DNA of 64,000 bases from Thiohalorhabdus sp. Cl-TMA (lineage in GTDB: Bacteria > Pseudomonadota > Gammaproteobacteria > Thiohalorhabdales > Thiohalorhabdaceae), in contig NZ_JBGUAW010000007.1 of the NCBI RefSeq assembly GCF_041821045.1, positions 186,001 to 250,000 on the forward strand, read 5' to 3'. This document shows positions 1 through 64,000 of the stretch, in pieces; position 1 is the stretch's first letter, and each line of letters begins with the position of its first letter. The notes below the pieces were generated by a model. The model saw only the letters and a program-made list of their open reading frames with translations. It was not told the origin of the DNA and did no database searches. Made by a program: the position numbers and the translations under genes.

Positions 1-9
1 GATACGAAT

Positions 10-858
10 ATGGGTTTCAAACGGGAAAATTTCGAATTTTCCTTTGAGTTTTTCCCGCCCAAGAATGACGAGGGCGAGAAGCGGCTCCAGGAAGCGGTGC
101 ACGAGCTCAAGCCGCTGGATCCGGCATACTGCTCGGTAACCTTCGGCGCCGGCGGATCCACCCGGGAGCGAACCTTCCAGACGGTGGACTGGATCCAGAA
201 GGAGGCCGGCATCGATGCCGCCCCGCACCTGTCCTGCATCGGCTCGCGCAAGGAGGACATCCACGAGATCCTCCAGCGGTACCAGGAAGCCGGCATCAAG
301 CGGATCATCGCCCTGCGCGGCGATATCCCCGAGGACGAGGAGGCCTTCAAGGAAGGTGGCTTCCGCTACGCCAACGAGCTGGTGGCCTACATCAAGGAGC
401 ACTTCCCGGACTTCGAGGTGGTGGTCGGCGCCTATCCCGAATTCCACCCCGAGGCCCCGGATCCCGCAACGGACATGGAGAACTTCGTCCGCAAGGTGAA
501 GGCCGGTGCCGACGTGGCCACTACGCAGTACTTCTACACGAACCTGGCCTACTACAAGTTCGTGGAGGATGTGCAGAAAATGGGGGTGGACATCCCCATC
601 AAGGTGGGGCTCATGCCGATCACCAACTTCAAGCAGATCGACCGCTTCTCCCAGATGTGCGGCGCGGACATCCCGGCATGGATCCGCAAGCGCATGGAGC
701 ATTTCGGCGACGATACGGCGTCGCAGAAGGAGCTCGGGATCGACATTGCCACCCGGCAAGCCGAGGACCTGCTCAGTCAGGGCATTCCCGGCATCCACTT
801 CTATTCGCTGAACAAGGCCGAGGCCACCAAGCGCATCTGGGAGAATCTGGGGCTGTAA
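10..858 (+). CDS. metF: 5,10-methylenetetrahydrofolate reductase
   Basis: A 282-residue TIM-barrel flavoprotein that reduces 5,10-methylene-THF to 5-methyl-THF, the methyl donor for the methionine synthase encoded next. The N-terminal FEFFPPK motif (about residues 12-18), the segment VTFGAGGST and the DNFVRKV-like and FYTNLAYY segments are typical of bacterial MetF, and the length is that of the family. The start is the first ATG; only nine bases of upstream sequence are visible, so any promoter or riboswitch lies outside the window. The gene runs in the same direction as metH with a 98-base gap, which fits a methionine/one-carbon operon. Confidence 0.95.
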   Translation: MGFKRENFEFSFEFFPPKNDEGEKRLQEAVHELKPLDPAYCSVTFGAGGSTRERTFQTVDWIQKEAGIDAAPHLSCIGSRKEDIHEILQRYQEAGIKRIIALRGDIPEDEEAFKEGGFRYANELVAYIKEHFPDFEVVVGAYPEFHPEAPDPATDMENFVRKVKAGADVATTQYFYTNLAYYKFVEDVQKMGVDIPIKVGLMPITNFKQIDRFSQMCGADIPAWIRKRMEHFGDDTASQKELGIDIATRQAEDLLSQGIPGIHFYSLNKAEATKRIWENLGL

Positions 859-956
859 GGCCCGGGCACGCATTCGGACCGGGGTGGGGCCCTCCTCGCC
901 CCTCTGCATGCCGACGCCCAACTCCTCACATCTAACTATCCAAAGAGGAGCCGGAA

Positions 957-3512
957 ATGAGCCGCTTCATGGACCGACTCAAAGAGCGGGTGCTGATCCT
1001 GGACGGCGGGATGGGCACCGCGCTGATGGAATATGACCTGGATATCGACAAGGACTTCCTGGGTCTGGAGAACTGCTCCGAGATCCTGTGCGATTCCCGT
1101 CCGGACGTGGTGAAGGACATCCACCGCTCCTTTTTCGAGGCCGGCTCGGACGCAGTGGAGACCAACACCTTCGGTTCCAACAAGGTGGTGCTCGCCGAGT
1201 TCGATCTCACCGAGCGCACCCGGGAGCTGAACCGCATCGCCGCCGAGCAGGCGCGCGAAGTGGCCAACGAGTTCGCCACCGAGGACTGGCCGCGCTTCGT
1301 GGTGGGCTGCATGGGCCCGGGCACCAAGCTGCCCAGCCTGGCCCACACCGACTACGATACCCTGGAGGATTCCTACGCCGAGCAGGCCCGGGGCCTGCTC
1401 GACGGCGGCATCGATGTGTTCCTGACCGAGACCTCACAGGATCCGCTGCAGATCAAGTCGGCCATCAACGGCATCCGCATCGCCCAGCGGGAAGCCGGGG
1501 TGGAGCTGCCCATCATCTCCCAGGTGACCATCGAGACCGTGGGTACCATGCTGGTGGGCACCGAGATCCAGGCGGCGGCCACCATCCTGGACGCCATGGA
1601 CGTGGACATGATGGGCATGAACTGCGCCACCGGCCCGGCGGAGATGTCCGAGCACGTCAAGTGGCTCGGTGAGAACTGGCCCAGGCCCTTCTCCGTGCTG
1701 CCCAACGCCGGCCTGCCCATGCTGGTGGACGGCAAGACCACCTATCCGCTGCAGCCCGCGGAGATGGCCGACTGGGTGGCCCGCTTCGTCGAGGAGGACG
1801 GCGTCAACCTGATCGGCGGCTGCTGCGGTACCACCCCGGAGCATCTCAAGGCCCTGCGCGACAAGATCGGCTTCCAGGCTCCGAAGGACCGCAGCGACGT
1901 GAAGCTGGAGCCGGCCCTGGCGTCCCTGTACAACCAGGTACCCCTGCGCCAGGAGAACGCCGTCATGGCCATCGGCGAGCGCACCAATGCCAACGGCTCC
2001 AAGCGGTTCCGGGAGCTCCTCAACGAGGAGGACTGGAACGGCATCGTCCGGGTGGGCAAGGACCAGGTGAAGGAGGGCTCCCACACCCTCGACGTGTGTA
2101 CCGCCTACGTGGGCCGCGACGAGGTCCGCGACATGACCGAGGTGATCTCGCGCTTCCGCGGCGATATCACCATTCCGCTTGTGATCGACTCCACCGAGAC
2201 GCCGGTGATCGACACCGCTCTTAAGCTCTACGGCGGCAAGGCCCTCATCAACTCCATCAACTTCGAGGAGGGCGAGGAGAAGGCCGCCACGGTGCTGGGC
2301 TATGCCAAGAAATACGGCGCCGCGGTCATCGCCCTGACCATCGACGAAGACGGCATGGCCAAGGAAGTAGAGGACAAGATGCGGATCGCCCGCCGCCTCT
2401 ACGACTTCGCCGTGAACCAGCACGGCCTGCCCGGTAGCGACCTCATGTACGACCCGCTGACCTTCACGGTCTGCACGGGTAACGAGGAGGACCGCAAGCA
2501 CGCCATCAACACCCTGGACGCTATCGAGGCCATCTCCAACGAGATGCCCGACGTCCAGATCGTGCTGGGCCTGTCCAACATCTCCTTCGGCCTGAAGCCC
2601 GCCGCGCGTCAGGTGCTGAACTCGGTGATGCTGCACCATGCCCAGAAGCGCGGCCTGACCGCGGCGATCATGCACGCCTCGGCGATCCTGCCCAAGCACA
2701 AGATCGACGAGCAAGAGTACAAGGTTGCCGAGGACTTGCTGTTCGACCGCCGGGAGGAGGGCTACGACCCGCTCCACAAGTTCATCGAGCTGTTCAAGGA
2801 CAAGGAGGCCACCGGCGGCCCCGAGAAGAAGAAGCCCGAGACCATCGAGGAGGTGCTCAAGGAGCGCATCGTCGACGGCGACCGCGACGGCATCGAGGAA
2901 GACCTCGACAAGGCCATGGAGAAGTACGAGCCGCTGGAGATCGTCAACCAGCATCTGCTCGGCGGCATGAAGGTGGTGGGCGACCTGTTCGGCGCCGGCG
3001 AGATGCAGCTTCCCTTCGTGCTCCAGGCCGCGGAAACCATGAAGGCCGCCGTTGCCCACCTCGAGCAGTTCATGGAGAAGACGGAGGGCGACGAGAAGGG
3101 CACCATGGTGCTGGCCACGGTGAAGGGCGACGTCCACGACATCGGCAAGAACCTGGTGGACATCATCCTCACCAATAACGGCTATAATGTGGTCAATATC
3201 GGCATCAAGCAGCCCTGCGAGTCGATCATCGAATCCGCCGAGGAGAACAACGCCGACGTGATCGGCATGTCCGGGCTCCTGGTGAAGTCCACGGTGATCA
3301 TGAAGGAAAACCTGGAGGAGATGCGCACCCGCGACATCCAGACCCCGGTTCTCCTGGGCGGCGCCGCGCTTACCCGCAGCTTCGTGGAGGACGACTGCTC
3401 CGAGGCCTACGGGGAGGGCGTGGTGCATTACGCCAAGGACGCCTTCGCCGGTCTGCAGCTCATGGACCAGCTCACCGGCAATGCGCAGGAAGAGCCGGAA
3501 GAGGCCGAATAG
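957..3512 (+). CDS. metH: Cobalamin-dependent methionine synthase, catalytic part (no reactivation domain)
   Basis: Transfers a methyl group from methyl-THF via cobalamin to homocysteine. The 851 residues hold three modules. The homocysteine S-methyltransferase domain (about 1-310) has zinc ligands visible as Cys223 in MNCATG and Cys290/291 in GGCCGT. The pterin-binding domain (about 330-600) carries the IGERTNANGSKRF motif. The B12 cap and binding domains (about 640-840) carry GDVHDIGKN, in which His727 is the lower axial cobalt ligand. Full-length MetH is about 1200 residues; the C-terminal AdoMet-binding reactivation domain is missing here and is encoded by the next gene but one feature on. 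A strong Shine-Dalgarno (AAAGAGGAG) precedes the ATG. Confidence 0.95.
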   Translation: MSRFMDRLKERVLILDGGMGTALMEYDLDIDKDFLGLENCSEILCDSRPDVVKDIHRSFFEAGSDAVETNTFGSNKVVLAEFDLTERTRELNRIAAEQAREVANEFATEDWPRFVVGCMGPGTKLPSLAHTDYDTLEDSYAEQARGLLDGGIDVFLTETSQDPLQIKSAINGIRIAQREAGVELPIISQVTIETVGTMLVGTEIQAAATILDAMDVDMMGMNCATGPAEMSEHVKWLGENWPRPFSVLPNAGLPMLVDGKTTYPLQPAEMADWVARFVEEDGVNLIGGCCGTTPEHLKALRDKIGFQAPKDRSDVKLEPALASLYNQVPLRQENAVMAIGERTNANGSKRFRELLNEEDWNGIVRVGKDQVKEGSHTLDVCTAYVGRDEVRDMTEVISRFRGDITIPLVIDSTETPVIDTALKLYGGKALINSINFEEGEEKAATVLGYAKKYGAAVIALTIDEDGMAKEVEDKMRIARRLYDFAVNQHGLPGSDLMYDPLTFTVCTGNEEDRKHAINTLDAIEAISNEMPDVQIVLGLSNISFGLKPAARQVLNSVMLHHAQKRGLTAAIMHASAILPKHKIDEQEYKVAEDLLFDRREEGYDPLHKFIELFKDKEATGGPEKKKPETIEEVLKERIVDGDRDGIEEDLDKAMEKYEPLEIVNQHLLGGMKVVGDLFGAGEMQLPFVLQAAETMKAAVAHLEQFMEKTEGDEKGTMVLATVKGDVHDIGKNLVDIILTNNGYNVVNIGIKQPCESIIESAEENNADVIGMSGLLVKSTVIMKENLEEMRTRDIQTPVLLGGAALTRSFVEDDCSEAYGEGVVHYAKDAFAGLQLMDQLTGNAQEEPEEAE

Positions 3513-3537
3513 GCCTTTCCGCTTCGGCTGCCGAATG

Positions 3538-3564
3538 GGGGCCGCCGGGGGCGGCCCCTTTTTT
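3538..3564 (+). terminator. Rho-independent terminator after metH
   Basis: An 8-bp G/C stem (GGGGCCGC pairing with GCGGCCCC) closes a 5-base loop and is followed by six T residues. It lies 26 bases after the metH stop, so metF-metH transcription should end or be attenuated here, before the separate reactivation-domain gene. Confidence 0.85.
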
Positions 3565-3690
3565 GGACGGTAAACCCGATAGAATTACTAGGTTTCTGCG
3601 GTCCCGGTACGCATTCTTTGCCAGTTTCACCCCGACCTGCTAGTGGTTTAAGGTTGGATTGAAGCCGTGCCGGAGGCGCTCAATACAGGT

Positions 3691-4536
3691 ATGAACATGA
3701 CCGAGCAAGCTACCCGATCCGACGTCGCTACCGACAACCCGATCCCCACGCCGCCCTTCTGGGGCACCAAGGTGATGGAGCAGATCCCCGTGCGGGCGCT
3801 GCTGCCCTACATCAACAAGACCATGCTTTACCAGTTCCAGTGGGGCTATAAGAAGGCGGGCAAGAAGAAGGACGAATACTGGCAGTGGGCCAAGCAGGAA
3901 GTGGACCCCATCTTCAATGATTTGATCGCCCGCGTTGAGCGCGAGCAGATCCAGACCCCGCAGGCGGTCTACGGCTATTTTCCCTGCCAGAGCGAGGGCA
4001 ACGACATCGTCCTCTACAAGGACCCCGAGGGCTCCGAGGAGCTGCAGCGCTTCACCCTACCCCGCCAGGACGGCAAGAAGAACCTGTGCATTGCCGACTT
4101 TTTCCGCTCCAAGGATTCCGGGGAGATGGACGTGATCGGTTTGCAGGTGGTGACCGTGGGCCAGCATGCCTCGGACGTGGCGCGCGAGTGGTTCAACGAG
4201 GACAAGTACACCGACTACCTCTATCTGCACGGTCTCAACGTGGAGACCACCGAGGCCCTGGCGGAGTGGGTGCACAAGCAGATCCGCGCCGAACTGGGCT
4301 TCTCCAGCGAGGACGACCGCGATGCCCAGGCCCTTATTAAGCAGGGCTACCGGGGCTCCCGCTACTCCTTCGGCTATCCAGCCTGCCCCAACCTTGAGGA
4401 CCAGCGGCCCCTGCTGGAGATCCTGGGGGCGGACCGGCTGGGCATCACCATGGCCGACGAGCAGCAGATGCACCCGGAGGAGTCCACCTCGGCCATCGTC
4501 TGCCACCATCCGGAGGCCAAGTATTTCAGTGTCTGA
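3691..4536 (+). CDS. Stand-alone methionine synthase reactivation (AdoMet-binding) domain protein
   Basis: About 281 residues matching only the C-terminal activation domain of MetH, which binds S-adenosylmethionine and remethylates cob(II)alamin with a flavodoxin-type reductant. Evidence is the RGSRYSFGYPACPNLEDQ segment (the AdoMet-binding RxxxGYPACP motif, near residue 230) and the closing HHPEAKYFSV, both characteristic of this domain. It stands 178 bases after the catalytic gene and behind a terminator. An in-frame GTG at 3667 would add eight residues. I chose ATG 3691 (or 3697) because the N-terminus looks natural there, although neither start has an ideal ribosome-binding site. It should act in trans on the protein encoded at 957-3512. 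Confidence 0.9.
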   Translation: MNMTEQATRSDVATDNPIPTPPFWGTKVMEQIPVRALLPYINKTMLYQFQWGYKKAGKKKDEYWQWAKQEVDPIFNDLIARVEREQIQTPQAVYGYFPCQSEGNDIVLYKDPEGSEELQRFTLPRQDGKKNLCIADFFRSKDSGEMDVIGLQVVTVGQHASDVAREWFNEDKYTDYLYLHGLNVETTEALAEWVHKQIRAELGFSSEDDRDAQALIKQGYRGSRYSFGYPACPNLEDQRPLLEILGADRLGITMADEQQMHPEESTSAIVCHHPEAKYFSV

Positions 4537-4555
4537 GCGCCGGGGGATCTGAGGG

Positions 4556-5200
4556 GTGCAACGGGCCTCGCACAGCAACGGCGACCGGGTCGCCCTTGCC
4601 TGGACCGGCGCCTCCGGCGCCGGTTACGGGCTCCGACTCCTGGAACAGCTGCTGGCCGCCGGCGTGCAGGTGGAGCTGATCGTTTCCAAGGCCGCGCAGG
4701 TGGTCCTGGCCCAGGAGACCGACCTGGAGCTGCCCGCCCAGCCCGAGGGCATGCGGCAGGCACTGGTGGAGCACATGGGCCGGGGCGCCGATACCCTGCG
4801 CGTCTACGGAAGGGAACAGTGGACGGCCCCGGTCGCTTCCGGCTCCAATGCGCCTCGGGCCATGGTGGTCTGTCCCTGCACGTCCGGGACGGTGGCTGCC
4901 ATAGCCAACGGCACCAGTGATAACCTTATCGAGCGGGCTGCGGACGTCACCATCAAGGAACGGAGACAGCTGGTCCTGGTGCCCCGGGAGACGCCGTTTT
5001 CGGTGATCCATCTGGAGAACCTGACCCGCCTGGCGCGGATGGGCATTACCATCCTGCCCGCCAACCCGGGCTTCTACCATCGCCCCCAAACGGTGGAGGA
5101 GCTTGTGGATTTCGTGGTGGCACGGGTGCTGGATCATTTGGAGATCGAGCACGCTCTGGTACCGCGCTGGGCCGACGAGGTACGCAGTGAAGCCGAGTAA
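4556..5200 (+). CDS. ubiX: Flavin prenyltransferase UbiX
   Basis: Makes prenylated FMN, the cofactor of the UbiD decarboxylase in ubiquinone synthesis. The 214-residue protein has the N-terminal flavin-binding [15 protein letters not shown], the [16 protein letters not shown] segment and the [14 protein letters not shown] motif, all hallmarks of UbiX/Pad1. The reading frame opens with GTG 20 bases after the preceding stop; no ATG is available before the conserved core, so the GTG is the likeliest start. It overlaps the start of ptsP by 14 bases, implying translational coupling. UbiD is not in the window. The presence of UbiX suggests ubiquinone-based respiration. Confidence 0.93.
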
Positions 5201-7493
5201 TGTCCTTAATACCCTGCACCGGCTGACCCAGGAGGTGGGCCGTGCCGCCAATCTGCAGCAGGCGCTCACGACTCTGGTGAGCGGCCTTCGGCGGGCCATG
5301 AACACCGAAGTGTGCACCATCTATCTGCCGGATCCGCGGGTGGAGGGTGGCTGGGAGATGCGCGCCACGGACGGCCTCAATGCCGAATCCGTGGGGCAGG
5401 TCCATCTGGGGCCCGGGGAAGGCTTGGTGGGCCTGGTGGCCCGGGAGGAGGAGCCCGTCAACCTCGACAACGCGGGCCAGCACCCCCTGTTCCGCTATTT
5501 CCCCGAGACGGGCGAGGAGCGCTTCCCCGCGTTCCTGGGGGTCCCCATCCTGCATCGCGGGGAAGTGCTGGGGGTCATCTGCGTCCAGGGCACCAAGTCG
5601 GAGCGCTTCGACGAGGAGCACGCCACCCTGTTGTTCACCGCCGCCGCGCAGCTGGGCGGCGTCATCGCCCATGCCCAGGTGCTGGAGCGCCTGGGGCACC
5701 GCTCGGCCTCCACCCCGGAGACCGAAGCCTCGGGCGCTTCCAATGCCGAGGCGTTCCTGGCCGGTCAGGGCGGTGCCCAGGGGATCACCATCGGCACGGC
5801 CTGGGCCGTGTACCCGCCGGCCGACCTTTCCGCCGTCGCCGATCGAACCACCGAGGACCCGGAGGGCGACAAGCGCGAGTTCTATCGGGCCCTGAACGCC
5901 GCCGACCAGGAGATGGCCGAGCTGGGCGGCAACCTCTCCGAACGGATCGACGAGGAAGATGCCGACCTTATCCATGCCTACCTGCATATACTGCGGGACA
6001 AGGGGTTCCAGCGTCGGGTGGAGGCCCGAATCGATGGCGGAAGCTGGGTGCAGGCGGCCGTCCGCGACGTGGTGTGGGAGTATATCGAGACCTTCGAGAA
6101 CATGGACGACCCATACCTGCGTGAACGGGCCGCCGACATGCGGGACCTGGGGCGCCGGCTCATCTCGCACCTCCAGCAGGGGAACCACCGCTACGACGGC
6201 GAGCTTCCCCCGGACACGGTTCTGGTGGGCGAGGAGATCTCGCCCCTGAACATGGCCAGCGTTCCCGAAGGGCACCTCAAGGGGGTCATCAGCGCCACGG
6301 GTTCGGCGGGCAGCCACGTGGCCATCCTCGCCCATGCCTTCGGCATCCCCGCCGTCATGGGGATCGAGGACCTCCCCGTGGCCCTGATCGACGGCAAGAC
6401 CATCGTGGTGGACGGCTATAGCGGCCGGGTCTACGTGGACCCTTCCGCCAAGATCCTCGAGGAATACAAGCGCCTCGAGGCCGAAGAGGCCGCGCTCACC
6501 GAACGCCTGGGCGCCCTGCGCGACGAGCCCGCGGTGACCCTGGATGGCCGCTCCATTACCCTGTACGCCAACACCGGGCTGCTGGCCGACCTGGATCCCG
6601 CCCTGCGCTCCGGCGCGGAAGGGATCGGCCTCTACCGCACCGAGCTGCCCTTCCTGACCCGGGACCGATTTCCCGGCGAGGCGGAGCAGGTCCGCATCTA
6701 TCGGCAGGTCTTCGAGACCTTCGCGCCGCGCCCGGTGACCATCCGAACCCTGGACATCGGCGGCGACAAGCTCCTCCCCTATCTGCCGGTGCACGAGGAC
6801 AACCCGTTCCTGGGATGGCGTGGCCTGCGGCTCTCCCTGGACCACCCGGAGATCTTCCTCACCCAGCTGCGTGCCATACTGCGCGCCGCGCCGGCGGGCA
6901 ACGTCCGCCTGCTGCTGCCCATGGTCACCACCGTCGAGGAGCTCGACGAGGCCCTGGGCCTGATCGAGCGGGCGCGCAAGGAGCTGGCCGCCCTCGGCGA
7001 GTCGGCCCCGGAGCTCCCAGTGGGGGCCATGATCGAGGTGCCCTCGGCGGTGTTCCAGACCGCGGCCATCGCCCGCCGGGTCAATTTCCTTTCCATAGGC
7101 ACCAATGATCTGACCCAGTACCTGCTCGCCGTGGACCGCAACAACGCACGGGTGGCCGGGCTATTCGACTCCCTCCATCCGGCTGTCCTGCACGCCATCG
7201 GCACGGTAGTGGCGGAGGCCCATGCCGAGGGGCGACCCGTTTCCGTATGCGGGGAGATGGCGGCGGATCCGGTGGGCGCCCTGCTGCTGGTGGGCATGGG
7301 CGTGGACGAGCTCTCCATGAGCGCGGGCGCCCTGCTGCGTATCAAGTGGGTCCTGCGCTCCTTTTCCACCGCCCAGACGCGGGAGCTCGCCGAGCTGGCC
7401 CGCAACGACGAGTGCACCCGGACCACGCGCGAGCGCGTGGAAGAGGCCCTGCTCGAGGCGGGGCTAGGAAGCCTGATCCGAGCGGGCGACTGA
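5187..7493 (+). CDS. ptsP: Phosphoenolpyruvate-protein phosphotransferase PtsP (EI-Ntr)
   Basis: First enzyme of the nitrogen-type PTS: it takes a phosphate from PEP and passes it to NPr. The 768-residue protein has an N-terminal GAF domain (about 5-165) followed by the EI core. The phospho-accepting His377 sits in [11 protein letters not shown], the PEP-binding barrel carries [15 protein letters not shown] and [10 protein letters not shown], and the C-terminal active-site Cys is in VCGEMA (about 687). The frame stays open upstream, but the GTG at 5187 has GAGG six bases before it and gives the usual PtsP start ([12 protein letters not shown]). NPr and EIIA-Ntr genes are not present here. Confidence 0.93.
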
Positions 7494-7499
7494 GCGGGG

Positions 7500-9320
7500 A
7501 TGGCAATGGACCAGCAACAGCAGCCCGAAGTGGCCCTCGCCAGCGGACCTGGGGAGCGGATCCGCACCGCCGCCAACCTCGGGGCGGCGTTCCTGGATCG
7601 CCTGGCCCAGGCGCCGGATACCACCCTCTTTCTGGAACCGGATGGCAAGCGCTTTCAGCCCATTTCCGCCCGGGAATTCGGCGAGGAAGTGGTCACTATC
7701 GCCCGCGCTTTCGCCGGATGGGGCTTGGTGCGCGGCGACCGGGTAGCCCTAATGGGACCCAACGGCTCCTTCTGGGCGGCGGTGGACTGGGCCGCCCAGC
7801 TCCTCGGCCTGGTGGTGGTGCCCCTCTATCAGGGCCAACAGCCCACCGATCTCCGCTATCTGCTCGAGGACTCCGGGCCTTCCCTGATTTGCATCCAGGG
7901 CAAGAAGGCACTGTCCACCCTGGAGGCCGTGGCGCAGGACGCCGCCTACCTGGCGCCCGTCGCCGTTCGCGATCCGGGAACCCGTGACCTGTCGCAGCCC
8001 TTCCGTACCTGGGCCGCCTTCCTGGAGGCCGGCGAGCCCATCGACCGGGCCGACGTCCGCCACCGCAACGAGCACGTCCAGCGCAGCCATCTGGCCACAA
8101 TCGTCTACACCTCGGGGACCACCGGCTGGCCCAAGGGCGTGGAGCTCACCCACGGCAACCTGCTGACCAACCTGGAAGGCATCCTGGACGTGCTGTCCAT
8201 CCAGGAATCGGACCGCTTCCTCTCCGTTCTGCCCCTGGCCCACATCTTCGAACGGACGGCCGGTCACCTCCTCGCCTGCCTGGCCGGCGCCGAGGTCGCC
8301 TACGCGCGAGGCCCGCAATCCATCGCCGCGGACCTGACCGGCGCCCATCCCACCATCCTCATCGCCGTACCGCGCATGTTCCAGCTCTTCCACGAGCGGG
8401 CCGAGGCCCAGGCGGAGCGGGGCGGGCTGGCGGCCCGGGCACTCTCCTGGGCGGATTCCGAGGGACGATTCCGCCGGCTGCTGGGGCGGCGCCTTCTGGG
8501 TCGCGGCCTGCGGCGGCGACTGGGCGGCTGTATCCGCCTGCTCGTTAGCGGCGGCGCTCCCCTGCCTGCGGAGGTGGGCGCCTTTTTCCGCAAGGCGGGG
8601 GTACCCATCCTGGAGGGGTACGGTCAGACCGAGACCAGCCCGGTGGTGAGCGTTAACCCGCCAGAGGTACTGCGGCCGGGGACGGTCGGCCCTCCGCTTC
8701 CCAACCTGGAGGTCCGGGTCGCCGGGGACGGCGAAATCCTGGTCCGGGGCCCTTCCGTCATGCGCGGCTACTGGGGCAAGCCGGAGGAGACCGCCCAGAC
8801 CTTCGACAACGACTGGCTGCGCACCGGCGATACGGGCGGGCTGGACGAGGCGGGCTACCTCTATATCACCGACCGCAAGAAGGACATCATCGTCACCTCC
8901 GGCGGTAAGAATATTCCGCCGCAGCGCATCGAGCTGCGGCTCACCGCCCAGCCTCTTATCCAGCAGGCGGTGGTCTTCGGGGACCGACAACCGTACCTGG
9001 GGGCGCTCATCGTGCCCAACTGGGAACAGGTACACACCCAACTGGGCGCGGACGCCGATCCGGACCCCGAGGGCAAGGCCGTCTTCCGCCTCATGCGGGC
9101 GACCATCCAGGCCGCCTTGCGGGACCTGTCCAGCTGGGAGCAGGTACGCCGCTTCCGGGTCCTTCGGGAGCCCTTTTCCGAGGCCGCCGGCGAGGTGACC
9201 CCGACCCTCAAGATCCGACGCAAGGTGGTGGAAGAGCACTATCCCAGGGAGGTAGCGAGCCTGTTCTCGGATCGGGGGGAAGCGGAAGCGGGCCCCCGTC
9301 AGGCGGAGACCGGAGGGTAG
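7500..9320 (+). CDS. Long-chain acyl-CoA synthetase (AMP-forming, FadD15/Faa1-like)
   Basis: Activates a fatty acid to acyl-AMP and then acyl-CoA in the cytoplasm or at the membrane. The 606-residue protein shows the AMP-binding signature YTSGTTGWPKG (about residues 203-213), the ILEGYGQTETSP motif, and the C-terminal TGDTGGLDEAGYLYITDRKK with the KNIPPQRIE hinge typical of long-chain synthetases. It starts 6 bases after the ptsP stop and so is probably cotranscribed with ubiX-ptsP. Substrate chain length cannot be read from the sequence. It ends convergently, one base from the tautomerase gene on the other strand. Confidence 0.9.
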   Translation: MAMDQQQQPEVALASGPGERIRTAANLGAAFLDRLAQAPDTTLFLEPDGKRFQPISAREFGEEVVTIARAFAGWGLVRGDRVALMGPNGSFWAAVDWAAQLLGLVVVPLYQGQQPTDLRYLLEDSGPSLICIQGKKALSTLEAVAQDAAYLAPVAVRDPGTRDLSQPFRTWAAFLEAGEPIDRADVRHRNEHVQRSHLATIVYTSGTTGWPKGVELTHGNLLTNLEGILDVLSIQESDRFLSVLPLAHIFERTAGHLLACLAGAEVAYARGPQSIAADLTGAHPTILIAVPRMFQLFHERAEAQAERGGLAARALSWADSEGRFRRLLGRRLLGRGLRRRLGGCIRLLVSGGAPLPAEVGAFFRKAGVPILEGYGQTETSPVVSVNPPEVLRPGTVGPPLPNLEVRVAGDGEILVRGPSVMRGYWGKPEETAQTFDNDWLRTGDTGGLDEAGYLYITDRKKDIIVTSGGKNIPPQRIELRLTAQPLIQQAVVFGDRQPYLGALIVPNWEQVHTQLGADADPDPEGKAVFRLMRATIQAALRDLSSWEQVRRFRVLREPFSEAAGEVTPTLKIRRKVVEEHYPREVASLFSDRGEAEAGPRQAETGG

Positions 9321-9321
9321 G

Positions 9322-9672
9322 TCAGCCGAAAGTGGTGGAGTTGGTGCCCCAGAGGTGGCGCTCCACATCCTGGAAATGGATGTACACCCGTGCCGGGCTG
9401 ATGCCGAGGCCTTCCCGCAGAAAAGCGCACAGCTCGGCGGAAAGATGCGCCGTTCGCTCCAGGGGGAGCCCCAGGCTGGCCAGCTCCACGAAGGCCGCGG
9501 GCTCGTCCGTTCCGGCGAACAGCAGATCGCGGCCGGTTTCCAGCGTAACCATCACGGTCCGCTCGGGCTTGCCGAGCAGCTCGGCAACCTTGCCCGAGGC
9601 GGCGCCCAGGAATTCCCGGCGGGATTCGCTGGTGGAAAGCACCTGATTGGTCTCGAGACGCAGCAGAGGCAT
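9322..9672 (-). CDS. Macrophage migration inhibitory factor (MIF)-like tautomerase
   Basis: A 116-residue member of the tautomerase superfamily resembling MIF and D-dopachrome tautomerase. It begins Met-Pro, so after Met removal the catalytic Pro is N-terminal. The C-terminal half (GISPARVYIHFQDVERHLWG followed by NSTTFG) matches the animal-type MIF ending. The TVMVTLE and FAGTDEPAAFVELASLG segments align with the core strands. Ribosome-binding site AAGGAAG precedes the ATG. The physiological substrate is unknown; keto-enol tautomerisation of phenylpyruvate-like compounds is the family activity. It follows the PilZ gene by 27 bases at the end of the chemosensory gene run. Confidence 0.87.
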   Translation of the reverse strand: MPLLRLETNQVLSTSESRREFLGAASGKVAELLGKPERTVMVTLETGRDLLFAGTDEPAAFVELASLGLPLERTAHLSAELCAFLREGLGISPARVYIHFQDVERHLWGTNSTTFG

Positions 9673-9699
9673 GGGCGCTTCCTTCTGAATTCCAGCCGC

Positions 9700-10221
9700 T
9701 CAGGAGGGCCGCAGCCGGCGGCGCTCCACTTCCATCACGAACTGGGTAAGCACCCGCTCCACGCCGGTTGGCATGCGGGCGAACTGGCAGGCCATGTAGA
9801 CCCATTTGCTGGTATGCTCGACCCAGATCACCGTTGCCGGCAGATGGACGTAGCTCACCCCCGTTTCCTCGGGAACCTGCAGCTCAAGAGCCACGCTGAC
9901 CCGGTCCCCCTTGGCCACCTCGGGCGCCTTGTCCCACGCGGCATCCCCGCCGAACCCGGTCCGGAAGCCGCCGGCACTCAGGTTCACCTTCCGGTGGGGC
10001 TGCACCTGGATCCGCTCCCTTGCGTCCTTCAGCTCCGGTTCGCTGGGACCGATCAGGGGAGAGATACCCCCTTCCTCTGCGTGCGCCCAGGGCTTGCGGT
10101 TGTCTTCCCCCAAAGGGGCCACGCTGATCCGGAGATCGGCATTGACGCGGAAGTGCTCCCGCTGCTCGGCGCCCTTGGGGGCCGCATCCTTCCCGGAGGA
10201 ATTGCTGGCCTGGTCGTTCAT
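9700..10221 (-). CDS. PilZ domain protein (predicted c-di-GMP receptor)
   Basis: A 173-residue soluble protein with a single PilZ domain. The c-di-GMP-binding RxxxR is seen as REHFR (about residues 21-25) and the second motif as NLSAGGF (NxSxxG), followed by the strands typical of the fold (ATVIWVEHTSKWVYMACQF). The spacing between the two motifs is longer than usual because of a polar insertion. It lies downstream of a YbgF-like lipoprotein and a chemotaxis gene set on the same strand, so flagellar or chemosensory output control by c-di-GMP is plausible but inferred. Confidence 0.8.
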   Translation of the reverse strand: MNDQASNSSGKDAAPKGAEQREHFRVNADLRISVAPLGEDNRKPWAHAEEGGISPLIGPSEPELKDARERIQVQPHRKVNLSAGGFRTGFGGDAAWDKAPEVAKGDRVSVALELQVPEETGVSYVHLPATVIWVEHTSKWVYMACQFARMPTGVERVLTQFVMEVERRRLRPS

Positions 10222-10345
10222 GTAGCTCCCCAGCTGCTTGTTAGCCTGCTTCGGCGGCAGCCCTCCGCTCGAAATGGTGAGCCCGCTATTCTACCTATAC
10301 CGCATGGCCCTGCCTATGCACCCGCGGCATTTCAGCGCCGCTCCG

Positions 10346-11254
10346 CTAGAACTGCTCCTTGCGGATGCGCTCCAGCCGCTGCTGGGCAAGCCCGGCCACC
10401 CGATGGTCCGGATACTCCTCGACCACCTTCAGCAAGGTCTTGCGGGCGTTGCGGTAGTCCTGCAGCTCGTAGTAGGCATACCCCTTTTTCAACAGAGCGG
10501 CGGGTCCCTTGTCGCTTTCGGGGAAGCGTTGCCCCACGCCCTGGAAGGCCTCCAGGGCCCGCTCGTACTTGCCGCGCACGTAGAAGGCCTCGCCGAGCCA
10601 GTACTGGGCGTTATCCGCGTATTCGCTTTCCGGGTGATTGCCGAGGAATTTCTGGAAGCCCTCGATGGACTTCTCGTAGTCCCCGGCCCGCAGGGACTGG
10701 AAAGCGTCGCGGTAGGCCCGTTCATCCGCGGGGCGATCCTCGGGCTTGGCCGATTCGTCTGTGGCATCAGACGAACCCCCGCCCTTCTGCGGGGCCTTCA
10801 TGGCCCCCATATTGTTCTCCTCGGCGGGATCACCCGCCATCGCGTAGCTCTTCTCTTCCAGGGCCACGATCCGGTTATCCAGCTGTTCGAGCTCGGCGCG
10901 GATCTGGGTGAGCTGCTTCTCCAGCTGCCGGGACAAGCGGTCCAGCTCGTGACCGTTTACCTCCGTTCGGCCACCCAGCTCGTGGACGCGCTCCTTCATC
11001 AGCCCCAGCCGCTCCGTCAGCTCCGGGGGATCGGTTTCCGACTGGTCCTTGCTCGCCATGGCCTGGCGCAGTTTGGCCAGTTTCTGACCCTGCTGTCCCA
11101 GGGCCTTCTGCAGGCTTTCGACCCGGTCCTTGAGCTTGTCCACCTCCCCCGGATCCGGACCCCGTTCCGCGTTGCGCACCCCCGGCGGCGGCAGGCAGCC
11201 GCTCAAGAGCAGCAGCGCGCCCACGGCGAGCCCCAGGTGTCTAGGCATCTTCAT
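10346..11254 (-). CDS. YbgF/CpoB-like TPR lipoprotein with coiled coil
   Basis: About 302 residues. The N-terminus (MKMPRHLGLAVGALLLLSGC) is a lipoprotein signal with a clear lipobox Cys. A long coiled coil follows (about 35-150), then a polar linker and C-terminal tetratricopeptide repeats (about 185-300; DYEKSIEGFQKFL, YADNAQYWLGEAFY). This is the YbgF/CpoB layout, which in E. coli coordinates peptidoglycan synthesis with Tol-Pal. Here no tol-pal genes are near; instead it overlaps cheR by 14 bases, so it is probably an accessory of the chemotaxis/motility cluster. The frame extends upstream without a signal sequence, hence the start at 11254 (or Met at 11248). Confidence 0.82.
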   Translation of the reverse strand: MKMPRHLGLAVGALLLLSGCLPPPGVRNAERGPDPGEVDKLKDRVESLQKALGQQGQKLAKLRQAMASKDQSETDPPELTERLGLMKERVHELGGRTEVNGHELDRLSRQLEKQLTQIRAELEQLDNRIVALEEKSYAMAGDPAEENNMGAMKAPQKGGGSSDATDESAKPEDRPADERAYRDAFQSLRAGDYEKSIEGFQKFLGNHPESEYADNAQYWLGEAFYVRGKYERALEAFQGVGQRFPESDKGPAALLKKGYAYYELQDYRNARKTLLKVVEEYPDHRVAGLAQQRLERIRKEQF

Positions 11255-12071
11255 TCTTGCGAAAGCACTGCACGCCATCCACCCGCTCCCTTTCGAACCT
11301 CGCGTCCATTCGCTGGGCATCCTCACCCGCGCCGGTGAACAGGTAACCGTCATTGGCCATGCGGTGATGGACAGTCTCCAGCGCCTTCCGCTTTCCTTCG
11401 TCGTCGAAATAGATGAGCACGTTCCGGCACAGGATGATATCGAAGCGGGACAGCGGGAAATCGGGCTCGAGGATGTTCATCTCCCGATACCGGATCATGT
11501 GCAGGATCTCGGGGCGGGGACGGTAGCCGCCCTCCACCTGCTCGAAGTAGCGGCGTCGAACCTCGGGGGAAGCCCCGCGCCGCATCTCCAGCTCGGAATA
11601 GACCGCCTTCTTGGCGCGGGAAATGGCCTCGTCGCTCACGTCCGTGCCGACCACCATGCAGCGGTCGGCGCGCTCCGGCGGCAGCACCTCGCGCAGGGCG
11701 ATGGCCAGGCTGACCGCCTCCTGCCCGGTGGAGCAAGCGGCGCTCCAGACCTTCAGCTCCTTGTCGCCGCGGCGTTCCGCCAGCTCGGGGATGATCCTTT
11801 TCTCCATCACCTCGAACGGCCGGCTATCGCGGAAGAAGCTGGTTTCCTTGATGGTCAGGGCATTGAGGATGGCATCCACGACTTCCGGGTTGTTCCGCTC
11901 CCGGTAGACGTGGGTGACCAAATCATTGAGCCCGTCGTAGCCCCATTCCCGTGCCAACGGCTGCAGCTTGGAGCGCAGGGAATAGCTCTTTTCCGGCTTC
12001 AAAATGATCCCCGATTCCTTCTTCAGGAATTGGGCGAGAAGATCGAAATAATAGGGGCTGAGGTCACTCAT
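11241..12071 (-). CDS. cheR: Chemotaxis protein methyltransferase CheR
   Basis: Methylates glutamates of chemoreceptors using S-adenosylmethionine. The 276-residue protein has the N-terminal all-helical domain (FDLLAQFLKKESGI) and the methyltransferase domain with KVWSAACSTGQEAVSLA (AdoMet-binding loop) and FDIILCRNVLIYFD (motif near residue 200). The start MSDLSPYYF is preceded by GGAGAG. The open frame extends 25 codons further but lacks family similarity there. It lies between cheY and the YbgF-like gene. A terminator-like hairpin between cheY and this gene suggests at least partly separate expression. Confidence 0.95.
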   Translation of the reverse strand: MSDLSPYYFDLLAQFLKKESGIILKPEKSYSLRSKLQPLAREWGYDGLNDLVTHVYRERNNPEVVDAILNALTIKETSFFRDSRPFEVMEKRIIPELAERRGDKELKVWSAACSTGQEAVSLAIALREVLPPERADRCMVVGTDVSDEAISRAKKAVYSELEMRRGASPEVRRRYFEQVEGGYRPRPEILHMIRYREMNILEPDFPLSRFDIILCRNVLIYFDDEGKRKALETVHHRMANDGYLFTGAGEDAQRMDARFERERVDGVQCFRKNEDA

Positions 12072-12144
12072 AGCCGCGGCGGTTCTCTCCGTGGAGGCGC
12101 AGGAGGTGGCTGCTCGCCACTGGACGTTCCCGGCCGGAGCGAGC

Positions 12145-12184
12145 AAAAAAAGAGGGCCCCGCCCGGCCGGGAGACGGCGCCCTT
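12145..12184 (-). terminator. Terminator-like hairpin downstream of cheY
   Basis: On the minus strand an AGGGC...GCCCT stem encloses an inner CCCGGCCGGG palindrome and is followed by CTTTTTTT. It lies between the cheY stop and cheR and could end or attenuate the cheW-parA-cheA-cheY transcript. Confidence 0.55.
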
Positions 12185-12241
12185 CATGGTCATGTTTTCT
12201 CGCGAATCCGCTGACTCTCCGACCCGACTCCCGGACCGGAG

Positions 12242-12604
12242 CTAGCTCAGGAACTCGGAAAGCTCGTCGTAGAGCTTCTGGGGGGTGAAGGGCTTACCCA
12301 CAACCTTGTTGGCCCCGGCCTCCACCGCCTCCCGGCGTTTGGCCTGGGTCTGCTCCGTCGTAATGAACACGAACGGCGTCAGGGCGTCCTGGCTGCGGAA
12401 ATGCCGCAGGAACTCCAGGCCGTCCATGACCGGCATGTTCCAGTCGGACAGGATGACTTCGGGGCTGAAGGCCCGCAGCTTCTCCTGCGCGTCCTGCCCG
12501 TTCTCCGCCTCCACCACTTCCAGCTCGGAAAATCCCGCCTTGCGCAGGGAGCTCTTGAGAACCATCCGCATGGCGCGGGAATCATCCACCAGCAGTACTT
12601 TCAT
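12242..12604 (-). CDS. cheY: Chemotaxis response regulator CheY
   Basis: A single receiver domain of 120 residues with no output domain. The acidic pair DD is at residues 7-8 (LLVDDSRAMR), the phospho-acceptor Asp is in VILSDWNMPVMDG (about 57), with Thr in FITTE and the conserved Lys in VGKPFTP. This is the CheY pattern, so the phosphorylated form should bind FliM at the motor. It is transcribed after cheA with a 97-base gap that contains a small G/C hairpin (12678-12696). Confidence 0.95.
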   Translation of the reverse strand: MKVLLVDDSRAMRMVLKSSLRKAGFSELEVVEAENGQDAQEKLRAFSPEVILSDWNMPVMDGLEFLRHFRSQDALTPFVFITTEQTQAKRREAVEAGANKVVGKPFTPQKLYDELSEFLS

Positions 12605-12701
12605 CGCCTCGGTTTCCCCTGGGTCCTCTCACGCAAGGCCGGCGGACCGGGCCTCGCATTTCGATTCCGGTGTAACGCCCCCTTTTCCGAAGGGGGAAGC
12701 C

Positions 12702-15700
12702 TCATGCACCAGCGGCCAGATCATCGGGAACCCGCTGCTCGGCGGAGCGCTCCACGGCCTCCCGGTCCAGGATTCCGACCACCTGATCTTCCCACAATGC
12801 GGCGCCCGAGATGCCCGCCACTGACTTCCCGGAGCCCTGCTCCGTCGGCCGCAGGTGCTGGATCCCGTGCAAATGGTTGGTGAGGATACCCTGCATCCAG
12901 TTGCCTTCGCCATCATCCATGAAGACGATGTAGGCCTCGTCCCCCGGATGGCGGAAGGACTCCCCCGTGACGGTGGCCAGCCGCACCACCGGGACGGCGC
13001 GGTTCTCGCGCTTCAGGTACTCGTGACCGTTCATCCATTGCACCTCGTTCACCGACACCAGCTCGATATGGTGGACGTCCTCGCGGGCCAGGGCGTAGAC
13101 CTCGTCCGCGCCGCCGTCCAGCAGCAGGTACGGGAAGGTCTCCTCGCGTCCCTCTTCCTCGGCGACCTCCCGGGTCTTGGAGTGGCCCCGCATGGTGGCG
13201 ACGCGGGAGAAGAGCCGCGCCACGTCCACCACCAAACTGATCCGGCCGTCCCCCCGGACGCTCGCGCCGGCGAAGTAGTCGGGCTCATGGATACCCTTGA
13301 GTGCATCGAGGGACTTCATCACCGCCTCTTCCTTGCCGACGATTCGGTCCACCAGGATGCCCGCCCGCTGCACGCCGAGCTCCAGCACCACCAGGTAGCG
13401 GGCGTCGCCGTCGTGCACCCGGCTCATGCCGAACAGCTCGGTCATCTGCAGGATGGGCAGAATCTCCCCCTCGCGCTGGTAGACGCGCTGGCCCCGCACC
13501 GTGGTCACGCGGTCGGGCTCGAAATCCAGGGTCTCCTTCACCGCCTCCAGCGGAATGGCGAAGTGCTCCGGGCCGATCTGCACGATCAGGGTCTGCTGGA
13601 TGGACAGCGTCAGGGGCAGCCGGATGCGCACCGTGGTCCCCTCGCCCACCGTGGAGTCCAGATCGATGGAGCCCTTCAGGGACTCCACGTTGGAGCGCAC
13701 CACGTCCATGCCCACGCCGCGGCCGGAGATGTCGCTGACCTGGTCCGCGGAGGAGAAGCCCGGGGCGAATATGAGCTGCTGCGCCTCGCGCTCGCTCAGC
13801 TGGTCCGCTTCGGACTGGTCGATGACCCCCCGCTCCACCGCTTTCTGGCGGAGCTTTTCCGCCGAAAGGCCCGCGCCGTCGTCGCCCACTTCGATGACCA
13901 CGAAGTTCTCTTCGTAGTAGGCGCGCAGGTTGATCTTGCCGGCCCGCGACTTGCCAGCAGCCTCCCGCTCCTCGGGCTCTTCCACGCCGTGGTCCACGGA
14001 ATTCCGGATCAGGTGGACCAGGGGATCCTGGATGGCCTCGATGACGTTGCGGTCGAGCTCCGTCTGCTCGCCGCTGATGTCGAGCTGCACCTCTTTGTGG
14101 GTCTTTCGGGCGAGGTCCCGAATCACCCGCTTGAACTTGTTGAAGCTGGCGGACAGGGAGTGCATGCGCGTCTGCATGACCGCCGACTGCAGGTCCGAGG
14201 TCACCAGGTCCAGGCGGTGCGCTTCCTCGGCCAGGTCCTCGGCGAGGCGCTCGTCGTCCAGGGCGTTCGCCACCCGACGAGCCAGCTCGCGGTTCTGGTT
14301 GCGGGTGAGCACCAGCTCGCCCACGAGATTGAACAGCCGGTCCAGGCGATCGAGCGGTACCCGCAGCGTCTGCGCTTCCCGGGAACCGCCGCCCTCGGAG
14401 TCCTCTCCGGCACCCGTCGGGGCGTCCTCCCCGGAGGCCGGGGCCGACGCCGTGGCGGCCTCCGACTGCTCCTGCGCCGCCGGCTCCGAATCCGAAGAAT
14501 CGCGGGAAGCAGCGGGAGCGGAGCCCGAACCGGTGTAATCCGGGCGCAGGTAGTGGGCCAGGTGGGTGGCCACGGGCTCCACTTCCACATTGTCCCCGAA
14601 ACCGTCCACCACCCGGTCCACCACCTTGCGGAGGATATCCGTACCCGCCAGGAGGTCGTCCATCATCTCGGCGTTGAGCGGGACCTCGAAGCTCCGCAGA
14701 CGGTCCATGACCGATTCCATTGCGTGGGCCAGCCCCTGGAGGCGCACCAGTCCCACGAAGCCCGCGGTGCCCTTGATGGTATGGATGGTGCGGAAGGCGC
14801 TGTGCAGCCGCTCCTCGTCCTCCGGGTGGTCCTCCAGCGCCATCAAGGCCTGGTCCAGCTCCTCCAGGCCTTCCCGGGACTCCTCGATGAAGGCGCTCAC
14901 CAGGTCGGGATCGGCGTCCTCGGGAAGCCGCTCGATGCCGTCGGGGATTTCCACTTGCGGGGTTTCCGCCACGGTTTCCTCGTTGGGTTCGGATTGTACC
15001 TGCGGACCCTCCCCCCCATCATCGGGCTCCGCTTGCGGCTGTGATTCGGGCTCTTCCTCCGGGACGGGCGCTTCGGCCGCCGCCTCCCCGAGAGCATCGG
15101 AGGTTTCGGGTTCCTCGTCCGCCACCTCACCGCCTTCCTCCCCGCCGGGTGCGGAGGGCAGGTGTCGGGCGAGGCGCTCGTGGGCATCCTCCGCTGCCTG
15201 CTCGTCCTCGCCGAGCGCCCCGATGGCAGCTCGCAAGTCCTCGACAAAGATCTTGTGGAGGCGGATGTCGAATGCGGCCAGCCCTTCGAAAAGGGTATGG
15301 AGCCTCTGCGCCAGGCTGGCGAAGGGACCGCCCTCCTGGGCGTATTCCGCGGCGCTGGCTTCGGCGGCCGCGCGGGCCTGCTCTAGGAGACCCCGGTCCC
15401 CGGGATTTCCAGCGAGCGCTTCCAGTGCGGAGCCGAGTCCGTTCATGGGTGCGGCCTCTTGGCTAGCGGGTTGCGGGGATGAATCGGGAGCCACCTGCTC
15501 CTCCGGCTTCGGCTGCAGCGCCTGCAGGGCATCGATTTCCGCTTCGGCGTCGCCATCCACCAGGGCCCCGGCAGCGGCGCGCAGCCGCTCCGCCACCTGC
15601 TCGGACCAGGGCAGGACCCCTTCCGAATAGGCACCGAGCACGTCCCCCATGCGCAGCGCGAGCGTCTCGGGATCGCCCTCCAGCGCCTCGGAGACGTCGT

Positions 15701-16556
15701 CCAGCAGCATGCCCAGGTCGTTGAGCGCCTCCTCGGAGGCGGGGTCGGCAATCAGCCGTTCCACTGCCGGCGGGACCGCCTCGGCCCCACCGCCCTCGGG
15801 GCCGTTGTCGGTCTCCCGGAGCGCCTCCAGCCGGGGCAGGACCCCTTCGGGGACCTCCGCCGCCTCAGTCAGTATCGAAGCGGCCTCCTGGAGGGTATCG
15901 CTCATGGCGCTGGTCCACTCCAGCTGCCCTTCTGCGTAGTCCCCGAGTACGTCCCCCATGCGCAGGGCGAGCGTCTCCGGCGCTCCGTCCAGCTCCTCGG
16001 ACAGCTCGTCCAGCCGGCCGCCCAGCCGTTCCAGGACCCCCTCGTCCGCGGGGTCCGCCGCCAGGGCCCGGAGGTCATCGGCCACGGCCAGGGCGCCCCC
16101 CTCCGCGGAGGATCCGGACTCTTCCCCTCCGGCATTGTCCTCCACGAACAGGTGCCGCCGCAGATGGGCCTCCCACTCGCTGAGGGCGGTCTCGGGGGTC
16201 TCCCCCTTCAGATTCCGATCCAGGTCCGCGAAGACGCCCTCCAGGTCCCGGTACATGATCCGGTGCAGGCGGACGTCGAAGTTCGCCATCTGTTCGAACA
16301 GCTCCTCCAGGACCGCCAGCAGGGCCCCGCCCGGCTCACCCAGGGCCTCCGGGGCGGCCTCCCGGATACTCCGCATCCGGGCCACCAGCTCGCGATGCAG
16401 CTCGGGGTCCCCCGGACGCTCCTGCAGGGGCGCCAGAGCGGCGCTCAGGGAGCCTTCCTCCGGCCCGGCCTCGGTCTCCGGATTGAAGAAGCGGGCCATG
16501 ATGGCCTCGAATCCTTCGGAATGGGGTCCCGTGCTGTCGCCTTCATGACCTGCCAT
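12702..16556 (-). CDS. cheA: Very large CheA histidine kinase with duplicated N-terminal modules
   Basis: Central chemotaxis kinase, 1284 residues against about 650 for classical CheA. The C-terminal half is canonical: Hpt domain with phospho-His592 in HTIKGTAGF, dimerisation helix (LDRLFNLVGELVLTRNQ), ATPase N-box (HLIRNSVDHG, about 852), G-box (ISGRGVGMDVV, about 947) and a CheW-like domain (about 985-1100). A second CheW-like segment (about 1140-1270) follows. The N-terminal 500 residues contain two copies each of two modules in the order A-B-B-A: module A with FDVRLHRI (about 92) and FDIRLHKI (about 428), module B with ETLALRMGDVLG (about 193 and 296). None of these N-terminal modules has a phospho-accepting His. 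Ribosome-binding site GGGGAGGAG precedes the ATG. Confidence 0.93.
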   Translation of the reverse strand: MAGHEGDSTGPHSEGFEAIMARFFNPETEAGPEEGSLSAALAPLQERPGDPELHRELVARMRSIREAAPEALGEPGGALLAVLEELFEQMANFDVRLHRIMYRDLEGVFADLDRNLKGETPETALSEWEAHLRRHLFVEDNAGGEESGSSAEGGALAVADDLRALAADPADEGVLERLGGRLDELSEELDGAPETLALRMGDVLGDYAEGQLEWTSAMSDTLQEAASILTEAAEVPEGVLPRLEALRETDNGPEGGGAEAVPPAVERLIADPASEEALNDLGMLLDDVSEALEGDPETLALRMGDVLGAYSEGVLPWSEQVAERLRAAAGALVDGDAEAEIDALQALQPKPEEQVAPDSSPQPASQEAAPMNGLGSALEALAGNPGDRGLLEQARAAAEASAAEYAQEGGPFASLAQRLHTLFEGLAAFDIRLHKIFVEDLRAAIGALGEDEQAAEDAHERLARHLPSAPGGEEGGEVADEEPETSDALGEAAAEAPVPEEEPESQPQAEPDDGGEGPQVQSEPNEETVAETPQVEIPDGIERLPEDADPDLVSAFIEESREGLEELDQALMALEDHPEDEERLHSAFRTIHTIKGTAGFVGLVRLQGLAHAMESVMDRLRSFEVPLNAEMMDDLLAGTDILRKVVDRVVDGFGDNVEVEPVATHLAHYLRPDYTGSGSAPAASRDSSDSEPAAQEQSEAATASAPASGEDAPTGAGEDSEGGGSREAQTLRVPLDRLDRLFNLVGELVLTRNQNRELARRVANALDDERLAEDLAEEAHRLDLVTSDLQSAVMQTRMHSLSASFNKFKRVIRDLARKTHKEVQLDISGEQTELDRNVIEAIQDPLVHLIRNSVDHGVEEPEEREAAGKSRAGKINLRAYYEENFVVIEVGDDGAGLSAEKLRQKAVERGVIDQSEADQLSEREAQQLIFAPGFSSADQVSDISGRGVGMDVVRSNVESLKGSIDLDSTVGEGTTVRIRLPLTLSIQQTLIVQIGPEHFAIPLEAVKETLDFEPDRVTTVRGQRVYQREGEILPILQMTELFGMSRVHDGDARYLVVLELGVQRAGILVDRIVGKEEAVMKSLDALKGIHEPDYFAGASVRGDGRISLVVDVARLFSRVATMRGHSKTREVAEEEGREETFPYLLLDGGADEVYALAREDVHHIELVSVNEVQWMNGHEYLKRENRAVPVVRLATVTGESFRHPGDEAYIVFMDDGEGNWMQGILTNHLHGIQHLRPTEQGSGKSVAGISGAALWEDQVVGILDREAVERSAEQRVPDDLAAGA

Positions 16557-16579
16557 GACTGCTCCTCCCCTCAGGGCAT

Positions 16580-17359
16580 CTAGCTGCCCAACCGTTGATC
16601 CTGAGGCTCGCGGGTGCCGATATCGGCGGCAACCGATTCCACCAGCTGTCCATAGCGCTGCGCGGCCGGGCTGGCGCTGTCCACTTCGAAAACGGTGCGG
16701 CCCTGCTGCAGGCCTTCCGGAATGGCCATATCGTAGGGAATGGGCGCCGCCACCCGTTCAGGCGGCAGGCTCTTTCGGGTCCGGTTCAGCCAGCGCATGT
16801 GCCAAGTATTGTCCTCGCGGACCATGGTCGGAACCACCCCGAAGAAGCCCGGCTGATACTGGAGGTAGCGGCCCATGAAGCGCGCGTACTCCAGGGTCTG
16901 GGTAAGTCCGCGGAAGGACAGCAGCTCCATCTGAACCGGGGCGATCAGGGATTGCGCCGCATAGAAGGCGTTGACGATGATCAGGGAAAGCGAGGGCGGA
17001 CAATCGAAGACCGCCGCATCGTAATCGCCCAGCTGCCCCAGGGCCTCGCGCAGCGCGGCCTCGCGGCGCGGCCGCTCGGCCAGCACCAGCTCGAGCTGCG
17101 CCAGGGTGCCGTCGGCAAGCAGGGCATCCAGACCGCTGCGGATCGGCACCAGACACTGCTCGGTCGACACCCCCTCCCAGACCGCGTGATAGAGGGTGTG
17201 GCGCGGGGTCTGCCGGAAATAGGAGGCCAGCGCCCCCTGGGGGTCCAGATCAACGAGCAGGGTCCGGTAGCCCCGCTCCGCCAAGCCCCAGGCAAGGTGC
17301 ACGGAGGTGGTGGTCTTCCCCGCACCGCCCTTGTGGTTCACCACCGCGAAGGTTCGCAT
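16580..17359 (-). CDS. ParA/Soj-family ATPase in chemotaxis operon
   Basis: A 259-residue P-loop ATPase of the ParA/MinD superfamily. The deviant Walker A motif is NHKGGAGKTTTSVHLA (residues 8-23) with the signature Lys, Walker A' is LLVDLDPQGA, and Walker B is AAVFDCPPSLSL. No ParB homologue is adjacent. It lies between cheW-pilZ and cheA with gaps of 36 and 23 bases. Known relatives in such positions (ParC of Vibrio, PpfA of Rhodobacter) position and segregate chemosensory arrays, so that is the likely role. A plasmid-partition role is unlikely given the context. Confidence 0.9.
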   Translation of the reverse strand: MRTFAVVNHKGGAGKTTTSVHLAWGLAERGYRTLLVDLDPQGALASYFRQTPRHTLYHAVWEGVSTEQCLVPIRSGLDALLADGTLAQLELVLAERPRREAALREALGQLGDYDAAVFDCPPSLSLIIVNAFYAAQSLIAPVQMELLSFRGLTQTLEYARFMGRYLQYQPGFFGVVPTMVREDNTWHMRWLNRTRKSLPPERVAAPIPYDMAIPEGLQQGRTVFEVDSASPAAQRYGQLVESVAADIGTREPQDQRLGS

Positions 17360-17395
17360 GAATCTCGCTATCCGCTCCGTCCCCGTGGGGATCCG

Positions 17396-18217
17396 TCAGT
17401 CCAGGCGGTAGGCCCGTTCCAGAAGGGCTTCCTGCTCGCCCGTCAGGCTGCCGAAGGCCAGGCCGTATTGAAAGGAAAAGCCGCCCGCGAGACCGCTTCC
17501 GGTGCGGCCCCAGCGCACCTCGGCCTGGAGATTGACCCGCTTCTGGCCCTTGTGCTCCCGGTCCAGGGGCAGGCTCAGCTCCAGCCAAGCGTTCTCCGAG
17601 AGGTCCTGGTCGGTCTCCATGCGCAGGCCACCCTTGCTGATGGAGCTCATGTGGGCGTCATGCCACTCCTCGGCGCCCGTATCGCGCTGCTGAATGGTGA
17701 GGTCCACGGTTTGCCGGGCATGGCTTCGCTGGTCCAGATAGGGGTTCTCGGGAAGCATCCGGGCCAGGTCCACGAGCACCACCACCCCGTCGGCGGAGTT
17801 CACGATGCCGGTCAGGTAGCTGCCGTGCTGGCGCTGGATCTCGGAGTTGGACGGCGGGGACTGGATCTCCTCGCGCTCAATGGCCCGGAGGTCCGTCACC
17901 TCGTCCACCACAAAGCCCACAAGGCGCCAGTCCATGTCCACCACCAGAATCCGCGATTCGGCGGTATCCTCGAAGGTGGACAGCCCCAGGAGGATCCGGG
18001 TGTCCAGAACCGGCACGATCACGCCCCGAAGGTTCATGAGCCCCCGCAGACTCTGCGGGGAATCGGGGATAAAGGTGAGATCCCGGTCGAGCAGGGTGTC
18101 CACTTCCTTCAGGGTGCACACATCCACCCCGAATAGCTCTTCCCCCAGGCGAAACAGGAGATACTTGGCTGCATCCGCGCTGTGGGCATCCTTGGAAATC
18201 TGCGTAGTACTTTCCAT
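17396..18217 (-). CDS. CheW-PilZ fusion protein
   Basis: The 273 residues consist of an N-terminal CheW adaptor domain (about 17-160; YLLFRLGEELFGVDV, LRGLMNLRGVIVPVLD, VGFVVDEV) and a C-terminal PilZ-like domain (about 165-270). The PilZ part contains RSHAR (an RxxxR motif) followed by SSISKGGLRM, which matches the second c-di-GMP motif except that its first Asp/Asn is Ser. The CheW part should couple receptors to CheA, and the PilZ part could make that coupling sensitive to c-di-GMP. No separate cheW gene is in the window. Ribosome-binding site GGGAAGG precedes the ATG. It is the first gene of the chemosensory run. Confidence 0.85.
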   Translation of the reverse strand: MESTTQISKDAHSADAAKYLLFRLGEELFGVDVCTLKEVDTLLDRDLTFIPDSPQSLRGLMNLRGVIVPVLDTRILLGLSTFEDTAESRILVVDMDWRLVGFVVDEVTDLRAIEREEIQSPPSNSEIQRQHGSYLTGIVNSADGVVVLVDLARMLPENPYLDQRSHARQTVDLTIQQRDTGAEEWHDAHMSSISKGGLRMETDQDLSENAWLELSLPLDREHKGQKRVNLQAEVRWGRTGSGLAGGFSFQYGLAFGSLTGEQEALLERAYRLD

Positions 18218-18631
18218 GGGCCTTCCCTGATTGCTTCAGGCCGAACGCTGCTGCCGCCGAATGCTTTTGGGGACAACAGCCCGGCCCTTACCCTACCGAT
18301 TTCAGGCCCGAATTGCGAGACCCTTTGGGCGGCACCTGTCGCCAAAGGGTGACAGTCAAGGCCGAAATATTTCCTGCATGGAGCATTTTCTTACGTATTG
18401 GCTCTTACTCGCCAAAACCCCATGCGGGGCCACTCGATATTCGGAAAATTTCCCTAGGACAAAAGCTTAATCCATTCCAAGCCTATGGGCTTTCCCCAGT
18501 AACCGCAAGACAGCCACCCTCCTTCCTCCTGGCATTCACTAATAAATACCACTAGAGTAGCAGCATCCCATACGGATTCCCGATTCTGAGAAGTCGCTCC
18601 CGGGGAAAGGCCATTCTGCCTAGGAGAGAGC
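18218..18631. other. Divergent intergenic region between cheW-pilZ and a chemoreceptor gene
   Basis: This 414-base region is clearly more A+T-rich than its surroundings and carries no convincing reading frame. It should hold the promoters of the two divergent transcription units. It contains an imperfect inverted repeat at 18320-18350 (ACCCTTTGG ... CCAAAGGGT, with one bulged G) and a short A/T palindrome-like element CGGAAAATTTCC at about 18442. Confidence 0.6.
18414..18440 (+). promoter_or_regulatory. Candidate weak sigma-28 promoter for the chemoreceptor gene
   Basis: AAAA, 15 bases, then CTCGATAT resembles the FliA consensus TAAA-N15-GCCGATAA (3 of 4 and 5 of 8 positions). Chemoreceptor genes are often FliA-dependent, but the implied leader would be nearly 190 bases, so this is only a suggestion. 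Confidence 0.25.
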
Positions 18632-20554
18632 ATGCGCCACTTCCAAAGTTTAAGTGTCCGCCTGCAGTTTCTGGTCACGGCCATCATCGTGGTCCTCACC
18701 GGCGCCATGCTCTGGCTCCTATGGTCGGCGACGCAATACAGCAACCATATCTGGGAGCAGCGGGTGTCGCGGGTCAACCAGGGCTGGCAGTCCCTTCAGG
18801 AGTCCTCGACCCGGCGAATCGTGTCCGCCGTCCAGGAAAAGCTCCAGGCCGAGGCCCGGGACCTGATGCTCAAGGGGCGCTCCATGAGCACGGTCACCCA
18901 GAGCATCAAGGACGGCAGCTCCTCGGGCTTCGGGGACGCCCTTTTCACCCTTCAGAGCCTGCCGGGGGTTTCCGCCGACAGCCGCTTCGTGGCCTACAAC
19001 CTGTCCGGTACCACCGATGACGTACAGGTAAAGGGTGCGCTGCAGGGCGACCGGAAGTCTTGGATGGACGCGCTCACCACAGCGCTTACCCGGGTGCCGC
19101 CCCAGGAGGCCATCGAGGGCCTGGCCAGCTTCGCCCTTATCGACGGCAAGCCCCATCTCACCGCGGCGGGACTCGTGCACCGACAGACCCGTTCGGCCTA
19201 TCATTGGCAGGGGGTCTTCGGCGTGGCGGTGCCCATGAAGGGCTTCCTGGAGCAGGTGGGCGGCTTCCTGTCCACCGACCAATTTCCGGCGGCCCTGGCG
19301 GTGGTCTCCCCGACTGGAAAGGTGCTCCGGAAGCACGGAAGCCTGAAGGAGCTCAAGGAGCCCCCTTTCTCTCCGGAGAACGGCGTAGAAGGGGCGGGAG
19401 CCCGCTTCCTAGACGGCGGAAGTCTTGCCCGCATCCTCACCCCCCTGGAAGGGGCGGACGGCAAGACGCACGCCTATCTTTCCGCCGTGGTATCCATGCG
19501 CACCATCGAGAGCGTGCTGGCCGACCGGAGCCGCCTGGAGGCGGCGGACCGGGAGAACGCCTTCTGGGCCCTGGGCCTTGCGATCGCGGTACTTGCCCTG
19601 GGCTCGGCGAGCTTCGCCCTGGTGGCGCGCAAGAACCTGCAGGAGCCCATCCGCGCCCTCCGGGAGGAAATGGTCCGCATCGCGGACAACGACCTGAGCC
19701 AACCGGTCCGGAGAACCGAGCAGACGGAGCTCGGGGATCTGCAGAACGCCACCGAGAAAATGCGGATCACCCTCAACAGCCAGATGCGCGGCAACCGGGA
19801 GCAGTCCAGTCAGCTCGCCGCCGCCAGCGAGGAGCTGAACGCCTCGGCCGAGGGACTCCGCGAGAGTGCCCAGGCCCAGGCGTCGCGCTCCTCGGAAGTG
19901 TCCGGGTCGGTGCAGGAGGTGAACCAGGTAGTCCAGGACGTCGCCAACAACATCAACGAGGTTTCCCAGTCCGCCGGGCGGGTCAACGAGGAATCGGAAG
20001 CGGGCAGTAAGGAGGCGGAGCAGGCGAGCCGCCAGATGGAGGACCTGCGCACCACCACCGAGAATGTGGACCGGATCACCACCACGATCCAGGAGATCGC
20101 CAAGAAGACGGACCTGCTGGCCCTGAACGCGGCCATCGAGGCGGCCAACGCCGGCGAGCAGGGCAAGGGCTTCGCGGTGGTCGCCGACGAGGTCCGTCAG
20201 CTCGCTGAGCAGACCTCCAGCGCTACCGGCGAGATCAACGGCATCCTTGCGCAGTTCCGGCAACAGGTGGACGAGAACTCAAGCACCCTGCACCGCCTAA
20301 CCGCGGCCATGGAGAACATCCACACCCAGGCGCAGAGCACGGACCAGATGGCGAACCAGATCGCCGCCTCCGCGGAGGAGCTGGCCGCGACCATGGGCGA
20401 GACCACGGACAACCTGGGCGAGATCCAGGAGACCGCCCAGAACGTCACCGACTCCGTGGAGCAGATCCGCGAGGCCGCCTCCCAGGTGGACCGGATGGCC
20501 CGTCAGCTCGCCGAGACGGTGCAGGAGTTCCGGCTTCAGGAAGGCACCGGCTGA
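18632..20554 (+). CDS. Methyl-accepting chemotaxis protein with periplasmic sensor domain
   Basis: A 640-residue transmembrane receptor. TM1 spans about 12-31 and TM2 about 308-331, enclosing a periplasmic region of about 275 residues, large enough for a double-Cache sensor. A HAMP domain follows (about 332-385), then the cytoplasmic signalling coiled coil. The kinase-contact tip is the highly conserved segment starting [20 protein letters not shown] (about 487). No C-terminal CheR-tethering pentapeptide is seen. The start ATG follows AGGAGAGAG. The ligand cannot be predicted. It is divergent from the cheW-pilZ operon. Confidence 0.93.
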
Positions 20555-20624
20555 CCGCTGCAAAGAGCCGGCGGCTCACCCCCGGAGGCGCGGCGACGGC
20601 CCACGGCCTCCCCGATCCCGCCGG

Positions 20625-20984
20625 CTAGCCGCCCAGCTCCCGCCAAGCCCGGCGGTAGCGGGCATTCAGGCCGGTGTCCTGGCGCACCTGCCTGGCGATC
20701 CGGTTATAGCGGTCCACGGTTAGGCCGCGCTCCCGGACCGCCTCGACCATCCGCTTGCGGACCGCGCGCCCCACCGGCAGGCGCGCCTTGCCGCGCATCA
20801 CTTGCAGCTCGCGGGCCGCCGCCGCGAAGGCGGCCATTTCCCGCTCGGACACGGAATCCGATTGCTCCTCCCCCTGGACCGCCGGCGTCGCCAGCCCGAA
20901 CAGGACCAGACAAGCCGCTGCGCCCGTCCGCACGGACCGTCTGCCGCCTCGGGATACCCGGGTCCCGGAATCAGTGAACCGCAT
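20625..20984 (-). CDS. Small exported DUF4168-like protein
   Basis: A 119-residue protein with a basic N-terminus and a hydrophobic stretch (about 20-38, ending ATPAVQG) that fits a signal peptide. The remainder is helical and ends with [19 protein letters not shown], which matches the DUF4168 pattern (Y-x-x-IA-x-x-x-x-x-D). The frame extends further upstream, but the Met at 20984 begins the signal-like sequence and overlaps the end of the upstream chemoreceptor by 14 bases, implying coupling. Function unknown; family members are found in envelopes of many bacteria. Confidence 0.7.
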
Positions 20985-22110
20985 AATTTTCCTTCTCCGA
21001 GCGGATCTTCTCCGCCATCTCGCTAATGGCGCGGGAGGCTTCCTGAATCTGCTCCACCGACTGGCTGAGGGTCTGGCTGCTCTCCGCCACATCCGAGATC
21101 TGGCCGGTCACCTCCGACATGGTGGCGGCCAGCTCCTCCGCGGAGGCGGCGATCTGCCCGGCCAGCGAGTCGGTATGCTCGATCATGCCCAATATACCGG
21201 TCATGCCCTCCATGACCCGGTCCATGGACTCCGCGGAATCCCCCACTTCCCCCTGCAGCCGATCCAGGATGCTGTCGATACTGGTAGTCGCCTCGCGGGT
21301 GTTCTCGGCCAGCTTGCGCACCTCGTCGGCGACCACCGCGAAGCCCTTGCCCTGCTCGCCGGCGTTGGCTGCCTCGATGGCCGCGTTCAGCGCCAGCAGG
21401 TCCGTCTTCTTGGCGATCTCCTGGATGGTTCCGGCGATCTTGGCTACCTCGCCGCTGGTGGCAAGCATGGCCTTTACCCGCTGGGAGGCCCCCGCCAGGG
21501 TCTCCATACCCTCCTCGGCCGTATTGCTCGCATTGGAGGCGGACTGGGAAACTTCCGTCACCTTGCTGGCGACATCCTGAACCACCTGATTGACCTCCTG
21601 GGCGCTGTGGGACACATCGGCGGTCTGACGCGCCTGGAACTGCACCGCCTGGCCCATCTCCTCGGCGGTGCCGTCCAGCTGGCCCGAGTGCTCCACCAGG
21701 CTCTCCGACTGATGCAGCCCCTGGTATACCTCCTGCCGCAGCTGGTCACGAAGATCGGCAACCGCGCCGACCATCCGCCCCACCTCTCCGGCGTCCCGGG
21801 TACGCAGGTCACCGGCGGCGTGGCTCAGGTCTCCGGCAGCGAGCCGGGTTAGGGCGCCCTCCACCCGGCGCAGGGGCCGGACCACCATGATATAGGTCAG
21901 GGCCACCATGGCCCCGATTATGGCCATGCCCAAGGGCAGCAGCCACGCCAGGGCCACCGCCCCGAGCGCCGCGCCCAGCACGGGCAGCAGCACGGCGGCG
22001 GCCGCCAGATCGAGGAGAAGGATGCGCATGTGCAGGGAAGTACGGCGCCAGGGCAGGAGAATCGACGCTACATACCGATCCCATCCGGCTGCTGATACTG
22101 TTGCTTCCAT
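20971..22110 (-). CDS. Chemoreceptor lacking a periplasmic sensor domain
   Basis: 379 residues. Two hydrophobic segments (about 29-50 and 53-77) lie almost back to back, so there is no room for a periplasmic ligand-binding domain. A HAMP domain follows (about 78-130; [20 protein letters not shown]), then the signalling hairpin with [20 protein letters not shown] (about 232). Such receptors sense via the membrane, the HAMP domain or a partner. The small exported protein encoded immediately downstream, with overlapping reading frames, is a candidate partner. It is divergent from flgM, with 221 bases between the starts. Confidence 0.9.
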
Positions 22111-22243
22111 TCACCCGTCCTTTTTGACGCTGGAGCCGGGCCGCCTTCACTACGGAGCTTTCGTTAGTATCCCACGCCCCTGTCCGGCATTGTCCGTGTA
22201 GCCTGTCCGGAAGTCGCTCTTGACACGAAACATAGCCCCTTCC

Positions 22244-22273
22244 TTGTTCCGAGGGCAAGGAATTGGGTATATT
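22244..22273 (+). promoter_or_regulatory. Candidate sigma-70-type promoter for flgM
   Basis: TTGTTC and TATATT are separated by 18 bases, about 60 bases before the flgM start. The match is moderate; no good sigma-28 or sigma-54 motif was found in this gap. Confidence 0.3.
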
Positions 22274-22331
22274 CGGTCGACCGTATCAGGCGGGGCGGGA
22301 CCGAGCTCCGCCGTCCGGAGAAAGGATCCTC

Positions 22332-22625
22332 ATGCGCATCGACGGCAAGAACAACAATCCGCGCCGGACATCCCGCTCCGGTAAGGCGGGCACCGGCTCC
22401 TCCGAATCCGCCGGGTCCGCCGCCTCCGGCAGCGGTTCCGGGGAAGCCGCCCGCATGGACCTGAACCTCCCCCAGCTCCGCGGCAAGCTCGAATCGCTCC
22501 CCGATGTCCGGGAGAGCCGCGTGGAAGCCCTGAAAGACGCCATCGACCGCGGGGAATACGAGGTCGGCGGCCGGGAAGTGGTGAGCCGCGTCCTCAGCAA
22601 CGTCCTGCTGGAAAACCTGAAATAA
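22332..22625 (+). CDS. flgM: Anti-sigma-28 factor FlgM
   Basis: A 97-residue protein with the FlgM layout: a polar, disordered Ser/Gly-rich N-terminal half and a C-terminal helical sigma-binding region (RVEALKDAIDRGEYEV followed by VVSRVLSNVLLENL). It holds FliA (encoded at 31852-32610) inactive until it is exported through the completed hook-basal body. The ATG at 22332 has AAAGGA five bases upstream; the longer open frame has no family similarity. It is followed after 50 bases by a CheC/CheX-like gene on the same strand. Confidence 0.88.
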   Translation: MRIDGKNNNPRRTSRSGKAGTGSSESAGSAASGSGSGEAARMDLNLPQLRGKLESLPDVRESRVEALKDAIDRGEYEVGGREVVSRVLSNVLLENLK

Positions 22626-22675
22626 GGCCCGTCCCCCGCGCCTAACCGCCCAAACAGCACGAGGCCGACGCGAAC

Positions 22676-23215
22676 ATGCCGACCCTGGATGATTTACCCA
22701 CCCCGAAGGCCATTTCCAGTGGCTTCGCCCAGCTGCTTTCCCAGACCCCCAAGGTGGAAGGCCCCGAGAAGCTCGTGAATTTCAAGCTGAACCAGGTGGC
22801 CCGCCGTTCGGGCGGCATGTTCGTCGCCGCCCTGCACCGCAACCTCCAGGGGGACGAGGAGATCATCGGCTGGATGGGCGTGGGCATACGCATGGCCATC
22901 GCCACCGGATGCATGATGGTCATGGACCCCTCGGTGGAGGAGAAGGTGGAGAACGTGGAGTCCAACGACCTCACCCTCGACGCTGCCCGGGAGGTCCTCA
23001 ACGTGGCCACCGTGTTCTTCAACCAGGAGCTGGAGAACAAGGGCTGGGAATACGGCATCCGCGTCGGCCACGCCCGCCCGATGGCCCCCAACGAGATGAA
23101 GGGCGAGGGGGTGGATGCGGACAACTTCAGCGTGGGCGGCATCTACCTGATCCACTTCCCGGACATCCGGGCCCTGGACAAGCGGGGCGGCTCGCTCTTC
23201 GTAGCCTTCGAGTAG
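22676..23215 (+). CDS. CheC/CheX-like protein, possible CheY-P phosphatase
   Basis: A 179-residue soluble protein with no confident close family by eye. The segment DAAREVLN (about residues 102-109) fits the active-site pattern of CheC/CheX/FliY phosphatases (D/S-x3-E-x2-N), and a Pro follows 26 residues later, somewhat further than the usual spacing. The flanking GWMGVGIRMAIATGCMMVM and GGIYLIHFPD strands resemble the CheX core. It lies between flgM and the convergent cheB. The window has no cheZ, so a CheY-P phosphatase is functionally expected. Treat the assignment as a hypothesis. Confidence 0.5.
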   Translation: MPTLDDLPTPKAISSGFAQLLSQTPKVEGPEKLVNFKLNQVARRSGGMFVAALHRNLQGDEEIIGWMGVGIRMAIATGCMMVMDPSVEEKVENVESNDLTLDAAREVLNVATVFFNQELENKGWEYGIRVGHARPMAPNEMKGEGVDADNFSVGGIYLIHFPDIRALDKRGGSLFVAFE

Positions 23216-23227
23216 GCCGGAGCCGCC

Positions 23228-23252
23228 GGCTTCGGGCGTTCAGCCCGAAGCC
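23228..23252. terminator. Hairpin between convergent cheC/X-like gene and cheB
   Basis: A perfect 10-bp stem (GGCTTCGGGC / GCCCGAAGCC) with a 5-base loop overlaps the cheB stop. No T-run follows on either strand, so it may serve as a transcript-end stabiliser or a weak bidirectional terminator. Confidence 0.45.
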
Positions 23253-24364
23253 GCGGCGGCGTACAGCACCCGCGACAGCAGGTCGCTGATGCCCCTGGGC
23301 TCCATGACCGCGTTATGGAGCCCCGCCCGGGCGACGGATCCCGGCATTCCCCATACCGCGCTGCTCTCCTCGCTCTGGACCACCACCACGCCGCCACCCG
23401 ACCGGACATGGCGCGCGCCTTCCAGCCCGTCCTGTCCCATTCCCGTCAGCACGATGCCGAGCACCCGCGTCCCGGGGAGCTCCGAGGCGGACATGAACAG
23501 CGGATCCACCGCCGGCCGGCAGGAATTGACCCGCGGCTCCTGGTCCAGATGCACCGTCAGGCGATTGGTGTAGCGGGACAGGCGCATGTGGTAGTTGCCC
23601 GGCGCCACCAGTCCCGTCCCCACCGGGACCTTTTCGCCGTCCTCGGCCTCCCGCCAGGGGAACGGGCCCCGCGCCCCGAGGCGGTCGGCGAAGGGCCCGG
23701 TAAACCCCTGGGCCATGTGCTGCACGAGCAGAACGGGGACACGCGGCGGCCCAACGGCGTCCACCGCGCTCCAGATGGTATGCAGGGTCTGCGGTCCCCC
23801 CGTGGAGCTGCCGATCACCACCAGGTCCGGCTGGAACCCGGAGGGAACTCCGCCTCCCTCGCGGATGGGCGCCGCGGGCTTCTCGGGAGCGGCGGCAGGG
23901 GCGGCCCCCCGGGCGGGCTCCTCCCCGCGCTTGCCCTTTTTGGCCCGGACCAGTCCGCGGACGGTCCGGGCCAGCTCGTTGACCGTTTCCTCCAGCGGCT
24001 CCCGCATGCCCGTCCGGGCGGGATCCGGCTTGTTCACGAATTCCTGGGCCCCACGCGAGAGGCATTCCATGGTGACCTCGGCGTTCTTCTTCGACGCCGA
24101 GCTGAACATGACCACTACCAGATCGCTGCGCTTGTCGGGCTGCAGATGATCCAGGAACTGGATGCCGGTCATCTCCGGCATTTCCACGTCCAGAACCACC
24201 GCATCCGGTTTTTCGGCCTCCACCATCTCCAGGCCTTGCCGGCCGTTGTGGGCGGCTCCGACCACCTCCAGTCCTTGTGCCCCGCCCAGGCCCTTTTTGA
24301 GGACCGACCGCACCACCGCCGAATCGTCCACAACCAGAACCCGGATGGGTTCTCCTGATGCCAT
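23240..24364 (-). CDS. cheB: Chemotaxis methylesterase CheB
   Basis: Demethylates or deamidates chemoreceptor glutamates when phosphorylated. The 374-residue protein has an N-terminal receiver (LVVDDSAVVRSVLKKG; phospho-Asp in VVLDVEMPEM), a Pro/Ala/Lys-rich linker (about 145-175) and a C-terminal esterase. The catalytic triad is visible as Ser in IGSSTGG, His in VQHMAQGF and Asp in GMGQDG. The start at 24364 is chosen because AGGAGA lies six bases upstream; the ATG at 24397 lacks a ribosome-binding site. It is located apart from cheR and cheA, directly after the flg operon terminator. Confidence 0.94.
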   Translation of the reverse strand: MASGEPIRVLVVDDSAVVRSVLKKGLGGAQGLEVVGAAHNGRQGLEMVEAEKPDAVVLDVEMPEMTGIQFLDHLQPDKRSDLVVVMFSSASKKNAEVTMECLSRGAQEFVNKPDPARTGMREPLEETVNELARTVRGLVRAKKGKRGEEPARGAAPAAAPEKPAAPIREGGGVPSGFQPDLVVIGSSTGGPQTLHTIWSAVDAVGPPRVPVLLVQHMAQGFTGPFADRLGARGPFPWREAEDGEKVPVGTGLVAPGNYHMRLSRYTNRLTVHLDQEPRVNSCRPAVDPLFMSASELPGTRVLGIVLTGMGQDGLEGARHVRSGGGVVVVQSEESSAVWGMPGSVARAGLHNAVMEPRGISDLLSRVLYAAAASG

Positions 24365-24428
24365 CCGCTTCTCCTGCTCGGGCTTTTTGGGTTTCATTCA
24401 CACACACAGCGATGGTGGGAATATACCC

Positions 24429-24454
24429 AAAAAAGCCCGGTACAGTAACCGGGC
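24429..24454 (-). terminator. Rho-independent terminator of the flgF-J operon
   Basis: On the minus strand a 7-bp stem (GCCCGGT / ACCGGGC) with a 6-base loop is followed by six T residues. It sits 52 bases after flgJ and just before cheB. Confidence 0.85.
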
Positions 24455-24506
24455 ATGGCAATGCAGTCCCGCTTCGGCCTGTTGTCTGTCCGGGGGGATG
24501 ACCCGC

Positions 24507-24836
24507 TCAGCGCCGGGTATCCAGCTTCCCCGCCGCGTCCTTCGCAGGAGCGGCCCCGTCCTCGGGCAGGCCCTGCTCCAGGTAGGCGTACAGCGCCTGG
24601 CTGAGCCCGAGCCCGCCCTTCTCCGAGCCCATGCTCGCCACCTGCCGGTCGAGCATGCTGTTATACAGGTTGCCCGCCGTTCCCGTATCCACCAGGCCGT
24701 CCTTGGGCACGGTCTCCCGCATGGTGGAGAAAGCCTGGGAGAGGAACACCGCCTCGAACTTCTTCGTCAGGTCCTCCAGCTTCTTGCGGGTCGTCTGGCC
24801 CTGCGCATGCACCTGCGGGTCGAAACCGAGCTCCAT
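24507..24836 (-). CDS. flgJ: Rod-binding protein FlgJ, single-domain form
   Basis: 109 residues corresponding only to the N-terminal rod-capping domain of FlgJ (LEDLTKKFEAVFLSQAFSTM, then a helical region with GSEKGGLGLSQALYAYLEQ). The C-terminal muramidase domain of enteric FlgJ is absent, as in many bacteria where a separate enzyme does this job. It acts in the periplasm during rod assembly. It is the last gene of flgF-G-A-H-I-J. An in-frame ATG at 24899 would lengthen it by 21 residues without adding recognisable sequence. Confidence 0.88.
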   Translation of the reverse strand: MELGFDPQVHAQGQTTRKKLEDLTKKFEAVFLSQAFSTMRETVPKDGLVDTGTAGNLYNSMLDRQVASMGSEKGGLGLSQALYAYLEQGLPEDGAAPAKDAAGKLDTRR

Positions 24837-24961
24837 CGCGGTCCTCCAGCTGGGTCGAAACTTCGTTTTGTGGGGCTCGGGCAAAATGTGCCCGCCCACG
24901 CCCGTACAGGAGCAAGAACCGGACCATCCGGGCCGCGGCTACGCTCCACCGTGGCGGCGTC

Positions 24962-26092
24962 CTAGATGATCTTCAGCTCCGCGGTAAGGGCGCCCGCCTC
25001 CTTGATGGCCCGCAGGATGGCGATCAGGTCCCGGGTGGAAGCGCCTATGGAGTTCAGGGCGCCCACCAGCGAGGAGAGATCGACACCGGGCTGCAGGAGG
25101 ATCAGGTCGGCCTTCTCCTCGCCGGCCTCGATCTCCGTGCGCGGCACCACCGTGGTCACCCCGGCACCGAAGGAGGCCGGCTGGCTCACCTGGGGCTTCT
25201 CGGTAATGGTGATATTGAGGTTGCCGTGGGAGACCGCCACGGGGTGCACCCGGACATTTTTGCCGATGATCACCGTGCCGGTGCGCTCGTCGAGCACCAC
25301 ACGGGCCTTCCGGGCAGTCCGCACGGAAAGATTTTCCAGGCGCGACACCAGCGGCACCACCCGGTCCTGGTAATTGGAGGGGACTTCCACGCGGACCGTG
25401 CCGGGGTCGGTGGCCTGAGCATAGTCGCCGCCGAGCTCTTTATCCACCGAGCGGGCGACCCGGGTGGCGGTGGTGAAATCCGTCTGCCGCAGGGCGAGCC
25501 GCAGGGTCTTCTTGCCGTTCATGGAGATGGGCAGCTCGCGCTCCACCAGGGCCCCGTTCGGGATGCTTCCGGAGGTGAGATGATTGACCTGCACCTCACC
25601 GCCCTCCCCTTGGGCGCCGAAGCCGCCCAGGCTCACGGGCCCCTGGGCCACCGCGTAGACCTGGCCGTCCGGACCCTTGAGCGGGGTCATCACCAGGACC
25701 CCGCCCTGCAGGCTCTCGGCATCCCCGAGACTGGAGACGGAGACATTGATCTTCTGGCCCTGGGAGGTGTAGGGCGGCAGCGTGGCCGTCACCATGACGG
25801 CGGCCACGTTGTCCGGCCGCATGCTGTCCACCTCCTGGCGCAGATTGATACCCATGCGCTCGAGCATGGAGACCATGGACTTGAGGGTGAACGGGCTGGA
25901 GGTCTGAGGCGAATCCCCGGTTCCGTCCAGACCCACCACCAGGCCGTAGCCCATGAGCTGGTTGTCGCGGACACCCACCACGTCGGCAATGTCCTTGATC
26001 CGCTCGGCCTGGGCCGCCAGCGGCAGGCCCGCCAGCAGCAGGATCCCGATTCCGGCAAGACGGCGGATGGTGCGATGCGCCTTCCCTATCAC
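24962..26092 (-). CDS. flgI: Flagellar P-ring protein FlgI
   Basis: A 376-residue periplasmic protein that forms the P ring in the peptidoglycan layer. A Sec signal peptide (about 1-29, ending PLAAQA) precedes the strongly conserved RIKDIADVVGVRDNQLMGYG and VVGLDGTGD. The C-terminus ALTAELKII is also typical. Family length is normal. It lies downstream of flgH with a 17-base gap. Confidence 0.96.
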   Translation of the reverse strand: MIGKAHRTIRRLAGIGILLLAGLPLAAQAERIKDIADVVGVRDNQLMGYGLVVGLDGTGDSPQTSSPFTLKSMVSMLERMGINLRQEVDSMRPDNVAAVMVTATLPPYTSQGQKINVSVSSLGDAESLQGGVLVMTPLKGPDGQVYAVAQGPVSLGGFGAQGEGGEVQVNHLTSGSIPNGALVERELPISMNGKKTLRLALRQTDFTTATRVARSVDKELGGDYAQATDPGTVRVEVPSNYQDRVVPLVSRLENLSVRTARKARVVLDERTGTVIIGKNVRVHPVAVSHGNLNITITEKPQVSQPASFGAGVTTVVPRTEIEAGEEKADLILLQPGVDLSSLVGALNSIGASTRDLIAILRAIKEAGALTAELKII

Positions 26093-26109
26093 GCGCGACT
26101 CCTAATGCC

Positions 26110-26814
26110 TCAGAAAGGCCAGAATTTGTGGATGAGCTTGGTCAGCCAGCCCTCGTCCTGCTGACGGGCCACCACGCCCTCTCCCGCGTACTGGATGCGG
26201 GCATTGGCGATCTTCCCGGAGGAGATGGAGTTGTCCGAGGCGATGTCCTCCTGGCGGATCACTCCCGAAAGCACCATGTTCTGCTGCTCGTTGTTGACGG
26301 TCACCCGGCGCTGCCCCTCGATGCGCAGGTTGCCGTTGGGGAACACCTGCTTGACCACCGCGGTCATGTTGCCGCTCAGGCTTGTGGAGCGGGAGGTCTC
26401 GCCGTCGCCGCTCAGCTCGTTGGAGGAATTGGCCTCCAGCGCGTTGCCGGGATCTTCGCCCGGGATCTTGTCCTCGGCGCCGAGCAGCGAGGAGATTCCC
26501 CCGGAGCTGGAAGCCTCCCGACTCGCCTCGACGGAGGCGGCATTGTTGCCCTCTGCGCTCTCGCTAAGCTCCACGGTGATAATGTCCCCCACCTCGCGGG
26601 CCTTGTTGTCGACGAACATGCCCTCGTCGCTCCGCCCCCAGAGGGACCCCTCGTTGGAGCGGTTCCTGCGGCTGTCCGGCGTGTCCAGCCGGGCATCGTC
26701 CACCTCCGCGTCCAGCTTCTCCAGCTCGGGGCTCTGCTGGTCCGGCCCGCCCCTGGGTGCGCAGCCCGCCACCAGCAGGAGCACGATCAGCGCTCCGACC
26801 CACTTCCTGGTCAT
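26110..26814 (-). CDS. flgH: Flagellar L-ring lipoprotein FlgH
   Basis: 234 residues. The lipoprotein signal ends LLLVAGC, placing the protein in the outer membrane. The conserved core is present: GSLWGRSDEGMFVDNKAREVGDIITV is split across residues 55-80, and EGQRRVTVNNEQQ and GVIRQEDI follow. It assembles as the bushing around the rod. It overlaps the end of flgA by four bases (ATGA type), so translation is coupled. Confidence 0.95.
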   Translation of the reverse strand: MTRKWVGALIVLLLVAGCAPRGGPDQQSPELEKLDAEVDDARLDTPDSRRNRSNEGSLWGRSDEGMFVDNKAREVGDIITVELSESAEGNNAASVEASREASSSGGISSLLGAEDKIPGEDPGNALEANSSNELSGDGETSRSTSLSGNMTAVVKQVFPNGNLRIEGQRRVTVNNEQQNMVLSGVIRQEDIASDNSISSGKIANARIQYAGEGVVARQQDEGWLTKLIHKFWPF

Positions 26815-27773
26815 TGCTTTTCCTTCCCGGCTTCCTGCTCTACCACTCGGGCCTTGCTGGACCCGATCAGGCGGGCGTAGACCTGCTTGCCGCTGGCCTG
26901 ATTCTCCATGGCGAGCACCTCACCCAGGGCGCCCTGCTGGCGCACGGTGCCCGGGGCGGTGATCCGCAGCTTGGGGGTATCATAGACGAGCGTCACCGGA
27001 TCCCCGGAGCGCACCTCGGGAGGCAGGCGGAGCTGGGACCGCTTCACGGGGTGGCCCTCGCCGATAGCCTGCATCACCCAGCTACCCACCACCTCCTGAG
27101 ACTCGGAGAGGTAGGCCCAGCGGTTCTCCCCGGCCTCGCGGTAGGCCAGCTTCACCTGCTCGGGCTCGATCCGGGTGCCGGGGCGGAGGTTCTCCCGCGC
27201 CACCACCACGCGCCGTTCGCGATGCAGCTCCACCGCCACGGCACGGGAGGCCACCACCTGGCCGTCCACGCTCACCCGAACCCGGGCCTGGCCCTCCCCG
27301 TCACGCGCCACGTCGATGCGGCCCTTGGCGGGAAGCCCCTTGAAGGCGGGCGCACCCTCCGGGAAGACCACCCGGATGCGCACTCCCTTTCCACCGGTCC
27401 GGCCGAGCTGCTCCCGCACCGCCTCGGCGACGCGCTCCGAGGAGAGCCGCACCGTGCCGCGCCGGACCTGGGCACCGAGGGGGATATCCATCTCCACCCG
27501 GTCCAGGCCCACGCCCGCCTCCCAGAGGGCCTGTCCGACGGCGCGTCCGGAAACCCGCCAGCTCGACTCCCCGGCCTCGAAGCGGTGCACCTCCAGGCCG
27601 CGGACCTTCCGGACCAGCTCCGCATCCGGCCCGGAAACCTCGGCGATGCTGCCGAGGGTCACCGTGGTCCGGCCCACCTCGGACCGCTCATCGACGGCCA
27701 CGCGGAGGCCCGTTCCCCAGGAGACCGCGGGGAGCAGCAGGAGCAATGCAGTGAGAACCAGGCGCGGGGTCAT
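26811..27773 (-). CDS. flgA: P-ring assembly chaperone FlgA
   Basis: A 320-residue periplasmic chaperone for FlgI. A signal peptide (about 1-22) is followed by two copies of a SAF-like region; the conserved ending PGTRIEPEQV ... GDPVTLVYDTPKLRITAPG matches the FlgA C-terminus. It is longer than enteric FlgA (about 220), the added part being an N-terminal module as in Pseudomonas. It sits between flgG and flgH, an order found in several proteobacteria. Confidence 0.92.
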   Translation of the reverse strand: MTPRLVLTALLLLLPAVSWGTGLRVAVDERSEVGRTTVTLGSIAEVSGPDAELVRKVRGLEVHRFEAGESSWRVSGRAVGQALWEAGVGLDRVEMDIPLGAQVRRGTVRLSSERVAEAVREQLGRTGGKGVRIRVVFPEGAPAFKGLPAKGRIDVARDGEGQARVRVSVDGQVVASRAVAVELHRERRVVVARENLRPGTRIEPEQVKLAYREAGENRWAYLSESQEVVGSWVMQAIGEGHPVKRSQLRLPPEVRSGDPVTLVYDTPKLRITAPGTVRQQGALGEVLAMENQASGKQVYARLIGSSKARVVEQEAGKEKQ

Positions 27774-27800
27774 GGCAACCTACCTCGGGGACGGACTACT

Positions 27801-28592
27801 TCAGCGCTTCAGATTGTTGGCCATCTGCAGCATCTGGTCGGAGGTCTTGATGGCCTTGGAGTTGACTTCGTATGCCCGCTGTCCGGAGATCATGTTGACC
27901 ATTTCCCGGACCACGCTGACGTTGGACTTCTCCAGGAAGCCCTGCTGGAGGGTTCCGGCCCCGTTGGCTCCGGGCAGTCCCTGCTGGGGTGCGCCCGAGG
28001 CGCCGGTTTCCAGGAAGATGTTGCCGCCTTCCGCCTTCAGGCCCGCCGGGTTGACGAAGGTGGCGAGCTGGATCTGCCCCACCGTGGTGGGCTGGGCATT
28101 CCCGGGCTGGCGGACGTCCACGGTCCCGTCCTTGGAGATGTTCACGCCGGTGGCGTTCGGCGGGATGGTAATCCCGGAGAGCAGGGGGTTGCCGTCCGGT
28201 GTGACGATCCGGCCCTGGTTGTCGATGCTGAAGTTCCCCGCCCGGGTGTACCCGGTATCGCCATTCGGCAGCTGCACCTGGAAAAAGCCCCGTCCCTCGA
28301 TGGCCAGGTCCAGGTTGTTCCCGGTGTTCTCCAGATTGCCCTGCTCGAAGGTGGGGCTGACGGCGCCCGTGCGCACACCGAGGCCCACCTGGATACCCGT
28401 GGGCACCTGGGTGCCGGCCGCCGAGCTGGAGGCCCCGGGCATCCGCTGCACCTGGTACATCTGGTCCTGGAAGTCCGCCCGGCTCTGCTTGAAGCCGGTG
28501 GTGTTCACGTTCGAAAGGTTGTTGGAGATGGTGTCGATCCGGGTCTGCTGGGCGTGCATCCCGGAAGCCGCCGTCCACATTGCTCGATCCAT
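27801..28592 (-). CDS. flgG: Distal rod protein FlgG
   Basis: 263 residues, the family length. The N-terminal rod motif ([20 protein letters not shown]), the middle [20 protein letters not shown] and the C-terminal [19 protein letters not shown] are characteristic of FlgG. GAGGGAG precedes the ATG. It forms the distal rod after export through the flagellar secretion system. Confidence 0.96.
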
Positions 28593-28639
28593 GCTTACTC
28601 CCTCGTCCTGTCTGGTTGGCGCAAGCGGTCCGGGCCCGG

Positions 28640-29386
28640 CTATCTGCCGGGGCTGGCCAGGTCCGCGGCGTTGCGGCTATAGGCCTCGTCGATGGACTTC
28701 ATGGCCTTGGTGATCGATTGGAAGGACCGCTGCAGATCGAGCATGTGCACCATCTCCTCCATGGTGTTCACATTGGATCCTTCCAGGTGCTCGTTGGTTA
28801 CCCGGGCGTTCTCGGCCGGCTGCATATTGCCCGCGCGGCTGGTATAGAGGTTGTCGCCGCGATGCTCGAGCTGTTGCGGATCGGCGGCCCGGACGACGCC
28901 CAGCCGGTCCACCGGCGCCTGGCTGCCGGGGACGAACAGCTCGCCGGCCTCGTTGACCTCCACATCCCGGGCGGAGAGCTCGATGGGGGCGCCGTTGTCG
29001 TTGAGCACGGGGCGGCCGTCCACGTCCACCAGCGTCCCGTCGGGATTCAGGTGGAAGCGGCCGTCCCGGGTATAGGCCTCCCCGTCCTCGGTCTGCACCC
29101 GGAAGAAGCCCGCCCCCTGGAGTGCGAAGTCCAGCTTACGGTCGGTCTTTTTCAGGGCTCCCTGCGAATGGTCGGTGAACCCTTCCTTGATGACCGGGAA
29201 TAGGATCTGGTCGTTGGGCCCGCTCTGCCGGGACTTTCCAGCCTCCGACAGGACCCCGTCGAAGTTGAGGCGGTTGGCCTTGAACCCGGTGGTGCTAACG
29301 TTGGAGAGGTTGTTGGCCACCGTGTCCAGACGGCGCCGCAGGGACAGGGCCCCCGAAAGTGCGGTGAAGATGCTGCCTTCCAGCAT
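28640..29386 (-). CDS. flgF: Proximal rod protein FlgF
   Basis: A 248-residue FlgF/FlgG-type rod protein starting [20 protein letters not shown], with [20 protein letters not shown] and a C-terminal [18 protein letters not shown]. The start at 29386 has AAGGAG seven bases upstream; the frame extends 26 codons further but begins with unrelated sequence. It is the first gene of the flgFGAHIJ unit, just downstream of a sigma-54-like promoter. Confidence 0.94.
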
Positions 29387-29420
29387 GGAGACGGCTCCTT
29401 CTTGGTTCCGCCTCCTACTA

Positions 29421-29436
29421 TTCAAGGAGCGTGCCA
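29421..29436 (-). promoter_or_regulatory. Sigma-54-type promoter upstream of flgF
   Basis: The minus strand reads TGGCACGCTCCTTGAA, matching the RpoN consensus TGGCACG-N4-TTGCA except for the last two positions. It lies 35 bases before the flgF start. A perfect 12-base palindrome ACAAATATTTGT (29463-29474) lies upstream, where an activator could bind. Confidence 0.65.
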
Positions 29437-29531
29437 AGTCGTAATATGCTTCGTGACTCCGCACAAATATTTGTTTTTATGGTGATTCCGGCCCTGGGAG
29501 TCGGAATCCGGGGCGGGAAGAATTTGCCGCG

Positions 29532-29855
29532 TTACCCTGCCGGACCGCCGTCACCGGCATCCCGGTCCAGGCGGTAGATCTCCGCCAGGATGATGGCCAT
29601 GGCCTCGTAGGTTTCGGGAGGGATGTTGGTGCCCACTTCCAGGCGGGACAGGACCTCAACCAAGAAACGGTCCTCCCGGACCGGAACCCCCGCCTCCGCC
29701 GCCCGATGCAGGAGACGCTCCGCCAGGGTGCCGTAGCCCTTGGCGGTGACCACGGGAGCATGATCCTCCTGCTCCTGATAGCGCACCGCCACCACGCGGC
29801 GGGAGGCCTCCCCTGAGGGAGCCGAGCGATCGCCACCGTCCTCGCCCGTGCTCAT
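29532..29855 (-). CDS. Orphan FlhB C-terminal-domain protein (FhlX/FlhX-like)
   Basis: A 107-residue soluble protein aligning with the cytoplasmic C-terminal domain of FlhB (RVVAVRYQEQEDHAPVVTAK, GVPVREDRFLVEVLSRLEVG, IPPETYEAMAIILAEIYRLD). The self-cleavage NPTH motif and the membrane domain are absent. Such stand-alone copies are known to substitute for part of FlhB in substrate-specificity switching in some species. Its start overlaps the stop of the FliK-like gene by four bases, and the pairing of a FliK-like protein with an FlhB-tail protein is suggestive. Full FlhB is at 37167-38279. Confidence 0.85.
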   Translation of the reverse strand: MSTGEDGGDRSAPSGEASRRVVAVRYQEQEDHAPVVTAKGYGTLAERLLHRAAEAGVPVREDRFLVEVLSRLEVGTNIPPETYEAMAIILAEIYRLDRDAGDGGPAG

Positions 29856-31192
29856 GCGCGGCTGCTCACGGCCTGCTGAATGGTGGCGGCCTCCCGCAGG
29901 GAGTCGGGAGGCTCGCTCAGGTCGGGCTCGGGCCCCTCCACCCGGAGGGTGACGGCATGGCCGGCCTTCCGGCAGAGACGCTCCAGGCGCGGCCGCTCCG
30001 CCTCCAGCCGCTCCCGCGCCTCGGGCCGCTCGCACCGGATCCGCCAGGTACGGCGTCCCTGCAGGGGCATCAGGACCTCCATGGCTCCAAGATGGTCCGC
30101 GTTCAGCCAGATACGCAGCGCGGTGGCCTCGGGCTCCGCGCCCTCCTCCTCGGCGGCGCGCTCCTGGATCTGCACCCAGGCACCCGAGGTCTCCTCCCGG
30201 AAGGGCAGGGGCACGAAGGCCCACCGATCCAGAAGCAGGCGCCCTTTTTCCGTGAGCAGCCGTTCCCAGAGCGACTGGCGCTGGTCGGCGCGGTCGGGCT
30301 CGTCGCTAACCGGCTCCAGCAAGCGCTCCAGCCAGCCGCGCACCTCCCCGGCGCTGGCCCCGATCTGCGGAGGAGGACCGGAGGAGGCCGACCCCAACAG
30401 GGCACCGGTCAGGGTCGGGGCGCGCGCTGCGGCAGAAGTTGCCGGGGCAGGCGCCGCGGCGGGCGCGCCGCCTGCCGCGGGGGTGGACGGCGATGCGCCG
30501 GATGCCGGCTGAAGATGTCCGAGCAGGGGTGGACGGGGAAGATTGGCGGGGTCGGGGGTGCCCAGGAACCGGGCGGTGGCACCGGCCTGCCCGGGAAGCA
30601 GCCGGGGCAAGCGGCTTCCCGAGCTGTCGGGAGGCGGTCCCGCCGGATCGGCTCCGGGCCGGGCACCCGTGCCGCCGGCCGACCCGAGGAACAGCGCGGA
30701 GGTGGGAAGCCGGGTCAGTCCCGAAAGGCCTCGACCAAGGCCCGGCCCCACGGGCGCGGAGCCCGGGGGATGGAGGCTTCCCGGCCCGCCCGTCGCGGGC
30801 GTGCCGCCCCCCTGCGGCGCGGCCGCCCCGGAGGCGGGCGCGCCGCCCGGCGGAAGGGGCCAGGGGAAACGGTTCAGCATGCTGCCGAAGCGGTTGGCCA
30901 CCTGGCCCTGGATGTCCCCGTGGCCCATAACGTGAAGCACCACCCGGCCGGCCTGAATCTGCGGCCGCACCAGCAGGCGCGCGCCCTGTTCCAGGGTCGG
31001 GTGGCGCGGCTCGGCGGCAACGTTCTGTCCCGCCAGACGCAGCACGGGGCTCTGGCCGCCGCGGACCACCGTGGCGGGATACAGCCGCCCCTCTTGAAGC
31101 TGCGGAGCTCCGGGCTGGCTGCGCCCGATGCGGATCGGGGTGGTTTCAACCGGGCGGGAGCCCGGGATGGATCCGGACGGCGGCTGGGCCAT
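29852..31192 (-). CDS. FliK-like hook-length-control family protein (second copy)
   Basis: About 446 residues. The central part (about 85-250) is low-complexity, rich in Pro, Gly and Ala. The C-terminal 150 residues form a compact domain (LNADHLGAMEVLMPLQGRRTWRIRCERP, split here as residues 360-390) that resembles the FliK C-terminal domain in layout (an ordered core after a disordered linker). I chose ATG 31192, which has GGAGG about six bases upstream; a GTG at 31204 is possible. A clearer FliK is encoded at 60229-61689, so this is a divergent paralogue or a relative with another role in export switching. It is coupled to the FlhB-tail gene. Confidence 0.6.
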   Translation of the reverse strand: MAQPPSGSIPGSRPVETTPIRIGRSQPGAPQLQEGRLYPATVVRGGQSPVLRLAGQNVAAEPRHPTLEQGARLLVRPQIQAGRVVLHVMGHGDIQGQVANRFGSMLNRFPWPLPPGGAPASGAAAPQGGGTPATGGPGSLHPPGSAPVGPGLGRGLSGLTRLPTSALFLGSAGGTGARPGADPAGPPPDSSGSRLPRLLPGQAGATARFLGTPDPANLPRPPLLGHLQPASGASPSTPAAGGAPAAAPAPATSAAARAPTLTGALLGSASSGPPPQIGASAGEVRGWLERLLEPVSDEPDRADQRQSLWERLLTEKGRLLLDRWAFVPLPFREETSGAWVQIQERAAEEEGAEPEATALRIWLNADHLGAMEVLMPLQGRRTWRIRCERPEARERLEAERPRLERLCRKAGHAVTLRVEGPEPDLSEPPDSLREAATIQQAVSSRA

Positions 31193-31234
31193 GGCGGCCT
31201 CCACAGGACTGGGGGGGCTCGTCCCCCGTTCAGA

Positions 31235-31849
31235 TCAGGCGTTCCTGCGCAGCTTCTCGATGAGCTCGTGCTCCTCCTCCGGCACCGAGGACGGCCTGCG
31301 GGGAGCGGGCTCCTCCATGGCCCGCTGCAGGGCCTCGTACAGGGATTTCTCCCTGGAATCCCGGTCCGGGCCCGCGTCCATGTCGAGGATGTCCTGCAGC
31401 TCCCCGAGCAGCCGCCGCTCCCGGTGGCTGCGTCCGCTGGAGGAGCGCTCCAGACGCGCCGCCACCTCCTCCCGGAGGGAGCGGACCTCTTCGGATTCGT
31501 CTTCATCCGGCCGCTCCCCGGGGCCGGAGGTACCGCCCTCGGCTTCACGCCGATAGCGGGCAGCCGCGGAAGCCCTGCGCCGGGTGGCGGGGGCCGGGCG
31601 CTCACGCTCGGCGGTTTCGGGCTCTGAACCCTCCTGCCGCCCCTCGCGCTCCTGACGGCTCCGCTCCACGGCCAGCTCCTGCACTGCGCCCTCGAGGCGC
31701 CGCTGGGCGGAATCCAGGGCCGCAGTGGCCGCCTCCGTGCGCCGGTCCACCTCGTCGAGCAGACCGCGCACACGCCGGGGCCGCAGGATCTCGAAGACCA
31801 CCAGCACCGCCAGGAGCACCAGGATCAGGAAGTCCACGATACCGGACAT
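31235..31849 (-). CDS. Single-pass membrane protein with coiled coil
   Basis: 204 residues: one N-terminal transmembrane segment (about 4-23, SGIVDFLILVLLAVLVVFEI), then a coiled coil (about 25-70), a charged low-complexity linker and a C-terminal helical region (RSLREEVAARLE ... EEHELIEKLRRNA). It starts two bases after the fliA stop, so it is part of the same operon. Proteins of this shape (such as DUF2802 members) follow fliA or motility genes in several proteobacteria, but I cannot assign a function. Confidence 0.65.
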   Translation of the reverse strand: MSGIVDFLILVLLAVLVVFEILRPRRVRGLLDEVDRRTEAATAALDSAQRRLEGAVQELAVERSRQEREGRQEGSEPETAERERPAPATRRRASAAARYRREAEGGTSGPGERPDEDESEEVRSLREEVAARLERSSSGRSHRERRLLGELQDILDMDAGPDRDSREKSLYEALQRAMEEPAPRRPSSVPEEEHELIEKLRRNA

Positions 31850-31851
31850 GG

Positions 31852-32610
31852 TCAGGTGTCCTCTTCCCGGCCGTCCATGCCCAGGCGCCCCCGCAGGCGG
31901 AGAACGGCCTGGGTATGGAGCTGGGAGACCCGGGACTCCGTGATTTCCAGGACCTGGCCCACCTCCTTCATGGTGAGCTCCTCGTAGTAGTACAGGGTAA
32001 GCACCAAGCGCTCGCGGTTCGGAAGCTCTTCCAGCCCCGCGGCGAGGTTGTCCACGATCTCGTCCATCCGTAGGGCCTGGAACGCCTCGGATTCGTTCCC
32101 CCGATGAAGCCAATCGGCCAGGTCCCCCGCCGGCAGGTCCTCCTCGGGCAGCTCCAGATCCTCCATGGAGAGCAGCGACATGCCGCGCACCTCGCTGAGG
32201 AGGCGGAAATATTCCTCCTGACTGATGCCCAGATAGCCTGCCACCTCCTCGCTCTGCGCCGGACGGCCGTGCTTCTGCTCCAGGGCGTTGAAGGCGTCCT
32301 CGAGCATGTGGGCACGGCGGCGGGTCTCCGTCCCCATCCAGTCCGCGCGCCGCATCTCGTCGATCATGGCGCCGCGCACGCGGTAGTCGGCGAAGGTCCG
32401 GAACTGGACACCCCGGGCGGGATCGAAATTTCCCGCCGCCTGGATCAGCGCCACCATACCCGCGTTAAGGAGGTCGCCGCGCTCCAGGCCGTTCGGCAGC
32501 CTCGGCGCCAGCCGCTCCGCGTGGTAGTAGATCACCTCCCCGTAGCGCTCCAGAAGACTGTCCGGGTCATTGGCATTCACCGCCGTGTATCCACGGATCC
32601 CACCTATCAT
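31852..32610 (-). CDS. fliA: RNA polymerase sigma-28 factor FliA
   Basis: 252 residues with sigma-70 family regions: 2.x (GDLLNAGMVALIQAAGNFDP, RTFADYRVRGAMIDEMRRAD), 3 (RPAQSEEVAGYLGIS) and 4 (LPNRERLVLTLYYYEELTMK, ESRVSQLHTQAVLRLR). It directs late-gene transcription and is checked by FlgM. Matching promoters are seen upstream of fliC and flgN. It overlaps the preceding small membrane-protein gene by four bases. Confidence 0.96.
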   Translation of the reverse strand: MIGGIRGYTAVNANDPDSLLERYGEVIYYHAERLAPRLPNGLERGDLLNAGMVALIQAAGNFDPARGVQFRTFADYRVRGAMIDEMRRADWMGTETRRRAHMLEDAFNALEQKHGRPAQSEEVAGYLGISQEEYFRLLSEVRGMSLLSMEDLELPEEDLPAGDLADWLHRGNESEAFQALRMDEIVDNLAAGLEELPNRERLVLTLYYYEELTMKEVGQVLEITESRVSQLHTQAVLRLRGRLGMDGREEDT

Positions 32611-32903
32611 AGCGAGTTATTGCCCTGCCCGTATTCCGGAGAAGGATCCGCCCCCTGCTCCGGATCCTCCCCGGACTCCTCCTGGTCCTCCTCTTCCGTG
32701 GCCTCCGGGTCCTCCTCGGCGGGGACCTCCAGGGGATCCCCCAGCAGGAAGACGAGCAGGGCGCAGAAGGCGCCGAAGCCCACGGCTCCGACCCCGCTGC
32801 GCCACAGCAGTCCCCCCAGCGAAATGCCCTGCAGCAGGCCGGTGAAATACACGGCCAGCAGACCGAGGGCGAAACCGAATGCGAACGCGGTACGCGGCGG
32901 CAC
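32607..32903 (-). CDS. Small two-pass membrane protein with acidic tail
   Basis: 98 residues: two predicted transmembrane segments (about 5-27 and 36-55) and a C-terminal tail of about 40 residues that is strongly acidic. No family recognised. It lies between flhG and fliA; its stop overlaps the fliA start (ATGA), so it is translationally coupled to the sigma factor. Confidence 0.6.
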   Translation of the reverse strand: MPPRTAFAFGFALGLLAVYFTGLLQGISLGGLLWRSGVGAVGFGAFCALLVFLLGDPLEVPAEEDPEATEEEDQEESGEDPEQGADPSPEYGQGNNSL

Positions 32904-32961
32904 GGTGATTATTCCCCCCTGATTGCTCGGGACACTGGGATCCTCGGCGCCGGTGCGGAGC

Positions 32962-33882
32962 TCATGTGGGGCCGGACTCCATCAGATCCGAGGTCTCCTG
33001 GTCCACCAGATCGCTCCAGAAGCGGGCCAGCCCTTCCTCGCCTCCCGTCCCCGAGCGCAGGGAGAAGAGGCGGGTGGACATCTCGCGCAGCCGGCTGGCC
33101 AGCTTGGACTGCGGGTACATGCCGACGAAGGCGGTCTGCTGACGGACCGCGCTTTCCAGGCGCGGATCGCGGGGCAGCCAGCCCAGGTTGATCAGCTCGG
33201 CCCCGAGGAACCGCTCGGCGGCCAGGGAAAGCCGCTGGAACACGTGGACCGCCTCGAAGCCGTTGCGGGCCATGTTCACCAGGACGTACACGGGTCCCTT
33301 GCGGCCCCGCTGGTGAAGGACCTTGATCATGCCGTAGGCGTCGGCGATGGAGGTGGGCTCCGGCGTCACCACGGTCACCACCTCGGTGGCGGCCTGGTTG
33401 AAGTACAGGACGTTCGGCGAGATCCCGGCGCCGGTGTCCACCAGCAGGGTGTCGAACTCTACGGCAAGCTCGTTGATGGCGTCCACCAGGGCGAGCTTCT
33501 GGGCCGTCTCCAGGGCGGTAAGCTCGGCGATTCCCGAGCCCCCGGGCAGGAAGGTCACGCCGCCCGGCCCTTCCAGCAGCACATCGCGGATCTCCGCCTG
33601 GCCGTTCAGGACGTCCTGCAGGGTCCGCTTGGGGCGCAGACCGAGCAGGACATCGATGTTGCCCAGGCCCAGGTCGGCATCCATGACCAGCACCCGGTGA
33701 CGCTTCTGCACCGCCATCTGGGCGAAGGAGGTCACCAGGTTGGTCTTGCCCACGCCGCCCTTGCCGCTGGTGAAGGAGATGACCCGATGATGGCGGGGCT
33801 TGCCGGCCGGCTCCTTGGCTCCCTTCTGCTTCTCCCGCTGGCTCAGGAACAGATCCCGCAAGCCCTGGGCTTGATCCACCAT
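32962..33882 (-). CDS. flhG: Flagellar number regulator FlhG (FleN, MinD-like ATPase)
   Basis: A 306-residue MinD-type ATPase with deviant Walker A (FTSGKGGVGKTNLVTSFA), Walker A' (LVMDADLGLGNIDVLLG) and Walker B (TLLVDTGAG). The N-terminal DQAQGLRDLF matches the DQAxxLR motif that stimulates the FlhF GTPase. It limits flagellar number, usually to one at the pole. Its start overlaps the flhF stop by one base. Confidence 0.95.
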   Translation of the reverse strand: MVDQAQGLRDLFLSQREKQKGAKEPAGKPRHHRVISFTSGKGGVGKTNLVTSFAQMAVQKRHRVLVMDADLGLGNIDVLLGLRPKRTLQDVLNGQAEIRDVLLEGPGGVTFLPGGSGIAELTALETAQKLALVDAINELAVEFDTLLVDTGAGISPNVLYFNQAATEVVTVVTPEPTSIADAYGMIKVLHQRGRKGPVYVLVNMARNGFEAVHVFQRLSLAAERFLGAELINLGWLPRDPRLESAVRQQTAFVGMYPQSKLASRLREMSTRLFSLRSGTGGEEGLARFWSDLVDQETSDLMESGPT

Positions 33883-34910
33883 CAGCGCTCCCCTCCGTCC
33901 GGTTGGTCGAATCCGAGCAGCTTGGTGCGGATGAACTTGTAGGAATAGAAGCCGAAATCCTCGGGCACCTGCTGGCCGCAGCCGAAGGCGGCCAGGGGGA
34001 GGCCGCTGGCCACGGCGATCTCCAGCGCCCGGGCCGGCCGCCCGGTCTCGTCCATCTTGGTGGTCAGCAGACTGGAGGGCTTCAGGCAGCGGAAGGTCTG
34101 CCAGCCGATGCGGGCGTCCTCCAGGTCCACGTTACCGGGGAGGACCAGGTGGCGGCGCAGGTCGGGGAATCCCTTGAACATGGCGGCCAGCTCGTTCACC
34201 TCCCGGCGGGCGCGGGCACCCCGCCCGATGGTGTCCACCAGCACCACGTCGTAGCCCTCCGTCCGCTGCAGCACCTGCCGCAGCTCGTGGGCGTCCCGGG
34301 CAATGGACAGTGGCACCTCCATGATTCGGGCATATTGCTGGAGCTGGTCCATGGCGCCGATCCGGAAAGCGTCCGTTCCCACCAGGTAGACGCTCATGCC
34401 CTGCAGCAGGTACTTGGCGGCGAGCTTGGCGATGGTGGTGGTCTTGCCGCTCCCGGTGGGCCCCACCAGGGCCGCATGGATGGGCGCCTGCTCGGGCTTG
34501 AGGGCGTGGGAAAGCTTGATGGCACGCTCCGTGGGGCGGCCTTTCGCCTCCAGTCGCCACAGGGCGCGCGCCGCCCCCGGCGAAAGCCCGCGCTTGCGTA
34601 GGAGGGCCTCGCCCTCGGCCAGGGGCCCGGTCTCCATGGTGGCCACCAGGCGCCGCAGCTCCGCCACCTCGGAGCGGAGCTCGCGGAGGAAGACCTCCTC
34701 GCCATCGCTGAACTCCCCGGTGCTCTGCTCCGAGGACGGAAGGGCGCCGGAGCCGCTCACCGAGGCCCGGACCTGCCAGCCACCGTCGGGCAGGCGGCTG
34801 GTGTCCTGCATGCGGGCGGTGGGGCCCAGCTCCTCCTGGGCCCGGCGCATGGCTTCGCGCAGGGTCCGGCCCTCGTAGGTGCCTCCTTTCCGCTTGGTCT
34901 CGCCCGCCAC
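33882..34910 (-). CDS. flhF: Flagellar placement GTPase FlhF
   Basis: 342 residues. The SRP-type GTPase domain (about 140-342) shows G1 (VGPTGSGKTTTIAKLAA), G3-like LVDTIGRG and TKMDETGRPARAL; the N-terminal B domain is short. It recruits the first basal-body parts to the pole. It starts with GTG behind AAGGAGAGG. It lies between flhA (25-base gap) and flhG. Confidence 0.94.
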   Translation of the reverse strand: MAGETKRKGGTYEGRTLREAMRRAQEELGPTARMQDTSRLPDGGWQVRASVSGSGALPSSEQSTGEFSDGEEVFLRELRSEVAELRRLVATMETGPLAEGEALLRKRGLSPGAARALWRLEAKGRPTERAIKLSHALKPEQAPIHAALVGPTGSGKTTTIAKLAAKYLLQGMSVYLVGTDAFRIGAMDQLQQYARIMEVPLSIARDAHELRQVLQRTEGYDVVLVDTIGRGARARREVNELAAMFKGFPDLRRHLVLPGNVDLEDARIGWQTFRCLKPSSLLTTKMDETGRPARALEIAVASGLPLAAFGCGQQVPEDFGFYSYKFIRTKLLGFDQPDGGER

Positions 34911-34935
34911 GTTAGCGCCTCTCCTTCACTTTCCT

Positions 34936-37035
34936 TTAGTCATTCAGCCGCACCGCGGCCACGTTGCGGAGCTGCGCATCGCGTGTCAGCTCCAGGGTGG
35001 AAATCACCCGCAGGCCCTGAATGAAGGGGGTCAGAAGCTCCGCCAGGTGGGGCCGCAGGCCCGGAGTGGTCAGCAGGATGGGCTGATCCATCTCCGCCAT
35101 GGCCTCCTGGAAGGTCTGGTTGGTGGCCTGCAGCAGCGTCTGCGCCAGGCTCGGATCGATGTGCATGTCCTCGCCGTCGCGGTCCGGCAGATTCTGGGAC
35201 AGGCGGTCTTCCAGGCCCGGGTCCAAAGTGACCACGTTCAGCACGCCCTGGTCGTCGGAGAACTGCTGGGTGATCACCCGCGACAGCGCCCGCCGGACCA
35301 GCTCGTTGAGGCTCCGCAGGTCGCCGGTCATGCCGCCGTAGTCGCCGAGGGTCTCGAGGACGGTCAGCAGGTCCCGGATGGGCACGCCCTCCTGGAGCAG
35401 GCTCTGCAGAATCTTCTGCACCGCCCCCAGGCCCAGCTTGTCCGGTACCACCTCCTCGACTACCTTCGGGTATTCCTTGGCGAGGTTGTCGAGCAGGTGC
35501 TGCACCGCCTGCCGGGTCAGCAATTCGTGGCCGTGGTTGCGGACCACCTCCGTGAGGTGGGTCATCAGTGCCGACGGCGGATCCACCACCGTGTAGCCGT
35601 TCAGGGCGGCCTCGTCCCTACGCTCCGAGTCGATCCACAGGGCCGGCAGGCCAAAGGCCGGCTCCCGGGTCTCCTCGCCGGCCACGGGGATGCGCACCGA
35701 GCCGCTGTCCAGGGCCAGTAGCCGGTTGGGATCCACCTGGCCGGTGGCAACCAGGCCGTCCCGGATATAGACCCGGTAGTCGTTCATGTTCAGGGACAGG
35801 TTGTCCTTGATATGGATGGGCGGCACCACAAAGCCCATCTCGCGGGCGATCTGCCTGCGCATGCTGCGGATCCGGTCGAGCACATCCTGGCTCTGCAATA
35901 GATTCACCAGCCCGTAGCCCACTTCCAGACGCATGGCGTCCACGGTGAGCAGGTCGTCCACCTCCGCCTTCTCTTCCTCTTCCGTGGGCGCGGCCGCGGA
36001 TTCGCTCTCCACCGGGAGCTGGGCCTCCTCCGCCGCCGTGGGCTGCTGGGCGGCGCGATACAGGTAAAAGGCCAGTCCGCCGGTGGCCAGCCCGAGCACC
36101 GCGAAGGGCAGGAAGGGCATGCCGGGCATGAGGGCCAGGAATATTAGCACTCCCGAGGCCACGCCGATCACCCGCGGATTGGCGGTGAACTGCTCGAAGA
36201 TGTCCGCCGAAATGTGGGAATCGGTCTGGGTGCGGGTGACGAGTATGCCGGCACCCGTGGACAGGATCAGGGCCGGGATCTGCGAAACCAGGCCGTCCCC
36301 CACAGTAAGTACGGTGAACACCCGGGCGGCCTCCTCCAGGGGCATGCCATGCTGGAGGGTGCCGATGATCAGGCCGCCGATGACGTTGATCAAAGTGATG
36401 AGAATGCCGGCGATGGCATCACCGCGCACGAACTTGGAGGCGCCGTCCATGGAGCCGTAGAAGTCCGAGCTGTCCTCCAGTTCCTGGCGGCGGTCCCGGG
36501 CCTCCTGCTCGCTGATCAGGCCGGAGTTCAGGTCGGCGTCGATGCTCATCTGCTTACCGGGCATGGAGTCCAGGGCGAAGCGCGCGCTCACTTCCGCCAC
36601 CCGGGTCGCGCCCTTGGTGATCACCACGAAGTTCACGATCACCAGGATGGTGAAGATGATCAGGCCCACCGCGTAGTTGCCGCCCACCACGAACTGCCCG
36701 AAGGCGTTGATCACCGATCCGGCTGCATGCTCCCCCTCCTGGCCGTGCAGCAGGATGCGCCGGGTCGTGGCCACGTTCAGGGCGAGCCGAAACAGGGTGG
36801 TCACCAGCAGCACCGCCGGGAATACCGAGAAGTCCAGCGGCCGCCGCACATAGAGCACCACCATGAGGATCATGATCCCCAGGGTGATGTTGACGCTGAT
36901 CAGCAGGTCCAGCAGTACCGCCGGAATGGGGATCACCATCACCCCCAGGATACCCACCACCCCGGCGGCCAGGAGGATGTCCGTCTGGCGGGCCAGATGC
37001 TGAAGCCGGTCGGAGATTGCTGCCGCCTGAGCCAT
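34936..37035 (-). CDS. flhA: Flagellar export gate protein FlhA
   Basis: 699 residues, the family length. About eight transmembrane segments lie in the first 330 residues (VMVIPIPAVLLDLLISVNIT, the FHIPEP-related VYVRRPLDFSVFPAVLL region), followed by a large cytoplasmic domain that docks export substrates and chaperones. It forms the core of the type III export gate in the inner membrane. 131 bases separate it from flhB, with no clear promoter or gene in the gap. Confidence 0.97.
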   Translation of the reverse strand: MAQAAAISDRLQHLARQTDILLAAGVVGILGVMVIPIPAVLLDLLISVNITLGIMILMVVLYVRRPLDFSVFPAVLLVTTLFRLALNVATTRRILLHGQEGEHAAGSVINAFGQFVVGGNYAVGLIIFTILVIVNFVVITKGATRVAEVSARFALDSMPGKQMSIDADLNSGLISEQEARDRRQELEDSSDFYGSMDGASKFVRGDAIAGILITLINVIGGLIIGTLQHGMPLEEAARVFTVLTVGDGLVSQIPALILSTGAGILVTRTQTDSHISADIFEQFTANPRVIGVASGVLIFLALMPGMPFLPFAVLGLATGGLAFYLYRAAQQPTAAEEAQLPVESESAAAPTEEEEKAEVDDLLTVDAMRLEVGYGLVNLLQSQDVLDRIRSMRRQIAREMGFVVPPIHIKDNLSLNMNDYRVYIRDGLVATGQVDPNRLLALDSGSVRIPVAGEETREPAFGLPALWIDSERRDEAALNGYTVVDPPSALMTHLTEVVRNHGHELLTRQAVQHLLDNLAKEYPKVVEEVVPDKLGLGAVQKILQSLLQEGVPIRDLLTVLETLGDYGGMTGDLRSLNELVRRALSRVITQQFSDDQGVLNVVTLDPGLEDRLSQNLPDRDGEDMHIDPSLAQTLLQATNQTFQEAMAEMDQPILLTTPGLRPHLAELLTPFIQGLRVISTLELTRDAQLRNVAAVRLND

Positions 37036-37166
37036 TGTGCCCCACTGCTTGAAAGGCGCTGTGCGTCATCGATCCGGACCCGCCGCCCGGCGGGGAACCG
37101 GCCGTCCGGTTAGATTCTTGCCGCAACCGCGTCGCGGGACAAGGCCGCCGCCGTCGTGCGGTCCCG

Positions 37167-38279
37167 CTAGACCCCCCGATGCGTCCCCGGAGCCGCTTCA
37201 ACCCCTTCCGGACGCGGCTGATGCCGTGGATCATAAACCCACGCAAGGATTTCGGCGATAATCCGGTAGAGCTCTTCGGGGATGACGTCCCCGATCTCCG
37301 CGGATTCGTACAGGACACGGGCCACCTCCACCCTGCGGATGACGGGCACCCCCGTCTCTTCCGCGCGCTCGCGGATGCGCCGCGCCATCAGGTCCTTGCC
37401 CTTGGCCTTCACCTGCGGCGCCGGGGCCTCCGAGCGATCGTACTTCAGTGCGATGGCCAGATGGGTGGGGTTGGTGATGACCACGTCCGATTCGGGCACC
37501 GCCTCCATCATCCGTCCGCGGCTCATCTCCTGGTGCTTCTGCCGGCGGCGCTGCTGCATGTGCGGGTCCCCTTCCGTCTGCTTGTGCTCCTCCTGGACCT
37601 CGCGCTTGGTCATGCGCAGCTCCTGCTCGTTCTGCTGGAACTGGAACGCATAGTCGATGGCCGCCAAGAGCAGGAAGAAGATTACGGACAACAGCAGCAC
37701 CGTGCCCACCATGCCGCGCAGCACCCCGAGCCCCTGGGCCACAGTCAGCACCGGACTCCCAAGCAGGGCCTCCCACCAGAGCAGCATGGTGATATAGCCA
37801 ATGCCGCCGAGGACGGCCACCTTGCCCAGGGACTTGCCGAACTCCACCAGGCCCCGCATGGAGAAGATTCGCTTGATTCCCTGGGCCGGGGAGATCTTGT
37901 TGAACTTGGGCTTGATGGACTCCGCCGACAGGTTCATCTGCGTCTGGAGGGCATAGACGAAGAATGCCCCCACCACCAGGGGCACCAGCAGGGGCGCCAG
38001 AATGGCCAGCAGGTGGCCGGTCACGGCCTGCAGTCCGGACACCACGCCGTCCGCGTCCAGGCCCCGCCAGTCGTTAAAACGATAGAAATCCCGCATGGCG
38101 GCGGTTAGGGAGTCGCCCATGCTCACCGCGCCCAGGTACAGCACCCCCAGCGCCACCAGCAGCAGGGCCGCGGTGGCCACCTCGCGGGAGGTGGGAATCT
38201 GGCCCCGCTGGCGCGCCTCCTCCCGCCGCTTTGGTGTCGGGTCCTCTGTCTTCTGCGCCTTGTCCTGTTCCTCGGCCAT
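37167..38279 (-). CDS. flhB: Flagellar export switch protein FlhB
   Basis: 370 residues. The N-terminal DKAQKTEDPTPKRREEARQR is the classic FlhB start, four transmembrane segments follow, and the cytoplasmic domain carries the autocleavage motif NPTH (VVITNPTHLAIALKYD). It switches export from rod/hook to filament substrates together with FliK. It abuts fliR with no gap. Confidence 0.97.
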   Translation of the reverse strand: MAEEQDKAQKTEDPTPKRREEARQRGQIPTSREVATAALLLVALGVLYLGAVSMGDSLTAAMRDFYRFNDWRGLDADGVVSGLQAVTGHLLAILAPLLVPLVVGAFFVYALQTQMNLSAESIKPKFNKISPAQGIKRIFSMRGLVEFGKSLGKVAVLGGIGYITMLLWWEALLGSPVLTVAQGLGVLRGMVGTVLLLSVIFFLLLAAIDYAFQFQQNEQELRMTKREVQEEHKQTEGDPHMQQRRRQKHQEMSRGRMMEAVPESDVVITNPTHLAIALKYDRSEAPAPQVKAKGKDLMARRIRERAEETGVPVIRRVEVARVLYESAEIGDVIPEELYRIIAEILAWVYDPRHQPRPEGVEAAPGTHRGV

Positions 38280-39068
38280 TCAGCCTCCTCCCAGGATGGT
38301 CAGGAGGTCCAGTCCCTGCGCCATCCAACGGTCGAACTCTTCCCGCAGGACGTTGGCGGATACGCCCAGCACGGCGCTGAACACGAAAAGGCCCAGAGCG
38401 ATGTTCAGAGGATGCAGCACGAAGAACACCTGGATCTGGGGCGCCGCCCGGCTCATGACGCCGGCCGCGGCGTAGACCAGCAGCAGCGTCAGCAGCACCG
38501 GGAAGGCCAGACGCACCCCGAGAGCGAACACATGCGCCCCGGCCTCCAGGACCGCGCGCGCGCCGGCGTCGCCCAGGGCGATGGAGCCCGGCGGAACCCG
38601 CTCGAAGCTCTCCACCAGCAGGCGCAGGAACATGAAATGGCCGTCCGCGCTTATGAATAGCACCAGCGCCAGCAGGCTGTAGAACTGCGCCAGGACGTTG
38701 ATCTGGGCGCTTGTGGCGGGGTCGAAGACGTTCGCCAGGGCCAGGCCCATGGTGGAGCCCATGGACTGTCCGGCCAGCTGTATCGCCGCCAGCAGCAGGG
38801 TGAAGGAGAAGCCCATAAGCGCCCCGGCCAGGACCTCCTGCACCCCCAGAATGCCGATCCACACCGTGCTATCGATGCGCAGCTCCGGAATCTCGGCCCG
38901 GACGAAGGGATACAGGGTTATGGCCAGCGACAGTCCCAGCAGAACCTGGATGCGGGCGCTGATCTGGCTGCTGCTCAGAAGCGGGGCCGTGCCGACGAAG
39001 GCCATGACGCGCACGAACACCAAGAGTCCGGCGAACAGGTCCTGGTATGTGAAGCCGAAGGGCTCCAT
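38280..39068 (-). CDS. fliR: Flagellar export gate protein FliR
   Basis: 262 residues with about six hydrophobic segments; conserved VRVMAFVGTAPLLSS near the N-terminus and the GLALANVFDPATSAQINVLA region typical of FliR. It forms the export pore with FliP and FliQ. It lies 32 bases downstream of fliQ and directly adjoins flhB. Confidence 0.96.
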   Translation of the reverse strand: MEPFGFTYQDLFAGLLVFVRVMAFVGTAPLLSSSQISARIQVLLGLSLAITLYPFVRAEIPELRIDSTVWIGILGVQEVLAGALMGFSFTLLLAAIQLAGQSMGSTMGLALANVFDPATSAQINVLAQFYSLLALVLFISADGHFMFLRLLVESFERVPPGSIALGDAGARAVLEAGAHVFALGVRLAFPVLLTLLLVYAAAGVMSRAAPQIQVFFVLHPLNIALGLFVFSAVLGVSANVLREEFDRWMAQGLDLLTILGGG

Positions 39069-39100
39069 GGGTATCTATCCGCTCCGCCGGCAGCGCGCCG

Positions 39101-39376
39101 TCAGCCCCCGTTCACCATGCTGGGGATGGAATGGAACAGCTCCGTGGTGAAGGTCATCAGCGTGTGCAGGATCCAGGACGCGAAGATCATGGCGAACACG
39201 AACACCGCAACGATCTTGGGCACGAAGGTCAGGGTCATTTCCTGGATCTGGGTGACGGCCTGGAAGATGGCGATGGCGAGGCCGAACACCAGGGCGGCCC
39301 CCAGCAGCGGCGAGGAAATGATCAGGACCATCTCCAGGGCCCGGGAAGCAATGTAGATTACCTGATCGGCGTCCAC
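39101..39376 (-). CDS. fliQ: Flagellar export gate protein FliQ
   Basis: 91 residues, two transmembrane helices; conserved ISSPLLGAALVFGLAIAIFQ and TQIQEMTLTFVPKI are diagnostic. It starts with GTG (39376) behind GGGGGGT; there is no ATG at the proper position. fliP, normally adjacent, is about 13 kb away at 52319-53062, with the late filament genes lying between. Confidence 0.93.
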   Translation of the reverse strand: MDADQVIYIASRALEMVLIISSPLLGAALVFGLAIAIFQAVTQIQEMTLTFVPKIVAVFVFAMIFASWILHTLMTFTTELFHSIPSMVNGG

Positions 39377-39779
39377 GGCACCCCCCGTTGGGGATTTGAC
39401 GCTTGGGTATAGCCCGCGTCGGAAAATTGACGAAGCCGGAAGACTGGCACGGGGCCGTGCGGCCATGTGGCCGCCTCGCGGGCTGCAGCCTGTCGGAAGG
39501 AAAGCAATTTCTCTGCCAGGTGGCTCGGCCACGAGCCCGAGCATCCGGAGGACGCCCTCCGCGAGGAACCGGGCCATCTGCCGCGCCACCTCCGGCCGGC
39601 CCATTCCGGCCAGAGGCCGAGCCTTCCCGTCCGCCTCCGCATCGATCGCTCCCGGAGGAACTATCCATGCAGGCTTCGTTGCGCATCGGGAGTATCCGCA
39701 CGGCCCGGGGTTTTGGCAAGGAGGGAAGCGACTTCCGGCAAGCCGAGCCCGCGAATCCTGGAAAGCTGGCGAGGTGCGC
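39377..39779. other. Non-coding region upstream of fliQ
   Basis: About 400 bases without a reading frame I can support on either strand. It contains several short G/C inverted repeats (for example GCACGG-GG-CCGTGC at 39447-39460) but no T-run terminator. On the minus strand, A/T-rich sequence just before fliQ (about 39395-39430) could contain the promoter of the fliQ-flhX operon. Confidence 0.45.
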
Positions 39780-39992
39780 CTATCGGAGCACCACGTTGGC
39801 CAGTCCCAGGGTCTTCGCTCCCCGGCGGGGCCCGCCGATGGGCTCCGCGCCCGGGTCCAGGCCCGGTGACCGGCACGCGGTGTCGAGGGCCGCCGGCAGC
39901 GGCAGGGTCCGGCCATCCTGGCGTCGGAGGTCCGCCTTGGGGTAGGACCGAAGGGCCATATCGGTGGCGTACCCGTTCAAGGCGGCGATCAC
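39780..39992 (-). CDS. Hypothetical small protein, possibly coupled to an upstream mini-ORF
   Basis: A 70-codon frame starting GTG (VIAALNGYATDMALRSYPKA...). Codon use is G/C-rich at third positions, like the real genes around it, but no family is recognised. The GTG overlaps the stop of a 29-codon frame (39989-40078) as GTGA. It could be an independent small gene or the second half of one frameshifted gene. Confidence 0.35.
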   Translation of the reverse strand: MIAALNGYATDMALRSYPKADLRRQDGRTLPLPAALDTACRSPGLDPGAEPIGGPRRGAKTLGLANVVLR

Positions 39993-40078
39993 TGCCGCGG
40001 CATTGGAGCCTGCAGGTACATGCTCGGGGAGGGCATGCCGGCGAAGCCGGCCGGATTGGGATCGGGTCGCTCGTTCAT
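39989..40078 (-). CDS. 29-codon mini-ORF downstream of fliT-like gene
   Basis: Begins ATG 18 bases after the fliT-like stop (MNERPDPNPAGFAGMPSPSM...) and is Pro-rich. It ends in a GTGA overlap with the next frame. No good ribosome-binding site. It is either a leader peptide-like frame or the N-terminus of a frameshifted protein. Confidence 0.25.
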   Translation of the reverse strand: MNERPDPNPAGFAGMPSPSMYLQAPMPRQ

Positions 40079-40096
40079 GGCGACAGGATAGCCGGG

Positions 40097-40504
40097 CTAG
40101 CCGTGTCTATCCACAAAATAGCTGCCGGCCTGTCCGGCGGCACCGGAATAGGCCTTGAGTGTACGGCCGCCGCGCTGCAGGTGGGCGAGCCGCTCGCCCA
40201 GCTCCTGGTAGGTGGCTCGGATACGCGCTTCCAGCTCCTCGTATTGGGCCACGAGGTCGTCCATGGCGGCCTTAAGGGCCGCTTTTCGGGAGGCCTGTGG
40301 CGAGGAGGCCATCGCATCGATGCCCTCCAGCTCTTCGAGGGCGCTCCCGACCAGCTCCACGTAAACGAAGGCCGATTCCTCCAGCGGCGCCTGGTCCTCC
40401 GGCGGGGCGTCCAGACACGCCCGCACCCGCTCCCCCTGGTCGCGGGCGGCGTCCAGGGCCGCCTCCAGCGCGGAGAGCGCATCCGCCGACCGGTCCCGGG
40501 TCAT
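40097..40504 (-). CDS. fliT: FliT-like flagellar chaperone
   Basis: A 135-residue helical protein immediately after fliS (one-base gap). The length, the predicted long helices with LEELEGIDAMASS and YEELEARIRATYQELGERL, and the basic, aromatic C-terminal tail (LKAYSGAAGQAGSYFVDRHG) fit the position and tail of FliT-type proteins, which chaperone the cap protein FliD. Sequence similarity to enteric FliT is weak, so the assignment rests largely on context. Confidence 0.6.
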   Translation of the reverse strand: MTRDRSADALSALEAALDAARDQGERVRACLDAPPEDQAPLEESAFVYVELVGSALEELEGIDAMASSPQASRKAALKAAMDDLVAQYEELEARIRATYQELGERLAHLQRGGRTLKAYSGAAGQAGSYFVDRHG

Positions 40505-40505
40505 T

Positions 40506-40916
40506 TCAGCCGGCCACATCCTGAGTGGCTCCGCTGGACTGCTCGTAACGGTGCTGACGCACCGCCTCGCGCCATCCCTGGTAGAGGGTCTCCAGGACTT
40601 CCTGGACGGAGCCGAGCCGGTGGAACTCCCCCTGCAGATTGGCCTGCGTGATCTCCCGCTCCAGGAAGTCGTAGAGGGCCTCCAGGTGCTCGACCACGTC
40701 CCCGCCCTGCTCCCGGTCCAGGGTGCTGTCCAGCTCGTAGACGATGTCCAGGGCGCGCATGAGCAGCTCCCGGGCCCGCACTCCGTCCTCTCCATCCCAG
40801 AGCTCGCGCGCCTGCCGGATATTGCCGATGGCCTTCTCGTAGAGCTGGATCAGCAGATCTTCCCGAGAAGCGTTCTCCACCTGGGTCTTGCGATACTGGC
40901 TGTAGGGGTTCTTCAT
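40506..40916 (-). CDS. fliS: Flagellin export chaperone FliS
   Basis: 136 residues. The conserved N-terminus NPYSQYRKTQVENASREDLL and LIQLYEKAIGNIRQARE are typical of FliS, which binds the flagellin C-terminus and prevents early polymerisation. It lies 23 bases after fliD in the late operon. Confidence 0.94.
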   Translation of the reverse strand: MKNPYSQYRKTQVENASREDLLIQLYEKAIGNIRQARELWDGEDGVRARELLMRALDIVYELDSTLDREQGGDVVEHLEALYDFLEREITQANLQGEFHRLGSVQEVLETLYQGWREAVRQHRYEQSSGATQDVAG

Positions 40917-40939
40917 GGCTTCCCTCCCTGGGGTGGCCC

Positions 40940-42400
40940 TCAGAGGTTGGCGATTTGTTGCTGGGCGGCCTTGAGCTGGGACTTCTTCCCTTCGAAAGAC
41001 GCCATCACCTTGTCCAGCTCGGCGTATTTCTCCGTCATCCGCTCCCGGTACTCCTGGAGATCCCGGCGCTCGGCGTCGATCTCATTGCCAAAGCGGTCCA
41101 GGCTGTCCTCCAGGGAATCGATCTTGGAGGGGACGACGCCCGTGCCGGTGCCGGTCAGGCCTTCCAGATCCTTCACAAGCCGGTCGGCCATGCGTCCATC
41201 CCCGACGAAGAAGGCCCGGACACCCTCGGGGTTGCTCTCCAGCTTTTCCTCGAAATCCGTTTTCTCCAGGCTGAGGCTGCCATCCCGCTGAATTCGGACA
41301 CCCACCTCGGTCAGGGTCTGTATGGAGGTCTGGAGGTCCTCCGTTTCAAGGAACTGCCCCACCATGGACCGCAGCCTGCGCTCCACGCCCCGGGCCGTTG
41401 CGTCGCCGGTGAGGGGCGAGGCCTGCTGGTTCTGGGCATCGTAGGCCATGTTCTTCTGCAGGAAATCGTCGACCTTGTTGTAGGCGTCCACGAATGCCTG
41501 CATCTTCTCGCCAGCGGCGCTCGTATTGTGGGTCACGTCGATGGTGGCCTCGCCGGCAGCCTGCAGGTTCAGCGTGACCCCAGTCAGCGCATCGTCCACC
41601 TCGTTGGTGGCGCGGGTGTAGCTGATGCCGTCCACAGTGAACTGGGCATTCTGGCCCTCCTGGGCCTGTTCCTGCTTGTCCCCGGCAGCGAAGAGGGAGC
41701 CGCCGGAGGTGGCGATCCCGGGGCTGCCCCCCTCGGCATCGGTGGTGATCTGGTGGGTACCGGCGCCAGTGGACTGGCTCTTCAGGGTCAGGACGTACTG
41801 GGGATCCTTCCCCGTGCCGTCGATGTTGGCCACCCGGGCCTCGACGCCATTGTCCTCCTCGTCGACGGCCTTCGCGAGGCTCGCCAGCGTGGTCTCGGCG
41901 TCGGTGGTGTGGCTGTATTCCTTGCCCTCGTGGAAGAAGGATACGGTAACGCCGTCATTGATCGCCTTGGCGTCACCCGTAGCGGCGATCCCCTTGGTCA
42001 CGCCCCCGGAATCCCCCGAGCCGGGCTCGGCGGCATCCTGCCCGGATCCGCCGCCCACCCCCATAATCTGGGAATGGGCCGTGGCGCGGGCGGAGACATT
42101 CAAGGAATGGGAGCCGGGCTCCGCCTCCTTGCCGGCGCTGACCTTCACCACCTCCTGATCGGAGCTGCTGGCCTTGCGGGACTGGTAGGTCTTCGCCTCG
42201 TTCAGGGCCCGTGCCGCGTCGAGGAGGCCCTTGAGCTGGCTGTTGAGCTTCTGGAAAAGCTTCTTGTCCTGCTCGGCCTCGCCCTTATCCTGGTTCAGCC
42301 GCTTCAGCTGGCCGCTACGGGCATTGACCAGCTTATCGACGGTCTGCTTGCCGATGCCGCTCTTGATGCCCAGCTGACTGATACTACCCGTGGCGGGCAT
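40940..42400 (-). CDS. fliD: Filament cap protein FliD
   Basis: 486 residues. The N-terminal helix with QTVDKLVNARSGQLKRL and the C-terminal coiled coil (LDRFGNEIDAERRDLQEYRE ... ELDKVMASFE) match FliD, as does ASSSDQEVVKVSAG in the D1 region. The protein caps the growing filament and folds flagellin subunits. It follows flaG after two bases. Confidence 0.93.
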   Translation of the reverse strand: MPATGSISQLGIKSGIGKQTVDKLVNARSGQLKRLNQDKGEAEQDKKLFQKLNSQLKGLLDAARALNEAKTYQSRKASSSDQEVVKVSAGKEAEPGSHSLNVSARATAHSQIMGVGGGSGQDAAEPGSGDSGGVTKGIAATGDAKAINDGVTVSFFHEGKEYSHTTDAETTLASLAKAVDEEDNGVEARVANIDGTGKDPQYVLTLKSQSTGAGTHQITTDAEGGSPGIATSGGSLFAAGDKQEQAQEGQNAQFTVDGISYTRATNEVDDALTGVTLNLQAAGEATIDVTHNTSAAGEKMQAFVDAYNKVDDFLQKNMAYDAQNQQASPLTGDATARGVERRLRSMVGQFLETEDLQTSIQTLTEVGVRIQRDGSLSLEKTDFEEKLESNPEGVRAFFVGDGRMADRLVKDLEGLTGTGTGVVPSKIDSLEDSLDRFGNEIDAERRDLQEYRERMTEKYAELDKVMASFEGKKSQLKAAQQQIANL

Positions 42401-42402
42401 GG

Positions 42403-42804
42403 CTATCTCCGCTCATCCAGCAGAATGCCGGTCACCTCTTCCATGCGCTTGGCCAGCTCGCGCATCTCCTCCGGCGGAATCTCGCGCACCACCTCCCGGG
42501 TATCGGGATCCACCACCTTGACCACCAGCTCGTCCACCTCGCGGTCGATGGAGAAATTCAGGTTGAAGCGCAGCTTGTCGAGCGCCTCGTTGATGCGCTT
42601 CTGGACCTCCTTCAGGCTTTCCTCATCCAGGGAGGCCGCCTTGGGACGCTGCTCTTCCTTGCCTTCCTGACGCGAGGCGCCGGGCCCGGAATCCCCCTCG
42701 CCGCTCGGCTTCGCGGGAGCGCCGGAATGGTTTTCGCCGCCTCCCTGGGCCGGTTGAAAATTCGGCAAGAAAGGCTGCTTCGGATTGATGCCTGACGGTT
42801 CCAT
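42403..42804 (-). CDS. flaG: FlaG family protein
   Basis: 133 residues: a disordered N-terminal half and the FlaG domain (VQKRINEALDKLRFNLNFSI, VVKVVDPDTREVVREIPPEE). FlaG affects filament length in Pseudomonas, Vibrio and Campylobacter. It lies between fliC and fliD and ends two bases before fliD. The gap to fliC contains a strong hairpin. Confidence 0.92.
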   Translation of the reverse strand: MEPSGINPKQPFLPNFQPAQGGGENHSGAPAKPSGEGDSGPGASRQEGKEEQRPKAASLDEESLKEVQKRINEALDKLRFNLNFSIDREVDELVVKVVDPDTREVVREIPPEEMRELAKRMEEVTGILLDERR

Positions 42805-42882
42805 ACCTGGTTACCCCTCCGGGCCCAGCACCCGTACCTGCCCGTCCACAACGACCATCGGGCTTCTGAACCTCGACCCTCT

Positions 42883-42928
42883 CGGGCCTTCCCCGCGGGG
42901 ACCGCGCGGTCCCCGCGGGGAAGGCCCG
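42883..42928. repeat. 46-base perfect palindrome between fliC and flaG
   Basis: The sequence is identical to its reverse complement over 46 bases, centred between 42905 and 42906, and begins CGGGCCTTCCCCGCGGGG. A second hairpin (CCGGAGC-ATA-GCTCCGG, 42926-42942) touches it on the fliC side. There is no T-run, so it is more likely an RNA-stabilising or attenuating structure at the 3' end of the fliC message than a simple terminator. Confidence 0.85.
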
Positions 42929-42956
42929 GAGCATAGCTCCGGGCTCCGGATCCGCC

Positions 42957-44468
42957 TCAGCCGCCGAGCAGCTGCAGCGCGATCTGAGGCTGCTGGTTGG
43001 CCTGGCCCAGAATGGAGACACCCGCCTGCTGGGTGATGGAGTTCTGGGTAAGCTCGGCCGTCTCCTTGGCGATGTCGGCATCCAGGATCCGGCCCCGCGC
43101 AGCCGACAGGTTCTGCGAGGTGTTGTTGAGGTTGGCGATGGTGGATTCGAAACGGTTCTGCACCGCACCGAAGGTGGCCCGCAGGCTGTCGATCTCGTCG
43201 ATGGCCTGGTCCAGCTTCTGGATGGCCTGATCGGTTTCATCCTTGTTCAGGATGTTGGCGTCACCCAGGGTGCCCTCATCGGTGGGGTCGACCGTGCCCG
43301 TATCGAAGTTGGTGAACATGTAGGCAGCGGAGTTGGTCAGCTGCGAAGCGTTGGCGGACTCGTTGCCGACATTGTTGGCGGTCTGAATCCGCAGCTCGCC
43401 CTTGCCCGCGAGCTCCAGCTTGCCGGTGTAGACGCTGGCCTGGCTGCCGGCACCGGAGCCGAAGAGCGCGCCGCTGCCACGCTCGGACACGGAGATGTTG
43501 CGGCCGTCGGAGGCCTGCAGCATGACCTCGCCGCCGGTAGTCTTCTCCGCCCGCACGCCGATCTGGTCGGACTTGGCGTTGATGGCGTCCACCACGCGGT
43601 CCTGGGTGACCTCTTCCCCGGCCACGGCGGTCATCACCTCCACGCCGTTCATGGACATAGCATAGTCCGTGCCCACGCTGGAGTTGCTGATGTTCATGGT
43701 GGTCCGGGCCTGCTCGGCCACCTTGGCTTCCACGCCGGTCTCGGAGGCCTGCTTGTTGATGGCCTCGGCGATGGAAGCGGCACTCACGGCCGACTTGCCG
43801 TTGCCCTCGTTGGTGGCGGCAGTGATGCTGGTACCGTTGAGGGTGAGGTCGCCCGTGTTCATGCCTTCCATGACCGTGCCGGCGGTCTGGTTGGCGGTGA
43901 TGGAGGCGGCGTTTTCACCGGTCTGGTTGCGGAGGGTCATCTCCTGGGAGAACAGCTTGCCGATGTTACCGGCCTCGACGCTGTTGCTCAGATCCACGGA
44001 GATGGTCTCGCCGACGTTCGCGCCCACCTGGAAGCTCATAGCCCCGGCGGAGCCGTCCAGGATGTTCTGACCGTTGAAGGAGGTGGTCTTGGCGATGCGG
44101 TCCAGCTCGTCGGAGAGGTTCTGGAACTCCTGGTTCAGGGACTTCCGGTCGGAGCTGGAGTTGGTGTCGTTGGCGGACTGAACGGCCAGCTCGCGCATGC
44201 GCTGGAGCATGCTGGACATCTCCTGCATGGCGCCCTCGCCGGTCTGCCCCAGGGAGATGCCATCGTTGGCGTTCCGGGCGGCCTGGTTGAGGCCCCGGAT
44301 CTGCGCGGTCAAGCGGTCCGAAATGGCCAGGCCGGCGGCGTCGTCCTTGGCGGAGTTAATCCGCTTACCGGAGGACAGCCGCTGGTAGCTGGTCTGCAGG
44401 TCGTTCGTGCTCTCGCGCAGGTTGTTCTGCGCCATGAGCGACGAAATGTTACTGTTGATGCTGAGCAT
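42957..44468 (-). CDS. fliC: Flagellin
   Basis: 503 residues. The N-terminal D0/D1 region (SINSNISSLMAQNNLRESTN, LSSGKRINSAKDDAAGLAIS) and the C-terminal D0 (ATIANLNNTSQNLSAARGRI, ending GQANQQPQIALQLLGG) are strongly conserved. The QRMRELAVQ segment is the region recognised by TLR5 in other flagellins. The central 150-390 region is a variable surface domain. AAGGAGG precedes the ATG, and a near-consensus sigma-28 promoter is about 90 bases upstream. Confidence 0.97.
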   Translation of the reverse strand: MLSINSNISSLMAQNNLRESTNDLQTSYQRLSSGKRINSAKDDAAGLAISDRLTAQIRGLNQAARNANDGISLGQTGEGAMQEMSSMLQRMRELAVQSANDTNSSSDRKSLNQEFQNLSDELDRIAKTTSFNGQNILDGSAGAMSFQVGANVGETISVDLSNSVEAGNIGKLFSQEMTLRNQTGENAASITANQTAGTVMEGMNTGDLTLNGTSITAATNEGNGKSAVSAASIAEAINKQASETGVEAKVAEQARTTMNISNSSVGTDYAMSMNGVEVMTAVAGEEVTQDRVVDAINAKSDQIGVRAEKTTGGEVMLQASDGRNISVSERGSGALFGSGAGSQASVYTGKLELAGKGELRIQTANNVGNESANASQLTNSAAYMFTNFDTGTVDPTDEGTLGDANILNKDETDQAIQKLDQAIDEIDSLRATFGAVQNRFESTIANLNNTSQNLSAARGRILDADIAKETAELTQNSITQQAGVSILGQANQQPQIALQLLGG

Positions 44469-44555
44469 TGGTGCCTCCTTGGAGAGGTCCTTTGGCCTTT
44501 GGGCCGGTTATCCCTTTTGGGTAGATGAGGCGCGTGCCGTCGCCTTCACCCATCC

Positions 44556-44582
44556 TTATCGGGGACACCTGTCCGGCCTTTA
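44556..44582 (-). promoter_or_regulatory. Sigma-28 (FliA) promoter of fliC
   Basis: The minus strand reads TAAA, exactly 15 bases, then CCCGATAA. This matches the FliA consensus TAAA-N15-GCCGATAA at 11 of 12 defined positions. It lies about 90 bases before the flagellin start. Confidence 0.88.
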
Positions 44583-44594
44583 GGGGCACCCGAA

Positions 44595-44628
44595 AATTTT
44601 TTCCGGCCTTCCGCGCCCGGAAAAAATT
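44595..44628. repeat. Inverted repeat upstream of the fliC promoter
   Basis: Perfect 12-base arms AATTTTTTCCGG and CCGGAAAAAATT are separated by 10 bases. It sits 13 bases upstream of the sigma-28 -35 element. T-tracts are on the wrong side for a terminator, so an operator or an A/T-rich upstream activating element is possible. Confidence 0.7.
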
Positions 44629-44633
44629 ACCGA

Positions 44634-44662
44634 GCCTCCCGCCGCCGGCGGGAGGCTTTTTT
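44634..44662. terminator. Terminator hairpin after the TPR-sulfotransferase gene
   Basis: A perfect 10-bp stem GCCTCCCGCC / GGCGGGAGGC with a 3-base loop. Six T residues follow on the + strand; on the minus strand a run of six T follows after a 6-base gap. The relevant transcript is the minus-strand sulfotransferase gene ending 19 bases away. Confidence 0.65.
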
Positions 44663-44680
44663 GTCCCGGTCCATCCCGTC

Positions 44681-46702
44681 TCAGGCGTCATCCAGCTCCC
44701 CGGCGTCCATGCCCAGGGCCTCCATGAGGGGCCCGAGATGCTTCTCGTACTTGCGCCACCGCTGTTTGGACTTCCTGTAGATGGGCTGCCGTACCTGATC
44801 GTAGCTGGCGGTCTTGGTATCCCGCTTGGTCTTGTGCGGCTCCAGACACGCCTGGTCGAAGGGCAGCTCGACGAAGTCCAGCAACCGGGGGATCTCCCCC
44901 TCCGGATTCTCCACCAGCTCCTCGTACTGGAGCTCGTAGATGGGCATGGGCAGCACCTGCCGCCAGTGCTCCATGAGCTGCTGGTAGAGCCGATGGTAAT
45001 GGCCCAGGTTTTCCAGGCTGTAGGTAAAGCTCATGCCGGCCGCGGCGAAGTTCTGGACGTAGCAGGACAGGCAGTTGTCCAGCGGGTCGCGGTTGGTGTG
45101 GATGATCTTCGCCTCGGGGAACAGCAGGGCGATCAGCCCCAGATGCAGGAAGTTCTGGGGCATCTTGTCCGTGACCCGCTCCACCCCCTCCGGCGCCAGG
45201 GTATTGATATGGTTCAGATACTCCTGTGCGCCCCAATCCAGCTCCCCGGCCTCGACCTCCGCCAAGAAGCCGGGATACTTGCCGCCGGAGCGATTGGTGA
45301 GCTGGTTGAGGATCCGGTCCACCTCGCTCAGCTCTCCCGCTCCGAACACGTCGGGGTGACTGGCCAGGATCTGCTCAGTGAGGCTGGTTCCGGAGCGCGG
45401 CATGCCGACGATGAATACCGGACGCCGGGAGCCCAGGGTCGACCGGGGCGCCTGGCGGAAGAGCTCGGCGCTGAACCCCTCCATGAGGTTGCGGAAGTTC
45501 TCCTCCTCCCGATCCCGGTGGTATACCCGCGGCTTCAGGGCGTTGGCCCGTGCGTAGGCCGCGAAGGACTCGTCATAGCGCCCGAGGTCGGCGTACATGT
45601 GCCCGGCCTGAAAATTCAGCTCCAGCCGCACGCCGTTGGGCAGGCCCTGGTTATTCAGGGCGTTCTCCAGCATGCCGATGGCCTCTTCCTGGGCATCGAA
45701 CCGCCGGGTGAGGGTCAGGAACAGATTGAAGATGGCCGGCTTGTACTCTCCGCCTTTCACGATGAGCGGCCGGACCAGCTTGTAGGCCTCCTTGAAGCTC
45801 CCCTTGCGCTCCAGCAGATTGCCCTTCTGGGCGATCAGGAATTCGTCGTCCGGGGCCAGCTCCAGCGCCTTGTCGATCTGCTCCTCGGCGCCGTCCCAGT
45901 CTCCGCCGGCGGCGAGGGAATGGGCCAGTGCACCATAGCCGCGCGGGTTGTCCGGCTCGAGATTGACCGCCCGCTGCGCCTCGGGCCTGGCAGCCTGGGA
46001 AAAGCCCATGGACTGGTAATCACCGGCCAGCTGGATGCGGTACTTGGCCTCGGCCGGGAATTCGTTGACCAGCTGGCGGCTGATTAGCATGGCCTCCTTG
46101 GGCAGGCTCAGGGAGCGCAGCACCTTGGCCACCGTCTCCCGCGCCTCGGTGCCCCGGGGACCGAGGTTGGCCGCGGCGCGGGCGATCTCCTTGGCCTCGT
46201 CGTGGCGGTCGAGGAGAAGCAGCACCTCGGCGAGCTTGGCGAAGGCTTGCGGGTCGCGGGGCCGCAGCACCACCGCACGGTCCAGCACGTCGCAGGCCTC
46301 CTGGTGGCGACCCTCCGCCTTCAGGGTCAGACCCAGGTTGAGATAGGCCTCGCCGTAGCTGGGCGCCGCCTCGATGGCCTTGCGGTACTCCGCCTCCGCC
46401 GACGCCAGGTCCTCCAGGGAGAAGTGGGCAGTGGCCAGATTGCAGTGGTAGAGCGGATCGTCCTTGAGCTCGATGGCCGTCCGGAAGAATTCCACCGCCA
46501 GCCGCGGCTGACCGACCTGCAGGGCGATCAGCCCCATGCCGTGGTGGGCCCCGGCCACCCCGGCGTCATTCTGCAGGATCTCCCGATACAGGTCCTCGGC
46601 GCGCTCCAGGTCCCCGCCCTTGTGGTGGAGATGGGCGGTATCGAGCAGCTCCGCGATCCGCGCATCCTGGGCATTACCGTTTCCGGCGTCGGCTTCGGTC
46701 AT
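44681..46702 (-). CDS. TPR-repeat sulfotransferase
   Basis: 673 residues in two parts. Residues about 20-400 are tetratricopeptide repeats (for example AYLNLGLTLKAEGRHQEACD). Residues about 425-660 form a sulfotransferase domain with the PAPS-binding 5'-phosphosulfate motif VGMPRSGTSLTEQILASHP and the 3'-phosphate motif HTNRDPLDNCLSCYVQNF. The family transfers sulfate from PAPS to proteins (tyrosine) or sugars. It lies between flgL and fliC on the same strand, so flagellin or hook-associated proteins, or their glycans, are candidate substrates; this is inference from position. Confidence 0.85.
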   Translation of the reverse strand: MTEADAGNGNAQDARIAELLDTAHLHHKGGDLERAEDLYREILQNDAGVAGAHHGMGLIALQVGQPRLAVEFFRTAIELKDDPLYHCNLATAHFSLEDLASAEAEYRKAIEAAPSYGEAYLNLGLTLKAEGRHQEACDVLDRAVVLRPRDPQAFAKLAEVLLLLDRHDEAKEIARAAANLGPRGTEARETVAKVLRSLSLPKEAMLISRQLVNEFPAEAKYRIQLAGDYQSMGFSQAARPEAQRAVNLEPDNPRGYGALAHSLAAGGDWDGAEEQIDKALELAPDDEFLIAQKGNLLERKGSFKEAYKLVRPLIVKGGEYKPAIFNLFLTLTRRFDAQEEAIGMLENALNNQGLPNGVRLELNFQAGHMYADLGRYDESFAAYARANALKPRVYHRDREEENFRNLMEGFSAELFRQAPRSTLGSRRPVFIVGMPRSGTSLTEQILASHPDVFGAGELSEVDRILNQLTNRSGGKYPGFLAEVEAGELDWGAQEYLNHINTLAPEGVERVTDKMPQNFLHLGLIALLFPEAKIIHTNRDPLDNCLSCYVQNFAAAGMSFTYSLENLGHYHRLYQQLMEHWRQVLPMPIYELQYEELVENPEGEIPRLLDFVELPFDQACLEPHKTKRDTKTASYDQVRQPIYRKSKQRWRKYEKHLGPLMEALGMDAGELDDA

Positions 46703-46785
46703 CTTGTCACTCCCGGCCTGCGAAAGCCGCTTTCGGCCCCAAGGCCCCGCGTTCCCCGGGCCGCGCCGGAGCCGCTAGGCCGCCT

Positions 46786-48138
46786 TCAGATGTGATTGAG
46801 GATGGAGGTATCCCGGAGAACGGAGGAGCTCTTCATGGCCGCCTGGAGATTGCCCTGCCGGGCCATCAGCTCCGAGGCCGCCTTGAAAACATCCACGTCG
46901 CCCAGGTGGGTGGAAAGCTTCTCCAGCTCGGTGCGCAGGGTACCCCGGCGGTCCGCCGCCAGATCCAGGCGGTTGAGCTTACTGCCCAGCTCGCCCCGCT
47001 CGCTGGCCAAGCTGTTGATGGCCCGGTCGATATCGCGGATGGCCGTCTGCAGCTGCGGGACGTCCTGATCCATGCCGAGCACGCCGCGCAGATTGACGTC
47101 GTCCCGGGTAACCTCGAACCGGTAGCCCTCGTCGGCCTTGATCTCCACGCGTCCTTCGTCGTTGACCCAGGCCGATAGATGCTCGATATCGTCCAGACGG
47201 TCCACGATGTCGCCGTTGCCTGACTCGGCGGGCGTAGCGGGATCCTTGTCGGGATCGTCCAGGGCGTCCTTGCTCGGGTCGATGGTCAGGTCGGCCGTAT
47301 TGTTCCCGCTGGCGGCATCCCAGCCCCCTTTGTCATAGGCCGGAGCAACCACCTCCCCTTGCTTATCGAGGATTCGGATGGAGAGCCGCCCGGGATCGGC
47401 GGCGCCGTCGCCGTTGGCATCCCGCAGCTCCTCCACGGGGAGTCCCGAATTGGAATTGCCCAGAGGCAGGGTGGTATCGGCGGCGGTACTGGTGGCATAG
47501 AGGTGGCTGAACTGCTTCTCGTCGAACCCCTCCACCATGGTGGCGAGCGCTTCCAGACCCTGCCGGAGCGGACTGCCCGGCCGCTTGATGGAGTGATCCA
47601 CGGTGATACGCTGCTCCCGGCCGATGCCGTATTCCACCGGCTGGATGTTCCCGGGGTACTCGAAGCTGTAGACGCCGTTGGCCTCCTGGCTCATGACCAC
47701 CGATTGCCGGTTGCTGGCGGTGCCGGAGAACAGGTACTCCCCTTCCAGCTGTTCGTTGGCGATCTGGGACAGCTGCTTCAGCACCTCCTCGGCCTCCTCC
47801 TGGATGGCCTTCCGGTCGGAGGGGGTGTTCGTCTCGTTGGCGGCGTAGAGGGCCAGATCCCGCCCCCGCTGGAGCAGTTTACTGGCCTCGTCGTACTGGG
47901 TGTTCGTGTAGTTCAGGATGCCGCGGAGCTCTTCCACATTGCGGTCGTAGCCGTCCATGGCCTTCAAGCGCTCCTCGTAGCGCTTGAGCGTCTGCATGGC
48001 GGTGGGGTCATCGCTGGGCTTTCTGACCCGGTCTCCCGTAGCGGCCTCGCGCTGGGCATCGAAAACCCGGTTGTAATTGCGGCGCAGGTCCCCCTGGACC
48101 ACGTCCAGCATCATGCTGTCGGATACGCGTGCCACCAT
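46786..48138 (-). CDS. flgL: Hook-filament junction protein FlgL
   Basis: 450 residues, longer than enteric FlgL (317). Flagellin-like ends are present: N-terminal YNRVFDAQREAATGDRVRKP with SDDPTAMQTL, and C-terminal LQAAMKSSSVLRDTSILNHI. The extra length is in the middle (about 215-330) and includes DANGDGAADPGRL, which resembles a calcium-binding EF-hand/dockerin loop, plus acidic stretches. It is 33 bases downstream of flgK. Confidence 0.93.
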   Translation of the reverse strand: MVARVSDSMMLDVVQGDLRRNYNRVFDAQREAATGDRVRKPSDDPTAMQTLKRYEERLKAMDGYDRNVEELRGILNYTNTQYDEASKLLQRGRDLALYAANETNTPSDRKAIQEEAEEVLKQLSQIANEQLEGEYLFSGTASNRQSVVMSQEANGVYSFEYPGNIQPVEYGIGREQRITVDHSIKRPGSPLRQGLEALATMVEGFDEKQFSHLYATSTAADTTLPLGNSNSGLPVEELRDANGDGAADPGRLSIRILDKQGEVVAPAYDKGGWDAASGNNTADLTIDPSKDALDDPDKDPATPAESGNGDIVDRLDDIEHLSAWVNDEGRVEIKADEGYRFEVTRDDVNLRGVLGMDQDVPQLQTAIRDIDRAINSLASERGELGSKLNRLDLAADRRGTLRTELEKLSTHLGDVDVFKAASELMARQGNLQAAMKSSSVLRDTSILNHI

Positions 48139-48171
48139 GGTATTTCCGCCTCAGTAGCTTGGTCGCCCGAG

Positions 48172-50334
48172 TCAGACGGACTGCAGCAGGCTTTGGAACA
48201 TCCGGTCGGTGGAGCTTATCACCTTGGACGCCGCCTGATAGCCGCGCTGGAAGTTCATCATCCGGACCAGCTCCTCTTCGGTATTCACCCCGGAAACGGA
48301 CTCCCGCTGTTCCTTGATCTGGTCCATCACGCGCTGCTGGAACTCCACCAAGCTGTCCGCATTGGCCTTTTCGGCGCCAGCTCGCGAGATGGTCCCCGCG
48401 TAGTGCTCGCCGAAGGTGCGCGGCTTACCGCCGCCGATCTCGAACCCGGCGGACTGCAGATCCAGCATGTCCAGCGCAGCGCTGTTGTCGCCCACGCCGA
48501 TCTCGTACACAACCTCGCCGTTGGAGTCTCTGCGGGGCTCGCCCGCATCGCTCAGACGCGCCCCCAGATGGCCGGCATGGACCCGCTCGGGGCTGCCCTC
48601 CACGTACGGATCGAGCTTCATGGAACCGGCGGCGGAGGAGACGCCCTCGGCGACGTTCTGCCCCTGATCGAGGGTGAAAAAGGTATTTATGCCCACCGCC
48701 GCGAACAGATTGCTGGAGCCGTCGATCCCGGCGTCCTCCATGAAGCTGCCGGTGTCCTTCTTGACCTCGATCTCGTAGCCCCCGGGCGCGGACAGGGTCA
48801 GCTCATTTTTGGAGGCGTTCCAGTTGGCGGAGACCCGGCTGCCCGCGGCATTGATGGCCTCGGCGATGTCCGCTCCGCCGGCCCCGGAACCGTAGGAAAT
48901 GGGACTCGCGGGCGAGGTGCTGACCTCCCCGCCCGGTCCGCGCACCCGGAACTGGAGCTGGCCGCCCGATGCCACACTCCCTTCCCAGGTGGTCTTTATC
49001 TGCTCGCGGCCATCGGGGCCCGACTTCAGGGCGAAATCCACCCCTTCAGAAGTCTTCAGCTCCAGATGTCCGTTGCTCAGCCCGGCCTGGAGATCACCGG
49101 CACTCAGCCACTCCGAGTCCGCGGCGGCATCGCCCACGGCCCGGTTGATCTTGCTGACGATGTCACCGGAGCTGCCGTCCTCCAGCACCTCGTTGCCGTC
49201 GAGCTGCACGGAGACCATCTCGATCTGGCCGGTGGCCTTGTTATGGACGGCGAAATCCACCTGGCCCGCCTGGAAAAGCTCGCCGAAGGGCAGCTTGCTG
49301 CTCTTCTCGTCCTGCAGCTGCGCGGTGGGATCGCCCGTGGCCATGGAGGCTCGCGCCGAATCCTGGTATTCCAGGCCCACGCCCTTGGCATGCACCTTGT
49401 TGACCTCGCCGATCATGCTCTGTGCCAGGTCATCCAGGCGGCCGCGGAGCTCCGGGATGGTCTCGTCCCGGATGCGCAGCATGGCCCCAATCTCGCCGTC
49501 GCGGATGCCATCCGATAGCTCCTTGGGGACACCGTCGTCCAGGGTGATTCCCGAGAAGGTGATGGCCCCGCCCTCGGTCTTGAGGCCCCGGCTCAGGGTG
49601 GTGGCCTCCCCTTTGTTCACCAGGGAGTGACCGCCGTTCTTCATCTGGATGTTGTAGCTGCCCTGGTTGTCCTCGTAATAATTGATGCCGATCTTCTCCG
49701 ACAGCTCCCGCGTCAGCTGATCGCGCTGGTCGCGGAGGGCCATGGCCTCCTGGCCGGTGCCGTTCTCCACCTGTCCGATCCGGATGTTGAGGTCGGCGAT
49801 CTGGCGGATGGAGTTGTTGATGTCCCGGAGCTTCTGCGTGACGCGGTCGTCGATTTCCTTCTGATACCCGGAGAGCTGCGTATCCCGGTCGGACATGAGC
49901 TTGGAGAGCTCGCGCCCCATGCTCAGCACCTGGGTCCGCTCCACGTCGCCGCCGGGGTTGTTGGAGAGATCCGATACCTTGCGGAAGAACTCCTGGATCC
50001 GTCCGCTGATGCCGCCTCCCTCGGGCTCGTCGAAAAAGCCGTCCAGGCGGCTCGCCAGCTCCGAACGGGTCTTGGTGGTGCCCAGCTTCCCGGTCTGGTC
50101 GATCTCTTCCCGGATCATGAAATCGTCCACCATCCGGTTCACGTCCCGGACCCTGGCCCCGTCCCCGATGCGCACACCCTGTTCCGGGCTGCTCTGCGAG
50201 AAGGTGACGTCCACCCGCTGGCGGTTGTACCCCTCCGTCTGGGCGTTGCTGATGTTGTTGCTCGCCGTGGCCATGCGCAGCTGGTTGGCGTGCAGGGCGC
50301 TCACGGCGGTGGAGAAGCCGGGGCTGATGGCCAT
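48172..50334 (-). CDS. flgK: Hook-associated protein FlgK
   Basis: 720 residues (enteric about 547). The N-terminus has NNISNAQTEGYNRQRVDVTF and the C-terminus EELVRMMNFQRGYQAASKVI, diagnostic for FlgK. The expansion is in the central surface domains. It forms the first hook-filament junction zone. It starts three bases after the flgN stop. Confidence 0.95.
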   Translation of the reverse strand: MAISPGFSTAVSALHANQLRMATASNNISNAQTEGYNRQRVDVTFSQSSPEQGVRIGDGARVRDVNRMVDDFMIREEIDQTGKLGTTKTRSELASRLDGFFDEPEGGGISGRIQEFFRKVSDLSNNPGGDVERTQVLSMGRELSKLMSDRDTQLSGYQKEIDDRVTQKLRDINNSIRQIADLNIRIGQVENGTGQEAMALRDQRDQLTRELSEKIGINYYEDNQGSYNIQMKNGGHSLVNKGEATTLSRGLKTEGGAITFSGITLDDGVPKELSDGIRDGEIGAMLRIRDETIPELRGRLDDLAQSMIGEVNKVHAKGVGLEYQDSARASMATGDPTAQLQDEKSSKLPFGELFQAGQVDFAVHNKATGQIEMVSVQLDGNEVLEDGSSGDIVSKINRAVGDAAADSEWLSAGDLQAGLSNGHLELKTSEGVDFALKSGPDGREQIKTTWEGSVASGGQLQFRVRGPGGEVSTSPASPISYGSGAGGADIAEAINAAGSRVSANWNASKNELTLSAPGGYEIEVKKDTGSFMEDAGIDGSSNLFAAVGINTFFTLDQGQNVAEGVSSAAGSMKLDPYVEGSPERVHAGHLGARLSDAGEPRRDSNGEVVYEIGVGDNSAALDMLDLQSAGFEIGGGKPRTFGEHYAGTISRAGAEKANADSLVEFQQRVMDQIKEQRESVSGVNTEEELVRMMNFQRGYQAASKVISSTDRMFQSLLQSV

Positions 50335-50337
50335 GGC

Positions 50338-50799
50338 TCACACCTTCCTGGAAAAGAGGGAAGACCCGCCAACGCTCTCCTTGGCCTGGCCTTCAGCGGT
50401 ATAGCGGTTTTCCTCCACCTCTCCGGTCAGCCACAGGAGCAGGCGCTCGTTGCGCTCCATGGCTTCCCGGATCAGGCGGGTATTCTCATCGTTCTGTTGG
50501 CGCACCCGGGCCACCAGCTCCCGCAGACGCTCCCGCCGGAGATCCCAGAGGGAGGGGTCGCCGGGGAGGAGATCCCCCAGCTTCGCCTCGGCGCCCGCGC
50601 CGAGCCTCCGGCCGAGCCCGGCCCGTTCCGCGTCCGCCGCCGAGATCTCCTCGGTCAGGGCAGCCCGGCGCTCCTGATCCTCGGCCAGGGCCTCCCAGTC
50701 GAAGTCCGCCAGATGCCCCCGCTCCTCCTCCAGGAACGCCTCCATGGCCGCGTGGGCCGCTTCCAGTCGCTCCAGGATCCGGACCGCTTCTTGGCTCAT
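50338..50799 (-). CDS. flgN: FlgN-like chaperone for FlgK/FlgL
   Basis: A 153-residue, helical, highly charged protein. Length, coiled-coil character and the position immediately before flgK-flgL identify it as the FlgN-type export chaperone; the Leu/Glu-rich core and the NDENTRLIREAMERNERLL segment resemble the family C-terminus. The start MSQEAVRILERL is chosen because upstream sequence in the same frame is not protein-like. It lies about 60 bases after a sigma-28-type promoter. Confidence 0.8.
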   Translation of the reverse strand: MSQEAVRILERLEAAHAAMEAFLEEERGHLADFDWEALAEDQERRAALTEEISAADAERAGLGRRLGAGAEAKLGDLLPGDPSLWDLRRERLRELVARVRQQNDENTRLIREAMERNERLLLWLTGEVEENRYTAEGQAKESVGGSSLFSRKV

Positions 50800-50858
50800 G
50801 CTCGTAATTCCCTGACTGGGCCTGCACAAGGACGGGGAGCCCTTTCCCTGTCCACTCC

Positions 50859-50885
50859 TTATCGTCGGCGCCACCGCGTACTTGA
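50859..50885 (-). promoter_or_regulatory. Sigma-28-type promoter of flgN-flgK-flgL
   Basis: The minus strand reads TCAA, 15 bases, then GACGATAA, matching TAAA-N15-GCCGATAA at 10 of 12 positions. It lies 60 bases before flgN and fits late-class control by FliA. Confidence 0.72.
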
Positions 50886-51045
50886 CCCCCCTCGGCACCG
50901 GCCGGGGGTTTCCGCTATCCGGACAGAATCCGGTACCGGACGCGGCAGGTGCCCCGAACGGGTAATTGCAAGTCACATGCCATGGGCTGCCCCGCCAGAG
51001 AACCGCGCGATCCGGGCCGCGGACGTGCGTCACGGGCGGGCGGAG

Positions 51046-51060
51046 GGGCAAAAATTGCCC
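51046..51060. repeat. Palindrome GGGCAA-AAA-TTGCCC upstream of a small gene
   Basis: A 15-base inverted repeat with 6-base arms, 61 bases before the start of the small gene at 51121. A nearly identical copy is at 51532-51546, before the next + strand gene. Shared core GGCAAAA-n-TTGCC. Confidence 0.6.
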
Positions 51061-51120
51061 ACCTTGACAGGAACCTATTGACGCGGGATTCTGTTTATGT
51101 CCTCAAGAAGGAGCATGGAA

Positions 51121-51354
51121 ATGGCGATCAACCCAGCCGCGCCGCAAAATCCCCTCCCGAACGGCGGGGAAAGCTTGGCCAACAACCAAGCCCGCAACCA
51201 GGCGGCCAACGACCCCGAGCGGGACTCCGGGCGACGCGTTTCCTCCAACACCGCGGAGGCGGACCAGCGCGTAAACGGCAACGAGGCCGCCACCGAAGGC
51301 CGGGAGTCGAGATCCAGCGACGACTCCAACGGCTGGCTCGACATAATCGTCTAG
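51121..51354 (+). CDS. Small hydrophilic protein of unknown function
   Basis: 77 residues, dominated by Asn, Ala, Glu, Arg and Ser, without hydrophobic segments until the last residues (GWLDIIV). Probably intrinsically disordered. AAGAAGGAG lies seven bases before the ATG at 51121, a strong ribosome-binding site that supports expression; an upstream in-frame ATG at 51115 is too close to it. A TTGACA element (51064) upstream could belong to its promoter. It is the only short + strand gene in the late flagellar region and is divergent from flgN. Confidence 0.6.
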   Translation: MAINPAAPQNPLPNGGESLANNQARNQAANDPERDSGRRVSSNTAEADQRVNGNEAATEGRESRSSDDSNGWLDIIV

Positions 51355-51663
51355 GGCCGCCCGCCGACCCGCCCCGCGCCGTACCCCGAGGAAAGCACCG
51401 CTCCCCATTCCGGCCCGCCTCGCGGGCGGGCCGTGCGGCGTTCCGCCGCCACCCAGATCCGGCCACGCCGTACCACCCGGACGGTTTTCGGTCCTGTCCT
51501 TCGCATGGAGGACGCCCCTACCCACGCCGCTCGGCAAAACTTGCCGCCCCCCCCTGCGCCCATCCCGGGAACCGAGTCCGGAAAGGGCTCCCTAAAGGGG
51601 GAGAATCCTGTTATGTAGGAGGGGAGCTTGAATTCCGTTCCGGAATATAGAGGGAGGCCGACC
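51355..51663. other. Intergenic region before the TPR gene
   Basis: 309 bases without a supported gene. It includes a G/C hairpin GGCCCGCC-TCGCG-GGCGGGCC (about 51413-51433) without a T-run and the palindrome at 51532-51546. The last 60 bases, with GAATCCTGTTATG, may hold the promoter of the TPR gene. Confidence 0.45.
51532..51546. repeat. Palindrome CGGCAA-AAC-TTGCCG upstream of TPR gene
   Basis: A 15-base inverted repeat with 6-base arms, 117 bases before the TPR gene start. It shares GGCAAAA-n-TTGCC with the palindrome at 51046-51060. Confidence 0.6.
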
Positions 51664-52296
51664 ATGGTGTTCACCTTTCCCCCGTTCCTACGGGCATGGC
51701 CCATCACCCTGGCCGCCGTGCTGCTGGGGCTTCCGGCCGTTGCAGTGGCCATTCCCGGCGACACGGGCGCCGATACGCTCCGCGAGGAGGCGCGCACCTT
51801 CCTCCATCGCGGTCGGGATTACGCGGAAAACGAGCAATGGCAGGCCGCCATCGCCCTCTATCGGAACGCCATAGACATCAACCCCCGGCTGGCGGACGCC
51901 CATTTCCTGCTTGGCGTGGCCTTCGCCCAGCAGGACCGGCCCCGGGATTCCGTACGGGCCCTGAAGCGCGCGGTGCAGCTGGACCCCCAATCCGCCTCGG
52001 CCTTCTATAACCTGGGGGTGGCCTATGCCTATACGGGGGACATGGAAAAGGAGATGGACGCCTACAAAGAGGCCATTCGCCTGGACCCGAAGCACATCTC
52101 CGCCCATTACAACCTGGCCACCGCCTACTGGGCGAAGGGACGCGACCAGGAAGCCTGCCGGAATCTCTACGAGGCCGGGCGGCTCTACGACCGGGCCGGC
52201 AACCCCAAACAGGCGCGGGAGATGCTCTACCTAATCCAGCGCATCGCCCCCGAGTCGGAGTACCGCAGCCGGCTCCAGAAGGAAGTCCGGGACTGA
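51664..52296 (+). CDS. Exported TPR-repeat protein
   Basis: 210 residues. An N-terminal signal peptide or anchor (about 8-30, AWPITLAAVLLGLPAVAVA) precedes four tetratricopeptide repeats (about 45-185; WQAAIALYRNAIDINPRLAD, ASAFYNLGVAYAYTGD, ISAHYNLATAYWAKGRD). Probably a periplasmic scaffold. GGGAGG seven bases upstream fixes the start at 51664. It converges on fliP with a 22-base gap; the partner is unknown. Confidence 0.8.
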   Translation: MVFTFPPFLRAWPITLAAVLLGLPAVAVAIPGDTGADTLREEARTFLHRGRDYAENEQWQAAIALYRNAIDINPRLADAHFLLGVAFAQQDRPRDSVRALKRAVQLDPQSASAFYNLGVAYAYTGDMEKEMDAYKEAIRLDPKHISAHYNLATAYWAKGRDQEACRNLYEAGRLYDRAGNPKQAREMLYLIQRIAPESEYRSRLQKEVRD

Positions 52297-52318
52297 CCCC
52301 GGCCCCGCGGTCGGGTGG

Positions 52319-53062
52319 CTACTGGAAGCTCTCCACCAGGGAGCCGACGATCAGGTACCAGCCGTCCACGAGGACGAACAGGATCAGCTTCATGGGCAGG
52401 GAGATCATGACGGGCGGAAGCATCATCATGCCCATGGACATGAGCACGCTGGCCACCACCATGTCGATGATCAGGAAGGGAATATAGATCAGGAAGCCGA
52501 TCTCGAAGGCGGTCTTCAGCTCGCTGATGACGAAGGCCGGGATCAGGGCCCGGGTGGGGATCTCGCTCAAGTCCGCCGGCTTGTCCTCCCCCGCCAGGTT
52601 CATGAACAGGCGCACCTCCCGGTCTCCGGCCTGAGCGAACATGAACTCGCGGGCCGGCTCCAGGGCCCGCATGGCACCCTCCTGGAAGGAAATCTGATTG
52701 TCCAGATAGGGCCCCAGGGCCTCCTGGTCGATCTGCTGCCAGACCGGGGCCATTATGAACAGGGTCAGGAACAGGGACAGCCCGATGATGACCTGATTGG
52801 GCGGTGTCTGCTGGGTACCGAGGGCTTGGCGCAGGAAGGAGAGCACCACCACCACCCGAACGAAGGAGGTCATCAGCACGAGGATGGCCGGGGCCAGGGT
52901 AAGGACGGTGAGCAGGGCCAGAATGCGCAGCCCGGTGGCCACCTCGTCCGGGCTGTTCATGGGCGTGAGCTCCATGTCCAGACCGGGCAGGGCCGATTGG
53001 GCGCCCGCCAGCCCGGGCAGACCGAGCAGGAGGAAGAGCAGGCCGATCCGGTGGGCGGTCAC
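52319..53062 (-). CDS. fliP: Flagellar export gate protein FliP
   Basis: 247 residues. A cleavable N-terminal signal (about 1-22) is followed by conserved TSFVRVVVVLSFLRQALGTQ, TPPNQVIIGLSLFLT and ALIPAFVISELKTAFEIGF. The GTG at 53062 overlaps the fliO stop by four bases. It is the last gene of the fli/mot block. fliQ and fliR, its usual neighbours, are about 13 kb away. Confidence 0.96.
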   Translation of the reverse strand: MTAHRIGLLFLLLGLPGLAGAQSALPGLDMELTPMNSPDEVATGLRILALLTVLTLAPAILVLMTSFVRVVVVLSFLRQALGTQQTPPNQVIIGLSLFLTLFIMAPVWQQIDQEALGPYLDNQISFQEGAMRALEPAREFMFAQAGDREVRLFMNLAGEDKPADLSEIPTRALIPAFVISELKTAFEIGFLIYIPFLIIDMVVASVLMSMGMMMLPPVMISLPMKLILFVLVDGWYLIVGSLVESFQ

Positions 53063-53439
53063 GGGTCGGACCCCTCCGTATCCGGCAGATCGCCGCCGTC
53101 CTGCCGCGACGAAAGGTCCGCCAAGCGGGTGACGGAGCCGGCCGTGACGCCCACCAGGAGCCGACGGTTCCCCGCCCGTACTATGGCGAGCCGGTTCCGG
53201 TACCCCAGGGAGATCATGCGCTCCACCCGGAGCTCCTCCCCCTGGGTGCCGGTGGCCAGGAGTCCGAAGCGCTTCAGCGCATAGACGCCCAGGGCGAAGA
53301 GCCCCAGCACAATGCCCAGGCCCACCAGCATCTTGACCAGGGCAACGCCGAAATCCGGACCGCCGTTCGCCGCCCGGACCACGTCCGGCACGAGCAGCCC
53401 GACGGGCAGGATCATCCGCAAAACGGGCGGCCCGTTCAT
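53059..53439 (-). CDS. fliO: Flagellar biosynthesis protein FliO
   Basis: 126 residues with one main transmembrane segment (about 35-55) and a cytoplasmic FliO domain (RVERMISLGYRNRLAIVRAG, RLLVGVTAGSVTRLADL). It helps assemble the FliP ring. It overlaps fliN and fliP by four bases each. Confidence 0.92.
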   Translation of the reverse strand: MNGPPVLRMILPVGLLVPDVVRAANGGPDFGVALVKMLVGLGIVLGLFALGVYALKRFGLLATGTQGEELRVERMISLGYRNRLAIVRAGNRRLLVGVTAGSVTRLADLSSRQDGGDLPDTEGSDP

Positions 53440-53864
53440 TCCAGGGATTTGATCCGTTCCCGGGCCTCGCCGATCTCGGTGACCCGAACGCCCAGGCGGT
53501 CATTGACCACCACCACCTCCCCGCGCGCCACGGTGCGCCCGTTGACCTGGATCTCCAGCGGCTCCCCTTCGGTGCGGCCCAGGCGGATCACCGAACCCTT
53601 GTCCAGCTTCAGCAGCTCCTGCAGGCTCATGCGCGTGCGGCCGAGCTCCACGCTCAGCTCCAGCGGGAGATCCAGGAGCATTTCCAGGTTCTGTCCCGGC
53701 GAGCCGCCTTCCTGGCCCTGCCCGGAAACGCCGGCGATGGCCGCAGCGGCAGCTTGAGCGGCGGCCTGCTCCTCGGCGCCCTCCTGCCATTCCTGGCCGC
53801 CTTGCTCGGGGCCAGCGGCTTCCTCGCCGGCGGGGCCGCCCTGCTCTCCGTTCTCTTCGCTCAT
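53436..53864 (-). CDS. fliN: Flagellar switch protein FliN
   Basis: 142 residues. The C-terminal SpoA domain (about 65-140; LLDLPLELSVELGRTRMSLQ, LELDKGS-like LLKLDKGSVIRLG, VVVNDRLGVRVTEI) is typical. A Gln/Glu/Ala-rich N-terminal extension of about 55 residues precedes it. Part of the C-ring. It overlaps fliM by four bases. Confidence 0.95.
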   Translation of the reverse strand: MSEENGEQGGPAGEEAAGPEQGGQEWQEGAEEQAAAQAAAAAIAGVSGQGQEGGSPGQNLEMLLDLPLELSVELGRTRMSLQELLKLDKGSVIRLGRTEGEPLEIQVNGRTVARGEVVVVNDRLGVRVTEIGEARERIKSLE

Positions 53865-54874
53865 TTGGCTACCTCACCGTCTTCATTGCCATCCACCTTA
53901 TGCAAAAGGCGGACCGCCACTTGGCCATCCACTTTGCCCGCCTCCGCCCGCCAGCGGGTCTGCTCCCCGGCCACCACCTCCACCGGGTCGCCGGGCTGGC
54001 TGTCCAGGTAGAGGAGCTCCCCAGGCTCCAGCTTCAAAAGCTCGCGCAGGGTCATGTGGGTCCGGCCCAGGACCACGGACAGATAGGTCTCGGCGCGGAA
54101 TACCTCCTTCTGGAATTCCTGGCGCCACTCCTCGTCCACCTCGGCGCCGCCGGCCAGGAAATCCCCGCGCAGCAGGTCCATGTAGGGATCGAGCACCGGC
54201 AGAGGATAGACGAGAAGCATGGGGCATTCCATATCGCCGAGCGTCAGGCTGTAGGAAACGCGGAAGACCCGGACGTCGCGGCGGACGATGGAGGCGTCGC
54301 GGATATAGGATTCCAGGCGGATGTCCTGGATCTTGTTGATGTAGAGGGGCTCCCAGGCCCGCTCCAGGTCCTGGGCCATGGACTGCAGGAGGCGCAGGAA
54401 CAGGCGCTGCTCGATGCGGGTCAGCTCGCGCTTCTCGGATTCCGACTCCTCGAGATTCTGGTGCTCCTCGCCCAGAACGGCCCCGACCATGGTGCGGGCC
54501 ACCTCCACCTCGATGCTCATGAGCAGCTTGCCCTGGGGCGTCTGGAGCACCACGTAGACCCCGGGGCTGGAGGCCTCCTCGGCAACCACGCCGAACCGGT
54601 CGAGGTCGTATCCCTGATAGGAGAGGGAGGGCCGCAGCACGGGGAAGTCGCCGGCCATGCTGTCATTGAAGAAGCGCTCGAAGCGCTGGGCCACCACATC
54701 GAAGGCCGGGAGCTCCGGGCTCTCCTCTTCCTCGGCTTCGGAGAAGTGGTAGGGCGCAACATCGTCTTCATCGGGATGCAGCGCACCGCCGCGCCCCCCT
54801 TCCAGGGAGCCTTGGTCCAGCCCCTCCAGAAGGGTCTGGATTTCCTCTTCTTCCAGAATCTGACCGCCCGCCAT
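53861..54874 (-). CDS. fliM: Flagellar switch protein FliM
   Basis: 337 residues. The N-terminus has the CheY-P-binding segment (ILEEEEIQTLLEGL, close to LSQDEIDALL). The middle CheC-like domain and the C-terminal SpoA domain (VVLGRTHMTLRELLKLEPGE) follow. It links chemotaxis signalling to motor rotation. It starts nine bases after fliL. Confidence 0.95.
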   Translation of the reverse strand: MAGGQILEEEEIQTLLEGLDQGSLEGGRGGALHPDEDDVAPYHFSEAEEEESPELPAFDVVAQRFERFFNDSMAGDFPVLRPSLSYQGYDLDRFGVVAEEASSPGVYVVLQTPQGKLLMSIEVEVARTMVGAVLGEEHQNLEESESEKRELTRIEQRLFLRLLQSMAQDLERAWEPLYINKIQDIRLESYIRDASIVRRDVRVFRVSYSLTLGDMECPMLLVYPLPVLDPYMDLLRGDFLAGGAEVDEEWRQEFQKEVFRAETYLSVVLGRTHMTLRELLKLEPGELLYLDSQPGDPVEVVAGEQTRWRAEAGKVDGQVAVRLLHKVDGNEDGEVAK

Positions 54875-54883
54875 GCAGGCCTC

Positions 54884-55438
54884 CTACTGGATCACGAACT
54901 CGGTAAAGTAGGTATTGAGCACCATCCCCTCACCCAGAACGCTGTTCAGACGCGCCACGATCTGCCGCTTGAGCTCGTATTTCCCCTGCATGGTCTTGAG
55001 CTCTTCGACGCTGTGGTTGGACAGCAGGATCAGGAGCGCGTCCTTCAGCTGGGGCTTCATCTCTTCCGCCCGCTTGGCCGCGCTCTTCCCGCGCAGCTCC
55101 AGCTGCAGGGAGGTCTTCAGGTACCGGGTACGGTCGCTCCGGGCGAGGTTCACCACCAGCCCCGGAATCTGATACATCTCCTTCTTGCCGCCCGAAGAGG
55201 GGGCGGGCGGAGGGGCGGACGTGCTGGAGCCGGAACCGTCCGAGCCGGACTGTCCGCCCGACTGGGCCGCCGTCTTTTCGCTCGCCTGTCCGGAGAGCAT
55301 GAACCAAGCCCCCCCACCGCCCAGCGCGCCCCCCACCAGCAAGGCCAGCAAAGCGATCAGGACGGGCTTGAGCTTTCCTCCCCGGCCCTCGCCGTCTTGC
55401 AGTTCGCCGTCCTGGTTCTGGTTGCCTTCTTCCGCCAT
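54884..55438 (-). CDS. fliL: Flagellar basal body protein FliL
   Basis: 184 residues: cytoplasmic charged start, one transmembrane segment (about 23-46), a Ser/Gly-rich periplasmic linker and the FliL domain (YQIPGLVVNLARSDRTRYLK, ending VLNTYFTEFVIQ). It supports stator function. It lies between motB and fliM, a position that places it with its partner stator. Confidence 0.93.
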   Translation of the reverse strand: MAEEGNQNQDGELQDGEGRGGKLKPVLIALLALLVGGALGGGGAWFMLSGQASEKTAAQSGGQSGSDGSGSSTSAPPPAPSSGGKKEMYQIPGLVVNLARSDRTRYLKTSLQLELRGKSAAKRAEEMKPQLKDALLILLSNHSVEELKTMQGKYELKRQIVARLNSVLGEGMVLNTYFTEFVIQ

Positions 55439-55504
55439 TCCGCCCTCGCTCGATTAGCTGCTTGCCTGGTGTCTCTTGCCGGTACCCGGGGGGCCCGGGT
55501 GCCG

Positions 55505-56224
55505 CTACTGGCCCGAAAGGGGCTCGTCAATGACCTCGATGGTGATGCGCCGGTTGGCGGCCCGCCCCTCCGGGGTGCCGTTGTCGGCGACCGGGCGCGA
55601 CGGACCGTATCCCGCGACGGCCAATCTCTGCGCATCCAGGCGGCGGTCTTCCACCAGGTACCCCGCCACGTTCACCGCGCGCGCCAGGGAGAGGCTCCAG
55701 TTGTCCCGTTTTCGCCCGCTCCCCTGCATGGGGACATTATCGGTGTGGCCGGAAACCTCCACGCGGCCCGGTATGTGCCGAAGGACGTCCGCGATCTGGT
55801 TCAGGGCATAACGGGCCTCCTCCGAGAGGCGCGTGGATGCCGAGGCGAACATGCCGCCCGCGCTCAGGTTGAGCGTGAGGTTGCCCGTCTGCGGATCCGT
55901 GCCCAGCTCCACCTCCGGTCCCGTCTTTTTGAAACGGGACCGGAGGTTGTCGTGCAGCGTCTCCATGCGCTCCCGGTACGCCGCGGGGACGCGGGGAGGC
56001 ACCACCATCTCCCGGGGCGCGATCCATATCCCGAAGGGCCCCCCGTTGCCGAGGATGCCGAGCCCTTCCTGGAAGGAGCTGGAGATCTTCTTCAGGGGGT
56101 CCTGATTCATGACGGACATGGACAGCAACAGCACGAAAAAGGTGAGCATGAGGCTCAGCAGGTCCGAGAACGTCACCATCCAGAAGGACTTGTCCGGTCC
56201 CCGATCCTGTTTATTCTTGGCCAT
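55505..56224 (-). CDS. motB: Stator protein MotB (PomB-like)
   Basis: 239 residues. The single transmembrane helix carries the essential ion-binding Asp (VTFSDLLSLMLTFFVLLLSM, about residue 22). A plug/linker region follows, then an OmpA-type peptidoglycan-binding domain with VSGHTDNVPM and LSLARAVNVAGYL. The spacing and sequence around Asp resemble PomB of sodium motors, but ion choice cannot be decided from this. It overlaps the upstream paralogue by 14 bases. Confidence 0.93.
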   Translation of the reverse strand: MAKNKQDRGPDKSFWMVTFSDLLSLMLTFFVLLLSMSVMNQDPLKKISSSFQEGLGILGNGGPFGIWIAPREMVVPPRVPAAYRERMETLHDNLRSRFKKTGPEVELGTDPQTGNLTLNLSAGGMFASASTRLSEEARYALNQIADVLRHIPGRVEVSGHTDNVPMQGSGRKRDNWSLSLARAVNVAGYLVEDRRLDAQRLAVAGYGPSRPVADNGTPEGRAANRRITIEVIDEPLSGQ

Positions 56225-56981
56225 TGCCGCCGCCCTCGACGCTCGGGGCCAGATCCCCCTCCGGGAACAGGGGCCGCAGGGAGCTGTCCTCCTGGATCTT
56301 CAGGCGGATCTGGACACGCTCGTTCTTCCGCCGACCTTCCTCCGAATACTCTTCCGCCGCCGGGCGGAGATCGCCCCGCCCCTCAAGGCGCAGGCGTTCC
56401 ATGGGCACGCCGCGCTCCCGGAAGAGCCGCGCCACGTTCTGGGCCCGGCGGCCGCTGACCCACAGGGCGTCCCGGAAGTCCGATTGCAAGCGGAGGTTGG
56501 TATACCCCCGGACGATCACTTCCACGTTGGCCGCACTCACCAGATCCGCCATACGGCGGATGCGGTCCGCCAGGTCGGCGGGGAGCTCGGTGCTCGTCCC
56601 GGAGAAGACCGTGGGGGTCCCCACCTCGATGAGGGCTCCGTTGCCGGTGGCGGCGGGCCGCACCTCCACGCCCGCGCCCAGCTTTCCGGTGAAGATCCGC
56701 CGCAGCTGGTCCATGAGCCGATCCTGCTCCGTTTCCGGCTTAAGCGGCGGCCCCGGGGGATTGGGGGCCTCGGAGGCCGTATCGAACAGGCTCAGTCCGG
56801 ACGGCATGTAGCCGAAGGCGCCGCCCAGGGATTCGATGGCCTGCTTTTTCCGCTCTTCCTGGATCTTGGCGATGCTGTTCAGGAGGATGAAGAAGGCGAG
56901 CAGGATCATGAACAGGGAAACGAACATCACCCGTTCCCCCATCTTGCGGGATTCGCTGCTGCGGCCACCCTTGCTGCCCAT
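56211..56981 (-). CDS. MotB paralogue lacking the channel aspartate
   Basis: 256 residues with the MotB layout: a short cytoplasmic start, one transmembrane helix (about 17-37), a linker and an OmpA-like domain (about 130-230). When the helix is aligned on its FF pair to the neighbouring MotB, the essential Asp position is Ser (FVSLFMILLAFFILLNSIA has no acidic residue). In the OmpA-like domain the usual G-H-T-D is GYTN, so the peptidoglycan-contact Asp is also replaced, while the downstream Arg (VSGRRAQNV) remains. It is placed between motA and motB with an 11-base gap to motA, so it is cotranslated with the stator. It cannot be a normal ion-conducting subunit. Confidence 0.88.
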   Translation of the reverse strand: MGSKGGRSSESRKMGERVMFVSLFMILLAFFILLNSIAKIQEERKKQAIESLGGAFGYMPSGLSLFDTASEAPNPPGPPLKPETEQDRLMDQLRRIFTGKLGAGVEVRPAATGNGALIEVGTPTVFSGTSTELPADLADRIRRMADLVSAANVEVIVRGYTNLRLQSDFRDALWVSGRRAQNVARLFRERGVPMERLRLEGRGDLRPAAEEYSEEGRRKNERVQIRLKIQEDSSLRPLFPEGDLAPSVEGGGNGQE

Positions 56982-56992
56982 GCTCGGCCCCC

Positions 56993-57757
56993 CTAGTCGA
57001 ACTGGGGCTCGCGCTCCTTGGGAGCCAGGAACGCCAGCAGCTTTTGCTCTAGGATCCGGGGATTCTCGCCGGCCACGATATTGCGCACCCCGGTGATTAT
57101 GATCTGGTAGTTCAGCGTTTCTTCCTCGCTCCGCGCCCGGAGCTTCCCGGCCATGGGAATGAAGATGGCGTTGGCCATCAGGGCGCCGTAGAAGGTGGTC
57201 AGCAGGGCCACGGCCATGGCCGGGCCGATGGTGCTCGGGTCCTCCATGCTCTGCAGCATCTGCACGAGGCCGATGAGGGTGCCGATCATGCCGAAGGCGG
57301 GAGACAGGCTGCCCATGGTATCCATGATGGCCGCGCCGGTCTCATGGCGGTCCTCCATCTTGTCCACCTCGTTCTGCAGAATGGCCTCGACTACCTCGGG
57401 CTCCTGGCCGTCGATGGCCATCTGCAGGCCTTTCTGCATGAAGGGATTCTCGAGGGATTCCACCCGATCCTCCAGGGCCAGCACCCCTTCCTTCCGGACG
57501 GTCTGCGCGTATTCGAGCAGCTCGGCAATCACGTCCTTGGGGTTCTCGGACTGATGGAAGAAGGTCTTCTTCACCACCCTTCCGGCATTGAGCACCTGCT
57601 GCAGCGGGTAGCTCACCAGCGTGGCCCCGAGTGTACCCCCGATGACGATCAGGGCACCGGGGGCATTCAGGAACGACCCGAGGGTTCCTCCCAGCAGGAT
57701 CCCCAACAGGACGAGCCCGAAGGCGGCCACCAGGCCGATCAGGGTTGCAATGTCCAT
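56993..57757 (-). CDS. motA: Stator protein MotA (PomA-like)
   Basis: 254 residues, four transmembrane segments. Conserved features are GGTLGSFLNAPGALIVIGGT, the cytoplasmic loop with charged residues (KTFFHQSENPKDVI, RKEGVLALEDRVES) and GSLSPAFGMIGTLIGLVQML. The length and sequence match PomA better than proton-type E. coli MotA. GGGGAGG precedes the ATG. A terminator upstream separates it from flgE, so it should have its own promoter within the 160-base gap. Confidence 0.95.
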   Translation of the reverse strand: MDIATLIGLVAAFGLVLLGILLGGTLGSFLNAPGALIVIGGTLGATLVSYPLQQVLNAGRVVKKTFFHQSENPKDVIAELLEYAQTVRKEGVLALEDRVESLENPFMQKGLQMAIDGQEPEVVEAILQNEVDKMEDRHETGAAIMDTMGSLSPAFGMIGTLIGLVQMLQSMEDPSTIGPAMAVALLTTFYGALMANAIFIPMAGKLRARSEEETLNYQIIITGVRNIVAGENPRILEQKLLAFLAPKEREPQFD

Positions 57758-57852
57758 CCAGTCCTCCCCGTTTTACACCCGTATGCGCGGCGCCGACCCG
57801 GCCCACGCCGTGTCCTATCATAGGGAAAACCCCTATTACCTGGCCATAGCAG

Positions 57853-57881
57853 ACACAAATAAGGGGCCCGAAAAGGGCCCC
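57853..57881 (-). terminator. Terminator after flgE
   Basis: On the minus strand a perfect 7-bp stem GGGGCCC / GGGCCCC with a 5-base loop (TTTTC) is followed by the T-rich TTATTTGTGT. It lies 38 bases after the flgE stop and closes the fliK-flgD-flgE unit. Confidence 0.75.
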
Positions 57882-57919
57882 TCAACAAGCCACCCTCAAG
57901 GGGCCGCTAGGCCCGGATG

Positions 57920-59347
57920 CTAGCGCTTGATGTTCATGAGGCTTTGCAGCATCTCATCCACGGTGGTCACCACCTTGGTGTTGGCCTGATAGCCGCGTTG
58001 GATCAGGATCATGCGCACCAGCTCTTCCGAGGCGTCCACGTTGGACTCCTCCAGGGCGAATCCCCGGACGTTCCCGGCACCCGCCTCCCCGGGCTTCTTG
58101 ATGGACGGCTCCCCGGAGGCGTCCGAGGCCTGGAAGTTGCTGTTGCCCACTTTGTTCAGGCCGTCCGCGTTCTTGAAGTCGGCGAGCGCCACCTTGTACA
58201 GGGGAGCCGTGGCGCCGTTGTCGAAGCTGCCCACGATCACGCCCGCCTCGTTCACCGAGAAGCTCTGCAGGTCCCCGGCCTGGCGGCCGTCCACATCGGC
58301 GGAATAGAGCACCGACCCGCCCGGGCGTTGGAATACCCCCGACAGGCCGCCAGAGCTGCCCGAGGTGGCCGTGTCGTCCCCCATGTCCATGGAGATGGCG
58401 TGGCCCGCCTCCGAGCCGTTCGACCAGGGCACCTGGAACGAGTTGGACCCGAAGGCCTCCTCGGAGACGTTGCCGTTGGCGGCCAGGCCCCGCTTTTCCG
58501 ACTTGAGCGAGCCGTCCTGGTTGAAGGTCAGATGGATACCCTGCTGCCCCGAGGGGAGGGTGAGCTGGGCCAGATCCGCCTCGCCCGAGCCGGTGGTGTC
58601 GTAGGTGGTCAGTCCTTCGGTGTTCACCTCTTCGGCGTCCGCCATCACCCGGACATCCCACTCGTTCTTGTCGGTCTTGGTGAAGTAGGCGGAAACGTCG
58701 TGGCTGGAGCCGAGCGAGTCGTAGACCTTGAAGTCGGTCTTGAAATGGTAATCGAACGAGGGCTCCGCCGCGCCGTTGGGATCATTGGCGATGGTGCCAC
58801 GGGGCTCCGCCGGATCGGCGTCGGCGTCCAGATTCGCCTTGGGGTTGATGTTGCGGGTCCGCTCCGCGGTGCTCTGCTTCTCGGTGAGGTTCACGTCTCC
58901 CAGCTCGCCCTGGGTCTGGACCTTGCCGTCCACCTCCTCGGTGGACCAGCCCCGGACCCGGTTGCCGCCGGAGGTCACCAGGTAGCCTTCCTTGTCGACG
59001 GTGAAGCTCCCGGCCCGCGTATAGAGCTGCTCCCCGGTGTCCGGATTCCGGGTGATGAAGAAGCCGTCGCCGTCCACGGCCATGTCCGTGGCCTGGGAGG
59101 TGTTCTTGAAGGAGCTCTGCGACATGTCCGGATTGATCATGTCCAGCTTGGAGCCGCCGCCGATGATGTTCTGGCCCAGGGCCTCGTTGCGCTTGGCCAC
59201 GCTGCCGAGCACGTCGGCGAAGACCGCCCGCGACCGCTTGTAACCGGTGGTGTTCATATTGGCGATGTTATCGCCGATCACGCCCATGGCCTGGTCATGG
59301 GCAAGGATGGCCTTAGCGCCGGTGCTCAGTGCCCCGAAGTTTGCCAT
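57920..59347 (-). CDS. flgE: Flagellar hook protein FlgE
   Basis: 475 residues. The N-terminus has DNIANMNTTGYKRSRAVFAD, the middle DMAVDGDGFFITRNPDTGEQ, and the C-terminus EELVRMILIQRGYQANTKVV with DEMLQSLMNIKR, all diagnostic. The start MANFGALSTGAKAI is preceded by GGAGGAG. It ends the fliK-flgD-flgE unit. The flgD stop is four bases away. Confidence 0.96.
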   Translation of the reverse strand: MANFGALSTGAKAILAHDQAMGVIGDNIANMNTTGYKRSRAVFADVLGSVAKRNEALGQNIIGGGSKLDMINPDMSQSSFKNTSQATDMAVDGDGFFITRNPDTGEQLYTRAGSFTVDKEGYLVTSGGNRVRGWSTEEVDGKVQTQGELGDVNLTEKQSTAERTRNINPKANLDADADPAEPRGTIANDPNGAAEPSFDYHFKTDFKVYDSLGSSHDVSAYFTKTDKNEWDVRVMADAEEVNTEGLTTYDTTGSGEADLAQLTLPSGQQGIHLTFNQDGSLKSEKRGLAANGNVSEEAFGSNSFQVPWSNGSEAGHAISMDMGDDTATSGSSGGLSGVFQRPGGSVLYSADVDGRQAGDLQSFSVNEAGVIVGSFDNGATAPLYKVALADFKNADGLNKVGNSNFQASDASGEPSIKKPGEAGAGNVRGFALEESNVDASEELVRMILIQRGYQANTKVVTTVDEMLQSLMNIKR

Positions 59348-59351
59348 TGCC

Positions 59352-60197
59352 CTACTCCTCCCTCTTTTCATTGGTCACCGCAGCCACCTTGTCGAAGGCC
59401 ACGAATCGTCCATCGCCGATGCCCACCTGCGTGCCGTCCTCGCCGTACCGGACCTCCTGGACGGTGGACTGTATCTGGACCGGCTGCGGCTTCGGCTCCT
59501 TCACATCGGCGCGCATTACCTGGATGTCATAGGTGCCCGGCGGGGCGGGCTTTCCGTCATCCGTCTTGCCGTCCCACTCGGCCTGCTGCATGCCGCTATC
59601 CAGGCTGCCCAGGTCGATGGTCCGGACCACCTTGCCCGCGTCGTTCTTGACCTTGGCCACCCTGGAGCCGTTGGAATCGAGGCTGAACTGGAACTTGTGG
59701 CTCTGCCCCTCGCCCGTGGAACGGGCCGGCTGGCCTTCCACCCACGCGGTCTTGCCGAGCAGCCCCACCGCGTCCATGTTCCTGCTCTGCTGCTGACCCG
59801 CCAGCTTTCCGAGCAGATCGTTGGTCTTGATCTGCTGCTCCACCCCGGAGAACTGCGCCATCTGCGACAGCATCTCCTTGTTCTTCATGGGGTCGAGCGG
59901 GTTCTGGTTCTCCATCTGGGTGACCAGCATCTTGAGGAACAGCTGCCGCTGCTCTTCCGGGTCGTAGCCGCTGCCGGAGGAGCTCTTCTGGGAAGACTCG
60001 CCGGAGGGCGCCCTGCTAGTGGCCTGCCGCAGGGCGGCGGCCTCGGAAGATCCCCCGCCCTTGGCCTGCTGCAGGGCGGCGGCCCCGGAAGATCCCCCGC
60101 CCTTGGCCTGCTGCAAGGCGGCGGCCCCGGAAGATCCCCCGCCCTTAGCCTGCTGCAGGGCGGCGCTGCCGGCCGCGTTCCCGAAAAACGTATCCAT
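59352..60197 (-). CDS. flgD: Hook cap protein FlgD with N-terminal tandem repeat
   Basis: 281 residues. The conserved FlgD core begins near residue 70 (QRQLFLKMLVTQMENQNPLD, then PMKNKEMLSQMAQFSGVEQQ), followed by the C-terminal Ig/tudor-like domain (KVVRTIDLGSLDSG, PAPPGTYDIQVM). Residues about 10-58 are an unusual Gln/Gly/Ser/Ala repeat of a 14-residue unit (ALQQAKGGGSSGAA). The protein guides hook polymerisation and is then removed. Confidence 0.93.
   Translation of the reverse strand: MDTFFGNAAGSAALQQAKGGGSSGAAALQQAKGGGSSGAAALQQAKGGGSSEAAALRQATSRAPSGESSQKSSSGSGYDPEEQRQLFLKMLVTQMENQNPLDPMKNKEMLSQMAQFSGVEQQIKTNDLLGKLAGQQQSRNMDAVGLLGKTAWVEGQPARSTGEGQSHKFQFSLDSNGSRVAKVKNDAGKVVRTIDLGSLDSGMQQAEWDGKTDDGKPAPPGTYDIQVMRADVKEPKPQPVQIQSTVQEVRYGEDGTQVGIGDGRFVAFDKVAAVTNEKREE
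60021..60170. repeat. 42-base tandem repeat in flgD
   Basis: Three full 42-base copies (60021-60062, 60063-60104, 60105-60146) and a partial fourth of 24 bases (60147-60170). Full copies differ from one another at only one to a few bases. Since 42 is a multiple of three, changes in copy number keep the reading frame. Confidence 0.92.
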
Positions 60198-60228
60198 GTC
60201 GCACCTCTACCTATTCTTGGCTGGGCGT

Positions 60229-61689
60229 TCAGGCCAGCAGACTCAAGTTGCCGGGGGTTCCGATCCGCGCGGACTGCCCGTCCTCCTCGCCCCCGCCGGA
60301 GCCCTGGCCGTCGGAATCGGCCATCCGGCCGCCCGACCGGCCTCCTCCGGATTCCGATTCCCCTTCTCCGTCACGGGGCTGCTGGCCGGATGCGCCGTCT
60401 CCGCCCACCTGCACCTGGGCATCCTCCAGCTCCAGCTGCTGGTTCTGCAGCGCGGTACGGAGGTGCTGCATCTGGCCGTCGAGGAGGTTGGCGGCTCCCC
60501 GGTTATCCATATGGAAGATGGCATTGACCTTGTTGTCGCTGATCTGGAGCTCTACCCGCATCTGCCCCAGGTGTGGGGGGTTCAGCTTGATCTGCACATC
60601 CCGCTTGCCGTCGGCGGCCTCCTTGGCCACCTGGACCACGGCCTGGTTCATGGTCTGCGACTGCTGGGTCTGGCGCGGCGCGGAAGGGGCCTCGGTTCGT
60701 GCGGTATTGGGGGACTGTTGGCCCGCGCCCATGCCGTCCATGCGCATCTGGGCGTCCGCGCTCTGCCGCTGCTGGCTGGAAGCTTCGCCGCTCTTGGTGT
60801 CGGCTGCCGGCGTTTGACCGGATGCCTGCTGGGCGCCGTTGGCGCCCGCCTTCGCCAATTGGGCGCTGTTGCCTTCCAGGGCCATTCGGGTGGCCCCCTT
60901 GGCGTGCTCCGGGGTCTGGGCACCGGTACCACTGGCACTGCCATTGCTACCGGTCTGGAACAGAGCATTCCCCTGACCGTCCTTGGTCCGGGCATCCTGG
61001 GCCTTGGAGTCGCCTTCGCCCTTTCCTGCCGCCTTGGCATCCTGGCGGAGCGTGGGCCCGCCCTGTCCGGCGGCCTGCTGGGCCTTGCCGTCGCCTCTGC
61101 CGTTGAGCCCCAGCTGCTCCTGGATCACCTGCCGCAAGCGGGATTCGGCGTCGCCGTTCGCCTTGGCCAGCAGGGCCGCCTGGCCGGACTGCTCGCCGCT
61201 CTGGCTCGCCTTTTCGCCCTTCTGCTCCTTGCCGGCCGCCAGCATGGCCGCGAGATCCTCCGCCGAGCTTCCGCCCTTGGCCTTCTGCTTGGCTTCCTGC
61301 TGAGCATCCGCCACCGCGGCCGCGGCCTCTTTTCCGCCCTCGGCCTGTTTGCTCTCCTGCTTGCCATCCCGGCTCTGCCCCTCCCCGGAGCTTCCACCCT
61401 CCTCCGCGCCGGCCTGGCCGTCGTCGGCGCCACCCCCTCCGGATGAGCGCTGTCCCGATTGGTTGCGGGCACTCTTGTCGGAAGTGCTTCCCTCGTCGGA
61501 GGAAGAAGAGGACGAGGCGCTGCGGTCGGGCGCGGGCGGGTCCCGGCGCTCCGGAGCGGACCGGGACGCTTCATCCAGCGCCCGGTCGAAACCGCCCTGC
61601 TCGCCGCGCGCCGGGGCGCCGCTGCTGCGGCCCGGCGGTGCGAGATCCGCCCCCGAGGGGCGTTGTAACGGAAACGGTAAATCGTTCAT
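60229..61689 (-). CDS. fliK: Flagellar hook-length control protein FliK
   Basis: 486 residues. About 350 residues of low-complexity Gln/Gly/Ala/Ser sequence are followed by the C-terminal hook-length domain: VQIKLNPPHLGQMRVELQIS, NAIFHMDNRGAANLLDGQMQ and LRTALQNQQLELEDAQVQVG. The long disordered region is the molecular ruler and the C-terminal domain contacts FlhB. It is the first gene of fliK-flgD-flgE, downstream of a sigma-54-like promoter. Confidence 0.94.
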   Translation of the reverse strand: MNDLPFPLQRPSGADLAPPGRSSGAPARGEQGGFDRALDEASRSAPERRDPPAPDRSASSSSSSDEGSTSDKSARNQSGQRSSGGGGADDGQAGAEEGGSSGEGQSRDGKQESKQAEGGKEAAAAVADAQQEAKQKAKGGSSAEDLAAMLAAGKEQKGEKASQSGEQSGQAALLAKANGDAESRLRQVIQEQLGLNGRGDGKAQQAAGQGGPTLRQDAKAAGKGEGDSKAQDARTKDGQGNALFQTGSNGSASGTGAQTPEHAKGATRMALEGNSAQLAKAGANGAQQASGQTPAADTKSGEASSQQRQSADAQMRMDGMGAGQQSPNTARTEAPSAPRQTQQSQTMNQAVVQVAKEAADGKRDVQIKLNPPHLGQMRVELQISDNKVNAIFHMDNRGAANLLDGQMQHLRTALQNQQLELEDAQVQVGGDGASGQQPRDGEGESESGGGRSGGRMADSDGQGSGGGEEDGQSARIGTPGNLSLLA

Positions 61690-61715
61690 GGCTCGTATCC
61701 TCCCGCGGCCGTAGC

Positions 61716-61731
61716 TGCAAGAGGCGGGCCA
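61716..61731 (-). promoter_or_regulatory. Sigma-54-type promoter upstream of fliK
   Basis: The minus strand reads TGGCCCGCCTCTTGCA, differing from TGGCACG-N4-TTGCA at one position and keeping the essential GG and GC 12 bases apart. It lies 26 bases before the fliK start. Confidence 0.8.
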
Positions 61732-61818
61732 ATCGGCTCGGTTTGGCGGGAGGACCCGTGGGTCCGGGCTTCAACGGCGAAAGGGAATGCTTCGGAGAGG
61801 GAGGGGATGGCCGGCGTC

Positions 61819-61837
61819 CCGGGAAAAAATTTCCCGG
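61819..61837. repeat. Inverted repeat after motE
   Basis: Perfect arms CCGGGAAA and TTTCCCGG around AAA, 8 bases from the motE stop. On the minus strand the T-run lies inside the hairpin, so it is an unusual terminator if it is one; it may serve as a regulatory site upstream of the fliK promoter. Confidence 0.5.
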
Positions 61838-61844
61838 TTCCGGC

Positions 61845-62468
61845 TCAGTCTTCTACGTCATTCACCAGCTTGGTCATGGACTGGGAGATGCGGTTGGCCT
61901 TTTCCGGCTCCACGAAGGACAGGATGCGTCCCGCCGCCTGGCCGGACATGCCGGAGAGCAGCTTCACCGCCGTGCTCTTATCCATGCTGTTGATGCGCTC
62001 CGCGGCCTTCTGGGGATTCATGTTGGAATACACGGAGATGAGGTGCCGCATCTTGTCCGAGCGGATCTCCTCCTCGCGGTCCAGACCCGCCTGGATCTGG
62101 TCCCGGTAGCGCTTCAGCCGGCCCAGGTCCTTGGAGACCTTCTTTTCCAGGATATCCAGCCGCTCGCGGGTCTTCTCCAGCTTCTCCCGGTCCTGGCGCA
62201 CGGACTCCCGGCGGGCCTTGAGCTCCTTAAGGACCCGGACTTCCTCCGGGCGTAGGTCGACCGCCGGCTTTTCCCCCTGCATGCCGTCCGCCTGCTCTTC
62301 CGCCCGGGCGGTGGTTACTGCATCGCGGGGGACCCGCAGGGAATCACCGGCCCGTTCACCTTGCGTAGGCCCCTCGCTGCCCACGAACCGCAGCAGCACC
62401 AGCAGGCCAAGCACGCCGAGTACCGCCCGCCGCAGCCAGCCGCCCGCCGCGCTCATGGCGCCGGTCAT
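61845..62468 (-). CDS. motE: MotE-like flagellar protein
   Basis: 207 residues: one N-terminal transmembrane segment (about 8-27), a linker, a coiled coil (about 65-125) and a C-terminal MgtE-N-like helical domain (MNPQKAAERINSMDKSTAVK, LLSGMSGQAAGRILSFVEPE). This is the MotE architecture, a periplasmic stator- or motor-associated factor in alphaproteobacteria; similar genes sit after fliJ in many phyla. It starts in an ATGA overlap with fliJ. The longer open frame adds ten residues that overlap fliJ further. Confidence 0.82.
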   Translation of the reverse strand: MTGAMSAAGGWLRRAVLGVLGLLVLLRFVGSEGPTQGERAGDSLRVPRDAVTTARAEEQADGMQGEKPAVDLRPEEVRVLKELKARRESVRQDREKLEKTRERLDILEKKVSKDLGRLKRYRDQIQAGLDREEEIRSDKMRHLISVYSNMNPQKAAERINSMDKSTAVKLLSGMSGQAAGRILSFVEPEKANRISQSMTKLVNDVED

Positions 62469-62920
62469 CCCTGCGTCCCGCTCTGGTGGCTCGTCCAACG
62501 ATTGAGGCGCTTGCGCTCACCGCGCTTGGCCAGCTGGTGCTGTTGCTCCTCGAACCGCTCACGCAGGCGCTCCAGGCGGAGGCGGCGCTGCTCCGCCGCC
62601 CACAGCTCCGCCCGGGCCGTTTCCAGGGCCTGCTCCCGCTCCCGGATCTCAACGGCCAGGCGCTCCAGCTCCCGCTGGAACCAGCGCCTCCCCTGCTCGC
62701 GTAGCTGGAGCTGGGCGGCATCCATCAGGCCCTCGCTGGCGCCCGGCTGCAATCCCGCCGCCTGCTGCTGGGCCAGGATCTCCTGGTGGTGCGCCTGCCA
62801 ACGCTCGAGGTCCGACCGGCAGCTCTCCAGATGGTCCCGGCAGACCTCCACCTGCTGGTGCCGCAAATGGAGGACCCGGGCCAGCCGGAAATTTTTGCCG
62901 TTTTTCGCGCTCACGCCCAT
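62465..62920 (-). CDS. fliJ: Flagellar export chaperone-escort FliJ
   Basis: A 151-residue coiled-coil protein with the FliJ start (FRLARVLHLRHQQVEVCRDH) and Arg/Glu/Gln-rich heptads to the end. It links the FliI ATPase to FlhA. It follows fliI after 106 bases and overlaps motE by four bases. Confidence 0.9.
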   Translation of the reverse strand: MGVSAKNGKNFRLARVLHLRHQQVEVCRDHLESCRSDLERWQAHHQEILAQQQAAGLQPGASEGLMDAAQLQLREQGRRWFQRELERLAVEIREREQALETARAELWAAEQRRLRLERLRERFEEQQHQLAKRGERKRLNRWTSHQSGTQG

Positions 62921-63026
62921 TTTCTGCCTCTATACCCCCGAAAGGTTCCATGCCGGAGTCCGCGGGAACGGCCCCCTGGGGCCTCGCGGGCCCGGCCCTG
63001 CCTTTGCCGGGCCGGAACGGCGCAAT

Positions 63027-64000
63027 CTACAGCGGGGCGACCACTTCCGCCAGCTCCGCCCAAGCGTCCTCCAGGGTGGCCGGCTGTCCCACCCCCTGCC
63101 GGAGGAAGCCTTCCAGCCGGTCCCGGTTGGCCAGCGCCCGGTCCACCTCCGGGCGCTGGCCCTCCTGGTAGGCGCCCACCTGCACCAGGTCTTCCACCTC
63201 CTGGATGTGCGCCCAGGCCCGCATGAACTTGCGGGCATGCTCGGCCGCCTCCTCGGAGTGCAAGGTGGAAGCCAGGCGGCTAATGCTGGCCTGGGGATCG
63301 ATGGCCGGATAGTGGCCCTTGTCGGCCAGGCGCCGGTCCAGCACCAGATGGCCGTCGAGGATGGCCCGCACCGCGTCGGCCACCGGATCGTCGAAATCGT
63401 CGCCCTCCATGAGGACCGTGTAGATGGCCGTCAGGGAGCCGGGCCCCGAATCCCGGCCGGCCCGCTCCAGCAGGCGCGGCAGGAGATTGAGCACCGACGG
63501 GGTGTATCCCTTGTCGATGGGCGGCTCCCCCACGGCGAGGCCTATCTCCCGCTGGGCCCAGGCCATTCGGGTGAGGGAGTCCATCATCAGCAGCACGTGC
63601 TTCCCTTCGGCGCGGTACTGCTCGGCGATGGAGGTGGCCATGAAGGCGGCCCGCATGCGGAGCAGCGGGCTCATGTCCGAGGTTGCGATCACCAGCACGG
63701 AGCGCTCGCGGCCTTCGGGCCCCAGATCGCGCTCCAGGAATTCCCGGACCTCCCGGCCCCGCTCCCCCACAAGGGCGATGACGATGACATCCGCGGCAGT
63801 ATAGCGCGCGATCATGCCCAGCAGGGTGCTCTTGCCCACGCCCGCCCCGGCGAAGATGCCCATGCGCTGCCCCCGGCCCACGGGAAACAGGGCATTGACG
63901 CTGCGCACGCCCAGGTCCAGCGGTTCGTCGATGGGCGTCCGGTCCAGCGGGTTGATGACCTCCCGGTAGAGGGGCGCGGTGGGGCCTGCCCCGAGCATGC
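63027..64000 (-). CDS. fliI: Flagellum-specific ATPase FliI (5' end outside the window)
   Basis: The visible 324 codons are the C-terminal part of a protein that is usually 430-460 residues. Walker A is [19 protein letters not shown], Walker B lies in [14 protein letters not shown], and the type III ATPase signatures [18 protein letters not shown] and [20 protein letters not shown] are clear. The Met at 63998 is internal, not the start. The export ATPase powers or primes substrate unfolding with FliH, which should be encoded to the right. The 106-base gap to fliJ holds a G/C hairpin (about 62989-63013). Confidence 0.95.

Follow-up and report, generated by a model that had tools for sequence, protein, structure and literature searches.

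In Thiohalorhabdus sp. Cl-TMA, a gene coding for a CheW coupling protein fused to a PilZ domain stands next to a parA-like gene among chemotaxis genes, which raises the question of whether the kinase coupling and the placement of this organism's chemoreceptor array respond to c-di-GMP, as an initial annotation of the sequence had proposed.

The chemosensory cluster and its flagellar setting

Within the window (the whole 64,000-nucleotide stretch of DNA that was analysed), seven genes follow one another on the minus strand from position 18217 to 9700, in the order CheW-PilZ, ParA, CheA, CheY, CheR, YbgF/CpoB-like lipoprotein and PilZ (Table 1); reading frames and Pfam matches bear out both the order and the shared direction that had been annotated. 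The gaps between cheW-pilZ and parA (36 bases) and between parA and cheA (23 bases) are short, cheR overlaps the lipoprotein gene, and some of the remaining gene pairs are about 100-170 bases apart. The gene arrangement suggests that the cluster is likely read as a single transcript; promoter and terminator scans yielded matches at chance level.

The seven genes sit within one large flagellar locus, and the chemosensory system extends past the 9700-18217 interval, up to 24397, with two methyl-accepting chemotaxis proteins (MCPs), a CheX-like protein and CheB. On this side of the cluster, a divergent MCP gene is followed by genes for the second MCP, FlgM, the CheX-like protein and CheB, and beyond CheB flagellar genes run on past that end of the window. 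Adjoining the flagellin gene is a gene for a TPR-sulfotransferase protein (44681-46702, minus strand), which is possibly a flagellin-modifying enzyme. At the other end, a MIF/tautomerase-family protein (9322-9672, minus strand) is coded immediately downstream of the PilZ gene. The YbgF/CpoB-like lipoprotein (TIGR02795 at 120 bits vs. a cut-off of 90) is coded within the chemotaxis cluster rather than beside tol-pal.

Table 1. Genes of the chemosensory cluster and of its extension, with positions in the window
Product	Position	Strand	Domains, motifs and basis
CheW-PilZ fusion, 273 aa	17396..18217	-	Pfam CheW 18-156, PilZ 163-269; RSHAR 164-168, SISKGG 192-197, NLRG 62-65
ParA-type ATPase, 259 aa	16580..17359	-	KGGAGKT Walker motif; Pfam and tree, with che-linked ParA in best tree
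CheA, 1284 aa	12702..16556	-	Four N-terminal repeats, Hpt, dimerisation, HATPase, two C-terminal CheW domains
CheY, 120 aa	12242..12604	-	Single receiver; Pfam
CheR methyltransferase	11241..12071	-	Pfam; ATG start at 12071 likelier than TTG at 12146
YbgF/CpoB-like TPR lipoprotein	10346..11254	-	TIGR02795; gene start overlaps cheR end
Single-domain PilZ protein, 173 aa	9700..10221	-	Pfam; REHFR, NLSAGG
Methyl-accepting chemotaxis protein, divergent	18632..20554	+	
Second methyl-accepting chemotaxis protein	20971..22110	-	
CheX-like orphan protein	22676..23215	+	D-x3-E-x2-N motif (LDAAREVLN); no Pfam match
CheB methylesterase	23240..24397	-	

The CheW-PilZ fusion and its rarity

Both domains of the fusion scored far above their curated Pfam cut-offs (CheW, 97.9 bits vs. 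23.5; PilZ, 46.3 bits vs. 22.5) and are joined in one frame by a linker of a few residues. The CheW part keeps the NLRG motif and most positions conserved in its relatives, with a two-residue insertion, and codon-position GC is coding-like on either side of the CheW/PilZ junction. An error of assembly or sequencing might be suspected, as the fusion occurs in one genome only, yet it lies in the interior of a 288-kb contig, its frame is uninterrupted and codon-position GC is uniform across the junction, which makes an artefact hardly credible; on frame and codon composition we rejected this reading, as well as that of a pseudogene. An AlphaFold model of the protein was set aside (mean pLDDT 37).

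Within the fused PilZ domain, the RxxxR motif is present (RSHAR), but the [D/N]xSxxG motif is replaced by SISKGG, with Ser in place of D/N (SxSxxG), a deviation absent from the initial annotation and unlike the other RxxxR PilZ domains inspected, all of which have D or N at this site (in two of them, L129 and L131, the pattern had missed the true stretch, which was read by eye). The PilZ half alone gave no meaningful match against solved structures; a profile that joins it to the CheW half also picks up PilZ proteins of solved structure that bind c-di-GMP (e.g., PA4608 and Alg44). As annotated, the separate PilZ protein (29.7 bits) has both motifs intact (REHFR at residues 21-25 and NLSAGG at 80-85), at a spacing made wider than usual by an insertion.

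How common is this combination? Searching 369 Gammaproteobacteria with the whole fusion protein (E 1e-22) recovered plain CheW proteins only and no full-length relative. A fused profile was then used (a search model only, made by joining natural sequences of PilZ to those of the C-terminal half of CheW), on the expectation that a fusion should outscore either half alone; among the matches listed from 398 Pseudomonadota genomes, this protein alone spanned both domains, and the others were plain CheW or plain PilZ proteins. Scanning the contigs of close relatives with the fusion returned nothing, and a tblastn search of plasmids returned no fusion and no record covering 80% of the query. Two candidates were discarded: a Leisingera plasmid match (78% query coverage) proved to be a plain CheW of 160 aa with CheR after it, and a 251-aa CheW frame in genome G109 has its CheW match at residues 97-237. 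In the genus, the other two genomes yielded just a weak CheW match and none to CheA, and no CheW-PilZ protein is described in the literature searched.

The cluster's co-conservation in related genomes, proposed initially as a check, is thus unsupported: no sampled relative carries the fusion, and a single genome gives no sign of selection on CheW and PilZ together. This absence from every sampled relative, alongside otherwise standard che components, would fit an ordinary chemotaxis system in which PilZ was added to CheW recently, in this lineage alone and with little effect, and ParA acts as in known ParC systems. Unlike a decaying appendage, however, both domains keep a coding composition and most of their conserved motifs, and we consider such a reading improbable.

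A single flagellar coupler in a probably F6-like system

The initial annotation had described the only CheW in the window as fused to PilZ, which holds for stand-alone CheW proteins but not for CheW domains, two more of which are found in CheA. Across the whole genome, there are five CheW-domain matches: one in the fusion, two in the CheA of this cluster, and one each in a further CheW and a further CheA, which are coded on contig 10 and adjoin a receptor in a Pil/Chp-like layout. The genome thus has a second CheA kinase and a second stand-alone CheW, but this other pair is that of the pilus (Chp) system, to which one of the 19 MCP matches belongs as well. Genome-wide, the flagellar system is left with the fusion as its one stand-alone CheW, so that any receptor signalling to the flagellar CheA via a CheW must use it. 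Neither CheV nor ParP (AIF/CheW-like domain) was found among the five CheW-fold matches; since the same Pfam model finds the ParP proteins of relatives (45-49 bits), the lack of a ParP match here carries weight.

CheZ was likewise not found in the genome, which makes the CheX-like protein a candidate CheY-P phosphatase. It had no match in 311 other Gammaproteobacteria, and a scan with the CheX-like pair returned nothing; the pair is made up by a 43% identical paralogue at contig 3:291047-291574 (genome G000). The AlphaFold model of the CheX-like protein was set aside (mean pLDDT 39).

CheA is enlarged at both ends. Ahead of the Hpt domain (551-641, with H592), its N-terminus (residues ~16-470; 15147-16511, minus strand) consists of four related helical repeats of ~100 aa each without a Pfam match, two of which share 55% identity across 67 aa. 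The C-terminus bears a second CheW domain (12732-13193, minus strand). The CheA proteins of two other genomes (G063 and G303), which have another che layout, bear a C-terminal extension of similar length, such that the second CheW domain is apparently common to all three; among the loci compared, these genomes also provided the best matches of the window CheY and CheR. Phylogenetically, the CheA core is sister to a clade of F6-type layout (89/75, on a long branch, with class labels inferred from gene order); CheZ, a feature of the F6 class, is lacking. Our best reading is that the organism's single flagellar chemotaxis system is related to the F6 class and branches deeply.

The ParA gene, also highlighted initially, does lie among che genes, but this association is not new: it is already known from the widespread ParC/ParP systems (PMC5706961, PMC7534058), and ParA beside che genes was common in the Gammaproteobacteria sampled here. 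Che-linked ParA occurred in relatives in two layouts, FlhG-FliA-CheY-CheA-CheB-MotA-ParA-(ParP)-CheW and CheY-CheA-CheW-ParA-MCP-CheR-CheB, and in two trees the window ParA grouped with the first of these (98/92 and 96/88), on a long branch. Could it instead be a chromosome- or plasmid-type ParA, placed among che genes by chance and not acting on arrays? The long branch would allow this, as would the best single match, a non-che ParA, and an AU test in which grouping with chromosomal-type ParA was not rejected (p 0.24). Set against these are the 96/88 grouping with che-linked ParA in the best tree, the disfavoured placement beside the chromosomal ParA of the organism itself (p 0.031), and the frequency of che-adjacent ParA in the class, and we therefore judge a non-array ParA quite unlikely.

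With ParP missing from the genome, the putative array contact of this ParA would have to be another protein. A ParA without ParP, the cheW-pilZ gene immediately upstream of parA and the SxSxxG in place of [D/N]xSxxG would all suit a fused PilZ that no longer binds c-di-GMP and has become a protein-interaction module, e.g., a scaffold part or a purely hypothetical ParA contact replacing the N-terminal domain of ParP. Speaking against this are the RxxxR retained at its expected position and a PilZ score well over the Pfam cut-off, which leaves this reading possible but on the unlikely side.

A candidate c-di-GMP input compared with known systems

Overall, we favour an F6-like array variant whose coupler carries a candidate c-di-GMP input, with a probability of about 0.5, because the Ser substitution casts doubt on c-di-GMP binding. 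In such an array, the CheW part would connect receptors to CheA as usual, while the PilZ part, with its RxxxR arm at the CheW/PilZ junction, would bind c-di-GMP and turn relative to CheW, and at high c-di-GMP this turn would alter coupling gain or array stability. ParA would position the array as ParC does, most simply by contacting CheW-PilZ or the enlarged CheA, and the CheX-like protein may dephosphorylate CheY. Two precedents bear on these steps: a chemoreceptor-borne PilZ regulates taxis in Azospirillum (PMC6406031), and the ParC-binding part works once moved to another array component (PMC5706961). The c-di-GMP-responsive array first proposed is thus supported insofar as the fusion is the sole flagellar CheW, ParA lies among che genes and the organism has GGDEF-motif proteins (at least two, counted over about 400 kb and the loci read), and weakened by the imperfect signature of the fused PilZ; a response of array placement to c-di-GMP stays conjectural. 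The most far-reaching version, in which c-di-GMP would reach all receptors via the single coupler, CheW-PilZ would replace ParP, and both gain and placement would depend on c-di-GMP, appears distinctly improbable.

This system resembles the ParC/ParP-equipped F6 system of Vibrio cholerae cluster II (PMC5706961, PMC7534058) in its ParA-like ATPase among flagellar che genes, its CheA core, which probably branches beside the F6 clade, and its CheW-fold adaptor coded beside parA. Unlike the V. cholerae system, it has neither ParP nor CheZ, its CheW bears a PilZ domain, its CheA is extended by N-terminal repeats and an additional CheW domain, and CheR and a CheX-like protein are coded in or near the cluster. 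A PilZ fused to an array component is also seen in Azospirillum brasilense Tlp1 and Aer and Azorhizobium Cbp1 (PMC6406031, PMC6454048), where it is carried by individual receptors rather than by one shared coupler. Like Pseudomonas aeruginosa MapZ (PMC6370697), the fusion is a candidate PilZ protein for feeding c-di-GMP into a chemotaxis pathway, but MapZ is a separate adaptor that acts on CheR1 and has no CheW fusion. CheV (PMC12691637) likewise combines a CheW domain with an additional regulatory domain, which in CheV is a phosphorylatable receiver, and works beside a plain CheW. Finally, the Cle proteins of Caulobacter (PMC5677366) are chemotaxis-type proteins that read c-di-GMP, as the fusion may do, but are CheY-like, act at the motor and carry, where the fusion has PilZ, a C-terminal extension rich in arginine.

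The ParA part of this cluster is thus known biology; the uncommon variant is a sole CheW fused to PilZ. In the literature found, c-di-GMP inputs to chemotaxis target individual receptors, CheR or the motor; if the sole CheW of this organism senses c-di-GMP, one signal could tune all flagellar receptors together. CheW-PilZ offers a simple two-domain protein for measuring the effect of a second messenger on kinase coupling, and a ParA without ParP is a natural test of other array tethers.
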